NCBI GenBank assembly: GCA_023667395.1
Contig: JAMPAC010000001.1
Span: forward strand, 550,073-589,281
Source: Blautia sp.
Lineage (GTDB): Bacteria; Bacillota; Clostridia; Lachnospirales; Lachnospiraceae
Length of the DNA: 39,209 nucleotides
Reading direction: 5' to 3'
Shown here one piece after another: positions 1 through 39,209 of this stretch. The notes beneath the pieces are model-generated. The model was given only the letters and a program-made list of their open reading frames with translations, had not been told where the DNA came from and ran no database searches. A program made the translations under genes and the position numbers. Position 1 is the stretch's first letter. Each line of letters opens with the position of its first letter.

Positions 1-55
1 CATCCTTTAGCACCACCTCCGTGTGCGTGCATTTCCTCACAAACTGCAGATTGAC
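1..55 (-). pseudogene. Fragment of a LytTR response-regulator gene
   Basis: The first 55 bases of the window are identical to 5659-5713, which lie inside the LytTR domain of the intact response regulator at 5591-6286. The identity stops abruptly at base 55 and the sequence then passes into material resembling the 3' end of the acetyltransferase gene. The fragment may continue to the left of the window. It is the remains of a second regulator copy, not a functional gene. Confidence 0.85.
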
Positions 56-70
56 ATACTTGTCTGTTGC

Positions 71-275
71 TTACAATGTATAATGATTTCCTTGACATAC
101 AATCCAGCCATTCATTATTGCCGCAAATAGGGTTTCCCAATCAGTAAACGCCCATGCCCGAAGTTTGCCAAACATATGTTCTTTTACGTCTTCCCACGAG
201 AAATTTTCGACAAAACAGATTAATTCATCTGCCAGGTCTGTGCCTTTGTCTACTTTTTTATCTCAGTGTATCCAT
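71..275 (-). pseudogene. Decayed GNAT acetyltransferase copy
   Basis: This stretch closely matches the intact acetyltransferase gene at 7093-7557. It keeps a matching ATG at 275, but reads into a stop after five codons because bases are missing near the start. The N-terminal third is recognisable up to the equivalent of AAIMNG. It then jumps to the last codons of the gene, so about 230 bp of the centre is deleted. With the regulator fragment at 1-55 it forms a shrunken copy of the 5591-7557 segment. Confidence 0.85.
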
Positions 276-344
276 CCACCCTGATAATATTTATGCGATT
301 ATACCTCTCAATAAGATACTCACTTCATAAAAGCTATCTTAACA

Positions 345-734
345 TTATTCCTCACCTACCACATTATTCCAATCATACTCAGAGTAGAAACCATCTGGAA
401 CATTCTGAACACTTATCTCTTTGAACAACATAGCTCCGCCACCGCCGAATCCTATATTCAGATAATGTATAAGCCATTCTTCACTAGAGTATCCATCAAA
501 TTCATATATCTCCACTTGCGACTCGTCTTCCAAATAACCTAAAAACGCACCTCTGTTTTTGGGGTTAATTGCACAATATGGAACATATTCCCTGTCCTCC
601 CAAATAATGGATAAATATTGATCATTTACCCTTTGTTCAAATATTATAGTTTGGTTATTACTATTATTCGAACCGCAAGCCGACAAACACAAAGTAATTA
701 GAACAGTCATTATCACGATTATATTCTTTTTCAT
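345..734 (-). CDS. Small lipoprotein, unknown function
   Basis: 129 residues. The N-terminus is a typical lipoprotein signal peptide: MKKN, a hydrophobic run, then the lipobox LSAC with the modifiable Cys about 20 residues in. An Asn/Ser-rich linker (GSNNSNNQ) follows, as is usual in exported lipoproteins. The rest is acidic and aromatic and I recognise no family. The start at 734 is preferred over an in-frame ATG at 749 because AAAGGAG lies at the right distance before it. It is the last gene after agrB, agrD and the possible effector. It might be an immunity or accessory protein of that cassette, which is inference. A hairpin and a possible promoter separate it from the effector gene, so it may also be transcribed alone. 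Confidence 0.8.
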   Translation of the reverse strand: MKKNIIVIMTVLITLCLSACGSNNSNNQTIIFEQRVNDQYLSIIWEDREYVPYCAINPKNRGAFLGYLEDESQVEIYEFDGYSSEEWLIHYLNIGFGGGGAMLFKEISVQNVPDGFYSEYDWNNVVGEE

Positions 735-757
735 AGCTTCTCCTTTCATTTACATAT

Positions 758-786
758 ATTATACTTTATGTTTCTAAATGTCCACA
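758..786 (-). promoter_or_regulatory. Possible promoter of the lipoprotein gene
   Basis: On the minus strand a perfect -10 box TATAAT (763 to 758) lies 24 bp before the lipoprotein start. The hexamer 17 bp further upstream, TGTGGA, is a weak -35. The site lies just beyond the hairpin at 799-836, which would fit a separate transcript. Confidence 0.35.
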
Positions 787-798
787 TACAATTTATAT

Positions 799-836
799 AG
801 AAATAGCGGCACACAAAAATGTGCGCCACCATTTCT
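799..836. terminator. Hairpin between effector and lipoprotein genes
   Basis: Inverted arms at 799-815 and 820-836 (AGAAATAGCGGCACACA and its imperfect complement) enclose a four-base loop. The stem starts 15 bp beyond the stop of the 851-1711 gene. The tail on the minus strand is A/T rich but not a clean T run, so it may be a weak terminator or a transcript-stabilising stem. Confidence 0.5.
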
Positions 837-850
837 GCTATTTAATCTAT

Positions 851-1711
851 TTACCAAATATGTGTATGGAAAGATTCTGTATGACCAATACCTGTAAACC
901 ATGAACAATTGGTTCTTCCATTCTTCAACGTACCATCGCAATAAGCATTGCCAGCCCCGTCTTCTGATGATATTGCCTCTGATACGCAATATGCGCTCAT
1001 CCAATATGCGGATAATCCTGTGGGATTTGCTAAATATGCAACTCCTAATTTAACAGACATTGAGCAGTCCGAACTCTGCAATGCAAATTCAACTGCATTA
1101 ATGGATGTTGTGTCAGTATCATGTTTGTTGCATCCCACAATATTTACATCACGATGTATTGGTGATTGTCCAACACCATTTCCGTAAGTCTGACCAGCCG
1201 TCCTTTTGGGATAAGTTACAATAGTTACCTGTCCTTCTGCTTCCTTCATTCCATTTCCCATTCTTTGAATCCCTTCACCTAACTCCTCCAATGAACGGGT
1301 TATTATAATATTCCCAGTACTTTCATCCACACTCAGACCAGCATCTTCATCTGTTGATACAAGCATACTATCCTTATACAGATCTATACCCTTTTCTTCC
1401 AAATCAGATATATTCTCCTGTAAATAGTAACACCCATTAGTATCTGTTTGGTATCTTTTCCCATCTATTTCAACACTACCATACACGTATGGCACATCAA
1501 TGTGATAATCTCCATTAGCCTTTTGCTGAAATATGCTGTCATAATCAATTGCTTCCGACTCTTTAATCAAGTCAAGCAAAAACTGCTTCTTATCAGCATC
1601 GTCCGTCATTGCCATTTCCTCTTTAAATGATGCGACAGCTCGTTCTACAGCTAATTCCATTGATTCTCTATATGCTATGCCCTGCTCCTCTGTCATTGTA
1701 ATGGAAACCAT
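851..1711 (-). CDS. Possible secreted effector downstream of agrD, signal peptide probably lost
   Basis: 286 residues with no family I recognise. Residues 1-110 are acidic and probably helical. A Gly/Glu-rich middle leads to a C-terminal domain (about 165-286) with five Cys, many Thr/Ser/Asn, and the aromatic/His ending WFTGIGHTESFHTHIW, which looks like an extracellular domain. The ATG at 1711 has no convincing ribosome site and lacks a signal peptide. The frame stays open for 13 more codons upstream (NENAGSKTPSGQI) to a TGA. Just before that, in another frame, is a signal-peptide-like start MKKTFQNVVVYL. This suggests a deletion and frameshift in an ancestral signal peptide. It follows agrD by about 140 bp and is probably in its transcript. 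It may be a pseudogene in this strain. Confidence 0.6.
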   Translation of the reverse strand: MVSITMTEEQGIAYRESMELAVERAVASFKEEMAMTDDADKKQFLLDLIKESEAIDYDSIFQQKANGDYHIDVPYVYGSVEIDGKRYQTDTNGCYYLQENISDLEEKGIDLYKDSMLVSTDEDAGLSVDESTGNIIITRSLEELGEGIQRMGNGMKEAEGQVTIVTYPKRTAGQTYGNGVGQSPIHRDVNIVGCNKHDTDTTSINAVEFALQSSDCSMSVKLGVAYLANPTGLSAYWMSAYCVSEAISSEDGAGNAYCDGTLKNGRTNCSWFTGIGHTESFHTHIW

Positions 1712-1852
1712 TATTTGACCGGACGGAGTTTTTGAGCCTGCATTTTCATTTCAGATACACCACGACATTCTGAAAGGTTTTTTTCATATACTTGACTTTC
1801 TTGTTCAACGCAAGTTTTGTTATATCCTTACTGCTGTATTAGCTATCAGATC

Positions 1853-2002
1853 TTAATCTTCTTTCCGCTTCGGTCTCTTTGGCTGGTGAAAAAATCCAGA
1901 ACAAATTGGTGGATCTCCCCACTCATCTCTTTTAACTTCATTACGGACAAGTCTTTCTACAACCTTGAGTGCCATTTTTCTGATTTTCCTGTTTTTCTTC
2001 AT
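1853..2002 (-). CDS. agrD: AgrD-like autoinducer peptide precursor
   Basis: 49 residues: a basic, amphipathic N-terminal leader (MKKNRKIRKMALKVV), a short linker, the core around Cys34 (PPICSGFF), and a charged tail HQPKRPKRKED. This matches the cyclic-lactone autoinducer family of clostridia, where the Cys forms a thiolactone ring with a residue four positions on and the following PKxP tail is cut off. By analogy the ring would be C-S-G-F-F with an exocyclic tail; the N-terminal cut cannot be read from sequence. The start overlaps the agrB stop as ATGA, with AGGAGG upstream. The tail is unusually basic. The mature signal sequence is inference. Confidence 0.88.
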   Translation of the reverse strand: MKKNRKIRKMALKVVERLVRNEVKRDEWGDPPICSGFFHQPKRPKRKED

Positions 2003-2583
2003 TTTACACACACCTCCTGTTTTATGATTTTTGCCAAACACATCAAGAATGCACATAATATAATAGCCGCCGACATATAGCCAATATACAAAATATCAGC
2101 TTTCAAATAAACTAAGGCAGCAAGTATCATTGCTTCCATTAAAACCATCAGTCTAGCCGCTTTCTTAGACTCTTTCAATTCACTCTTGCTCATATCCATA
2201 TTAGGGTGGTTTATTGTACCCATGATGCATATTAAAAGCATTGCAAGAAATAGCAACCCATACATAACAGCCTGATTTCTGCAAAGTATAGGTACAATCT
2301 GCATAATTGCAATATAAAACATGATTGTACCTAGATAACACTGCCAAAACTTGTTCGCATGAAATCCCCCTGTCCGTTTCCTTAATGAAAGAAAAAACAC
2401 TATAAAACAAATCGTGGGTAAGAATTGTCTGAATATCAATCCTAAAATCAGCATGGTCCCAACTGTGATAACATGTTCAACCATACGTATTAATGCATAT
2501 TCATAATATTCACAACTTGATTTGCTTATTATCTTCTCCAGTTCCATTTGATTGACAATCTTTAATGCCATCTCCTCTATCAT
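1999..2583 (-). CDS. agrB: AgrB-like autoinducer-processing membrane peptidase
   Basis: About 194 residues. AgrB is a membrane cysteine endopeptidase that cuts the AgrD precursor and makes the thiolactone. The catalytic pair is visible: His in RTGGFHA and Cys in WQCYLGT, seven residues apart as in Staphylococcus AgrB. Counted from the upstream ATG at 2589 they fall at 77 and 84. Several membrane segments follow, ending in a short basic tail. The ATG at 2583 is preferred over 2589 because AAGGAG sits one base from the first but seven from the second. The gene overlaps agrD by four bases, which implies coupled translation. It has its own LytTR-type promoter at 2605-2671. Confidence 0.93.
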   Translation of the reverse strand: MIEEMALKIVNQMELEKIISKSSCEYYEYALIRMVEHVITVGTMLILGLIFRQFLPTICFIVFFLSLRKRTGGFHANKFWQCYLGTIMFYIAIMQIVPILCRNQAVMYGLLFLAMLLICIMGTINHPNMDMSKSELKESKKAARLMVLMEAMILAALVYLKADILYIGYMSAAIILCAFLMCLAKIIKQEVCVK

Positions 2584-2604
2584 AAACATGCTCCTTAGTT
2601 ATTC

Positions 2605-2671
2605 AGTATGAATTATATATAAAATAAATCAAGGCTCCTTGCAGAAAACGGACTATTTTTGCAGAAAACGG
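2605..2671 (-). promoter_or_regulatory. AgrA-type (LytTR) promoter of the agrBD transcript
   Basis: Two copies of TTGCAGAAAACGG start at 2639 and 2659, a 20-bp period that puts both on one face of the helix, as LytTR regulators require. Immediately downstream on the minus strand are a -35-like TTGATT (2632 to 2627) and, 16 bp on, CATACT (2610 to 2605). A perfect TATAAT (2617 to 2612) also exists but lacks a -35 at normal spacing. A poor core promoter with sites abutting the -35 is typical of an activated promoter. The repeat-to-minus-10 distance equals that at 4890-4956 if CATACT is used. Confidence 0.72.
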
Positions 2672-2710
2672 CACAAAATAATTTTTAGAGCCAATCATTT
2701 TACATTGCTT

Positions 2711-4009
2711 TTATGCAGGAATCATAATTGAAAAGAAAAATTCTTTATTCTTATCTTCAATGACATATGCGCCATCATATTTCTCAATGATTTTTAACAC
2801 ATTCTTGATGCCTACGCCATGTTCATCCACGCTTGATGTTTTTGTAGATTTTATCTCACCATTCTCATATACAACATCATAATTAAATGTATTTTTAACT
2901 GCAATGATTATTATCTCATCTTCTTTAACAAATTTGAACTTAATTGTCTTTTTATCCTCACAGGTCTCACACGCTTCAATGGCATTGTTTAGAAGGTTTG
3001 CAAGGATAGTAACCACATCCTCATCTTTTATTTTCAACTCTGAAAGATCATTTACCCTGAAAACAAAAACAATTCCTTTTGCTTCTGCCTCCTGGTACTT
3101 TTTATTAAGTATGGCATTTACTATTACATTATTGGTGTTAATGGCGTCCGGTTCATTATTCAGAGAACCATAAATCTTTTTTACATATTCTTCTAATTTA
3201 GAATATTGCTTTTTGCTCAGCAAGGATTCTATGCATGAAATCTGATTTTTATATTCGTGCGATTTTCTTTTTTGGTTATCAAAGTTTTCAGAAATGAACC
3301 TATACATTTCCAACTGATTTTTAGCTTGAATCTGCAAAACCTTATTTTCATGCATCTTCAGTTCTCTTTCCAAAATATCGTTAATTAAATAAAACACAAC
3401 GATATTCATTACCACCATTCCAAATGTAATGATTGACAATAGATTCGCTTGTTCTATTGTCTGCATATGTCCAAAAACAGACACCATTGCTGAAATCGCT
3501 ACTATAGTAAAGACAGGAAAGAATAGAAACCTTAACCACTCTGTATCCAGCATCATTTCCATTGATTTTTTACCAAACTGTTTTCTGATGATAAGAACAA
3601 TTAAAAACAATATAACCTTTGCCAGCAGAGATGCCAAAGTAAGTCCAATTGCATACTGCGGTTCTAATGATTCGCTACTTAAAGAAAACCATCTACTAAT
3701 CAAATAAATCAGATAATCCATTGCCAACAACAATGCATCAAATAATAGTGCCAATGCAAAAGATTTTTTCAAACTGATTTTAACATGCCAAAGCATAAAT
3801 ACTGAAAATACAGAAATCGCAACAATCTGCCTTAGTACAAAATATTCAGATAAGCCATATGAATAAAAACACATACTGCCAAGCAATAACAACCCCTGTA
3901 TGAAATTAATCCAGCCTTTACGCCGTATCTCACCAAAAGTTTCAAAAAAAATCCTACAACACGTTGCTTCAATAAATATCAGCAATACATTCCGCGTTAA
4001 ATCAAACAT
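2711..4009 (-). CDS. agrC: AgrC-like sensor histidine kinase (GHKL type)
   Basis: 432 residues. About six membrane helices fill residues 5-210 and would bind the extracellular autoinducer. A coiled linker leads to the kinase core. The H box is around His251 (KSHEYKNQ). The GHKL ATPase domain has its N box at about 338-347 (LLNNAIEACE) and a glycine box at 397-400 (HGVG). This is the usual AgrC layout, with no HAMP or HisKA domain. The start codon directly follows the agrA stop (TAGATG) with GGGGAG upstream, so the two are translated together. A 120-bp gap holding the agrB promoter separates it from agrB. Confidence 0.92.
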   Translation of the reverse strand: MFDLTRNVLLIFIEATCCRIFFETFGEIRRKGWINFIQGLLLLGSMCFYSYGLSEYFVLRQIVAISVFSVFMLWHVKISLKKSFALALLFDALLLAMDYLIYLISRWFSLSSESLEPQYAIGLTLASLLAKVILFLIVLIIRKQFGKKSMEMMLDTEWLRFLFFPVFTIVAISAMVSVFGHMQTIEQANLLSIITFGMVVMNIVVFYLINDILERELKMHENKVLQIQAKNQLEMYRFISENFDNQKRKSHEYKNQISCIESLLSKKQYSKLEEYVKKIYGSLNNEPDAINTNNVIVNAILNKKYQEAEAKGIVFVFRVNDLSELKIKDEDVVTILANLLNNAIEACETCEDKKTIKFKFVKEDEIIIIAVKNTFNYDVVYENGEIKSTKTSSVDEHGVGIKNVLKIIEKYDGAYVIEDKNKEFFFSIMIPA

Positions 4010-4735
4010 CTACACTTCTCCCCGACACGCTATAAACTTTTTCTTGACTTCTGTATACCTTACTTTCGGTATGGATAACTCAACCCCGTTTGTCAGTATC
4101 ACTTTATAACGGACAACATTCTTGATATGTTTCACATTAACAAGGTAACTCTGATGTACCCTTATAAAATCATTCTCCGCCAGTCTGGTTTCAAGTACAT
4201 TTAATGTTCCATACATGGTGTAGACTTTCATATCATCCTCCATGACATGAAACTCAAGTATATGCAGGTTGCTCTCAATATACAGCAATCTTTCCAATGA
4301 TATTTCTTTTCTGCCTTCCTTAAAGTCAAATTCCCTTTTTGCCACGGAATAATTCATTTTATCAATAATGGCATCCATACATTCATTAACTTTGCTCTGA
4401 AAGTTGGCATTGCCCTTTAGCAAGTACCTTACAACATCTAGTCGGTATCCTTCCAGCGAATAGTCCACATATGCAGTCACAAATACGATAAACACTTCCC
4501 TGCTTACTTCTCTAATTTTTTCCGCAGCCTTGATACCATCAATCTTTTCCATGTTTATGTCTAAGAATATGACGGTATATTTTACTACCTCAATCCCTAA
4601 CTCTATCAATACCTCGCCAGAGCTGTATGTATCTATTTCAAAAACAAGACCTTTTTCCATCATATAGCCGGAGAGCAGTTCTTTTAGTTCTTCTGTAAAA
4701 AGATTTTCATCATCGCATATTGCAATCTTGAACAT
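4010..4735 (-). CDS. agrA: AgrA-like LytTR response regulator
   Basis: 241 residues. The receiver domain (1-125) shows the acidic pair Asp8/Asp9 and the phosphoacceptor Asp59 in IFLDINM. The LytTR DNA-binding domain occupies about 135-238, with the characteristic RVHQSYLVNV. It would be phosphorylated by the adjacent AgrC and bind paired direct repeats. Candidate pairs lie before its own gene and before agrB. AAGGAGG lies about ten bases before the ATG. It is first in the agrAC transcript and about 155 bp downstream of a good promoter. Confidence 0.93.
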   Translation of the reverse strand: MFKIAICDDENLFTEELKELLSGYMMEKGLVFEIDTYSSGEVLIELGIEVVKYTVIFLDINMEKIDGIKAAEKIREVSREVFIVFVTAYVDYSLEGYRLDVVRYLLKGNANFQSKVNECMDAIIDKMNYSVAKREFDFKEGRKEISLERLLYIESNLHILEFHVMEDDMKVYTMYGTLNVLETRLAENDFIRVHQSYLVNVKHIKNVVRYKVILTNGVELSIPKVRYTEVKKKFIACRGEV

Positions 4736-4889
4736 ATGCGTATCCCCTCCTTTTCTGCTAATTGATATCAGCCTGTTCCTGACGCTTTATACCCCATTAT
4801 GTTGTATTTTAACACTTCTTACTAAATCCTTTACCTGTACATTCATAGCAAGGAAAGATGATATACAGAAATCCACAATTCCCCTTATT

Positions 4890-4956
4890 ATTCTATTTTT
4901 CTTTAATGCATAAGTCAATCAAATTGCAGAAATCGACCATATTATGCAGAATTTGA
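4890..4956 (-). promoter_or_regulatory. Promoter and LytTR repeat pair upstream of agrA
   Basis: On the minus strand TTGACT (4918 to 4913) and TAGAAT (4895 to 4890) are 17 bp apart. Just upstream, GCAGAA-containing repeats TTGCAGAAATCGA (4924) and ATGCAGAATTTGA (4944) recur with a 20-bp period, the same motif, orientation and spacing as before agrB. The second copy is more diverged. This suggests positive autoregulation with weaker binding than at agrB. The rest of the roughly 345-bp gap between 4736 and 5079 shows nothing else convincing. Confidence 0.72.
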
Positions 4957-5079
4957 CATAAGCATATAATGAATCAATTACCAGTTTATAATTATAATCC
5001 GTAGTCCATTTTTATTTTGTTTTTTCATATAATCATCAAGTGTTTTCATCATTGTCCGCCTCACTTTCCACAATCTGCT

Positions 5080-5575
5080 TTACCAGGACTGTGGCAGCAA
5101 GATCTCCGTCGTAAACGCGCCGTCCTCACTGTTGCGGCTGATATAGCCCTGGCAGCGATCCACGATGGTGTCTATCCTGACCAGTTCGTAGCCATGCCCC
5201 GCCCCTTTGGTGGTGAGGAAACGCCGCCCTATCTTCGCCGCTTCTTCAGGGCGGTGGTATTAGTAAAGGACATATAAAGCTGGATCTGGCCAGTGAGATC
5301 TTGCTGTTCAGGATCACATCCGTCATCCTGTTTCCCGTTTTCAGCGCCGTATCCACCGTATTCAGGTCTACCGCCAGTTCGTTCAGATACCTGTTCAGCG
5401 CCTCCAGGTCACCCTGCTCCGCATACCCTTTCAGCACCTGGATATGGTTGCGGTAATCATGCCGCCAGCCCCTGGTCTGGCGGTACATACTCTCCACCTC
5501 GGCGTAATGCACCGCCAGCAGGTCGCTCTGGTACTCCGCTATTCTCTTGTCGATCAGTTTCTCAAAAAATAACAT
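5080..5575 (-). pseudogene. Broken GHKL sensor kinase
   Basis: The start is normal for short GHKL kinases without a membrane sensor: MLFFEKLIDKRIAEYQ, then the H box WRHDYRNHIQ and the conserved TGNRMTDVILNSKISLA. Immediately after, the sequence jumps to what should be about 65-70 residues later (in another frame, QLYMSFTNTT), removing the N box. A further shift and an in-frame TAG occur before the C-terminal TTKGAGHGYELVRIDTI and TEILLPQS, which end at 5080. Without the ATP-binding N box it cannot be a kinase. It starts 15 bp after its partner regulator gene, so the pair was once a working two-component system. Confidence 0.88.
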
Positions 5576-5590
5576 AGGCGCTCCACAACC

Positions 5591-6286
5591 CTAAAAATAC
5601 ATGATAATGGCACGGTTCAGTCCGTCGTAGCGCTTCCGGGAAAGAGGCAGGGAGGCGTCATCCTTTAGCACCACCTCCGTGTGCGTGCATTTCCTCACAA
5701 ACTGCAGATTGACGATATAGGAACGGTGTATCCGGTAAAACCGCTCGTCCAGCAGTTCCGCCATCTGCCCCAGCGTCCGCTTCACGCTGTAACTCTTCTC
5801 CCCATGGATCGTCACATAGTTCCCCATCACTTCCAGATACCGTATCCTGGCCAAAGGAATCCTGACGATCCCCTCCGGCACCGTAAGCGTCAACTCCCGT
5901 TCCCGGTTCTTCAGCCGCTCCATGGCACGGTCCAGCACGCCGCACAGCTTCTTTGCCGTCACCGGCTTCAACAGGTAATGCAGCGCCTCCACATCATACC
6001 CCTGCGCGATATATTCCATATACCCCGTCACAAACACGATCTGGATCCCGGCCCCCAGCTGCCTGAGCCTCTGCGCCAACTCGATACCGCCCAAATCCCC
6101 CATCTCAATATCCAAAAGCAAAACGTCAAACCCCTGATCCTCCTCAAAGGCAAACAAAAACGCCTCCCCCGAAGAAAACCTGTCAATGCGGATCTGATAT
6201 CCCGCTTCCCTGTTCCACTCCCGGATCAGCCCCTCTATATACTCCACATCCTCCCGCCTGTCATCGCAAATTGCAAACCGATACAT
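5591..6286 (-). CDS. LytTR response regulator, partner of the broken kinase
   Basis: 231 residues. Receiver domain (1-120) with acidic Asp8/Asp9 and phosphoacceptor Asp59 in LLLDIEM. LytTR DNA-binding domain (about 130-231) with RIHRSYIVNL. The start at 6286 (MYRFAICDD) fits the family; the open frame extends 16 codons further but that part is not family-like. GAGGAG lies about 12 bases upstream, a little far. It is GC-rich, unlike the agr genes. Its cognate kinase at 5080-5575 is destroyed, so it is an orphan that may be driven by another kinase or be inactive. Bases 5659-5713 recur exactly at 1-55. Confidence 0.9.
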   Translation of the reverse strand: MYRFAICDDRREDVEYIEGLIREWNREAGYQIRIDRFSSGEAFLFAFEEDQGFDVLLLDIEMGDLGGIELAQRLRQLGAGIQIVFVTGYMEYIAQGYDVEALHYLLKPVTAKKLCGVLDRAMERLKNRERELTLTVPEGIVRIPLARIRYLEVMGNYVTIHGEKSYSVKRTLGQMAELLDERFYRIHRSYIVNLQFVRKCTHTEVVLKDDASLPLSRKRYDGLNRAIIMYF

Positions 6287-6469
6287 AATCCAAACTTTCT
6301 CCTCACAATCATCCCCGACCAATACCAAAGCCACCCCAACTCCGCCGCATCCGGCGCTTGCAGAGAATTTCAGAAATATGGCAAATGATCCTTAAATTGA
6401 AGAAAGCGTCAAATGATTTACTCCGTCATTGGCGCTTATCTTATAGATTTCTTCCCTGATACTGTATTG

Positions 6470-6522
6470 TTACCACATAAACCGTTTTGTGCGGTTCGTC
6501 ACATGACCTTGTATTTATCCAA
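6470..6522 (-). pseudogene. Possible remnant of a RelE/ParE-type toxin gene
   Basis: Directly overlapping the antitoxin stop is a short frame TTG-GAT-AAA that reads DKYKV and hits a stop. Shifting frame by one base continues as VTNRTKRFMW before another stop. DKYKV followed by VTNR is how many RelE/ParE-family toxins begin after a Phd-type antitoxin. This looks like a toxin gene reduced to its first codons. The evidence is short, so this is inference. Confidence 0.35.
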
Positions 6523-6778
6523 AATGCTTTTTCTCCAATTCTGCAAACACTATCTCTGCATCGGCTGCCTCTGCTCCGTTTGCAATTTCCTGTTCGGATT
6601 CATAGATAGCCTGGTCAATACGGTTAATCCTTGCGAATTTATCATACAATTCACTACTCATTACAACCAGGTCGCTATATCCGTTTTTGGTAATAAAAAT
6701 AGGCTCCTGCTCCTTGTGCGCAATATTGGAAATTTCGGTTGTATTACGTAAATCCTTGATAGGCATAATAAGTGGCAT
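6515..6778 (-). CDS. Phd/YefM-family antitoxin, apparently without toxin
   Basis: 87 residues. The N-terminal DNA-binding part has the family pattern: MPIKDLRNTTEISNIA, then EPIFITKNGYSDLVVMS. The charged C-terminal part (IYESEQEIANGAEAADAEIVFAE) would bind and neutralise a toxin. The start at 6778 has GGGAG about ten bases upstream and gives a family-length protein. Antitoxins of this family normally precede a RelE/ParE or Doc toxin gene, but only a possible scrap remains at 6470-6522. A promoter with a palindromic operator lies at 6805-6833. It may persist as a repressor or as an antidote to a related toxin elsewhere. Confidence 0.85.
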   Translation of the reverse strand: MPLIMPIKDLRNTTEISNIAHKEQEPIFITKNGYSDLVVMSSELYDKFARINRIDQAIYESEQEIANGAEAADAEIVFAELEKKHFG

Positions 6779-6804
6779 AATGTTTCGCTCCCTTCTTCGA
6801 CATA

Positions 6805-6833
6805 ATGATAGCATAATTATGCGTTAAAAACAA
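6805..6833 (-). promoter_or_regulatory. Antitoxin promoter with palindromic operator
   Basis: On the minus strand TTGTTT (6833 to 6828) and TATCAT (6810 to 6805) are 17 bp apart. The perfect palindrome GCATAATTATGC (6811-6822) fills the spacer. This is a natural operator for autorepression by a Phd-type antitoxin, and it overlaps the start of the adjoining gene's 3' region. Confidence 0.65.
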
Positions 6834-7030
6834 TGGAAACATACGATATACTTACCGACTAATATAACTATAATAAATACAACAATACTAAATATCCATG
6901 TCCACTTATTCCCTAAATTCATTGTATATCCAAACCCACTTTGCGGCCTCTTGATAACCACTCTTTTATCTTCTATATTGAAATATAATCTTCCAGTTAC
7001 CCAGCCATCATCTTTATTGCCTGTTTTCAT
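6824..7030 (-). CDS. Small membrane protein, DUF5808-like
   Basis: 68 residues. The soluble front part (DDGWVTGRLYFNIEDKRVVIKRPQSGFGYTMNLGN) follows the pattern of DUF5808: a Trp, a Tyr/Phe-Tyr-Asn, Asp-Arg-Val and Gly-x-Gly-x-Thr-x-Asn. One membrane helix (about 44-62) and a short Cys-containing tail follow. The role of this domain is unknown. AAAGGAG precedes the ATG. It lies alone between the antitoxin and the acetyltransferase gene, in an AT-rich stretch. Confidence 0.72.
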   Translation of the reverse strand: MKTGNKDDGWVTGRLYFNIEDKRVVIKRPQSGFGYTMNLGNKWTWIFSIVVFIIVILVGKYIVCFHCF

Positions 7031-7092
7031 AAAATCTCCTTTCCGGCCTCTGATTTATGTCCTTGATCATAACCTATTTATTTGCCTTTTGC

Positions 7093-7557
7093 TTACAATG
7101 TATATTTGATTTCCTTGACATACAATCTGTCTATTCCATTGCCATAATTGACAATATCCCTGAGATAACGATACCCATACTTTTCGTACAAACCTGTATG
7201 GATTGACGGGATATATGTTTTATCGAATCCATTTTCCTTTGCGTATTCGTTTGCAAAAGCAATCAGCTTTTCACTGATCCTGTGCCCACGATAATCTTCC
7301 GCCACAAAGATACCCGATACCCACGGATATATTTCAGGCAACGGATAATAGTCTTTCTTCCTGGTATAGGCTATTCCTACGATCCGGCCATTCATGATTG
7401 CCGCAAACGGGGTTTCCCAATCCGTAAACGCCCATGCCCGAAGTTCGCCCAACATATGTTCTTTTACGTCTTCCCACGAGAAATTTTGGACGAAACAGAT
7501 TAATTCATCTGCCAGTTCTGTGCCTTTGTCCACTTTTTTTATCTCCAATGTATCCAT
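7093..7557 (-). CDS. GNAT-family N-acetyltransferase
   Basis: 154 residues, a usual length for a single GNAT domain. The acetyl-CoA-binding segment is visible in IFVAEDYRGHRISEKLIAFA, preceded by the strand VGIAYTRKKDYYPLPEIYPWVSG. The C-terminal YIPSIHTGLYEKYGYRYL is the usual last-helix and strand pattern. The substrate cannot be told. GAGGTG lies about seven bases before the ATG. A frameshifted, internally deleted copy is found at 71-275, on the far side of the agr locus. Confidence 0.9.
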   Translation of the reverse strand: MDTLEIKKVDKGTELADELICFVQNFSWEDVKEHMLGELRAWAFTDWETPFAAIMNGRIVGIAYTRKKDYYPLPEIYPWVSGIFVAEDYRGHRISEKLIAFANEYAKENGFDKTYIPSIHTGLYEKYGYRYLRDIVNYGNGIDRLYVKEIKYTL

Positions 7558-7655
7558 ACGGAAATCACCTCACAATCCCGATCATTGCTGCTCCATGTTC
7601 ATCAACTGCTTTGGCGCCCATCGTCAAATCTTTCATCATTCTGCCACGCGCCTCC

Positions 7656-7690
7656 CAAAAAAGCTGCAAGGCATTTCTGCCCTGCAGCTT
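7656..7690 (-). terminator. Intrinsic terminator of spoVAF
   Basis: Arms AAGCTGCAAGGC (7661-7672) and GCCCTGCAGCTT (7679-7690) with a six-base loop, followed on the minus strand by a run of six T. It starts 18 bp after the SpoVAF stop. Confidence 0.85.
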
Positions 7691-7707
7691 ATTATACCAC
7701 CTCTCCC

Positions 7708-9138
7708 TCACTTTTTCAACGCCCCCGGCAGCCTGCGCCTGATCACGCGGTTCTTCAGATCTTTCCAGTTAAAGGGAATCAGCGGATAAATATAACTGGT
7801 CTTCGCCACCGTCCTGTTGCACGCAATGGCCAGGATCGTGACCAATATCCCTCCGATATACCCCAACAGTCCGAACCACTGGGTCAGCAGCAGATTAAGG
7901 ATCCGCATGAATTTCAGCGCATACCCCAGTTCATAATTCTGCTGGGTATAGTTGGCCACCGCCACGAAGGCCATGTACAGCATAACCTCGGCGGAGAACC
8001 ATCCGCTGTTCACCGAGAACTCCCCCAGCACCAGAGCCGCCAGTACACTGAGCGGCGTGCTCAGCATGTTGGGCGTGTTCACCGCCGCCAGCTTCAGCCC
8101 GTCTATGGCCAGTTCCAGAATCAGGAACTGCCAGATCAGCGGAATATTCGGCTCCTCCTTCAGCAAAATAAAGGAAAAGCTTTCCGGCACCCATTCGCTG
8201 TGGTTTACCAGCAGCAGAAAGGTGGGCGTCAGGATATAGGTCAGGATGGAGATCAACAGCCTGGTGATCCGCAGGTAAGTCCCCGTGATGGGCGGGAAAT
8301 AATAGTCGTCCGCCTCCTCCACCACATCAAAGATGGTGGTGGGCAGGATCATTGCCGAGGGGGAATTGTCCACCAGGATCACGATATTTCCCTCCAGCAC
8401 CTGGGCAGCCGCCGCGTCCGGCCTCTCCGTATATTTGAACTTGGGGAACGGATTGTACCACTTCTTCTGGTAAATGCACTCCGCCAGGGATTCCTGGTTC
8501 ATGGTCAGGGCGTCCACCGTGATGTCGTTTATCTTGCGCCTGACCGCCTCCAGGAAATTGTGATCCACCCTTTTGTCCATATAGCAGAGCACGATGTCCG
8601 TGTGGGAGCTTTCCCCTGCGTTGAGCATTTCCATGCAGAGATCCGTGCTGCGGATCCTGCGGCGGATCAGGGCGGTGTTGAACACCACCGTTTCCACAAA
8701 GCCGTCCTTGGAGCCCCGCAGCACCTTGTCTTTCTCCGGCTCCTCCACGCTCCTGGCGGGGTAGGTACGGGAATCGATCAGCAGCGCCTTGCTGTAGCCG
8801 TCGATCAGCAGGATGAACATGCCCGACAGCAGGGAATCGATCACCGTGTCAAACTGATCGTTGACCTCCACCTCCACATAGGGGACAAACTGCTTGGAGA
8901 TCCCGTGCATGTCCTGCGGCATCTTGTCCGGCGTCAGATCCATGAGATACTGCAGCAGCTTCTGTACCAGGTCGTCCTTACAGAAGCCGTCCACCAGGTA
9001 CATGCAGGCTTCCTTTCCGCCCACATGGATGACCCGGTAAATAATATCAAAATTGCGTCCCGCCCCCAGCACATGGTTCAGGTATTCCATATCCTGCGCC
9101 AGGGAGCCGCTTATGACCGTCCTCTTTCCTTCGCTCAA
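7708..9138 (-). CDS. spoVAF: SpoVAF/GerA-family spore membrane protein
   Basis: 476 residues. A soluble N-terminal part of about 290 residues (GAGRNFDIIYRVI and MYLVDGFCKDD near the start; VTVDALTMNQESLAECI) is followed by at least five membrane helices to residue 440 and a basic tail. This is the GerA/SpoVAF layout. No GerB or GerC gene is nearby, which favours the SpoVAF branch, a protein linked to spore germination and the SpoVA channel, over a nutrient receptor subunit. The start is TTG, with AAGGGGAG nine bases upstream; no later ATG gives a full domain. It would act in the inner membrane of the spore. A strong terminator follows. Other spoVA genes are not in the window. Confidence 0.85.
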   Translation of the reverse strand: MSEGKRTVISGSLAQDMEYLNHVLGAGRNFDIIYRVIHVGGKEACMYLVDGFCKDDLVQKLLQYLMDLTPDKMPQDMHGISKQFVPYVEVEVNDQFDTVIDSLLSGMFILLIDGYSKALLIDSRTYPARSVEEPEKDKVLRGSKDGFVETVVFNTALIRRRIRSTDLCMEMLNAGESSHTDIVLCYMDKRVDHNFLEAVRRKINDITVDALTMNQESLAECIYQKKWYNPFPKFKYTERPDAAAAQVLEGNIVILVDNSPSAMILPTTIFDVVEEADDYYFPPITGTYLRITRLLISILTYILTPTFLLLVNHSEWVPESFSFILLKEEPNIPLIWQFLILELAIDGLKLAAVNTPNMLSTPLSVLAALVLGEFSVNSGWFSAEVMLYMAFVAVANYTQQNYELGYALKFMRILNLLLTQWFGLLGYIGGILVTILAIACNRTVAKTSYIYPLIPFNWKDLKNRVIRRRLPGALKK

Positions 9139-9208
9139 AATAAAACTCCCCTTCCGAAATAATTTTACTTTTCATTATTTCCCAAAGAGAAGTTTTTATC
9201 CTGTCAAA

Positions 9209-9724
9209 TTATGATTTTGTGGTGCTCCCGAAGCCGCCGTTGCGGATTCCCTCCGCGTCGTCGTCCACAGTGATGCCGTACTCCAGGAAAATGCCCTGGA
9301 CGATCCCCGTCCCCTGTTCCACCGTCAGGGTCTTTCCCTCGTTGGAATCATTGGTGAGTTTTACAAAAATATGTCCCTCATTATCGGAATCAAAATAATC
9401 GCTGTCAATGATTCCCACGGTATTGTTCATCTGCAGCCTGTATTTGAAACCAAGCCCGCTCCTGGGATACAGCTGCAGCACCCAGTCCTCGTCCATCTTC
9501 ACCCGGATGCCCGTGGGGATCTTTATGGTGGCCGCAGGAGGCAGGGAGAAAGCGAAAGGCGCAAAAAAATCATATCCCGCGCTGCCCTTTGTGGCCCTCC
9601 TGGGCAGTTTCAGGGCTTCATACATGCCCCGGATCTCTTCCTCCGAATACTGCGGGAAATCCTCCTTCACCGCCTGCAGGAACAGGGCCTCACTAACCTT
9701 ATAAAATTGCGCTATTCCCTTCAT
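9209..9724 (-). CDS. dut: Deoxyuridine 5'-triphosphate nucleotidohydrolase
   Basis: 171 residues. Trimeric dUTPases hydrolyse dUTP to dUMP and pyrophosphate, keeping uracil out of DNA and feeding dTMP synthesis. The family motifs are visible in order: AGYDFFA (motif 1), PRSGLG (2), NNTVGIIDSDY (3, with the catalytic Asp), GTGIVQGIF (4) and NGGFGSTTKS (5). An extra N-terminal stretch of about 40 residues (FYKVSEALFLQAV) is common in Firmicutes versions. GGAG precedes the ATG. It lies near nrdDG, with which it shares the dNTP-supply theme. Confidence 0.95.
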   Translation of the reverse strand: MKGIAQFYKVSEALFLQAVKEDFPQYSEEEIRGMYEALKLPRRATKGSAGYDFFAPFAFSLPPAATIKIPTGIRVKMDEDWVLQLYPRSGLGFKYRLQMNNTVGIIDSDYFDSDNEGHIFVKLTNDSNEGKTLTVEQGTGIVQGIFLEYGITVDDDAEGIRNGGFGSTTKS

Positions 9725-9785
9725 ATTTCTCCGTTTCTTCCTTTTCCAAAAGTATCACAATTCCTGCCATTGAATGCAGGCTGGC

Positions 9786-9884
9786 CTACATCCCTTTTTC
9801 CTGTGCCGCTGCCTGTATAATTTTGATTGCATCATCTGGCGACTGGAAAGCAAAATCTCCTTTATCCGTGCTTACAATGCCCAT
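9786..9884 (-). CDS. Possible 32-residue small protein after nrdG
   Basis: A short frame starting MGIVSTDKGDFAF and ending QAAAQEKGM. Its ATG is 12 bases after the nrdG stop and has AAAGGTG upstream at normal spacing, so it could be translated from the nrdDG transcript. It has no membrane segment or known motif. It could equally be a remnant of a larger gene. Confidence 0.3.
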   Translation of the reverse strand: MGIVSTDKGDFAFQSPDDAIKIIQAAAQEKGM

Positions 9885-9896
9885 GCTTTTCACCTT

Positions 9897-10457
9897 TCAT
9901 CCACAACATCCGCCCGCATTTTCCGGCCTTTCAGTCATCTTATACTCATCCGCATAATCATCGCAATAAAGCACGGGAACCGTCACATCTTCCTGCGCCA
10001 AGGTCTTCTGCACATCGATGACCCGCTGGTTGGAACTGCCCTTCCAGAGCAGCTTCCCGTCCTTTTTATCCGCCATGAATTCCCCGTCCACCAGCACATC
10101 CACATATTTCATCATGGCGTAACCGCATATGTTTTCCCACACATCCCCTGTATAAAGCCAGATGGTCTTATGCGGGTACTTATGCTTTACTTCCGCCATA
10201 AATTCCCGGACTTCCAGCCCGTTTGCGGGATGCAGCGGATCGCCGCCGGAAAAGGTGATGCCTGAAATATAGTCCCTGTCCAGCTGCTCGAAAATTTCCT
10301 GCCTGGCGGCCTCATCGAAAAGCAGCCCGCCCTCCGGATCCCAGGTAATGGGGTTATGGCATTCCCTGCAGCAATGGCTGCAGCCCGCCACCCACAGTAC
10401 CACGCGGAGCCCGTCGCCGTTGAGCATGTCATCCTTTGTTATATTATGATATCTCAC
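9897..10457 (-). CDS. nrdG: Anaerobic ribonucleotide reductase activating protein
   Basis: About 186 residues. It is a radical-SAM enzyme that installs the glycyl radical on NrdD. The cluster-binding motif is CSHCCREC (C-x3-C-x2-C) in the first third, followed by the SAM-binding SGGDPL. The start is GTG at 10457, which overlaps the nrdD stop as GTGA and gives VRYHNITKDD, a normal NrdG start. The longer upstream frame is an artefact inside nrdD. The protein ends in AGGCCG. It is co-transcribed and translationally coupled with nrdD. Confidence 0.95.
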   Translation of the reverse strand: MRYHNITKDDMLNGDGLRVVLWVAGCSHCCRECHNPITWDPEGGLLFDEAARQEIFEQLDRDYISGITFSGGDPLHPANGLEVREFMAEVKHKYPHKTIWLYTGDVWENICGYAMMKYVDVLVDGEFMADKKDGKLLWKGSSNQRVIDVQKTLAQEDVTVPVLYCDDYADEYKMTERPENAGGCCG

Positions 10458-12643
10458 ATTGATTTCCTTTCCGCAATCTCCGCCATCTTGGCGTCGTTCA
10501 GCCTGGTGTCGCCGTGCACCCGTGAATAGGACAGATAGCCGTTCATGCGGTCGATCTTGGTCAGGTTGCGGCTGCCGCACTTGGGGCACACGTCCATTTC
10601 CAGTTCCTGATGCCCGCAGTCGTCACAGTAGGCAAGGGAAAGGTTGACGCCCTCATAAAATCCCATATCCATGGCCCGGTGGATCAGCGTCTTGATCGCC
10701 GTAACATTATAATCAATAGGGTACTTCACATACTGGATCTTGCCGCCGTTGCAGAGATTCCAGAAACGCTCTTCCTTGTCCTGCTTCTCGATGGGCGTGA
10801 TATCCTCGCTCACATGGCAGTGGAAACTGTTGCTCACATACTGCCTGTCGGAAACGCCCTCCACGATACCGTATTTATTCCGGAACTGGGTGACCTGCAC
10901 GCCGCAGAGGTTCTCCGCCGGGGTGCCGTAAATGGCGTAAAGGTTCCCGTCCGCCTCCTTGAACTCATTCACCCGGGCGTTGATATATTCCATGACCTCC
11001 AGGGCGAAGGCGCCGTCCTCCACCAGGGATTTCCCGTTGTAAAGTTCCTGCAGTTCGTTCAATGCCGTAATGCCGAAGCTTGCGGTGGCGGATCGCAGCA
11101 GCGGCTTGATCTTGTCATGCAGTCCCAGGTTTCCTCCCAGGAAACCGCCCTCGCAGTATGCCAGCGGGTTGGTGGACGCCCTCATCTCGCCAAGGTAGGC
11201 GTAAGTGCGGATGTGAAGCTGACGGATCAGGTTCAAATAATAGTCCAGCACCTCATAAAAATCCCGGCTCTCCTTCCGTGCCTTTGCCAGGATCATGGGC
11301 AGATGCAGGGATACCGCGCCGATGTTAAAGCGTCCCACAAACACGGGCTTGTCTTGGTCGTCAGCGGGATGCATGCCGCCCCTCTCATACCAAGGCGAGA
11401 GAAATGCACGGCATCCCATGGGGGAAATGATCCGCCCGTACTTCTTATAGATGCTTGCCACATAGCCCTTTCCCGTCAGGCTCAGCCAGTCGGGATACAT
11501 GGTCTTTGCAGAACACTCCACGCCCGCCTCAAACACGTCCTCAAGGGGCTTTCCGGGGCCGTGCAGGTTCTCGTCGTAGAGGAACACGATCTTGGGGAAC
11601 AGCACGGGCTTCTTGCAGTCTTTCTTGCCCTGGCCGTTCTTCCTCACTTTCAGCATGGTGATGGTGGCAAGCTTCGCAAATTTTCCGGTTCCGGTTCCCG
11701 CCGTCACGGTGATAAAAGGATAATCGCCCCGGCTGCTTCCCACGGTGTTGAATTTATATTCCCAGCCCTGGAATCCCTGCTCGTATTCCCTGACCACATC
11801 CGCGTAGGCTTCCTGTTGCGCCCGCTCATCGTCAATGCCCAGGCGCTTGTATTTTTCCAGATATTTTTGATAAGATTTCTCCGCGTAAGGCTCCAGGATC
11901 AGATCCACGCTGGGCACGGTGAAACCGCCATACTGCTGGCTGGCCGCGCTGAGCACGATATCGCCGATGACATCAAAGGCCACGTCCAGGGACTTGGGCT
12001 CGTTATACCACACATTTCCCATCTCAAACCCGCCGCTCAACACATTCTGCACGTCAAAAAGGCAGCAGTTCATGGTGTCCCTCCTGGCCGACATGTCATG
12101 GATGTAGATATAGCCGTCGCGGCATGCCTGGATCTCCTCGGTGGTCAGGAAGAATTTCTGGTACAGTTCCTTGTTCAGCTGATTAAAGATCAGGCTCCTC
12201 TTGGTGGCCACCAGGGCGGAGTCCGTGTTGGCGTTTTCCTTGTCGCCTATGTACATGATGGACTGGCTCTTTTTATAGACGTCATCCAGCATACGCACAA
12301 AATCCTGCTTATAATTGCGGTAGTCTCGGTAACTCTTTGCCACAATGGGCTTGACCTGCTCCAGGGCGCTCTCCACGATATTGTGCATCACGGGAATGGG
12401 GATCCGGTCCACATCCATCTCATTCACCTTGTCGATGACATACTGACAGATGTGTCGTTCTTCCTCCTGGGTAAATTTCGTCAGCGCCCTGTACGCGCTC
12501 TTTCCCACCGCGTTGATCACCTTCTGGACGTTGAAAGCCTCCGTGCTGCCGTCCTTCTTGATCACATAGACGTCCTTTTCCGGCTGGAACTCCCCGCTAT
12601 AGTCCGCATTTTCCATTGTTGTCTGATCAAAGATACTGCTCAT
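10454..12643 (-). CDS. nrdD: Anaerobic (class III) ribonucleoside-triphosphate reductase
   Basis: 729 residues, the normal length. It reduces ribonucleoside triphosphates to deoxyribonucleotides without oxygen, using a glycyl radical and formate. An N-terminal ATP-cone (about 24-115, VIKKDGSTEAFNVQKV) gives allosteric control. The catalytic barrel follows. Near the end are the four zinc cysteines C673, C676, C686 and C689 and the radical glycine, probably G702, in RMNGYLS. The ATG at 12643 fits the family, though no strong ribosome site is obvious. A strong promoter and NrdR-like boxes lie upstream, and nrdG overlaps its end. Confidence 0.97.
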   Translation of the reverse strand: MSSIFDQTTMENADYSGEFQPEKDVYVIKKDGSTEAFNVQKVINAVGKSAYRALTKFTQEEERHICQYVIDKVNEMDVDRIPIPVMHNIVESALEQVKPIVAKSYRDYRNYKQDFVRMLDDVYKKSQSIMYIGDKENANTDSALVATKRSLIFNQLNKELYQKFFLTTEEIQACRDGYIYIHDMSARRDTMNCCLFDVQNVLSGGFEMGNVWYNEPKSLDVAFDVIGDIVLSAASQQYGGFTVPSVDLILEPYAEKSYQKYLEKYKRLGIDDERAQQEAYADVVREYEQGFQGWEYKFNTVGSSRGDYPFITVTAGTGTGKFAKLATITMLKVRKNGQGKKDCKKPVLFPKIVFLYDENLHGPGKPLEDVFEAGVECSAKTMYPDWLSLTGKGYVASIYKKYGRIISPMGCRAFLSPWYERGGMHPADDQDKPVFVGRFNIGAVSLHLPMILAKARKESRDFYEVLDYYLNLIRQLHIRTYAYLGEMRASTNPLAYCEGGFLGGNLGLHDKIKPLLRSATASFGITALNELQELYNGKSLVEDGAFALEVMEYINARVNEFKEADGNLYAIYGTPAENLCGVQVTQFRNKYGIVEGVSDRQYVSNSFHCHVSEDITPIEKQDKEERFWNLCNGGKIQYVKYPIDYNVTAIKTLIHRAMDMGFYEGVNLSLAYCDDCGHQELEMDVCPKCGSRNLTKIDRMNGYLSYSRVHGDTRLNDAKMAEIAERKSM

Positions 12644-12680
12644 TTATTCCATTCCCTTCTTTGAAACTCGCTTGAAAACG

Positions 12681-12720
12681 CAATATTTAGGGTTTCCCCA
12701 CAATATTCTCCCATATATTG
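12681..12720 (-). promoter_or_regulatory. Tandem NrdR-box-like repressor sites
   Basis: On the minus strand two sites fit the NrdR consensus core CwATATATwG at nine of ten positions: CAATATATGG (12720 to 12711) and CTAAATATTG (12690 to 12681). They are 30 bp apart, about three helical turns, which is the usual arrangement of NrdR boxes. A third half-matching site lies between them. All are just downstream of the -10, where binding would block transcription. An nrdR gene is not in the window. Confidence 0.65.
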
Positions 12721-12730
12721 TACCCATTAC

Positions 12731-12759
12731 AGTATAAGGAAGTTTCCCCCTCTTGTCAA
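12731..12759 (-). promoter_or_regulatory. nrdDG promoter
   Basis: TTGACA (12759 to 12754), a 17-bp spacer and TATACT (12736 to 12731) on the minus strand, a near-consensus housekeeping promoter about 90 bp before nrdD. Confidence 0.85.
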
Positions 12760-12780
12760 TTCGGCATCTATTATAAAAAT

Positions 12781-12814
12781 AAACAAAAAAGGCATCTGAT
12801 TTTTAGATACCTTT
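12781..12814 (-). terminator. Intrinsic terminator of the WYL regulator gene
   Basis: Arms AAAGGCATCT (12788-12797) and AGATACCTTT (12805-12814) around a seven-base loop, with a T-rich tail on the minus strand (12790 to 12781). The stop codon of the WYL gene lies inside the hairpin. Confidence 0.82.
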
Positions 12815-13822
12815 TCCATTGTTCAATCCGTCTGTAATTCTGATCGTTTCCACGATATCCGTCAGCCACCTGCTGTACTGCTCCTTGACGGAAGCCGGAC
12901 TGACCACCACCGCTTCCCGTCCGATGCCCGCCAGCCACCCGAAAAACTGGCCGCTGACCGCCACCTTTACCCTGGCGCGGAAAATGCGGTCCGTCATGGG
13001 GCGGATATCGGCGTCCCTGCCAAACCGGTCCAGCACCACGCCGATCAGCCTGTTGGGAAACTGCAGCGTCACGCTCTCCTCATCCCCGCTGTACATGCCG
13101 AATGTCTGGTTGGTATAAGCCGCCGGATCCACTTTGGAGAACTGTTCCATGCCCTCCCGCTTCTGCTCCAGCACCTCCGTCTTTCCCATCTTGTCCACAC
13201 GGAAATGCTTCATGACGCCGTCCGCGCTGTCAAAGGCAGCCAGGTAATAATTCTCCTCCCGCCAGATCAGCGCCCAGGGGCTTACCGTCCTTTCCGCGTT
13301 GACCCTGGGAACCAGCTGTTTCCTCAGATTCCAGTCCAGGTACTGAAAATGAATCTGTTTATTCTCCTGGATGGCTCTGTGTATGTTATCCACATTGTAG
13401 TAGATGCTCTCGTTCTCCGTCTTGATCCTGCCCGCCACGAACACCTGCCGCTGCAGCTTTCCGGCGTCGTATTTTCCCGCCATCTGCTCCAGCTTCCTGA
13501 TCAGGCTCCGGGATTTCCGGGTGGTGATGAACCGGGAGGACTGCACCGCGTCCACCAGCAGCTTCAACTCCGCCAGTTCAAACTCCCGGCCAGCCATATA
13601 ATAGCCGCCGCCCAGCCTGCTGTGCACCTGTATGATGTCATATCCAAACTCGCAGAGTTTATCGATATCGTCGTAGATGCTCTTTCGTTCCGAGTGGATC
13701 CCATTGGTATCCAGGTAGGCAATGATTTCTGCGGTACTGGCGGGATGATTCTCATCCGTGGTTTCTGACAGGAACTTTATGATATATAAGAGTTTTAATT
13801 TCTGTCCCACTGATTTTGCCAT
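12803..13822 (-). CDS. WYL-domain transcriptional regulator
   Basis: 339 residues. The N-terminal winged helix-turn-helix of the HTH_11 type (about 8-70) contains STAEIIAYLDTNGIHSERK and IYDDIDKLCEFGYDI. A WYL domain (about 145-230; FQYLDW and SPWALIWREENYYLAAF) and a C-terminal extension (WCX-like, 250-325) follow. Such proteins sense nucleic acids or small ligands and act as DNA-binding regulators. The ribosome site is weak (GGGGG far upstream). It is adjacent to, and possibly co-transcribed with, the upstream nucleotidase-like gene. Its targets are unknown. Confidence 0.88.
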   Translation of the reverse strand: MAKSVGQKLKLLYIIKFLSETTDENHPASTAEIIAYLDTNGIHSERKSIYDDIDKLCEFGYDIIQVHSRLGGGYYMAGREFELAELKLLVDAVQSSRFITTRKSRSLIRKLEQMAGKYDAGKLQRQVFVAGRIKTENESIYYNVDNIHRAIQENKQIHFQYLDWNLRKQLVPRVNAERTVSPWALIWREENYYLAAFDSADGVMKHFRVDKMGKTEVLEQKREGMEQFSKVDPAAYTNQTFGMYSGDEESVTLQFPNRLIGVVLDRFGRDADIRPMTDRIFRARVKVAVSGQFFGWLAGIGREAVVVSPASVKEQYSRWLTDIVETIRITDGLNNGKGI

Positions 13823-13862
13823 ATTTTAAAAACCCCCAGAATCCATGGATAACCGCCCGGCC

Positions 13863-14567
13863 TCACGACCGGAACGAAGTCGCAATGTCACATACCATGT
13901 GCAGGTTCGTGATCTCATGATCGGGTACCCACGGCGTATCGTTTGTTCTGTCCCCATGGCGATACCAACAGGTGGGAATCCCCATCTGGATACCACCCTT
14001 TATGTCGCTGGTGAGCGAATCCCCCACCACCAGTATTCTGGACTTGTCTTTCTCCGGGATCCGTTCCAGGCAATACTGAAAAAATCCTGTCTGGGGCTTC
14101 GGCACTCCCACCTCCTCGGAGATAAAGATACCGTCCATGATCTCTTCCAGCCCTGAAATCCTGTATTTACTGCACGCCACGGTGGACATACCGTTGGTGA
14201 TCACATACTGGCCGACCCTGCCCTGCAGGAATCTGACCACCGCCAGACCGTCGTCCCTGAACCGGAACACGCTGCCCAGGGCTTCCTCGTATTTCCTGTG
14301 AAAGGCCTCCACGTCGACACCCTCAATCCCATATGCATGAAAGAGCGCAGCGAAACGCCCGGTCAGCAGTTCTTCCCTGGTAATCTTGCCAAGTTCCAGA
14401 CGCTTCCAGTAGTCGTCATTGATCCGGGAATAACATGCGATCTGCTCCTCCGTGATCTCCCGCCCGATAGCCTGGAAGCATTTTTTCAGGGCATATTCCT
14501 GGGAATAGGGAAAATCCAGGAGCGTATCGTCCAGATCCCATAATATCGTGGTATAAGGGCCGCCCAT
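13863..14567 (-). CDS. yjjG: HAD-family nucleotidase, YjjG-like
   Basis: 234 residues. HAD motif I is DLDDT with nucleophile Asp11 and acid/base Asp13; motif II is VITNGM; the conserved lysine is in VPKPQTGFF; motif IV is VVGDSLTSDI. A helical cap lies between motifs I and II. Order, length and the VITNG/GVPKP pattern fit the YjjG group, which dephosphorylates non-canonical pyrimidine nucleotides. Exact substrate is inference. It is followed by the WYL gene 40 bp downstream and preceded closely by a small membrane protein gene. Confidence 0.85.
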   Translation of the reverse strand: MGGPYTTILWDLDDTLLDFPYSQEYALKKCFQAIGREITEEQIACYSRINDDYWKRLELGKITREELLTGRFAALFHAYGIEGVDVEAFHRKYEEALGSVFRFRDDGLAVVRFLQGRVGQYVITNGMSTVACSKYRISGLEEIMDGIFISEEVGVPKPQTGFFQYCLERIPEKDKSRILVVGDSLTSDIKGGIQMGIPTCWYRHGDRTNDTPWVPDHEITNLHMVCDIATSFRS

Positions 14568-14570
14568 GCC

Positions 14571-14732
14571 TTACGCCTTGCCCGCGCTTTCTGCGGCCTC
14601 CGTCCCGGAAACCTTTGCGGCATTCTTTTTCTTGGCCATGGTGATGCCGATGGCAACAGCCGCGCCTGCAACCACGCAGATCACAAGGAACTGGATGAAA
14701 TAAATCAGAAAAGAGTTAATGAAACCTACCAT
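14571..14732 (-). CDS. Small single-pass membrane protein (53 residues)
   Basis: The frame reads MVGFINSFLIYFIQF at the start, with one long hydrophobic helix (about 4-32). A basic patch MAKKKNAAK and an Ala/Glu/Ser-rich tail follow, as in a small membrane-anchored protein with its tail in the cytoplasm. AAAAGGAG lies nine bases before the ATG, a strong ribosome site. The stop is three bases before the nucleotidase ATG, which suggests co-transcription. The function is unknown. Confidence 0.75.
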   Translation of the reverse strand: MVGFINSFLIYFIQFLVICVVAGAAVAIGITMAKKKNAAKVSGTEAAESAGKA

Positions 14733-14841
14733 GATAATGCATCTCCTTTTATTTCTCGTTGGAAATCATTCCTGTTTTCCACCTTTTAGTATACCAATCC
14801 CGACATTTTCCGTCAAGCCTGTTATCGGCTGAAAATGTCTT

Positions 14842-14889
14842 ATTATAAGTAACAGTTCAGCGACCTGTCTGAACTGTTACTATTATAAT
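14842..14889. repeat. Long inverted repeat after the small PIN-partner gene
   Basis: Arms of about 20 bp (GTAACAGTTCAG as the fully paired core, extended by TATTATAA with a two-base bulge) flank an eight-base loop. It starts right after the stop at 14891. There is no T run on the minus strand, so it is only a possible terminator. It may also mark the edge of the AT-rich insert. Confidence 0.6.
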
Positions 14890-14890
14890 A

Positions 14891-15064
14891 CTACACTTTC
14901 ACACATTTACGCTCCAGAAGCATCTTCCTGATTCTTTCAGCTCCCTTTTTTGTATCTGCAATAATTTCATCCGGTGTCATCTGAATATGCCTTAAAGAAT
15001 TATATTCCCGAATCTTCCTGATGTCATCAACATCAAATCTTTCACTTATTACCGGCTCACTCAT
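14891..15064 (-). CDS. Small partner protein of the PIN-domain gene
   Basis: About 57 residues, charged and probably helical (MSEPVISERFDVDDIRKI, then TPDEIIADTKKGAERIRKML). It overlaps the 3' end of the PIN gene. Of four possible starts in a row (GTG then three ATG), the last at 15064 is best spaced from AGAAGG. Size, charge and overlap fit an antitoxin for the PIN protein, but the gene order is reversed from classic VapBC. I recognise no family, and the antitoxin role is inference. Confidence 0.65.
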   Translation of the reverse strand: MSEPVISERFDVDDIRKIREYNSLRHIQMTPDEIIADTKKGAERIRKMLLERKCVKV

Positions 15065-15542
15065 CATCATCACCTTCTTCCAGTAAAACAGATGGCGGGT
15101 AAATCAGCAGATCCTTATACCCCTCAAGGGTCGTAATTACTTTTACGCCTTTCACCGTCTTTACATTAACAATATGCCTGAAATTCCATGAAATAATAAC
15201 ATCGCATCCTGCAATAATTGCAGCAGCTATGTGCTGGCAATCATCAAAACTCTTTTTCTTCAATATACCAAAATCTATAAATTTTTCAGCAAGTTTGATG
15301 GTGTTGGTATCCGTTTCCACCTCATGGTATTCAATCTGGCTCAGATAGTCCAAAAGAATATTTAACTTTTCTTCGCCACACCTGTCAATTTCCCTAAAAA
15401 CAATATCGGATACATAAACTTCATAGACACCTTTCTTAAATAATTCCCAAAGTGCCAACGTATCCTGCATTTTTTCTGGAGTATCCTCCTGATACAGATA
15501 ACTCACCACCGAAGTATCCAAATATACTTTCAACCTTTTCAT
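15057..15542 (-). CDS. PIN-domain protein, probable ribonuclease toxin
   Basis: 161 residues. PIN domains cut RNA using a cluster of acidic residues with magnesium. Visible are Asp9 in YLDTSV, Glu51 in VFREID, Asp100/Asp101 in FDDCQHIAAA and Asp114 in GCDVIISWNFRHIVN. This ending is typical of one PIN subgroup. The C-terminus is acidic (LLEEGDDDE). GGAGG lies before the ATG. It is first in an operon with the small charged protein and has a promoter with an inverted repeat upstream, all consistent with a toxin-antitoxin unit. The region is AT-rich relative to its neighbours. Confidence 0.82.
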   Translation of the reverse strand: MKRLKVYLDTSVVSYLYQEDTPEKMQDTLALWELFKKGVYEVYVSDIVFREIDRCGEEKLNILLDYLSQIEYHEVETDTNTIKLAEKFIDFGILKKKSFDDCQHIAAAIIAGCDVIISWNFRHIVNVKTVKGVKVITTLEGYKDLLIYPPSVLLEEGDDDE

Positions 15543-15559
15543 CCAACACCTCCGTTCTG

Positions 15560-15605
15560 CTTATAAATGACTCCAGAAGTTGACACAATGTCCTTCTGTG
15601 TCAAC
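15560..15605 (-). promoter_or_regulatory. Promoter and operator of the PIN operon
   Basis: On the minus strand TTGTGT (15588 to 15583) and TATAAG (15565 to 15560) are 17 bp apart. A perfect inverted repeat, GTTGACACA (15579-15587) and TGTGTCAAC (15597-15605), overlaps the -35. It would suit autorepression by the toxin-antitoxin complex. Confidence 0.6.
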
Positions 15606-15649
15606 ATTATACCGTTTTGCCATGAGAAGTACAACAAAGATTTTTGCGC

Positions 15650-16375
15650 TTATGAATATGGAATCCCCGACCCTTTATAGACAGCCAGCACCCTGTCATA
15701 CCATTCATCATGGTAAGCCACCTGGCATCCCTCGCAAAGCATGTTGACCTCCTCGGCCACACTCTGTGCCAACTCTTCATTTGCACAGTGCTCAAACACG
15801 ATTTTTTGCAGAAGTCCCCTATGATAATCAAGATTGGAACGAACAGAATCAGGAAAGTTTTCCGGGGTCTTGCGCGCATCGATCGCTCGTTTCACCCTGT
15901 CATATTCTTCCCGATACTTCCCTGCCTTACGCCCCTTCAGCAGTTCCTCCATTCCTGCCCCACCTGGTTTCCCAAACACATCATACCTGTCAAGACACGT
16001 TCTGAGGCGATACCAAAGCCCGGCTGCCGTTTCCCCAATCGGCTCAAACCCATTCGTTGCCAAATATTCATCCAATAAATCAAAAAAGAGCCACAGCGCT
16101 TTCTCATCATCCGGCTCATACATAGAAATGATATAATAACCCCTTGCATCATGCATTCCATATTTTGTCTGCACAAAATCATGAAAACGCCCAGGCAGGA
16201 TACAGTGGTCATTGCTCAATCCATGCGCATACAAAGCCGCCCTGTAACCATCCAAAAAGTTAGTAAGCCTCTGAAAAGAATTGGCCGCCAGATACATACC
16301 GGGACGGGCTCTGAGCCTGTTCAGCAAATCCCGTTCCACCCCCGATATATCCCTGATCTCCCCATCACTACTCAT
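15650..16375 (-). CDS. Hypothetical cytoplasmic protein
   Basis: 241 residues, no signal peptide or membrane helix. The N-terminal half has RARPGMYL, LTNFLDGYRAALYAHGL and the aromatic stretch KALWLFFDLLDEYLATNGF. The C-terminal half is helical with several Cys (FEHCANEEL, MLCEGCQVAYHDEWYDRVL). I do not recognise a named family. The layout (a soluble, acidic, aromatic-rich protein near a toxin-antitoxin unit) resembles SMI1/immunity-type proteins, but this is weak inference. GGAGG lies directly before the ATG. The 300-bp region upstream is full of inverted repeats. Confidence 0.7.
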   Translation of the reverse strand: MSSDGEIRDISGVERDLLNRLRARPGMYLAANSFQRLTNFLDGYRAALYAHGLSNDHCILPGRFHDFVQTKYGMHDARGYYIISMYEPDDEKALWLFFDLLDEYLATNGFEPIGETAAGLWYRLRTCLDRYDVFGKPGGAGMEELLKGRKAGKYREEYDRVKRAIDARKTPENFPDSVRSNLDYHRGLLQKIVFEHCANEELAQSVAEEVNMLCEGCQVAYHDEWYDRVLAVYKGSGIPYS

Positions 16376-16398
16376 AACTCCCCTCCTATAGACAGAAG

Positions 16399-16685
16399 TT
16401 AATGCCCCGCTGCACGCAGTGGGGTATTGACCCTCGCGGCATTCGCCAAGTCAGCTATGCTGACTTGGCTCATTGCTCGCAGGAATAAACTATCTTTTCA
16501 CAACTTGCAGGTAAACAGGAGCCGGGACAACAGGGGTATTCTCTGTGGCGTGAGCGAGATGTGGAGAGGAGACTCCGGCGATGCCCGTCCAATGGCGGGC
16601 ATCACCGTGCATGAGGCTCCTCGGAACGCCTATCGAGCCGTCACAGAAAATACCCCTGTTGCCCCGGCTCCGTCCCTTTACCCGC
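16399..16685. repeat. Intergenic block of nested inverted repeats
   Basis: The gap between the hypothetical gene and the MutS-like gene holds several stems: 16399-16430 (14 bp with G-U pairs, core CCCCGCTG/CAGTGGGG), 16445-16469 (perfect 11 bp, GCCAAGTCAGC), and a long pair at 16518-16549 and about 16643-16672 (GGAGCCGGG...CTGTG) with an extra hairpin GATGCCCG/CGGGCATC at 16580-16603 inside. Both mismatches in the 30-bp stem become G-U pairs in minus-strand RNA. It could be a structured RNA, the 3' end of the MutS-like transcript, or a dispersed mobile repeat. Confidence 0.7.
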
Positions 16686-18376
16686 TATGCATCCCCCAGC
16701 CCCCACTCCCCGGTTTCCATAAAGCATTCCGCCTGTCTATACGCCTCCCCTATGATCCCCTTGTCATACCCCATCAACTCCAGAAGCCGGATGGCGTTCC
16801 TGGTGTCGGCCCTGCCCACCTGCAGCTTATAGTCGAACATCACGTCGCCGTCCCGCACTTCCTCCGAGAAGTGATAATTGTCATATTCCTCCTCCAGCAG
16901 CCGGGTCAGTTCGATATCGTGGGTGGCCGCAAAGCAGAGCGTCCGGGACATGCGCAGGCTCTTTAAGATCTGGGTGGATGCGGCAATCCGCTCCACCGTG
17001 TTGGTGCCCCGCAGCACCTCGTCCACAAAGCACAGCACCCTGCCGCCCTCTTTCACCGCGTCCAGGATCCTTTTCAGCGCCTTGATCTCCACCATATAAT
17101 AACTCTCTCCCGATACCAGGTCGTCCCGCAGCGCCATGGAAGAATAGACCTGATAAAAGGCGCTGTGGAAGCTTTCCGCCGCACAGGTGTGTATGGTCTG
17201 GGCAAAAACGGCGTTGACAGCCACTGTCTTTAAAAAGGTGGATTTCCCGGAAGCGTTGGAGCCGGTCAGCAGCACGCCCCTCTGCGCCCTGATGCCGTTC
17301 TTCACAGGCCGGGAAAGCAGCGGGTGATACCCCTCCTCCATGGAGAGGCCGTTTTCCTCCCCGAACACAGGCAGACAGTACCCCTCTGTCAGGGAATCAC
17401 GGAAAAGTCCTACGGCAATGGCAGTCTCCAGGAATCCCACAATGCCGATCAGCGCGTCCACGTCCTCGATATGTCCCCGCAGATGTTTCAGCATAGTATT
17501 GAATTTCAGCAGATCTACATGGAAGATCATCCTGACATAATCCAAAAGGGTCTCCAGAATGTTTCCGCTGGACTGTCCCCTGCCCGGGTCCATGACCCAG
17601 AAAGAATTCCGCCGCATGGACTGCATGGCTTTTCGGTGGAGGCGGAGTTTCTCCCACTCTTTCCCGCACACGGGCGCCTGCACCTTTTCCAGTTCGCCGC
17701 AGACATCCAGCAGCCGCATGATATACGCAAAGCTGGTGATATAGGGATCGATATCGCCCTTTTCTTTAAAGTAAGTGATGATATTATAGACCGCCAGCGC
17801 CACCAGCCCCATGATCCCCATGGGGAAATTGATCCAGAGCATGGCAGCAAAAGGAAGAAACAGGAAATCCTGAATCAGGCTTTTCCGGTTGGAACGGTCT
17901 CCCAGATAATCCAGATTGTCCAGATAATCATACAGGGAAAACTTCCCCGTATGTCCCAGATTGTTCATCTGAAGCTGCACTTTTACCCTCTCGTCGGGAT
18001 GTTCGGCGAAAAACTGCACCACATCCTCCAGATGCAGCAGTTCCCCCTCCTCCTGGCGCAGGGTTCTGAGCGCATAGTACAGGTACTCCTCCCCCGACGC
18101 GGAAAGAGTGTAATTCATTCGTTTGAAAATCTCATCCATCCCCAGGTCGTTCCAGGTGATATCATCCAGCTGACCCGGGGAGGGATGGCGCAGGAAATAG
18201 CTTCCGATCCTGACGAAACGCTCCGGCGCGTATTCTTTTTCAATCAGCCTGCCGCCGTCCTCGTAGAGGGAGCGCATGAACTTCTTCTCCGCCTTTTTCG
18301 TGCGGTACGCATCCAGAAGGAAAAGCGCAAGAGCCACCGCCGCAGCCGTCAGGATCAAAAGCATTACATTTCCCAT
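16685..18376 (-). CDS. Membrane-anchored MutS-family ATPase
   Basis: 563 residues. One N-terminal membrane helix (1-22) and a hydrophobic pair in the middle (about 172-200) anchor it. The C-terminal half is a MutS ATPase domain: Walker A GSNASGKST, signature SGESYYMVEIK, Walker B VLCFVDEVLRGTN, then TLCFAATHDIEL. The mismatch-recognition domain and the Smr nuclease domain are absent, so it is neither MutS1 nor MutS2. This type is widespread in Firmicutes with unknown role. GGAG precedes the ATG. It follows the purine permease gene by 30 bp and is probably co-transcribed with it. Confidence 0.87.
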   Translation of the reverse strand: MGNVMLLILTAAAVALALFLLDAYRTKKAEKKFMRSLYEDGGRLIEKEYAPERFVRIGSYFLRHPSPGQLDDITWNDLGMDEIFKRMNYTLSASGEEYLYYALRTLRQEEGELLHLEDVVQFFAEHPDERVKVQLQMNNLGHTGKFSLYDYLDNLDYLGDRSNRKSLIQDFLFLPFAAMLWINFPMGIMGLVALAVYNIITYFKEKGDIDPYITSFAYIMRLLDVCGELEKVQAPVCGKEWEKLRLHRKAMQSMRRNSFWVMDPGRGQSSGNILETLLDYVRMIFHVDLLKFNTMLKHLRGHIEDVDALIGIVGFLETAIAVGLFRDSLTEGYCLPVFGEENGLSMEEGYHPLLSRPVKNGIRAQRGVLLTGSNASGKSTFLKTVAVNAVFAQTIHTCAAESFHSAFYQVYSSMALRDDLVSGESYYMVEIKALKRILDAVKEGGRVLCFVDEVLRGTNTVERIAASTQILKSLRMSRTLCFAATHDIELTRLLEEEYDNYHFSEEVRDGDVMFDYKLQVGRADTRNAIRLLELMGYDKGIIGEAYRQAECFMETGEWGLGDA

Positions 18377-18407
18377 AAAAATATCTCCATTCCGTTCCGA
18401 AACTGCT

Positions 18408-19832
18408 TTATGCCACCAAGAAGAACTTGATCAGGAAAATCGCCGACAGCACATAAGTCAGTACGGAAACATCCTTTGCCTTACCGGTAAACAGCTTGAT
18501 CACGGTGTAAACGATGAGGCCAAGGCCGATAGCGTGTCCAATGGAACCGGATACGGGCATTGCGATCAGCATCAGCGCTACGGGCGCCGCCTGGCTGAGA
18601 TCGCCGAAATCCACATTCTTCAGACCCGTTACCATGAGCACGCCCACATAGATCAGCGCGGAAGAGGTAGCCGCCGCAGGAATGATCGCCGCAATGGGCG
18701 CCAGGAACATGCAGGCCAGGAACAGGATACCCGTGGTCAACGCGGTAAGGCCGGTGCGTCCTCCTGCCTCCACGCCGGAAGCGGACTCCACAAAGGTGGT
18801 CACGGTGGAAGTACCTGTCAGGGAACCAGCGACCGTACCAACTGCGTCTGCAAACAATGCTTCCTTCATCTGAGGCATCTTGCCGTTCTTGTCCAGCATG
18901 CCCGCGCGGCTTGCAGTACCTACCAGGGTTCCGATGGTATCGAACATATCAATGATGCAGAATGTAACCACCAGGGTGATCACGGTAAACCAGCCGATCT
19001 CCATGAGACCGCCAAAGTTCAGTTTGAAAAGCGTGGTCTCCGCCATATCCTTGAAAGGAGGGAGGAAAGACGCGGTGCTTAAACTTGCGAAAGGATTGAC
19101 TCCCAGGAAGATTGCCTCGCCCGCCCAGTAGATCACACTGGCTGCCAGCATACCCAGGATAACGGCCGCCTTGACACCTTTCTGTGCCAGAACGATGATC
19201 ACGAAAAGTCCCACGAACATGGTCACAACAGTAAGCACCATGGTACCGTACCCGCTTCCCATGTTGGTCTGCGCAAGGCTGGGGGTCAGCGCGCCGAAGA
19301 AATCACGCATTGCGTAGAACGGTCCGCCGGTCTCGGAATAGACGCCCGCGTTGGAGCCCAGGCCGATGTTCATCAGCATCAGACCGATGGCAGGCGCGAT
19401 ACCCAGCCGGACACCCAGAGGAATGGCGTCCACGATCTTCTCCCTCACATTCAGCACGGAAAGCACCACAAACACCAGACCCTCGATCAGGATAAGGCAC
19501 AGCGCCGCCTGGAATGACGCCAGGTAGGTCATGCCGGTGATACTCACGATATTGGCAACCACCACGGCAAAAAAGCTGTTCAGGCCCATGCCGGGAGCCA
19601 TGGCAAAGGGCTTGTTGGCTCCGAAAGCCATAACCAGCATACCGACTGTTGACGCGATACAGGTGGCAAGGAACACGCCGTTCCAAAGGGGCGATCCCGC
19701 GTCAAAATTGGTCAGCAGGTTGGGGTTCAGCGCGATAATGTAGGCCATTGTCATAAAGGTTGTCAGCCCGGCAATGATCTCTGTTTTCACACTGGTCTTG
19801 TTTTCTTTCAGCTTAAAGACTTTCTCTAACAT
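18408..19832 (-). CDS. pbuG: NCS2-family purine permease (AzgA/PbuG type)
   Basis: 474 residues, 12 or more membrane helices. Family hallmarks are TEIIAGLTTFMTMAYIIALNP near the N-terminus, AMAPGMGLNSFFA in the first transport motif, and FCIIDMFDTIGTLVGTASRAG with ASGVEAGGRTGLTAL in the second repeat. These proteins import hypoxanthine, guanine or adenine by proton symport. Here it supplies bases for the salvage enzymes encoded upstream. GGAGG precedes the ATG. A 260-bp leader with two tandem copies of a nested-stem repeat separates it from the amidohydrolase gene. Confidence 0.92.
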   Translation of the reverse strand: MLEKVFKLKENKTSVKTEIIAGLTTFMTMAYIIALNPNLLTNFDAGSPLWNGVFLATCIASTVGMLVMAFGANKPFAMAPGMGLNSFFAVVVANIVSITGMTYLASFQAALCLILIEGLVFVVLSVLNVREKIVDAIPLGVRLGIAPAIGLMLMNIGLGSNAGVYSETGGPFYAMRDFFGALTPSLAQTNMGSGYGTMVLTVVTMFVGLFVIIVLAQKGVKAAVILGMLAASVIYWAGEAIFLGVNPFASLSTASFLPPFKDMAETTLFKLNFGGLMEIGWFTVITLVVTFCIIDMFDTIGTLVGTASRAGMLDKNGKMPQMKEALFADAVGTVAGSLTGTSTVTTFVESASGVEAGGRTGLTALTTGILFLACMFLAPIAAIIPAAATSSALIYVGVLMVTGLKNVDFGDLSQAAPVALMLIAMPVSGSIGHAIGLGLIVYTVIKLFTGKAKDVSVLTYVLSAIFLIKFFLVA

Positions 19833-19848
19833 GTTTCCCTCCTATTCC

Positions 19849-20078
19849 AGTTCCGTCTCTCCACTTCAACGCCCTTGGTCTGAAAGGAATTTTCATCTGC
19901 AAAAAACGCAGCTGAAAATTTCTTTCGGGCGTTTCCGTTCCGAGACTGTTTTTCAATTGCCGTTTACGGCAATTTGTTCCGGTCTCTACACTTCAACGCC
20001 CTTTGCGGGGGAGCAATTTTCATCTGCCCAAACCGCAGCTGAAAATTCTCCCGGGCGTTTCCGTTTCGAGACTGTTAC
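19849..20078. repeat. Two tandem nested-stem repeats before the purine permease
   Basis: Each copy has three nested pairings: GTCTC/GAGAC outside, AACGCCC/GGGCGTT next, and AATTTTCA.CTGC/GCAG.TGAAAATT inside. Copy 1 has its arms at 19855-19946, copy 2 at 19982-20072, with identical arms but different loops. Between them is a small hairpin AATTGCCG/CGGCAATT (19955-19974). A shorter relative occurs at 33737-33843. It is either a dispersed intergenic repeat or an RNA element acting on the permease message. It does not match the purine riboswitch consensus. Confidence 0.78.
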
Positions 20079-20093
20079 TATGTACTCTATTGT

Positions 20094-21395
20094 TCAAGCG
20101 TTGATCAGGCGCTTTACAATCTCATCACATTTCGCATATATGCTCTCCACGCTGTCGCCTATGTTGAACTCGCCGTTGCGGTAGAGGATCTTTCCGTTAA
20201 TCATGGTCATGCACACGTTGGACTTGCTGCCGCTGTACACCAGATTCTTGGGGATATTGTGGATGGGCTGCATGTTGGGCTGGTGCAGGTCGATCATGAT
20301 GATGTCGGCATATTTGCCCTTTGCCAGCACATCCGCTTTTGACAGGTGCATGGCCCTGGCGCCCTGGACGGTTGCCATGCGGAGCACCTTCATGGCATCC
20401 GGGCTTGAGGCGTCGCCCTCCCTGACCCTGCTCAACCCTGCCACCAGGAACATCTCCCGGAACATATCCAGGCAATTGTTGCTGGCGGGACCGTCCGTAC
20501 CGATGGCAACGGGAATCTTCCTGCGTTGAAAATCCGCAATGGGGGCAATGCCGCTGGCCAGCTTCAGGTTCGACGCGGGGTTGGTGATCACATACATCCT
20601 GCGCCTGCGGAGCACTTCCATATCGCTGTCGTTGACGTGGACGCAGTGATATCCGCCGCCGCCAAATTCAAACACTCCCATAGTGTCCAGGAACATTACC
20701 GGCGTCATGCCGTATCTGCCCCTGCACTCCTCCACCTCTTTGGCGGTCTCGGCAAGATGCGTGTATACCGGCGCACGATACTCGTGGGCAAGCTTGGCTA
20801 TATTATAGATCAGTTCCTTGGAACAGGTATATTCTGCATGGAACCCCAGCTGGTAGCTGATCAGGGAATTTTTCTTATTCCATTTCAAATACTCCTCCTC
20901 CAGCTGCTCTATGGAGGAACTGAAATTATTCAGGCCGCTGGTGAGCACGCACCGCATCCCCATATCCAGACAGGCCTCCGCAATGGTATCCGGGGTAAGG
21001 TACATCTCAAATATGGACGTGATGCCTGCAGTCAGGTATTCCAGGATCGCCAGCCGGGTGAGATGGTAGATATCCTCGCCGGAAAGCTTTGCCTCCAGGG
21101 GAAACACCTTTTCATTCAACCATTTGTCAAGGGGCACATCATCCGCGTAGGAGCGCAGGAAAGTCATGGCGGAATGGGTATGGGCGTCCTTGAATCCCGG
21201 CATCAGCAAGTTGTCCTTGCAGTCGATCTCAATATCCCACTGGATCCTTGGCAGATCCTTTGCCCATTCCCCTGCCAGTTCCTCCTGGGACGCGATATAC
21301 GCAATCTTCTCATTTTTAACCCATATTTCCCCGCGAAACACAGGCTTACCCTTTTCCATCGTCAGTATCCGGGCGTTATATAATCTTATTTTCAT
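20094..21395 (-). CDS. Amidohydrolase of the MtaD/TrzA/SsnA type, probable nucleoside deaminase
   Basis: 433 residues. The TIM-barrel metal ligands are visible: DAHTHSAMTF (first pair), FHAEYT and THLAET (His), and GTDGPASN (Asp). The flanking small beta domain is formed by both ends (RILTMEKG, MINGKILYRNG). This family contains S-adenosylhomocysteine, methylthioadenosine, adenosine and guanine deaminases; which it is cannot be decided. Together with cytidine deaminase and purine nucleoside phosphorylase a purine-nucleoside deaminase role is likely. Its ATG overlaps the cytidine deaminase stop by four bases, so the two are coupled. Confidence 0.85.
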   Translation of the reverse strand: MKIRLYNARILTMEKGKPVFRGEIWVKNEKIAYIASQEELAGEWAKDLPRIQWDIEIDCKDNLLMPGFKDAHTHSAMTFLRSYADDVPLDKWLNEKVFPLEAKLSGEDIYHLTRLAILEYLTAGITSIFEMYLTPDTIAEACLDMGMRCVLTSGLNNFSSSIEQLEEEYLKWNKKNSLISYQLGFHAEYTCSKELIYNIAKLAHEYRAPVYTHLAETAKEVEECRGRYGMTPVMFLDTMGVFEFGGGGYHCVHVNDSDMEVLRRRRMYVITNPASNLKLASGIAPIADFQRRKIPVAIGTDGPASNNCLDMFREMFLVAGLSRVREGDASSPDAMKVLRMATVQGARAMHLSKADVLAKGKYADIIMIDLHQPNMQPIHNIPKNLVYSGSKSNVCMTMINGKILYRNGEFNIGDSVESIYAKCDEIVKRLINA

Positions 21396-21823
21396 TGAAT
21401 CGATTCTCCTCCGAATCCGAACGGGAGCAGTTCTTTCAGGCCAAACTCCCTGTAATCAGTCACGCTCCTGGCAATGAGCAGCGTCGTATCCTCCGTCCCG
21501 AATTCCTGCAGCACCTGCCTGCAGATTCCGCAGGGATAGGCATAGTCCACAGGTTCTGCGCCCTCCAGCCCTCCCGCTACCGCCAGCGCCTTTATCCTGC
21601 GCTTTCCGTCGCTGACCGCCTTGAAGACCGCCGTCCGCTCCGCGCAGTTGGTGGCGCCGTAGGAGGCATTCTCAATGTTGCCGCCCTGGTAGAGGCTTCC
21701 ATCCTCCGTAAGCAGCGCCGCTCCCACCAGATAATGGGAATAGGGGGCGTATGCCATCCGGCGTGCCTCCAGGGCTTTTTGGATCAGTTCCTGCTTCTCC
21801 CGGTCACTCATCCTGCCTGTCAT
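21392..21823 (-). CDS. cdd: Cytidine deaminase
   Basis: 143 residues, the tetrameric short type. It converts cytidine and deoxycytidine to uridine and deoxyuridine. Zinc and catalytic motifs: NCAERTA (Cys, catalytic Glu) and PCGICRQ (two Cys). The substrate-binding start AYAPYSHYLVGAALL and NIENASYG are conserved. It lies between the phosphorylase and the amidohydrolase genes, with a short intergenic gap upstream and a coupled ATGA overlap downstream. Confidence 0.95.
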   Translation of the reverse strand: MTGRMSDREKQELIQKALEARRMAYAPYSHYLVGAALLTEDGSLYQGGNIENASYGATNCAERTAVFKAVSDGKRRIKALAVAGGLEGAEPVDYAYPCGICRQVLQEFGTEDTTLLIARSVTDYREFGLKELLPFGFGGESIQ

Positions 21824-21885
21824 TTCACTCCTTTCCGAAACCCGAAAAATGGCCTGGTTTCTCCTTGGCCGTGTTATCCGCTGCC

Positions 21886-22716
21886 TTATAGAAACGCCAT
21901 GCCTTTTACAACCTCCGTCACCAGCTTTTTGAAGTTCGGGGCCGCCAGATCCGCCGCCTCCTGCACCTCCTCGTGGGTCAGGGGGCTGTCCGTCATGCCA
22001 GCGGCCAGATTGCTGATACAGGAGATGCCGCAGATCCGCATGCCCATATGGTTGGCGGCTATGGCCTCCACCACCGTGCTCATGCCTACCGCGTCCACGC
22101 CCATCCCCCGGAGCATCCTGATCTCCGCCGGAGACTCGAAAGAGGGGCCCGTCAGCTGCGCATAGACGCCCTGCTGCAGGAAAATATGGTTCTCTTTCGC
22201 CGTCTTTACGATCAGATCCTGCAGTTCTCCGTCATACACATGGCTCATATCGGGGAAGCGCACCCCCAGTTCATCAATATTTTCACCGATCAGGGGATTA
22301 GGCGCAAAGACGGCGACCTGATCCTTTATCATCATCAGATCCCCCGCGTGGAAAGAAGGATTGACGCCTCCCGCAGCATTGGTCAGGAACAGGATCTCAG
22401 CCCCCATCAGCTTCATCAGCCGGATGGGAAGCACCACATCGCTGATGGGATATCCCTCGTAATAATGCACCCTGCCTTTCATGCAGACCACGGGAACCCC
22501 GCCCACGGTTCCGAAGATGAACCTGCCCGCATGTCCGGGCACCGTGGATACGGGAAATCCCGCTATCTCACTGTAGGGAATCTCTGCGGCAACTTCGATC
22601 TGCTCCGCGTAATCGCCCAGTCCCGAGCCCAGCACAATGGCGGCTTTTGGCTGAAAATCCGTCTTTTTCCTTACGTCCTCATAACAGTTCAGCAGTTTTT
22701 CATAGACCTTGTTCAT
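21886..22716 (-). CDS. punA: Purine-nucleoside phosphorylase (trimeric type)
   Basis: 276 residues, the length of trimeric PNP. It splits inosine, guanosine and their deoxy forms with phosphate to base and (deoxy)ribose-1-phosphate. Family landmarks: VLGSGLGDYAEQI, FPVSTVPGHAGRFIFG, MKGRVHYYEGY, LTNAAGGVN, GPSFESPAEIRML and GMSTVVEAIAANHMG. GGGAGG lies before the ATG and a good promoter is about 50 bp upstream. It begins the salvage operon running through cdd, the amidohydrolase, the permease and probably the MutS-like gene. Confidence 0.95.
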   Translation of the reverse strand: MNKVYEKLLNCYEDVRKKTDFQPKAAIVLGSGLGDYAEQIEVAAEIPYSEIAGFPVSTVPGHAGRFIFGTVGGVPVVCMKGRVHYYEGYPISDVVLPIRLMKLMGAEILFLTNAAGGVNPSFHAGDLMMIKDQVAVFAPNPLIGENIDELGVRFPDMSHVYDGELQDLIVKTAKENHIFLQQGVYAQLTGPSFESPAEIRMLRGMGVDAVGMSTVVEAIAANHMGMRICGISCISNLAAGMTDSPLTHEEVQEAADLAAPNFKKLVTEVVKGMAFL

Positions 22717-22764
22717 AAGCGTGCCCTCCCTGTTTCAGTACTGTCACTATATAGAGACAAACCC

Positions 22765-22793
22765 ATTATACAAAAAAACATATTAAAAAGCAA
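22765..22793 (-). promoter_or_regulatory. Promoter of the nucleoside-salvage operon
   Basis: TTGCTT (22793 to 22788), 17-bp spacer, TATAAT (22770 to 22765) on the minus strand, followed closely by punA. It is divergent from, and 6 bp apart from, the + strand promoter at 22799-22827. Confidence 0.75.
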
Positions 22794-22798
22794 ACTAT

Positions 22799-22827
22799 TT
22801 GTTTTATGGGAAATAATATGGTACTAT
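22799..22827 (+). promoter_or_regulatory. Possible promoter of the DUF2142-like gene
   Basis: TTGTTT (22799-22804), 17-bp spacer, TACTAT (22822-22827). It lies about 40 bp before the start codon. Its -35 is back to back with the salvage operon promoter, so the two may compete for polymerase. Confidence 0.55.
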
Positions 22828-22869
22828 ATGTAGTAACCAAAATATGAACGCAAGGATCATGAACACTTT

Positions 22870-24306
22870 ATGAAGAAGATACAAAATACATTTTTGAAAC
22901 ATATCGATTCACAAAAACTGCTGACCGTCTGCTTTTTTGCCCTGTACTTTATCCTGGGGCTCTCGCTTCTGTTCCGGCAGCCTTTCGGCGACCCGCCGGA
23001 TGAATTCAACCGTTACCTGATTCCCCAGTATATCGCGGAGCATGGCACGCTTCCCAACGGCTTTGACGAGTCCATCCGCATTCCGGGTTACGGCTTTTCC
23101 TACGCGTTCCAGCCCATCCTGCCCTATATGGTCCAGGGCTATTCCATGCAGCTGGCGAACTGTTTTACCCAGGATCCTGATTTCCTGCTCTACACTGCCC
23201 GTATGGTGGATTTTATTTTTGGTCTGGTCATGGCTGTGTTCCTCCTGCTGCTTGGCAGGAAGTGGTTCCGGAACCGGGCGCTTCAGTGGCTCTTCTGTTT
23301 CCTCACCATGTTCCTGCCCCAGAGTTTCTTCCTGCATACCTATGTCAACACCGACTCCTGCTGCATGATGTCCATTGCCATCATGCTCTATGGTCTGACA
23401 TGCTGCCTGCAGGATCGTTTCCGTTACCGTTCCTGCCTGATCATGTCCATCGGCATCATACTGTGCGCCCTGTCCTATTACAATGCCTATGGCTTTATCT
23501 TAAGCTGCATTCTGCTCTTTACCGCACATTTCCTGTCCTCACAGGGCGGCCGCATCCGCCTGGACTGGAAGCCATTCCTGAAAAAGGGGCTCTTCATCAG
23601 CGCCCTTGTGCTGCTGGGAATCGGCTGGTGGTTTATCAGAAGTTATATCCTTTACGACGGGGATTTCCTGGGACTTCGCACCAGAAACCTCTGCGGCGAA
23701 CTTTATTGTGATGAAGATATGAGAGCGGATGTGCGTACCACAGGCCGGTCCATGGGTTATACCATGCTTTCCATGTTGTTTCGATCCGACTTTCTTGTTC
23801 TGTCCTTTAACAGTTTTATCTGTATGTATGGTCCCATGTTTGTCACTACTGCACTGTGGATTTACCGTTTTTATAAGTTTCTGTTCCTCGTTGGGATCCT
23901 GGGAAGCATACTGCCCTTGTCACATACGGGACAGAAATGGAACGGGATCAATTTTTCAGATCGTACCGCACTGAACAGGTTTTTTCATGCTAACATGATT
24001 TCCTGCATCCTGATCCCTTTTGTATTGAGCGTCGTCTATTCTTACAATACCGATTATCAGCCCCAGGGACGTTATTTAATGCCCGCGCTGATCCCGCTCT
24101 GCTATTACTGCGTCCGGGGTCTGGAAAAGGCGGTACGCATCCTCCCCGTCCTGACCGGAAAGCTGAAAAAGCCCGTGAGCGAAACCGGATCCGGCTGTCT
24201 GCTCACAGGCCTGTGTGTGTTCCTTATCCTGCTGATCGTCCTTTGCGCTTTCATCACCGTGTATGGGTACGCGTTCCCCTACTACGCCGAACTGCAGGTC
24301 AGATGA
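22870..24306 (+). CDS. Multi-pass membrane protein, DUF2142/GT-C-like
   Basis: 478 residues with about ten membrane helices. The first extracytoplasmic loop holds FGDPPDEFNRY, matching the PPDE signature of DUF2142, a family related to GT-C glycosyltransferases that use lipid-linked sugars. A second loop carries PQGRYLMPALIP, the other common family feature. Six Cys cluster in membrane segments (FCFLTMF, DSCCMM). The function would be transfer of a sugar to a surface polymer, by family inference. AAGGAT is 12 bases upstream of the ATG. A four-codon frame (ATG-AAC-ACT-TTA-TGA) ends overlapping the ATG. The 3' end overlaps spoIVA by 8 bp, tail to tail. Confidence 0.72.
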   Translation: MKKIQNTFLKHIDSQKLLTVCFFALYFILGLSLLFRQPFGDPPDEFNRYLIPQYIAEHGTLPNGFDESIRIPGYGFSYAFQPILPYMVQGYSMQLANCFTQDPDFLLYTARMVDFIFGLVMAVFLLLLGRKWFRNRALQWLFCFLTMFLPQSFFLHTYVNTDSCCMMSIAIMLYGLTCCLQDRFRYRSCLIMSIGIILCALSYYNAYGFILSCILLFTAHFLSSQGGRIRLDWKPFLKKGLFISALVLLGIGWWFIRSYILYDGDFLGLRTRNLCGELYCDEDMRADVRTTGRSMGYTMLSMLFRSDFLVLSFNSFICMYGPMFVTTALWIYRFYKFLFLVGILGSILPLSHTGQKWNGINFSDRTALNRFFHANMISCILIPFVLSVVYSYNTDYQPQGRYLMPALIPLCYYCVRGLEKAVRILPVLTGKLKKPVSETGSGCLLTGLCVFLILLIVLCAFITVYGYAFPYYAELQVR

Positions 24307-25780
24307 TGATACATACCATGCCGCCATTGCTGTCGTTTACGATCTTCTGCATGGTATCCTGCAGTTTTATCTGGCTCTCCTCACCGATCACCGCCACTTT
24401 TGCAGTAATTCCGTCATTTACCAGCTGTTCGATGGTCTTTCCGAAAATATTGGTGTCCCAGATACCGTTCTCCTTATCCGTCTGGTCGATGTAACTAATC
24501 AGGTCGTCAGCCTGTTCCTGGGTTCCCACAATGGGCGCGATCTCCGTCTCGATGTTGGCCCGGATCATATGGATGGAGGGGCTGGAAGCCCTGATCTTCA
24601 CGCCAAATTTATTGCCGTGCTTGATCAGTTCCGGCTTCTCCAGGATAATCTCGTCCCGATCCGGCGTCACCACGCCGTAACCTTTCATTCGAACCATATT
24701 CACCGCATCCAGGACTTTCGAGTACTCATGCTTCATGGCCGCAAAGTTCTTCAGCTTGCTGATCAGCTGGTATTCATCCGCGATAGGCTCTCCCACCATC
24801 TCCGTCAGCATCTCGTAGTAATAGGATTCCTCCACATCCAGCTGCACCCTGATCACGCCGTCGGAAAGCCGCACGGCATCCGTCTTGCAGCGTTTTATGT
24901 ACTCGCTCTCCATATCGATTGGCTTCTCAAGGACATTGCGGATGGTGCTGTAGTCTTTCATCAAAAGCTTCACCTGCTCGATGATATCCTGCTTCATCCG
25001 GTTGTCGTTGGCGAGCATCTCCACCCACTTGGGCATGTAAAACTCAATGGAGGAAATGGGAAATTCATAGAGCACTTTCTCCAGCAGCATGTTGATATCG
25101 TCCTTTTTCAGCTGTTCGCAGTTCACCGTGACGACGGCCACGCCGTACTTCTCGCCGATCTCCGCCGCCACCGCCTTCGCTTCCTCCGAATAGGGTTTCT
25201 GGCTGTTCACCAGCACCAGGAACGGCTTGTGAAGCTTCTTTAAGGCCAGTATGGTCTTCTCCTCCGCCTCCAGGTAATTGTTCCTGGGAAGTTCTCCGAA
25301 ACTTCCGTCCGTGGTGATCACCAGGCCTATAGTGGAGTGGTCGTTCATGACCTTATCCGTGCCGATCTCCGCCGCCTGGGTGAAAGGGATCTCATAGTCG
25401 AACCATGGCGTCTTCACCATGCGTTCCACATCCTCCTCCATATGCCCGGCGGCGCCCTCCACCATATACCCCACGCAGTCAATAAGGCGCACCGAGACCG
25501 GTATGTCACCGCTCAAAACCACTTTCGCCGCCTCATTGGGAATGAACTTGGGCTCCGTGGTGGTGATGGTCCTGCCGCCCGCACTCTGGGGCAGTTCATC
25601 CTGCGCCCGCACTTTTGCGTGCTCATCCTCCATCACGGGAAGCACAAGTTCCTCCATAAAACGTTTGATAAAAGTAGATTTTCCGGTGCGCACCGGTCCC
25701 AGTACGCCTATGTAGATTTCTCCTCCGGTTCTTTTTTGTATATCACGATAGAGATCGTATGTATTCGATGCATGATCCAT
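24299..25780 (-). CDS. spoIVA: Stage IV sporulation protein A, spore-coat ATPase
   Basis: 493 residues, as in Bacillus (492). SpoIVA hydrolyses ATP to polymerise on the forespore surface and forms the base of the coat. Walker A is GPVRTGKST at about 29-37, near the N-terminal YDLYRDIQKRTGGEIYIGVLG. Next come AGGRTITTTEPKFIPNEA and LIDCVGYMV (Walker B region), then TDGSFGELPR. The C-terminal region ends in the hydrophobic MVCIII needed for localisation in the family. AGGAGG precedes the ATG and a sigma-E-type promoter lies upstream. It is made in the mother cell. Confidence 0.97.
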   Translation of the reverse strand: MDHASNTYDLYRDIQKRTGGEIYIGVLGPVRTGKSTFIKRFMEELVLPVMEDEHAKVRAQDELPQSAGGRTITTTEPKFIPNEAAKVVLSGDIPVSVRLIDCVGYMVEGAAGHMEEDVERMVKTPWFDYEIPFTQAAEIGTDKVMNDHSTIGLVITTDGSFGELPRNNYLEAEEKTILALKKLHKPFLVLVNSQKPYSEEAKAVAAEIGEKYGVAVVTVNCEQLKKDDINMLLEKVLYEFPISSIEFYMPKWVEMLANDNRMKQDIIEQVKLLMKDYSTIRNVLEKPIDMESEYIKRCKTDAVRLSDGVIRVQLDVEESYYYEMLTEMVGEPIADEYQLISKLKNFAAMKHEYSKVLDAVNMVRMKGYGVVTPDRDEIILEKPELIKHGNKFGVKIRASSPSIHMIRANIETEIAPIVGTQEQADDLISYIDQTDKENGIWDTNIFGKTIEQLVNDGITAKVAVIGEESQIKLQDTMQKIVNDSNGGMVCIII

Positions 25781-25810
25781 AGGGAACCCCTCCTAACATA
25801 TTCTGCTATA

Positions 25811-25839
25811 TGTATATGAGAGGGGGCATGAAAACATTA
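25811..25839 (-). promoter_or_regulatory. Probable sigma-E promoter of spoIVA
   Basis: TAATGTT (25839 to 25833), 14-bp spacer, CATATACA (25818 to 25811) on the minus strand. This fits the sigma-E pattern kmATATT-N14-CATACAnT at six of seven and six of eight positions. spoIVA is a sigma-E gene in other spore formers. The -35 element overlaps the end of the upstream gene (25837). Confidence 0.55.
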
Positions 25840-27042
25840 CTCTTTCTTATCCGCGCCGTTCTCCATGCTGTCTTCCAGCTTCTTCAGGGTGCGGGAGGCA
25901 AACTCTTTGCCGCCCATGCCGAAAGCGATCGCGAATGCCACCGCCAGGGCAGCCAGTACCAGCTTAAATGTGGTGTTGACGATCTCTTCTGCAATACCAA
26001 GCTGGCTCAGTACCATAAATACGCCCACCGTCAGGATTGCGCACTTCGCGATCAGCCCGTAAGCCACATGGCCGCGTTTCACCAGCGCCCTGGAAGCTGC
26101 GGAACCTGCCACAAAGCAGATCGCCAGGATCAGTACCGCGCTTAAGACTGCAGGCATGTACCCGATCACAGCGGCGCCGATATCAGTCAGCACTTCCAGC
26201 TTAAGGACATTGACGCCCTCTACCACAAAGAAGATCACTACCACCACGTTGACCACAGTACCTGCAAATTTGGACAGTTCAAATTTAGCATTCTTCTCCT
26301 CATCCAGCAGTTTGGACAGCTTTTCGTCCAGCCCGGCGGAAGCGATCAGGCGCGTCACGATCTGGCTCACAAACTTGCCGATCATGCAGCCGATCACAAT
26401 GATCACCAGACCCACGAAAATGTTGGGGATGAAACTGAAGATCATATCCAGCATATGTACTGCGGGAGTGGAGATCACGCTGATGTTCAGCACATCCAGC
26501 GCCATCACGATCATGGGGATCAGGATCAGCACATACACGATGTATGCCAGCGTGCCGGAAAGCTTCGCGCTGCTGGGAACCTCAACGCCCGCTTTCTCCT
26601 GCAGCTTATCCACGTTCAGCTTGTTAAACACGGGGATCAGAAGCTGACGCACCAGCTTTGCCACGAAGCAGCCCACCATCAGCACGATCACAGCCGCCAC
26701 GATATTGGGAATATAGCCCCAGACCGTGTTCAGCAGCCCCGTGATGGGAGAGATCACTTCCCTCATGCCCAGCACGGAAAAGATGCCGGGAACAAAGAGC
26801 AGGAATACCAGCAGATGAACCAGCTTTCCTATGAACTCCTTGGTGCTTCCGCCTTTGCCATCACCGTCTGCGGAGTCCAGCTTGTCAAAGAACTCACCTA
26901 CCTTGCCCTTGCCGAGCAGTTTCAGTACCAGCGATCTTACGATGGCCGCCACCACAAACGCAGCCACCAGGATCAGTGCGGCTGCGATCACGGACCATAC
27001 GCCGTTGCCGATGGCAGCCAGAAAAGAATCAATAAAACCCAT
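25837..27042 (-). CDS. Multi-pass membrane protein, mechanosensitive-channel-like (TM_helix repeats)
   Basis: 401 residues. At least ten hydrophobic segments alternate with short helical linkers, in a repeated pattern: GYIPNIVAAVIVLMVG, FSFIPNIFVGLVIIVIG and GYMPAVLSAVLILAI. That repeat is the conserved TM helix of MscS-related proteins such as CmpX. A canonical MscS beta domain is missing. It ends near a Gly-rich helix VAFAIAFGMGGKEFASRTLKK, which resembles the MscS pore-lining end. The likely role is a stress- or envelope-related channel, by family inference. AGGAGG precedes the ATG. Confidence 0.78.
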   Translation of the reverse strand: MGFIDSFLAAIGNGVWSVIAAALILVAAFVVAAIVRSLVLKLLGKGKVGEFFDKLDSADGDGKGGSTKEFIGKLVHLLVFLLFVPGIFSVLGMREVISPITGLLNTVWGYIPNIVAAVIVLMVGCFVAKLVRQLLIPVFNKLNVDKLQEKAGVEVPSSAKLSGTLAYIVYVLILIPMIVMALDVLNISVISTPAVHMLDMIFSFIPNIFVGLVIIVIGCMIGKFVSQIVTRLIASAGLDEKLSKLLDEEKNAKFELSKFAGTVVNVVVVIFFVVEGVNVLKLEVLTDIGAAVIGYMPAVLSAVLILAICFVAGSAASRALVKRGHVAYGLIAKCAILTVGVFMVLSQLGIAEEIVNTTFKLVLAALAVAFAIAFGMGGKEFASRTLKKLEDSMENGADKKE

Positions 27043-27136
27043 ATGCTTCCTCCTCTTGATTTTTTATAAAATTTTAACATATATGGGATAATACCGCAAC
27101 AAATCTTTTTCTATTTCAACAAATTTTTCTGGCGGG

Positions 27137-28912
27137 TCAGCGACTCTCAGGGGCAAAAACTTCACGGTAATACGTCTGCACATCCATGTCCTGCATAAAA
27201 GCCCTCAGCTGTACCATGTCATCATAAATTCCGGATTCATACAGCCGTTCCAGATCGATATCCCGCATAAACGTACTGCCAGTCGCAGACAGCCCCATCA
27301 ATATCTGCGATACTGTGAGCATGGACATCTTCTCATTCTTCGATGCCGCACGGATGGCATCATTATAATACTTCAGCACTTCATCCGCATCATCCGTATG
27401 GGAAAAGCTTCCGATGGTTACGGATACCAGGCTGGGATGTTTTTCAATAAAACCGTCAAGCGACTCCACAGAACGACAGAATAAGGTTTCAAGGCTGTCC
27501 GCCTGTTCCAGGTCATCCAGATCTATTGCCTGGCTCATATCCATAAAATCAAGCCACAGGTTCTTCAACTCCAGTCCCTCCAGGGCATCCGCCAGATCAA
27601 TGTAGTTTCCAAAGTTAAGGATCGCCAGGGTTTCAAGCGCTCCGGCCTCCTTGATATTTCCAAGCGCCCTGTTGATGGCCGACCCTTCCATGCGTAAGTA
27701 CCCGCAAAAATAACGCAGCTTTGGCAGATGTCCCCACAGATCCGACAGTGTGGAACTCCCTATGTCCGCAGCTACGATCGACAATTCCCGCAGGGAAGAA
27801 AGCGCCTGCAGACTGGAAGCTTTCTTCAGATCGCAGGCTGTGAGATAAAGTTCCCGCAGACAGGGAAATTCCTCCACTCCGGCCAGATTTACCTTCACAT
27901 TGCCCAGCGAGAGGGAACACAGACAGGGAAGTCCCGCAAGCGCCTCCAGATTGTCCACCTGTGCGGATGTCCCTTTTAGCAAGCTGAATTGGGGGCAAAA
28001 TATCACCAGGGTCTTTAAATCTTTATAATCCAAAAGATCCTCACAGTCAAACGTCTCCCCCTCCCCAACACAGATCACGGCATCTTCTATTCCCCGTTTA
28101 AAATCAGTCGTTATGTCGATTTCTCTCCTCAGGTATGCCACTTCGTTCCGGGTTATGTATTCTGAAAAATCCATGCCCTCCGCAAATTCGATCTCCCTGT
28201 GGGAGTCCGTCGGCTGTAAAAGATCCTGAAGTTCCCCAGGAATCGTCACCCCGAAGTCAACCTCCCTTAACTCCGGCAATTGGGCAAAAAGTTCCGAAAA
28301 ATATTTATATCCCCTGCCCATATAGCCATTCGAATAATTCATGCCCTGCATCATCAGCGGCATGGACAGGCTTTTCAGATTCTTGCAGTCGGCTATAGCC
28401 TCCAGATGTTCAAACACATCGCTTTTCTGGTCAAAATCCAGGTTCAGTGTCTCAAGCCCTGTCAGATACCGCAGATCCTCCAGATTCACATATCCGCTGT
28501 ACGCCAGATTGTAAGTCACCAGATCCAGGGAGACTGTCACATCCTTTTCCCAGCTTATCGTCAGTTCCTTTATGGAAGCTAGTTCCGCAGACGTGACCCG
28601 CTCATCCCAGTCCTTGCCCAGTTCTTCCCTCACACATCTTTCTACCAGAAAGTCTTCAAATTCAACCGCACGGCCATTTTTCCAGATCAGCACCCCGGCT
28701 GCAGCGGAAATCAAACAGATCGCCACAGCCAGGGATGCAAACAGTACCAGTTTTTTTCGTCCGCCCGCTTTCCCTCTTTGCTTTCCCTTTCTGTCTGCCC
28801 CGAGAGTCTCCCCATTCTCCGCCGGGACACCGGATGCCGCTACAGGCGCGCCGCACAGGCCGCAGAATTGATCCCCGGCGGCTATTTCGCCGCCGCATTG
28901 TGCACAATACAT
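27137..28912 (-). CDS. Zinc-ribbon, membrane-anchored leucine-rich-repeat protein
   Basis: 591 residues. A zinc ribbon (Cys3, 6, 17, 20; MYCAQCGG and FCGLCG) is followed by a basic linker, one membrane helix (about 54-77), then a long outside part. That part contains irregular leucine-rich repeats from about 125 to 520 (LTGLETLNLDF, CLCSLSLGNVKV, ALETLAILNFGNYIDL). The ATG at 28912 with GGAGG eight bases upstream is preferred over an open frame nine codons longer. It follows tyrS by 33 bp and may be co-transcribed. The zinc ribbon would be cytoplasmic and the repeats extracellular, perhaps for binding partners. The function is unknown. Confidence 0.78.
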   Translation of the reverse strand: MYCAQCGGEIAAGDQFCGLCGAPVAASGVPAENGETLGADRKGKQRGKAGGRKKLVLFASLAVAICLISAAAGVLIWKNGRAVEFEDFLVERCVREELGKDWDERVTSAELASIKELTISWEKDVTVSLDLVTYNLAYSGYVNLEDLRYLTGLETLNLDFDQKSDVFEHLEAIADCKNLKSLSMPLMMQGMNYSNGYMGRGYKYFSELFAQLPELREVDFGVTIPGELQDLLQPTDSHREIEFAEGMDFSEYITRNEVAYLRREIDITTDFKRGIEDAVICVGEGETFDCEDLLDYKDLKTLVIFCPQFSLLKGTSAQVDNLEALAGLPCLCSLSLGNVKVNLAGVEEFPCLRELYLTACDLKKASSLQALSSLRELSIVAADIGSSTLSDLWGHLPKLRYFCGYLRMEGSAINRALGNIKEAGALETLAILNFGNYIDLADALEGLELKNLWLDFMDMSQAIDLDDLEQADSLETLFCRSVESLDGFIEKHPSLVSVTIGSFSHTDDADEVLKYYNDAIRAASKNEKMSMLTVSQILMGLSATGSTFMRDIDLERLYESGIYDDMVQLRAFMQDMDVQTYYREVFAPESR

Positions 28913-28945
28913 TTTCTGCCCTCCATGGTATTCTGGCAATACGGA

Positions 28946-30169
28946 CTATTTTTTCAAGACCCGTCGGAAATTTTTCTTGCCGCGCTTTACAACAATGCCC
29001 TCTCCCGCGAACCGATCAGGCGTATAAAGGGTCTTACTATCCGTCACTTTCTCACCGTCCACGGTGACGCCGCCCTGCTCCACGGCGCGCCTCGCCTCGG
29101 AACGGGACGCGGTCAGCCCGGAACTGGCCAGTACCCCCAGGATATCAATGGTCCCGTTCAGGAAATCGCCATCCTGCAGTTCATAGGCGGGCATCTCTGC
29201 GGCATTTCCGCCTGTGAACAATGCCCTGGCGCTCTCCTGCGCTTTTACCGCTTCCTCCTCGCCATGGATCATTTTTGTCAGTTCAAAGGCCAGGATCTCT
29301 TTCGCCTGGTTCAGCTGGCTGCCCTCCCATTTATCCATCTCGTCGATCTGCTCTAAGGGCAGGAAAGTCAGCATGCGCAAGCATTTCAGCACATCCGCGT
29401 CGGCCACGTTCCGCCAGTACTGATAAAATTCAAAGGGGGAAGTCTTGTCCGGATCCAGCCACACGGCGCCCTTCTGGGTCTTTCCCATCTTCTTTCCCTC
29501 AGAATTCAGAAGCAGCGTAATGGTCATGGCATAGGCGTCCTTGCCCAGCTTCCTGCGGATCAGTTCCGTGCCCCCCAGCATGTTGCTCCACTGGTCGTCT
29601 CCGCCAAACTGCATGTTGCAGCCGTATTTTTCATACAGGCAGAGGAAATCGTAACTCTGCATGATCATGTAATTAAATTCCAGGAAACTCAGTCCCTTTT
29701 CCATACGCTGTTTGTAACACTCCGCAGTAAGCATACGGTTCACGGAGAAATGAGCGCCGATATCCCGGATAAATTCAATATAGTTCAGGTCGCGCAGCCA
29801 GTCCGCGTTGTTCACCATCAGGGCTTTGTCTTCTCCGAACTCAATAAAACGGCTCATCTGCTTCTTAAAACATTCACAGTTGTGGTCGATGGTCTCCGTT
29901 GTCATCATATTCCGCATGTCCGTGCGCCCGGAGGGGTCGCCGATCATGCCGGTGCCGCCGCCGATCAGGGCGATGGGCTTATTTCCCGCCATCTGCAGTC
30001 TCTTCATCAGGCAGAGCGCCATGAAGTGACCCACATGGAGGCTGTCCGCGGTGGGATCAAAGCCGATATAAAATACCGCTTTCCCGTTGTTGATCAACTC
30101 CTTAATCTCCTCCTCGTCGGTCAGCTGCGCCAACAGTCCTCTTGCCTTTAATTCATCAAATACTGTCAT
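28946..30169 (-). CDS. tyrS: Tyrosyl-tRNA synthetase
   Basis: 407 residues from the ATG at 30169, the usual length. It charges tRNA-Tyr. Class I signatures: HVGH (HIGH) in [10 protein letters not shown], the GIGGGTG-type [23 protein letters not shown] and GGDDQWSN for tyrosine binding, and KMGKT (KMSKS) in [12 protein letters not shown]-terminal S4 RNA-binding domain follows ([19 protein letters not shown]). The open frame extends 21 codons upstream but those are not family-like. A promoter is present at 30223-30251 and I see no T-box between it and the gene. Confidence 0.96.
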
Positions 30170-30222
30170 TTTATTTTCCGTACCTTTCCTGTAATTTGGG
30201 TATCCTGCCTTGAAACAAAGAT

Positions 30223-30251
30223 ATGGTATCATGAATGGGGGGATTTTTCAA
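30223..30251 (-). promoter_or_regulatory. tyrS promoter
   Basis: TTGAAA (30251 to 30246), 17-bp spacer, TACCAT (30228 to 30223) on the minus strand, about 54 bp before the tyrS start. Confidence 0.65.
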
Positions 30252-30285
30252 GAACCTTGTGTATAATGGGCTTCTTCTCTCAGGC

Positions 30286-30771
30286 TTATGGCTCGTTCGC
30301 GCCCGTACCATGCCGATGCTTTAAAAATATGTATACTATGGTGTGGGATTTTTGTAATTGACTTTCGATGATATAATCACATTTGATCAATGAACTGTTG
30401 GGAGGTCCGTCTTTTGGTGAATACATGCGGATCATGTTATCCTCATCCAGATATTGTTCCAGGAACCTGAGATTTGCAATTCTGTTTTCTATATCTTTTT
30501 CATCATCGGGCTTTCCCTTGTAGAATGCGCTTTTCGCTAAGTAGTCGTCTGTGACCGGCCGCCTCTTATCCAGGATCCACGAAATAGTGTTTTTCTTGTT
30601 TTTAGGAATATCAATATCCGTCAAATACTGTAATCCTGTCAGATGGTAGAAATCACTCGCCTTAAAATCCAACCGGATTACATGTACGCGCCTGTTCACA
30701 GCATGAAATATATATGAAGTTGTATTAACGAGATGCTGAAAGCACATTGCACATTCCTGTATTTTGTCCAC
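30286..30771 (-). CDS. PBECR4-like domain protein
   Basis: About 161 residues. The pattern CFQHLVNTTSYIF, then IRLDFKASDFYHLTGLQYLTDI, then ENRIANLRFLEQYL matches PBECR4, one of the phage-associated Barnase/EndoU/ColicinE5/RelE-like nuclease groups of unknown or toxin-like role. Few catalytic candidates are clear; the His of FYHLTGL is conserved in the group. I prefer the GTG start at 30771, with AAGGA upstream; the frame extends to a TTG at 30795 inside a hairpin. It is AT-rich, stands alone before tyrS, and is preceded by a leader RNA. Family assignment is from memory of motifs. Confidence 0.68.
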   Translation of the reverse strand: MDKIQECAMCFQHLVNTTSYIFHAVNRRVHVIRLDFKASDFYHLTGLQYLTDIDIPKNKKNTISWILDKRRPVTDDYLAKSAFYKGKPDDEKDIENRIANLRFLEQYLDEDNMIRMYSPKDGPPNSSLIKCDYIIESQLQKSHTIVYIFLKHRHGTGANEP

Positions 30772-30791
30772 TGTTATTTCATCCTTTGTAA

Positions 30792-30826
30792 ACAATAGAA
30801 TTCACGCTTCGCGAGAATTCTATTGT
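30792..30826. repeat. Perfect 12-bp inverted repeat at the PBECR4 gene start
   Basis: Arms ACAATAGAATTC (30792-30803) and GAATTCTATTGT (30815-30826) enclose a loop with a further CGC/GCG pairing. It covers the alternative TTG start of the PBECR4-like gene and could hide it. It follows the leader terminator by about 15 bp. Confidence 0.7.
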
Positions 30827-30840
30827 CATGAATAATATAA

Positions 30841-30875
30841 ATAAAGCCCCGCAAGTATCTCCTGCAGGGCTTTAT
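30841..30875 (-). terminator. Leader terminator before the PBECR4 gene
   Basis: ATAAAGCCCCGCA and TGCAGGGCTTTAT form an 11-13 bp stem with one mismatch around an AT-rich loop. A U-rich tail follows on the minus strand. It ends the leader transcript beginning near 31026. Confidence 0.78.
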
Positions 30876-31026
30876 AGTTCATTTCAACAACTTTCTTTCG
30901 CTTACGCTAGATGGATTATGGTAAGTTGCCACCTTTGTGAGCCTCCATGTTCACCGCACTCCATCACGGCTTGCACTTCATAGACGAAAGCATTTTAATG
31001 AGTCTGCTTCTCAAGAAGATTTCTTC
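30843..31026 (-). ncRNA. Uncharacterised leader RNA / attenuator
   Basis: About 185 nt run from a strong promoter to an intrinsic terminator, with no convincing gene inside. Internal pairings include CTTAC/GTAAG and CAACTT/AAGTTG. The segment AAAGGTGGCAAC resembles part of a T-box (AGGGTGGCAACGCG), but the remaining T-box stem I motifs were not recognised. It is either a degenerate T-box, another riboswitch or attenuator, or a small RNA. The gene beyond the terminator is the PBECR4-like one. Confidence 0.5.
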
Positions 31027-31033
31027 TGATTTC

Positions 31034-31062
31034 ACTATACAACATATAAAACAAAATGTCAA
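31034..31062 (-). promoter_or_regulatory. Promoter of the leader RNA
   Basis: TTGACA (31062 to 31057), 17-bp spacer, TATAGT (31039 to 31034) on the minus strand, close to consensus. No gene starts for 240 bp downstream, so it serves the leader. Confidence 0.85.
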
Positions 31063-31133
31063 TCATAATTTTTTATTTTCCAGATTTTTTTCATGAATGC
31101 CAGATCATCTTCCCAATCCTACGCCTTATTCAT

Positions 31134-31226
31134 CATCAGTTTCGTCATGGCCTGGTTGAGACCATCTACTATCAGCGAGCTGACATCAATTTCGTCATGG
31201 CCTGGTTCAGGCCATCTACTGTCAGC
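31134..31226. repeat. 50-bp-period tandem duplication at the VWA gene end
   Basis: About 43 bp around TTCGTCATGGCCTGGTT occur at 31134-31176 and again at 31184-31226, shifted by 50 bp, with a few substitutions. The upper copy is inside the VWA coding region. The lower copy lies beyond its stop and would code, in another frame, for a normal-looking ending (LNQAMTKLMMNKA). A 50-bp duplication therefore replaced the last few codons by SAR. Confidence 0.85.
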
Positions 31227-32374
31227 TTGTACATAGGGAAAAGTTCCTTCACCGCGGTCTCCGCCTCCCGCCACGGAGCCCTGCCGGGCGCCATCTTAGG
31301 GTTCAGCCATACCACCTTTTTATATTTTTTCTTCACCAGCTTCAGCCACTCATACCCTGACAGGCCGCCGTTGGGTCCCCTGTAATTCCCGGTATCCGAG
31401 TACAGTTCCTCCGGCGCCATGGCGGCGTCCCCCACGATGATCACCTTGTAATCGCTGTCAATATTGCGGAACATCCACTCCGTGTCCACCCAGTCGCCGT
31501 TCTCGCATTCCGGGGTCTTGTACACCTTGCTGTAAATACAATTATGGAAATAATAAGTCTTCACATCCTTGTAATGATTGGACTTATGCACCGCCTGGAA
31601 CAGGTCATTAAGCAGGCTGCTGAAAGGGATCATGGTTCCGCCGGAATCCATCAAAAGCAACAGTTTCACCGCATTCTTCCTGGGCTTCTGCATGACGATC
31701 TGCAGACAGCCGCCGTTGTTGCAGGTCTTATCCACGGTTCCGTTGATATCCAGTTCCGTCTCCGGGATATCCAGCCTGCTGGAAAACTGCCGCAGCTTGC
31801 GGAACGCCAGCTGGAACTGCCTGTTGTCCAGCACCCTGTCATCCCGAAAATCCCGGTATTTCCTGGCGCCCACAACGGAAAATGCAGACTGATACCCCGT
31901 CTGCCCGCCCACACGGACGCCGCCCACATTGCCGCCCATATTACCGAAAGAGGTCTTTCCCATGGTGCCAATCCAGAAGCTGCCCCCATTATGTTCCTCG
32001 TTCTGGTCTTTCAGCCTCTGCTTAAAGGTCTCCTCCACCTGCTCCTTGTCCACCTGGATATCCTCCATCTGGTTTAAGTGGGCGCGGGCCTCCTCATGGG
32101 CAAGTTCCAGCATATCCGACTTGTCCAGCCATCGGAGCATCTCTTTTCCCACTTCCGTCTCTTTCTGAGCCGGCCGGAAGCACTCGTCAAAGGCCATATC
32201 AAATTTATCAAAATCCGTCTCGCTCTTTACCAGGATCATCCGCGCCACATAGTAAAACCGGGTCAGGGAACTGCCGCACATCCCCTTATCCAGCGCCTCC
32301 TGAAAGGTCAGCCACTCTCCCAGCGTGACCCGCAGCCCCTTTTCGCGCAAAGCCTGAAAAAATTTTATAAACAT
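31172..32374 (-). CDS. VWA-domain (CoxE-like) protein
   Basis: About 400 residues. The N-terminal helical region (1-130) is followed by a glycine-rich segment with repeated GG (135-165) and a von Willebrand A domain from about 235. Its metal site is a variant, DSGGT at 243-247, in place of DxSxS. WLNPKMAPG and LSGYEWLKLVKKKYKK follow. VWA proteins of this type pair with MoxR ATPases in chaperone-like complexes that mature metal enzymes or other complexes. The start at 32374 has GGAGG upstream. Its last residues were altered by a tandem duplication. Confidence 0.82.
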   Translation of the reverse strand: MFIKFFQALREKGLRVTLGEWLTFQEALDKGMCGSSLTRFYYVARMILVKSETDFDKFDMAFDECFRPAQKETEVGKEMLRWLDKSDMLELAHEEARAHLNQMEDIQVDKEQVEETFKQRLKDQNEEHNGGSFWIGTMGKTSFGNMGGNVGGVRVGGQTGYQSAFSVVGARKYRDFRDDRVLDNRQFQLAFRKLRQFSSRLDIPETELDINGTVDKTCNNGGCLQIVMQKPRKNAVKLLLLMDSGGTMIPFSSLLNDLFQAVHKSNHYKDVKTYYFHNCIYSKVYKTPECENGDWVDTEWMFRNIDSDYKVIIVGDAAMAPEELYSDTGNYRGPNGGLSGYEWLKLVKKKYKKVVWLNPKMAPGRAPWREAETAVKELFPMYKLTVDGLNQAMTKLMSAR

Positions 32375-32376
32375 CC

Positions 32377-32730
32377 CTAAACCTCCGGCAAAATCTGTTC
32401 GTTGAACTGAAAAGGATTCCCCAGACTGGGGGCAAACACCGATCTTCCGCTGATCCGGATCTCTTCCGTTCCCTCCGGGATGCTGACGCAATCCCCCATG
32501 CTCTTGCTGGGCAGATCATAGAGACCAAATACCTTTGCGCTCCCCTCGCCGATCAGGAAAGTCTTCTCCTCGCCGTTTTTCAGTTTCCCCAGCTTCCGGT
32601 ATTTTTCTCCATAGATCATTACCTCTTTCTTATTTTCCATATCAAAGACGGCGCTGCTGGTAATATAGATCTTGACCGTCATGAGACAGGCCGCAATGGC
32701 CTTTTCCCGGTGGATCGTCAGTCTTCTCAT
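32377..32730 (-). CDS. Conserved-looking hypothetical protein in the MoxR-VWA operon
   Basis: 117 residues, soluble, no known domain. The middle reads IYGEKYRKLGKLKNGEEKTFLIGEG, then KVFGLYDLPSKSM and IPEGTEEIRISGRSVF, giving a beta-rich look. The stop is two bases before the VWA start and the MoxR gene is 130 bp upstream, so the three appear to form one operon. The ribosome site is weak, and a later ATG (residue 31) cannot be excluded. The role is unknown. Confidence 0.65.
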   Translation of the reverse strand: MRRLTIHREKAIAACLMTVKIYITSSAVFDMENKKEVMIYGEKYRKLGKLKNGEEKTFLIGEGSAKVFGLYDLPSKSMGDCVSIPEGTEEIRISGRSVFAPSLGNPFQFNEQILPEV

Positions 32731-32861
32731 TTACAAATCCCGCTCCCTGCGTCAACGCTCATTCATATCCCGATTCAGCGGATTCAAAGTTGATTTTCCC
32801 CGGTTTCATTTCCGAAGAGATCATTCCCATCCTGAATCCATTCTGCTGTCATGAAACTATT

Positions 32862-33683
32862 TTATAAGTTTCCCTTCTCCTGCCTCACCAGTTCCAGATC
32901 CTCGTCCTTTTTCACCACCGTGCCCACGAAAGGCAGTTCCGCTTTGATCCTGTCGGCGGGAATGCCGCCGATCTGCAGCGCGTTAATCCAGTCGATCAGT
33001 TCGGAGGTGCTGGGTTTCTTGCGGATATCACGGATCGCCCTGATATTGTAAAATACCTCCATGGCGTTTTTTAGCAGGTTCGCCTCCACATCGGGAAAAT
33101 GCACCCGCACGATCTCTTCCATCAGGTTCTCGTCAGGAAAATCGATATAGTGGAAAATACAGCGGCGCAGGAACGCGTCGGGCAATTCCTTCTCCGCATT
33201 GGAAGTGATGATTACAATAGGGCGGTGCTTCGCTTTCACCGTGCTTTTTGTCTCATTGATATAAAATTCCATCTGGTCCAGTTCCCAGAGCAGGTCGTTG
33301 GGGAACTCCAGATCCGCCTTGTCTATCTCGTCGATCAAAAGGACTACCTGTTCCCCGCTGTCAAATGCCTCGCCCAGCTTTCCCAGCTTGATATAACGGG
33401 CGATGTCATCCACCCCCTCCTCGCCAAACTGGCCGTCGTAGAGACGCTGGATGGTGTCGTATACATACAGTCCCTCCTGGGCCTTGGTGGTGGATTTGAT
33501 ATTCCAGATCAGCAGCTTTTTGCCCAGAGCCTTTGCCACAGCCTCCGCCAGCATGGTCTTGCCGGTACCCGGCTCGCCCTTGATCAGAAGCGGCTTCTTA
33601 AGCGCTATGGCAATGTTCACGCTGGCCATCAGTTCCTCGCTGGCCACATATTCCCCTGTTCCCTGAAATCCCTGCAATTCCAT
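32862..33683 (-). CDS. MoxR-type AAA ATPase
   Basis: 273 residues from the ATG at 33683. Walker A GEPGTGKT (about 36-43), Walker B VVLLIDEIDKAD, sensor 1 IVIITSNAEKELPDAFLRRC with the arginine finger. These are MoxR/AAA_5 features. Such ATPases use ATP to remodel proteins together with VWA partners; here the VWA gene is 500 bp downstream in the same direction. The start is set by AGGAG nine bases upstream; the 29 upstream codons fall in repeat DNA. Confidence 0.88.
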   Translation of the reverse strand: MELQGFQGTGEYVASEELMASVNIAIALKKPLLIKGEPGTGKTMLAEAVAKALGKKLLIWNIKSTTKAQEGLYVYDTIQRLYDGQFGEEGVDDIARYIKLGKLGEAFDSGEQVVLLIDEIDKADLEFPNDLLWELDQMEFYINETKSTVKAKHRPIVIITSNAEKELPDAFLRRCIFHYIDFPDENLMEEIVRVHFPDVEANLLKNAMEVFYNIRAIRDIRKKPSTSELIDWINALQIGGIPADRIKAELPFVGTVVKKDEDLELVRQEKGNL

Positions 33684-33735
33684 AGATATATTCTCCTGCC
33701 TTTCTATTCCGGTTCCTCCTGCAGAAACCTGTTTC

Positions 33736-33843
33736 GGTCTCTCCACTCCGGCGCCCGATGTTCCGCGCATTCATTCCGAGACTGTTTTCTTGTTCCACCT
33801 CATTCCTGCGCTCCACTGCCTTGCACCCCATTTCGAGACTGTT
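33736..33843. repeat. Shorter copies of the GTCTC/GAGAC repeat
   Basis: GTCTC (33737-33741) and GAGAC (33778-33782) with CGCCC between them, then a second GAGACTGTT at 33835-33843. Sequence around the ends (TCTCCACT, TCGAGACTGTT) is shared with 19849-20078, but the inner stems are degenerate. It lies between the MoxR and metF genes. Confidence 0.6.
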
Positions 33844-33880
33844 CTTCTTGAAATTCATACAGTTTCATGTTACCATATTC

Positions 33881-33909
33881 TTGTTGTAAAATAAAGGAAT
33901 AGTTACAAT
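33881..33909 (+). promoter_or_regulatory. metF promoter
   Basis: TTGTTG (33881-33886), 17-bp spacer, TACAAT (33904-33909), about 70 bp before the metF start. Confidence 0.75.
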
Positions 33910-33981
33910 AATTTCGTGATCAATGCGACGACCACCACCGAAACCAGACTGTCACTGATCAAAATAAGGAGACGATTCACC

Positions 33982-34839
33982 ATGATAAAAGATATGTTTG
34001 AGAACAAAAAGAGTATTTCCTTTGAGGTATTCCCTCCCAAGAAAGACGGGGAATTCGATGCCGCCTTTGAAATATTGGACAAGATGGCGCTGCTAAAGCC
34101 TGACTTTATCAGCGTTACATACGGCGCTGGCGGAAGCCGTTCCGGCAAGACGGTGGAGATCGCGTCCTACATCCAGAACAAACTGAAGATCGATGCCGTA
34201 GCGCATATGACCTGCGTGGGAAATAAAAAGGAACAACTGCTCCAGGTGGCGGCGGAATTACAGAAAAACAATGTAAACCATATCCTTGCCCTCCGGGGCG
34301 ACCGCCCCAGAGATATGAGCGACGAACAGTTTGCATCAAGGGATTTCGCCCATGCAAACGATATGATGGATTTCCTGAAAGAGCACACCGACCTGCACAT
34401 GGCGGGCGCGTGCTATCCCGAAAAGCATTTTGAAAGTTTCAGCATGGAATCCGACCTGAACCATTTAAAGGAAAAGCAGGATGCAGGGGCGGAATTCTTC
34501 ATCAGCCAGCTTTTCTTCGACAATGATTTCTACTACAGCTTCCTGGAAAAAGCCGCGAAAAAGGGAATTACAATCCCCATCTGCGCCGGAATCATGCCCA
34601 TCACCACCGCAAAGCAGATTGGCACCACGGTGACGCTCTCCGGCTCCACCATTCCCAAGGCGCTGGCGGATATCTTTGCCGCCTATGGGGACAACCCGGA
34701 GGAGATGCGCAAGGCAGGGATCGACTTTGCCATCCGCCAGATCCGCGACCTGCAGGAAAACGGCGTAAACGATATCCACATCTATACCATGAATAAGCCC
34801 AAAATGGCGGCTGAGATCATGGAAGCGATTTACCGATAA
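33982..34839 (+). CDS. metF: Methylenetetrahydrofolate reductase
   Basis: 285 residues, normal for the short bacterial type. It is a FAD enzyme making 5-methyltetrahydrofolate for methionine synthesis or the acetyl-CoA pathway. Family motifs: SFEVFPPKK, DFISVTYGAGGS, ALRGDRPRDM, AGACYPEKHFES and DAGAEFFISQLFFDNDFY. The start at 33982 has AAGGAG ten bases upstream; the 22 upstream codons are not family-like. It stands alone on the + strand, with its own promoter and a hairpin after it. Confidence 0.95.
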   Translation: MIKDMFENKKSISFEVFPPKKDGEFDAAFEILDKMALLKPDFISVTYGAGGSRSGKTVEIASYIQNKLKIDAVAHMTCVGNKKEQLLQVAAELQKNNVNHILALRGDRPRDMSDEQFASRDFAHANDMMDFLKEHTDLHMAGACYPEKHFESFSMESDLNHLKEKQDAGAEFFISQLFFDNDFYYSFLEKAAKKGITIPICAGIMPITTAKQIGTTVTLSGSTIPKALADIFAAYGDNPEEMRKAGIDFAIRQIRDLQENGVNDIHIYTMNKPKMAAEIMEAIYR

Positions 34840-34904
34840 GGCTGCATCCGTTTGCCTTTCCAAGATGCATCACAGAATCAAAACACAGATTTATGACCTC
34901 AATG

Positions 34905-34947
34905 ACAGATCACCAGCCATCCGTTTGATCGATGGCTGGTGATCTGT
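34905..34947. terminator. Perfect 17-bp hairpin between metF and sleL
   Basis: ACAGATCACCAGCCATC (34905-34921) and its exact complement (34931-34947) with a nine-base loop. No T run follows on either strand, but its place between convergent genes suggests a two-way terminator. Confidence 0.6.
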
Positions 34948-35081
34948 TGACTCATTTCATCCTTAAATAATGACTTTCCTCTGTACAGCTTCCTACTCCA
35001 GCTTAAACTTCGCCGTGATCACTTCAAGTTCTTTCACCGACTGCTTGCTCCCGTTCAGTCTCTCATAACTTTCCATGATGC

Positions 35082-36218
35082 TTATTTCAGGATATAAAAC
35101 TGGCTGTAAAGCAGCAGCCAGTTTGCCCGGAACCACTGCATGATCTGCCAGTAGCCGCAGCCCCGCAGGCCGTATGTTCTGATCAGGTTGAACTTCTCCT
35201 GCAGGCTCCGCACGTCCTCAAACCACACCTCATGCTCCGTTCCGTTTTCTGTGTATTTAAAATAGGGGCTCTGGGCTACCGGGTCAAACAGGATCTCCGC
35301 CCCCTGCTCCACCGCAATCCGCACCGCCCCTACGTTGCTGACGGTAGTCGCCGCCGTGACACCCCGCTCATAGGGCAGGGGCCAGTCGTAGCCGTAATTG
35401 GGAATCCCCAGATCGATCTTCTCCCTGGGAATCTGGGTCAGCGCGTACTCCACCACCCTGCGCACCTGGTTGACGGGCGCCACCGCCATGGGCGGCCCGT
35501 AGGTATAGCCCCATTCATAAGTCATCAGGAGCACATGATCCGCCGCCTCCCCCAGCGCCCGGTAATCCTTTCCCTCATATAGCAGTCCCGCCTGATCCGA
35601 TGACGTTTTCGGCGCCAACGCCACGGAAGTATGATATCCCGCGTTCCGCATGGCCTCCGCCGCCTGACGCACAAAGGCGGAGAAAGCGTCCCTGTCCTCC
35701 GCCAGGATATATTCAAAGTCGATATCCAGCCCCTGATACCCTTTCTCAGCCATGAGCGCCAGCAGGTTCTGGATCAGGCTGTCCCGGTAAGCGTCATTGT
35801 TGACCACGGAATGTATCAGTTGGTTATTAAAATTACCGTCGGGACCAAAGGGCGTCAGGGTGAGAACAGGCTGCGTCCCAAACCGGAGCGCCTCCCGGAT
35901 CATCCATTCGTCATCCCCATAGGAGGGCGGGATCAGCTCCCCTTCCATGGTGAACCCATAAGAAAAAACGGGAAGTTCCGACAGATAGGGAAGCGTCTGC
36001 TCCAGCACCGCCGCGTTGATAAAGGGATAGGCATATCCGCTGACCGATATGGCCCTGCCCGCATTCCGCACATTGTCGTTCACCAAAAGGGCTTGCCCAA
36101 CGGCAAGCCCATAAGGATATTCCAGCTGATTGTCATAAATGATCTGTTCCGCGCCCACTCCGGTACTGTCCGCGATCCTGTCCACCGTATCGCCCGGCTT
36201 TACCACATAAATCTCCAT
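35082..36218 (-). CDS. sleL: Spore cortex-lytic glycosidase, SleL-like (LysM + GH18)
   Basis: 378 residues. One LysM peptidoglycan-binding repeat (about 2-47, YVVKPGDTVDRIA) is followed by a glycoside hydrolase 18 domain. The catalytic motif GLDIDFEY is at about 163-170 with Glu169 as proton donor, and MTYEWGYTYGPPMAVAP follows. There is no signal peptide, as expected of proteins packed into the spore coat. SleL/YaaH enzymes degrade cortex fragments at germination. The usual two LysM repeats are reduced to one. AGGAG precedes the ATG and a sigma-E promoter lies upstream. Confidence 0.88.
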   Translation of the reverse strand: MEIYVVKPGDTVDRIADSTGVGAEQIIYDNQLEYPYGLAVGQALLVNDNVRNAGRAISVSGYAYPFINAAVLEQTLPYLSELPVFSYGFTMEGELIPPSYGDDEWMIREALRFGTQPVLTLTPFGPDGNFNNQLIHSVVNNDAYRDSLIQNLLALMAEKGYQGLDIDFEYILAEDRDAFSAFVRQAAEAMRNAGYHTSVALAPKTSSDQAGLLYEGKDYRALGEAADHVLLMTYEWGYTYGPPMAVAPVNQVRRVVEYALTQIPREKIDLGIPNYGYDWPLPYERGVTAATTVSNVGAVRIAVEQGAEILFDPVAQSPYFKYTENGTEHEVWFEDVRSLQEKFNLIRTYGLRGCGYWQIMQWFRANWLLLYSQFYILK

Positions 36219-36246
36219 AACAGGTCTCCTGAAAGAACTTTACTTC

Positions 36247-36275
36247 AATCTATGACGCTGGTCTGAGCCATATTC
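36247..36275 (-). promoter_or_regulatory. Probable sigma-E promoter of the SleL-like gene
   Basis: GAATATG (36275 to 36269), 14-bp spacer, CATAGATT (36254 to 36247) on the minus strand, about 30 bp before the start. This fits the sigma-E pattern at six of seven positions in the -35, in line with the spore role. Confidence 0.5.
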
Positions 36276-36326
36276 CTGAACAGGCATCCTTATTTTCCAC
36301 GCTGGCTCCGCATTTTCGCGCCTTTA

Positions 36327-36474
36327 TCCGATTTCATCGGACATTTGCCCATTAATGACGCACGAAAAACAAATGCCGGCTCCGCGGCCACTCGACCCTG
36401 CACTTACCATATTGCTGCAAGTCCCGGGCAGAGACCCGAAAAATCAGAGATTTTTCAAGAATGCAACGCATTCT
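36327..36474. repeat. Cluster of small hairpins between sleL and nth
   Basis: Perfect stems TCCGAT/ATCGGA (36327-36341), GAAAAATC/GATTTTTC (36438-36456) and AGAATGC/GCATTCT (36458-36474), each with a three-base loop. They lie in a 270-bp gap without a gene, just after the nth stop on the minus strand. They may be processing or termination structures or a dispersed repeat. Confidence 0.55.
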
Positions 36475-36490
36475 TTGTTGCTCTCGCTCG

Positions 36491-37126
36491 TCAAATTCCA
36501 ACTTTCTTACAGATATCCTGCAAACAACATTTGTCGCAATAGGGATGGGTTCTGGCGGTGCACACCGCCCTTCCGTGATCCACCAGACGGTGGCAGAAAT
36601 CGCTGCCTTCCTTCGGGGGAATGATCTTCCAGAGTTCCTTTTCCACTTTCGCAGGCTCCCTGATGCCGTCCACAAGCCCCATGCGGTTCACCAGACGGAT
36701 ACAGTGGGTGTCCGTCACAATGGCGGGTTTCCCGAACACATCCCCCATGATCAGGTTGGCGCTCTTTCTGCCCACCCCGGGCAGGGCAAGCAGCTTGTCA
36801 AAGTCATCCGGAACCTTTCCGCCGTATTCGTCCCGGAGCATCTTCATGCAGGCACCGATATCCCTGGCCTTGCTGTGTCCCAACCCACAGGGGCGGACAA
36901 TTTTCTCGATCTCTTCCACGGTCGCTTCCGCCAGCGCATTGACATCGGGAAATACTTTATACAGTTCTTCCACCACCACATTCACACGGGCATCCGTACA
37001 CTGCGCCGCCAGCCGCACGCTGACCAGAAGCTTCCACGCCTGGTCATAGTCCAGGGTGCAGTCCGAGTCAGGATATTCCTTTTTTAATCTCTCGATGATC
37101 TCCAGGGCACGCTGTTTCTTTGTCAT
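36491..37126 (-). CDS. nth: Endonuclease III (DNA glycosylase/AP lyase)
   Basis: 211 residues. It removes oxidised pyrimidines from DNA and nicks the abasic site. The helix-hairpin-helix LPGVGRKSA holds the catalytic Lys (121), and the catalytic Asp is in VTDTHC (139). Four Cys near the end (CTARTHPYC, DKCC, LQDIC) bind a 4Fe-4S cluster; the first spacing is seven residues, not the six of E. coli. The ATG at 37126 has GGAGAGG upstream and is preferred to a TTG five codons earlier. Confidence 0.94.
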   Translation of the reverse strand: MTKKQRALEIIERLKKEYPDSDCTLDYDQAWKLLVSVRLAAQCTDARVNVVVEELYKVFPDVNALAEATVEEIEKIVRPCGLGHSKARDIGACMKMLRDEYGGKVPDDFDKLLALPGVGRKSANLIMGDVFGKPAIVTDTHCIRLVNRMGLVDGIREPAKVEKELWKIIPPKEGSDFCHRLVDHGRAVCTARTHPYCDKCCLQDICKKVGI

Positions 37127-37145
37127 CTGTATCCTCTCCAAGTCA

Positions 37146-37901
37146 TTAAAATTTATCGTAAAACGCCTTTAAATTGCCGTCTTTCCCCTCAGGGACCGCA
37201 AAGATGACCCTTTTGAAGCATCGGTGCGTCGTCTGCAGGTATTCCCTGAAAATGCCTGCCACTTCCCCGGCATCCTGTCCGAACACACCGCAGCCAAAGG
37301 CTCCCAGGATCAGGATATCCACCCGATTCTCCCCGGCGATGTCCAGCACGAACCTGATCCGGGATCTCAGCGCTTTCGTATTCTCCCCACCGGAAACATT
37401 CCGATACTTTCCTGCCGCCGACTTATTGGGAGCGGCGCAGGTGATCACATCGCAGGGAACACATCTGCCGTCCCTGCTGAAAATGACGCCAGGAGAATAC
37501 AATCCCCTGTTCAGATATAACGAATGATTCCTGTTCCTGATATTCCATTCATAAAAGGTATCCTGAAACTGTGACAGTACATTATACAGAAACGATTCAT
37601 GGCATAAACATTCTTCCTGCGCCCTGCTCCCGTTTATGAACCCGCCGCCGGGATTCTTGTAGGAGGCAAAATTCAAAACCGCCATCCGCTCCTGTCCATC
37701 CGCGTATTTCATGACGGCGGACACGCTGTCCAGCGGCTCCACCACAAAATCCGTATCACAGACATTATGATTCTGACTTACAAAATCCGTGTCATAAACC
37801 GTTGTATTCCTGACTGATTCGGCTATCCCATCCCCAAAGGATTCCTGCATCTTCTTTGTGTGATTCCTGGCCTGCTCCGCCCGTTGTTCTTTCATTGACA
37901 T
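37146..37901 (-). CDS. Microbial PARG-type macrodomain protein (TIGR02452)
   Basis: About 251 residues. PARG-like glycohydrolases remove ADP-ribose from proteins or other targets. The signature loop NPGGGFINGSRAQEECLCHES holds the Glu-Glu pair of the catalytic motif. The pocket parts ITCAAPN and LGAFGCGVFG follow in the usual order. The helical N-terminus has HTKKMQESFGDG. The ATG at 37901 has GGGAGG seven bases upstream. It ends 20 bp before the nth start. The gene is downstream of a probable T-box leader, which is unusual for this function. Confidence 0.85.
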   Translation of the reverse strand: MSMKEQRAEQARNHTKKMQESFGDGIAESVRNTTVYDTDFVSQNHNVCDTDFVVEPLDSVSAVMKYADGQERMAVLNFASYKNPGGGFINGSRAQEECLCHESFLYNVLSQFQDTFYEWNIRNRNHSLYLNRGLYSPGVIFSRDGRCVPCDVITCAAPNKSAAGKYRNVSGGENTKALRSRIRFVLDIAGENRVDILILGAFGCGVFGQDAGEVAGIFREYLQTTHRCFKRVIFAVPEGKDGNLKAFYDKF

Positions 37902-38074
37902 ATTCATTCCTCCCTTGCCGGTCAATTATCTGCTCAAATCAAATACAGTCTAACACATTCCTGCCATGATTCCAAGAAGTTTTCTCCTGTGTGAGACTTA
38001 GAGTTCATCCATTGAAAATGTTCTCTGTTCCATGTTTTCCCATCCTTTCCCTGCTCTATACTGTTTTTTGTACT

Positions 38075-38113
38075 AAAAAAGCCCCGGGCATATTCTAAAT
38101 ATGCCCAGGGCGA
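38075..38113 (-). terminator. Terminator of the T-box-like leader
   Basis: GCCC-GGGCATATT and AATATGCCC-GGGC pair around a CTA loop, followed on the minus strand by TTTTTT. It is a very stable stem with a clean T run. Confidence 0.9.
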
Positions 38114-38290
38114 ATTCACTTCTGCGGTTCCGCCTGATTCCAGATATGGGGTCTGCTCTCTCATGGTACGGACCTGATGATCTTACACCATGATCACAAA
38201 CCGATCATAGTATGAATGGCCATCCGCCCTCTCTCTGAAATCAAAACTGCATGTACTCCTTCTCTTCTCTGCATTTATTTGTATGGATTT
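38078..38290 (-). ncRNA. Probable T-box leader RNA
   Basis: About 210 nt from a consensus promoter to a strong terminator. On the minus strand, features in order are AGAGAAGGAGTACATG, AGAGAGAGGGCGGATGG, a hairpin TGATC/GATCA with loop ATGGTGTAA, GTCCGTACC, and AGGCGGAACCGCAG (38135 to 38122), close to the T-box consensus AGGGTGGAACCGCG, just before the terminator. This is the T-box layout for sensing an uncharged tRNA. The bulge reads CGG where UGG is expected. The amino acid cannot be read. A short frame (MEQRTFSMDEL) and then the PARG-like gene follow, with no synthetase. Confidence 0.55.
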
Positions 38291-38296
38291 TGTGAC

Positions 38297-38325
38297 AGTA
38301 TATACAATCCGGTTTTTTCTGTCAA
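38297..38325 (-). promoter_or_regulatory. Promoter of the T-box-like leader
   Basis: TTGACA (38325 to 38320), 17-bp spacer, TATACT (38302 to 38297) on the minus strand, near consensus. It starts right after the isochorismatase stop. Confidence 0.88.
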
Positions 38326-38333
38326 GCGTCCGT

Positions 38334-38834
38334 TTATAAAATATTGACCTGACACATTCTCATAGTGGTCAGCGCGGCCTCATGGCTCTCAGGGGTCACT
38401 CCCGCACAGCAGGACGCGTCCACGCTTACATTAATCTCCGGATAGAGAGCCTTAATGATCAGCGCATTGGAAACCACACAGATGTCCGTGCACAACCCCA
38501 CAATCTCCACTTCCTCCAGATGATAATCCCGCCAGCCCAGGTATCCGAAGCTGGGTTTGTTGACATAGATTGCTCCCGGCGCTTCCAGCCCGTCCGCAAT
38601 TTTCCAGCCCTCCGTCCCCTCTATGCAGTGCTCCACCGGAAGATGCCTGCCCTCGTTTGTCTCCAGGTAATCCTTCTGGTGGGTGTCCCTGGTAAAGATG
38701 ATCTCATCCCCCGCTTCCCTGTATTGCGCGATCTTTTTCCTCACATTTTCCACGATGGCTTCCGCCTCTTTCGTCCCCAGGGAACCGTCAATGAAGTCTT
38801 TCTGCATGTCAACTACGATCAGTGTCTTTTTCAT
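38334..38834 (-). CDS. Isochorismatase-family cysteine hydrolase, nicotinamidase-like
   Basis: 166 residues. The catalytic triad is Asp9 (VVDMQKDF), Lys93 (VNKPSF) and Cys119 (GLCTDICVVSNAL). Metal ligands are probably Asp50 and His52 (TRDTHQKDY) and His69 (LPVEHC), as in nicotinamidases. The likely reaction is nicotinamide to nicotinate for NAD salvage, though related hydrolases act on other amides. Proteins of this short type are common in clostridia. The coiled-coil gene ends 13 bp upstream, so they may share a transcript. Confidence 0.85.
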   Translation of the reverse strand: MKKTLIVVDMQKDFIDGSLGTKEAEAIVENVRKKIAQYREAGDEIIFTRDTHQKDYLETNEGRHLPVEHCIEGTEGWKIADGLEAPGAIYVNKPSFGYLGWRDYHLEEVEIVGLCTDICVVSNALIIKALYPEINVSVDASCCAGVTPESHEAALTTMRMCQVNIL

Positions 38835-38846
38835 CCTGATACCATC

Positions 38847-39209
38847 CTATGCCGTCTTTTTCTCTAATTCTTCAATCCTGCACTCAAGCTGGTCGATCTT
38901 CTTAATCAACAGCCCGACTGACTCCCTTTCCAGCTTACAGGCATTTATATCATGCTGCATGGTATCAAGACGCGCTTCTACCTTGTCGATCCGGCCGGAC
39001 AAGTTTGTCTCAATTTTATACATCTCCCTGATCAACAGATCTTCGGATTCTGCAAGCTTTTTTTCAAACCCTGCGTTCATCCTCTCCTCAGACTCTGTAA
39101 GCCGGGCTTCCAGCCTGGCGTTCATCCGCTCCTCGGATTCCGCAAGCCGGGCTTCCAGCCTGGCGTTCATCCGCTCCTCGGATTCCGCAAGCCGGGCTTC
39201 CAGCCTGGC
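38847..39209 (-). CDS. Coiled-coil protein with 15-residue repeats (5' end outside window)
   Basis: 121 residues visible; the frame is open to the window edge, so the start is missing. Repeats of 15 residues (MNARLEARLAESEER) are followed by MNAGFEKKLAESEDLL and then a heptad-patterned helix (RIDKVEARLDTMQHDI, LIKKIDQLECRIEELEKK). It is very likely a long parallel coiled coil of unknown function. It is close upstream of the isochorismatase gene. The exact repeats could allow length variation. Confidence 0.7.
   Translation of the reverse strand, partial: ARLEARLAESEERMNARLEARLAESEERMNARLEARLTESEERMNAGFEKKLAESEDLLIREMYKIETNLSGRIDKVEARLDTMQHDINACKLERESVGLLIKKIDQLECRIEELEKKTA
39076..39209. repeat. 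45-bp tandem repeat in coding sequence
   Basis: Units start at 39076, 39121 and 39166 (each with TTCATC, then GCCGGGCTTCCAGCCTGGCG) with a 45-bp period. The last two are identical as far as visible. The array continues beyond the window. Confidence 0.92.

Follow-up and report, generated by a model that had tools for sequence, protein, structure and literature searches.

The window analysed here, a 39,209-bp stretch of the genome of a Blautia sp., a Lachnospiraceae bacterium probably from the gut, carries an agr-type quorum-sensing locus (Table 1). agrA, agrC, agrB and agrD form four uninterrupted frames on the minus strand (1853–4735), and their products match the respective families above cut-off, in agreement with an earlier note on this DNA that had described all four genes as present and intact. 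agrA and agrC abut, and the start of agrD overlaps the stop of agrB via ATGA, with an AGGAGGT-like ribosome site for agrD sitting within agrB. As the 121 bp between agrC and agrB contain a conserved box and promoter-like sequence, expression as two transcripts, agrA-agrC and agrB-agrD, is plausible.

Table 1. Features of the agr locus and its flanks, in window coordinates
Feature	Position	Strand	Description
ORF abutting the break	851..1711	-	286 aa; no family, hydrophobic segment or visible ribosome site
Terminator remnant	1749..1777	-	Remnant of the terminator found after agrD in relatives; truncated right arm, neither T-run nor next box
agrD	1853..2002	-	Signal precursor, 49 aa; predicted ring C-S-G-F-F, tail HQPKRPKRKED
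agrB	1999..2589	-	Predicted membrane peptidase for AgrD processing, 196 aa; His/Cys pair kept
Tandem AgrA-type box (predicted)	2640..2671	-	Ahead of agrB-agrD; pattern and matrix
agrC	2711..4009	-	Membrane sensor histidine kinase, 432 aa
agrA	4010..4735	-	241-aa response regulator; LytTR domain for DNA binding
Promoter-like sequence	4890..4918	-	TTGACT-N17-TAGAAT, 3' of the agrA box; similar sequence in most aligned relatives
Tandem AgrA-type box (predicted)	4925..4956	-	Ahead of agrA; pattern and matrix
Kinase gene remnant	5080..5575	-	Second, AgrC-like kinase gene beside agr; frame broken, internal part missing
LytTR response regulator	5591..6334	-	Of a neighbouring two-component pair, not agrA; 78% identical in same-genus G001

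AgrA combines the receiver and LytTR domains expected of the regulator of an agr quorum-sensing system (Response_reg 50 bits, LytTR 59 bits, both above the Pfam cut-off), and is 79–93% identical over residues 1–241 across 13 relatives. In contrast to the staphylococcal protein, it falls far below the staphylococcal AgrA equivalog NF046049 (45.2 bits against a curated cut-off of 400), and its matches among solved structures are restricted to the receiver half. AgrC has the architecture of a multi-spanning sensor with a GHKL kinase domain, showing several hydrophobic segments in residues 8–209 and 91 bits to HATPase_c_5 (Pfam cut-off 22), with no solved structure matching at E ≤ 0.01. AgrB scores 114 bits against Pfam PF04647 (cut-off 23), and the motif GGFHANKFWQC, read from the sequence, places a His and a Cys, which we take to be the catalytic residues, seven residues apart, as fits a membrane peptidase of this kind and the earlier note's description of both residues as being in place. 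Solved structures gave nothing better than E 0.7 for AgrB, regarded as chance. The window agrB is the sole PF04647 match in its own genome at E ≤ 0.001; a protein search also found a cut-off 39-residue agrB end on another contig, C178.

The same agr locus is found in 17 named relatives (loci L029–L045), comprising Roseburia faecis, Eubacterium plexicaudatum, and Lachnospiraceae isolates and MAGs, with AgrB at 75–87% identity, orthologous genes, the AgrD core and, with exceptions, the boxes. In 15 of these, the identities of AgrB and TyrS are no more than 6 points apart, and in G061 and G063 they are apparently discordant (TyrS 70–71%, AgrB 87% and 84%); as both are MAGs, in which misbinning is possible, horizontal transfer of agr is not claimed. 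A decaying remnant and a silent system would be in keeping with the broken neighbouring kinase, the interrupted AgrC of L036 and L039, and the L035 AgrA frame, which stops after 150 aa, but is very unlikely in the window, where the four frames are all open and align with full-length relatives, and both boxes are kept.

The predicted ring signal and its receptor

AgrD shows the Cys ring and charged C-terminal tail of a signal precursor, with a score of 20.5 bits to NCBIfam TIGR04223 (cut-off 19) over residues 34–45. Conservation of the Cys and the PKxP tail in homologues had been set beforehand as a test, and the core PPxCxGxxHQPKRP is kept in 17 of 17 named relatives; its HQPK may be compared with the aromatic residue and (E/Q)PK motif that presumably follow the ring in Listeria AgrD. 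Ring position 4 is Phe in the window vs Ile in 16 of the 17 relatives and Leu in the remaining one.

The ring varies together with the receptor. Over 13 loci it correlated with the AgrC sensor (rho 0.64), with values of 0.02 for the kinase half and -0.10 for AgrB. A partial Mantel test on 12 loci, with relatedness controlled via the kinase half only and L031 excluded as a near-duplicate of L030, gave r = 0.63 for ring and sensor (p = 0.0002; none of 5000 permutations reached it), and r = 0.14 (p = 0.17; 12 loci) for AgrD leader and sensor. These 13 and 12 loci come from a set of 18, in which L032, L036, L039, L042 and L043 were omitted for a cut-off or broken AgrC. Within this set the ring thus behaves as in a specificity group, and because it co-varies with the AgrC membrane sensor but with neither the kinase half nor AgrB, the data support C-S-G-F-F as the recognised ring; the five-residue ring proposed in the earlier note stands as the best reading of the AgrD signal. 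The sensors nearest that of the window are those of L030 and L031 (91%, ring CSGIF), the remaining ten loci lying at 67–78%. This co-variation yields a list of signals that can be tested, CSGFF, CSGIF and CMGIG among them.

Both the chemistry of the ring and the trimming of the N-terminus are predictions, and here the chances are about even that the signal is something other than a plain C-S-G-F-F thiolactone, either through a retained N-terminal tail (e.g. PPI) or as a head-to-tail cyclic pentapeptide formed after trimming to a free Cys. Pro-Pro precedes the ring Cys in all 17 relatives, as it does in a second AgrD of the window's own genome. Rearrangement of tail-free pentameric rings by an S-to-N acyl shift is reported in PMC11297923. 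Nothing counts against such a product, which would alter the chemistry and leave the circuit unchanged. At C151 in the same genome, a third AgrD-like match (E 0.07) lies across other ORFs, including a large one on the opposite strand, and was rejected as chance.

In several respects the locus resembles known systems. It shares four protein families and a five-residue ring with staphylococcal agr (PMC12312760), as well as direct repeats ahead of promoters, for the LytTR regulator (PMC4227749). The signal had been called unusual, which holds within the family, where Phe at position 4 is rare, but not more widely, as the staphylococcal rings STGFF and CTVFF are tabulated in PMC12312760. The Staphylococcus pseudintermedius AIP, RIPT[STGFF], has the same G-F-F at ring residues 3–5, but in another genus and with a serine lactone in place of the cysteine (PMC12312760). 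Similarly, the A-C-B-D order of the window does differ from the staphylococcal B-D-C-A, as had been pointed out, but other agr arrangements are also tabulated (PMC12312760). Among these, Listeria monocytogenes agr has the order BDCA and the ring CFMFV, which equals that of the window in length and differs in its residues, as does the gene order, and C. acetobutylicum carries agrBD and agrCA separately, so that precursor/AgrB and kinase/regulator form two units, as in the window (PMC12312760). For C. difficile, agrD1B1 and agrB2D2C2A2 are both tabulated (PMC12312760), and the order is given as agrACDB elsewhere (PMC3754575); as these sources conflict, no precedent for A-C-B-D was taken from this species. 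The window locus is an ordinary agr system, GFF-ending rings and varied gene order being already known.

Tandem boxes ahead of agrA and agrB

Both putative transcripts are preceded by a box of the pattern TTCTGCA-N13/14-TTCTGCA, with the repeats about 20 bp apart and a sequence that, we assume, differs from that of the S. aureus repeats. The 4.43-Mb genome of the window contains two exact matches, ahead of agrA and agrB only, with none in the reversed control. One extra box-like site with three mismatches turned up in a relaxed scan, and a 66-site matrix found no additional site scoring >10 in 212,711 bases of this genome. The matrix was built from sites with 13-base spacers only and without the window's two boxes; the relatives' own sites were included, which makes their scores partly circular. 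Position 4956, the end given in the earlier note, is the far end of the agrA-upstream box.

In the 17 relatives, 76 of 108 box matches lie on the agr contig (on a single 6.35-Mb contig, only 8 matches within 46 kb were counted), and the reversed control gave 5, all in G075. In the stretches covered (wide ones from 8 of the 17 relatives, plus the 17 loci), the box recurs near agr ahead of genes for secreted proteins and proteases, for radical-SAM enzymes and for other products; the gene behind a box was taken as the longest frame with ribosome-site-like sequence within 450 bp, and some of these assignments may be wrong. Across 40 other same-genus genomes the bare pattern matched 51 times (reversed control 3), so that each genome contributes roughly one background match. 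As these matches are mostly scattered, with spacers unlike those of the box (G006 and G036 hold one box-like match each), the argument for the box rests on clustering and matrix score. A promoter scan of the region returned 17 promoter-like sites, no excess over the shuffle mean of 18.6, and the window promoter and terminator scans, being at shuffle level, were not taken as evidence alone. No RNAIII was found in the window at the Rfam gathering level, the sole match being a drum RNA at 30883–30986. The conserved tandem boxes ahead of agrA and agrB are candidate AgrA binding sites. The titles and abstract openings consulted in the open literature name no agr-linked box regulon in Lachnospiraceae.

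The break after agrD and the proposed circuit

A further box directly follows agrD, at 101–121 bp, in 15 of 17 relatives and is absent from the window; L040 and L041 are also without an intact one, so its loss is not unique to the window. Homology to the relatives ends at about 1749, within the conserved terminator and just short of the place of the next box. The remaining stem folds at -4.6 kcal/mol, whereas the stems of 11 relatives range from -8.2 to -13.6 kcal/mol, and its T-run is gone; the terminator scan of the window found no terminator-like site at 1749–1777. About 40 bp beyond the break, on the same strand as agr, begins the 851–1711 ORF, which looks cut at its 5' end. It was rejected as kin of the box-driven genes, having no match in the agr loci or searched genomes.

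Given the weakened stem, the missing T-run, the empty scan, and the position and strand of this ORF, agrB-agrD transcription might read through the damaged terminator into it, replacing the lost cargo. We consider this unlikely, as the ORF, besides its apparently cut 5' end, has no visible ribosome site, no family, and no relative in 31 other genomes. A slightly stronger, though still doubtful, alternative is that the targets are present in the organism and missing from the assembly at a scaffold gap. A run of N lies directly left of window position 1, a 55-bp exact repeat marks the contig edge (1–55 = 5659–5713), and the genome is in 206 contigs, but the homology break falls within unbroken sequence, 1.7 kb away from the gap, and no other contig holds an exact box. 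The loss may nevertheless be partly apparent, owing to the N-run and to an assembly that is 94% complete, and the box search would pass over targets whose boxes are weaker or of another kind. A 122-aa target group is absent from the window's own genome, weak evidence since three of seven agr-bearing relatives searched also lack it.

With homology broken off in the terminator, the next box gone, and exact boxes only at agr, the circuit appears to be without local targets; the window agr has probably been cut off from them, unlike that of most close relatives. Three points go beyond the earlier note: the tandem box, the genes that it precedes in relatives, and the loss of homology shortly behind agrD.

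We regard as highly probable a complete agr circuit with a CSGFF ring, sensor recognition, box-driven positive feedback, and local targets apparently lost. In this circuit, AgrB would cut AgrD behind Phe-38 and close the five-residue ring; the exported peptide would bind the N-terminal membrane half of AgrC, as the co-variation suggests; and AgrC, judging from the protein families, would phosphorylate AgrA. AgrA would then bind the TTCTGCA boxes before agrA and agrB-agrD, raising both transcripts in a positive feedback. In relatives, where the same box also precedes varied, mostly agr-linked genes, these may be driven likewise, whereas in the window lineage the break would have removed such targets from the neighbourhood.

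agr is well studied in pathogens, whereas the portion of the open literature consulted offers little on its output in gut Lachnospiraceae. Occurring twice in its own genome and clustering at agr in relatives, the box allows the regulon to be predicted from sequence. The window provides a natural contrast, an agr circuit without neighbouring targets. Tentatively, and with the balance against it, the gut Lachnospiraceae agr family may carry an exchangeable regulon, an array of box-driven genes around agr, from which agr has parted in the window lineage to leave a self-amplifying signal without a local target. If so, the array would include genes for secreted proteins and proteases, for a Cys-rich peptide together with a radical-SAM enzyme, and for HTH regulators, and an agr parted from it would perhaps act as a listener or a jammer, or represent a step in regulon exchange.

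The agr locus and its relatives

The window carries an agr quorum-sensing system of an already known kind. All four genes are present and intact, as the earlier note had read them, with open frames and family matches above cut-offs (table), and the His and Cys that it had placed in AgrB lie within GGFHANKFWQC. The agrA and agrC genes are directly adjacent, agrC and agrB lie 121 bp apart, and the start of agrD sits in the agrB stop codon as an ATGA overlap. In the window's own genome (4.43 Mb, 206 contigs) a search with the AgrB family returned one match; a protein search also found, on contig C178, the end of a second, cut-off agrB and a full agrD with the predicted five-residue signal, or ring, CMGFF.

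Features in the window and in two other loci
Feature	Sequence and positions	Strand	Observation
agrA	window 4010-4735	minus	open frame; Pfam above curated cut-offs
agrC	window 2711-4009	minus	open frame; Pfam above curated cut-offs
agrB	window 1999-2589	minus	open frame; Pfam above curated cut-offs; His/Cys pair
agrD	window 1853-2002	minus	open frame; NCBIfam AgrD model, 20.5 bits against a cut-off of 19
ORF after the break	window 851-1711
Left edge	window 1-260		repeat or assembly overlap
Broken AgrC-like kinase gene	window 5080-5575		internal part and frame lost
LytTR regulator gene	window 5591-6334
Phd/YefM-type antitoxin-like gene	window 6515-6814		NCBIfam barely over cut-off, Pfam under it
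drum RNA (RF02958)	window 30883-30986		barely over gathering score
Second agrB end with agrD, own genome	L028 (C178) 1-703		agrB end and whole agrD, then group II intron matches within ~150 bp (RF02001 from 417, RF01998 from 624)
Box-linked peptide genes	L063 561-2400	minus	box, then 64-aa Cys-rich peptide and radical-SAM enzyme

Scanning genome contigs with the AgrB protein gave 17 confirmed loci at 75-87% identity, from Roseburia faecis, Eubacterium plexicaudatum, and Lachnospiraceae isolates and MAGs. Gene order is A-C-B-D in the 14 that reach into agrA, the remaining three being truncated at contig ends. The AgrD core PPxCxGxxHQPKRP occurs in all 17, with HQPKRP, the Cys and the Gly two positions after that Cys invariant, and ring positions 2, 4 and 5 variable; the Cys and PKxP tail central to the earlier note's signal are thus kept in homologues. 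Four more distant AgrDs of the same genus (L003-L006) retain Cys and QPKRP, and just one of them the Gly. The distribution of the system is patchy, with an AgrC match at E<=1e-90 in 14 of 396 further genomes of the family (only four candidates from each were scored), and any AgrB match, at best 50% identity, in 19 of the 60 further genomes that were searched as relatives. Among the 17, L036 and L039 have an interrupted AgrC, its pieces ~1.5 kb apart in L039, and the AgrA frame of L035 meets a stop after 150 aa.

Co-variation of the predicted signal ring and the receptor

Should AgrC read the ring, ring and sensor (AgrC residues 1-205) would be expected to change together. Across the 13 of 18 loci with a whole AgrC, ring differences followed sensor distance (rho 0.64), and were uncorrelated with distance in the kinase half (rho 0.02) or AgrB (rho -0.10). 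With the near-duplicate L031 left out and the kinase half as the control, a partial Mantel test gave r=0.63 for ring and sensor (p=0.0002, the lowest value that 5000 permutations allow), with no tie between the AgrD leader and the sensor (r=0.14, p=0.17) or for AgrB (r=-0.19). Within AgrC, the tie peaks over residues 1-70, with a second rise over 151-190. Phe at ring position 4 is found in the window alone among the 18 loci (16 of the 17 relatives have Ile, one Leu), and also in the second AgrD of its own genome; the window sensor shares 91% identity with its counterparts in L030 and L031, where the ring is CSGIF, and 67-78% with those in the other ten loci.

Because ring and sensor co-vary, the five-residue ring C-S-G-F-F is supported as the predicted signal, a pattern that would be compatible with thiolactone or head-to-tail closure, and with different leader cut sites. 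Tail-free pentamers have been reported to rearrange (PMC11297923). Taken with the Pfam and NCBIfam matches and the relatives, the co-variation upholds the earlier note's agr reading overall.

The tandem box and its linked genes

Both agrA and agrB have a direct repeat upstream, TTCTGCA-N13-TTCTGCA, with promoter-like sequence after it. The agrB copy of this box is discernible in all 17 aligned relatives, with core substitutions in L034, L038, L040 and L041, and the agrA copy in 10 of 13; of the other three, L035 has a single half, L036 has the box shifted upstream, and in L045 its place falls beyond the contig. In the window's genome the N13/N14 pattern occurs exactly twice, both times at agr (reversed control 0), and a longer form allowing <=3 mismatches has one further, weak site elsewhere. 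With a matrix built from 66 sites in relatives, the two window boxes score 54.5 and 38.7, and no other site exceeds 10 across 212,711 bases taken from C178 and the surroundings of agr; the matrix also finds a box in 7 of 13 more distant loci (AgrC 39-62% identity). Since S. aureus AgrA is reported to bind a pair of direct repeats ahead of its promoters (PMC4227749), AgrA would, by analogy, be the natural binder of the window boxes.

The pattern matches 108 times in the 17 relatives (reversed control 5, all in genome G075), compared with a background of 51, mostly scattered, in 40 same-genus genomes. The agr contig holds 76 of the 108 (for the genome with a 6.35-Mb contig, just 8 within 46 kb were counted), and 53 of these, from 15 of the 17 genomes, are separate from agr's own promoters. 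A box stands 101-121 bp past the agrD stop in 15 relatives (a decayed half in L040, none in L041), and the first frame behind it varies between species in the fetched loci. With agrA and agrB excluded, first frames behind boxes in the fetched loci form 23 groups. Pfam at E<=0.01 assigns a family to ten of 20 representatives, one of them below its cut-off; the other nine comprise three radical-SAM enzymes, a subtilase, trypsin-like and matrixin-like proteases, a von Willebrand protein, an HTH regulator and an RNA polymerase alpha C-terminal-type domain. Many other frames have, by eye, signal-peptide-like starts. The box-linked genes of locus L063 look like a modified-peptide cluster, possibly a quorum-controlled one. 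Four relatives (L035, L037, L038 and L042) have a second, distant agr-type gene set near the first, and in L038 and L042 this set lies no more than ~150 bp from a 122-aa gene linked to a box; in these pairs one system may act beside or on another.

A rearranged setting and the apparent lack of local targets

Downstream of agrD, the 11 relatives examined have a hairpin and a T-run, and then a box. The window matches this layout as far as the hairpin's right arm (~1749) and then diverges, with T-run and box absent past the break; the stem reaches -4.6 kcal/mol in the window versus -8.2 to -13.6 in relatives. The ORF that comes after the break, which may be truncated at its 5' end, has no Pfam or NCBIfam family, no relative in 31 other genomes and no ribosome site seen.

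On the other side of agr lie the LytTR regulator and the broken kinase gene, whose match extends further in two compared genomes, G001 and G014. In G001, of the same genus, nrdD, nrdG, dut, gerA, the regulator and an open 219-aa kinase gene stand in a row, on a contig from which agr is absent. The break after agrD, the broken kinase and this agr-free row therefore mark agr as a bare A-C-B-D unit in a rearranged spot.

A repeat or assembly overlap makes up the window's left edge, as bases 1-55, at the contig edge, exactly repeat 5659-5713, and bases 98-259 are 93% identical to 7378-7539. A run of N lies directly to the left in the scaffold (~11900-12000 of the own-genome stretch L027), and sequence could be missing at that gap; the homology break sits 1.7 kb inside contiguous sequence, away from it.

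The commonest box-driven group (122 aa) is unmatched in the window's genome, and is also absent from three of seven agr-bearing relatives searched. What lifts this locus above the routine is the co-variation of receptor and ring together with a specific box, and the contrast between relatives with a linked target set and the window's genome without one.
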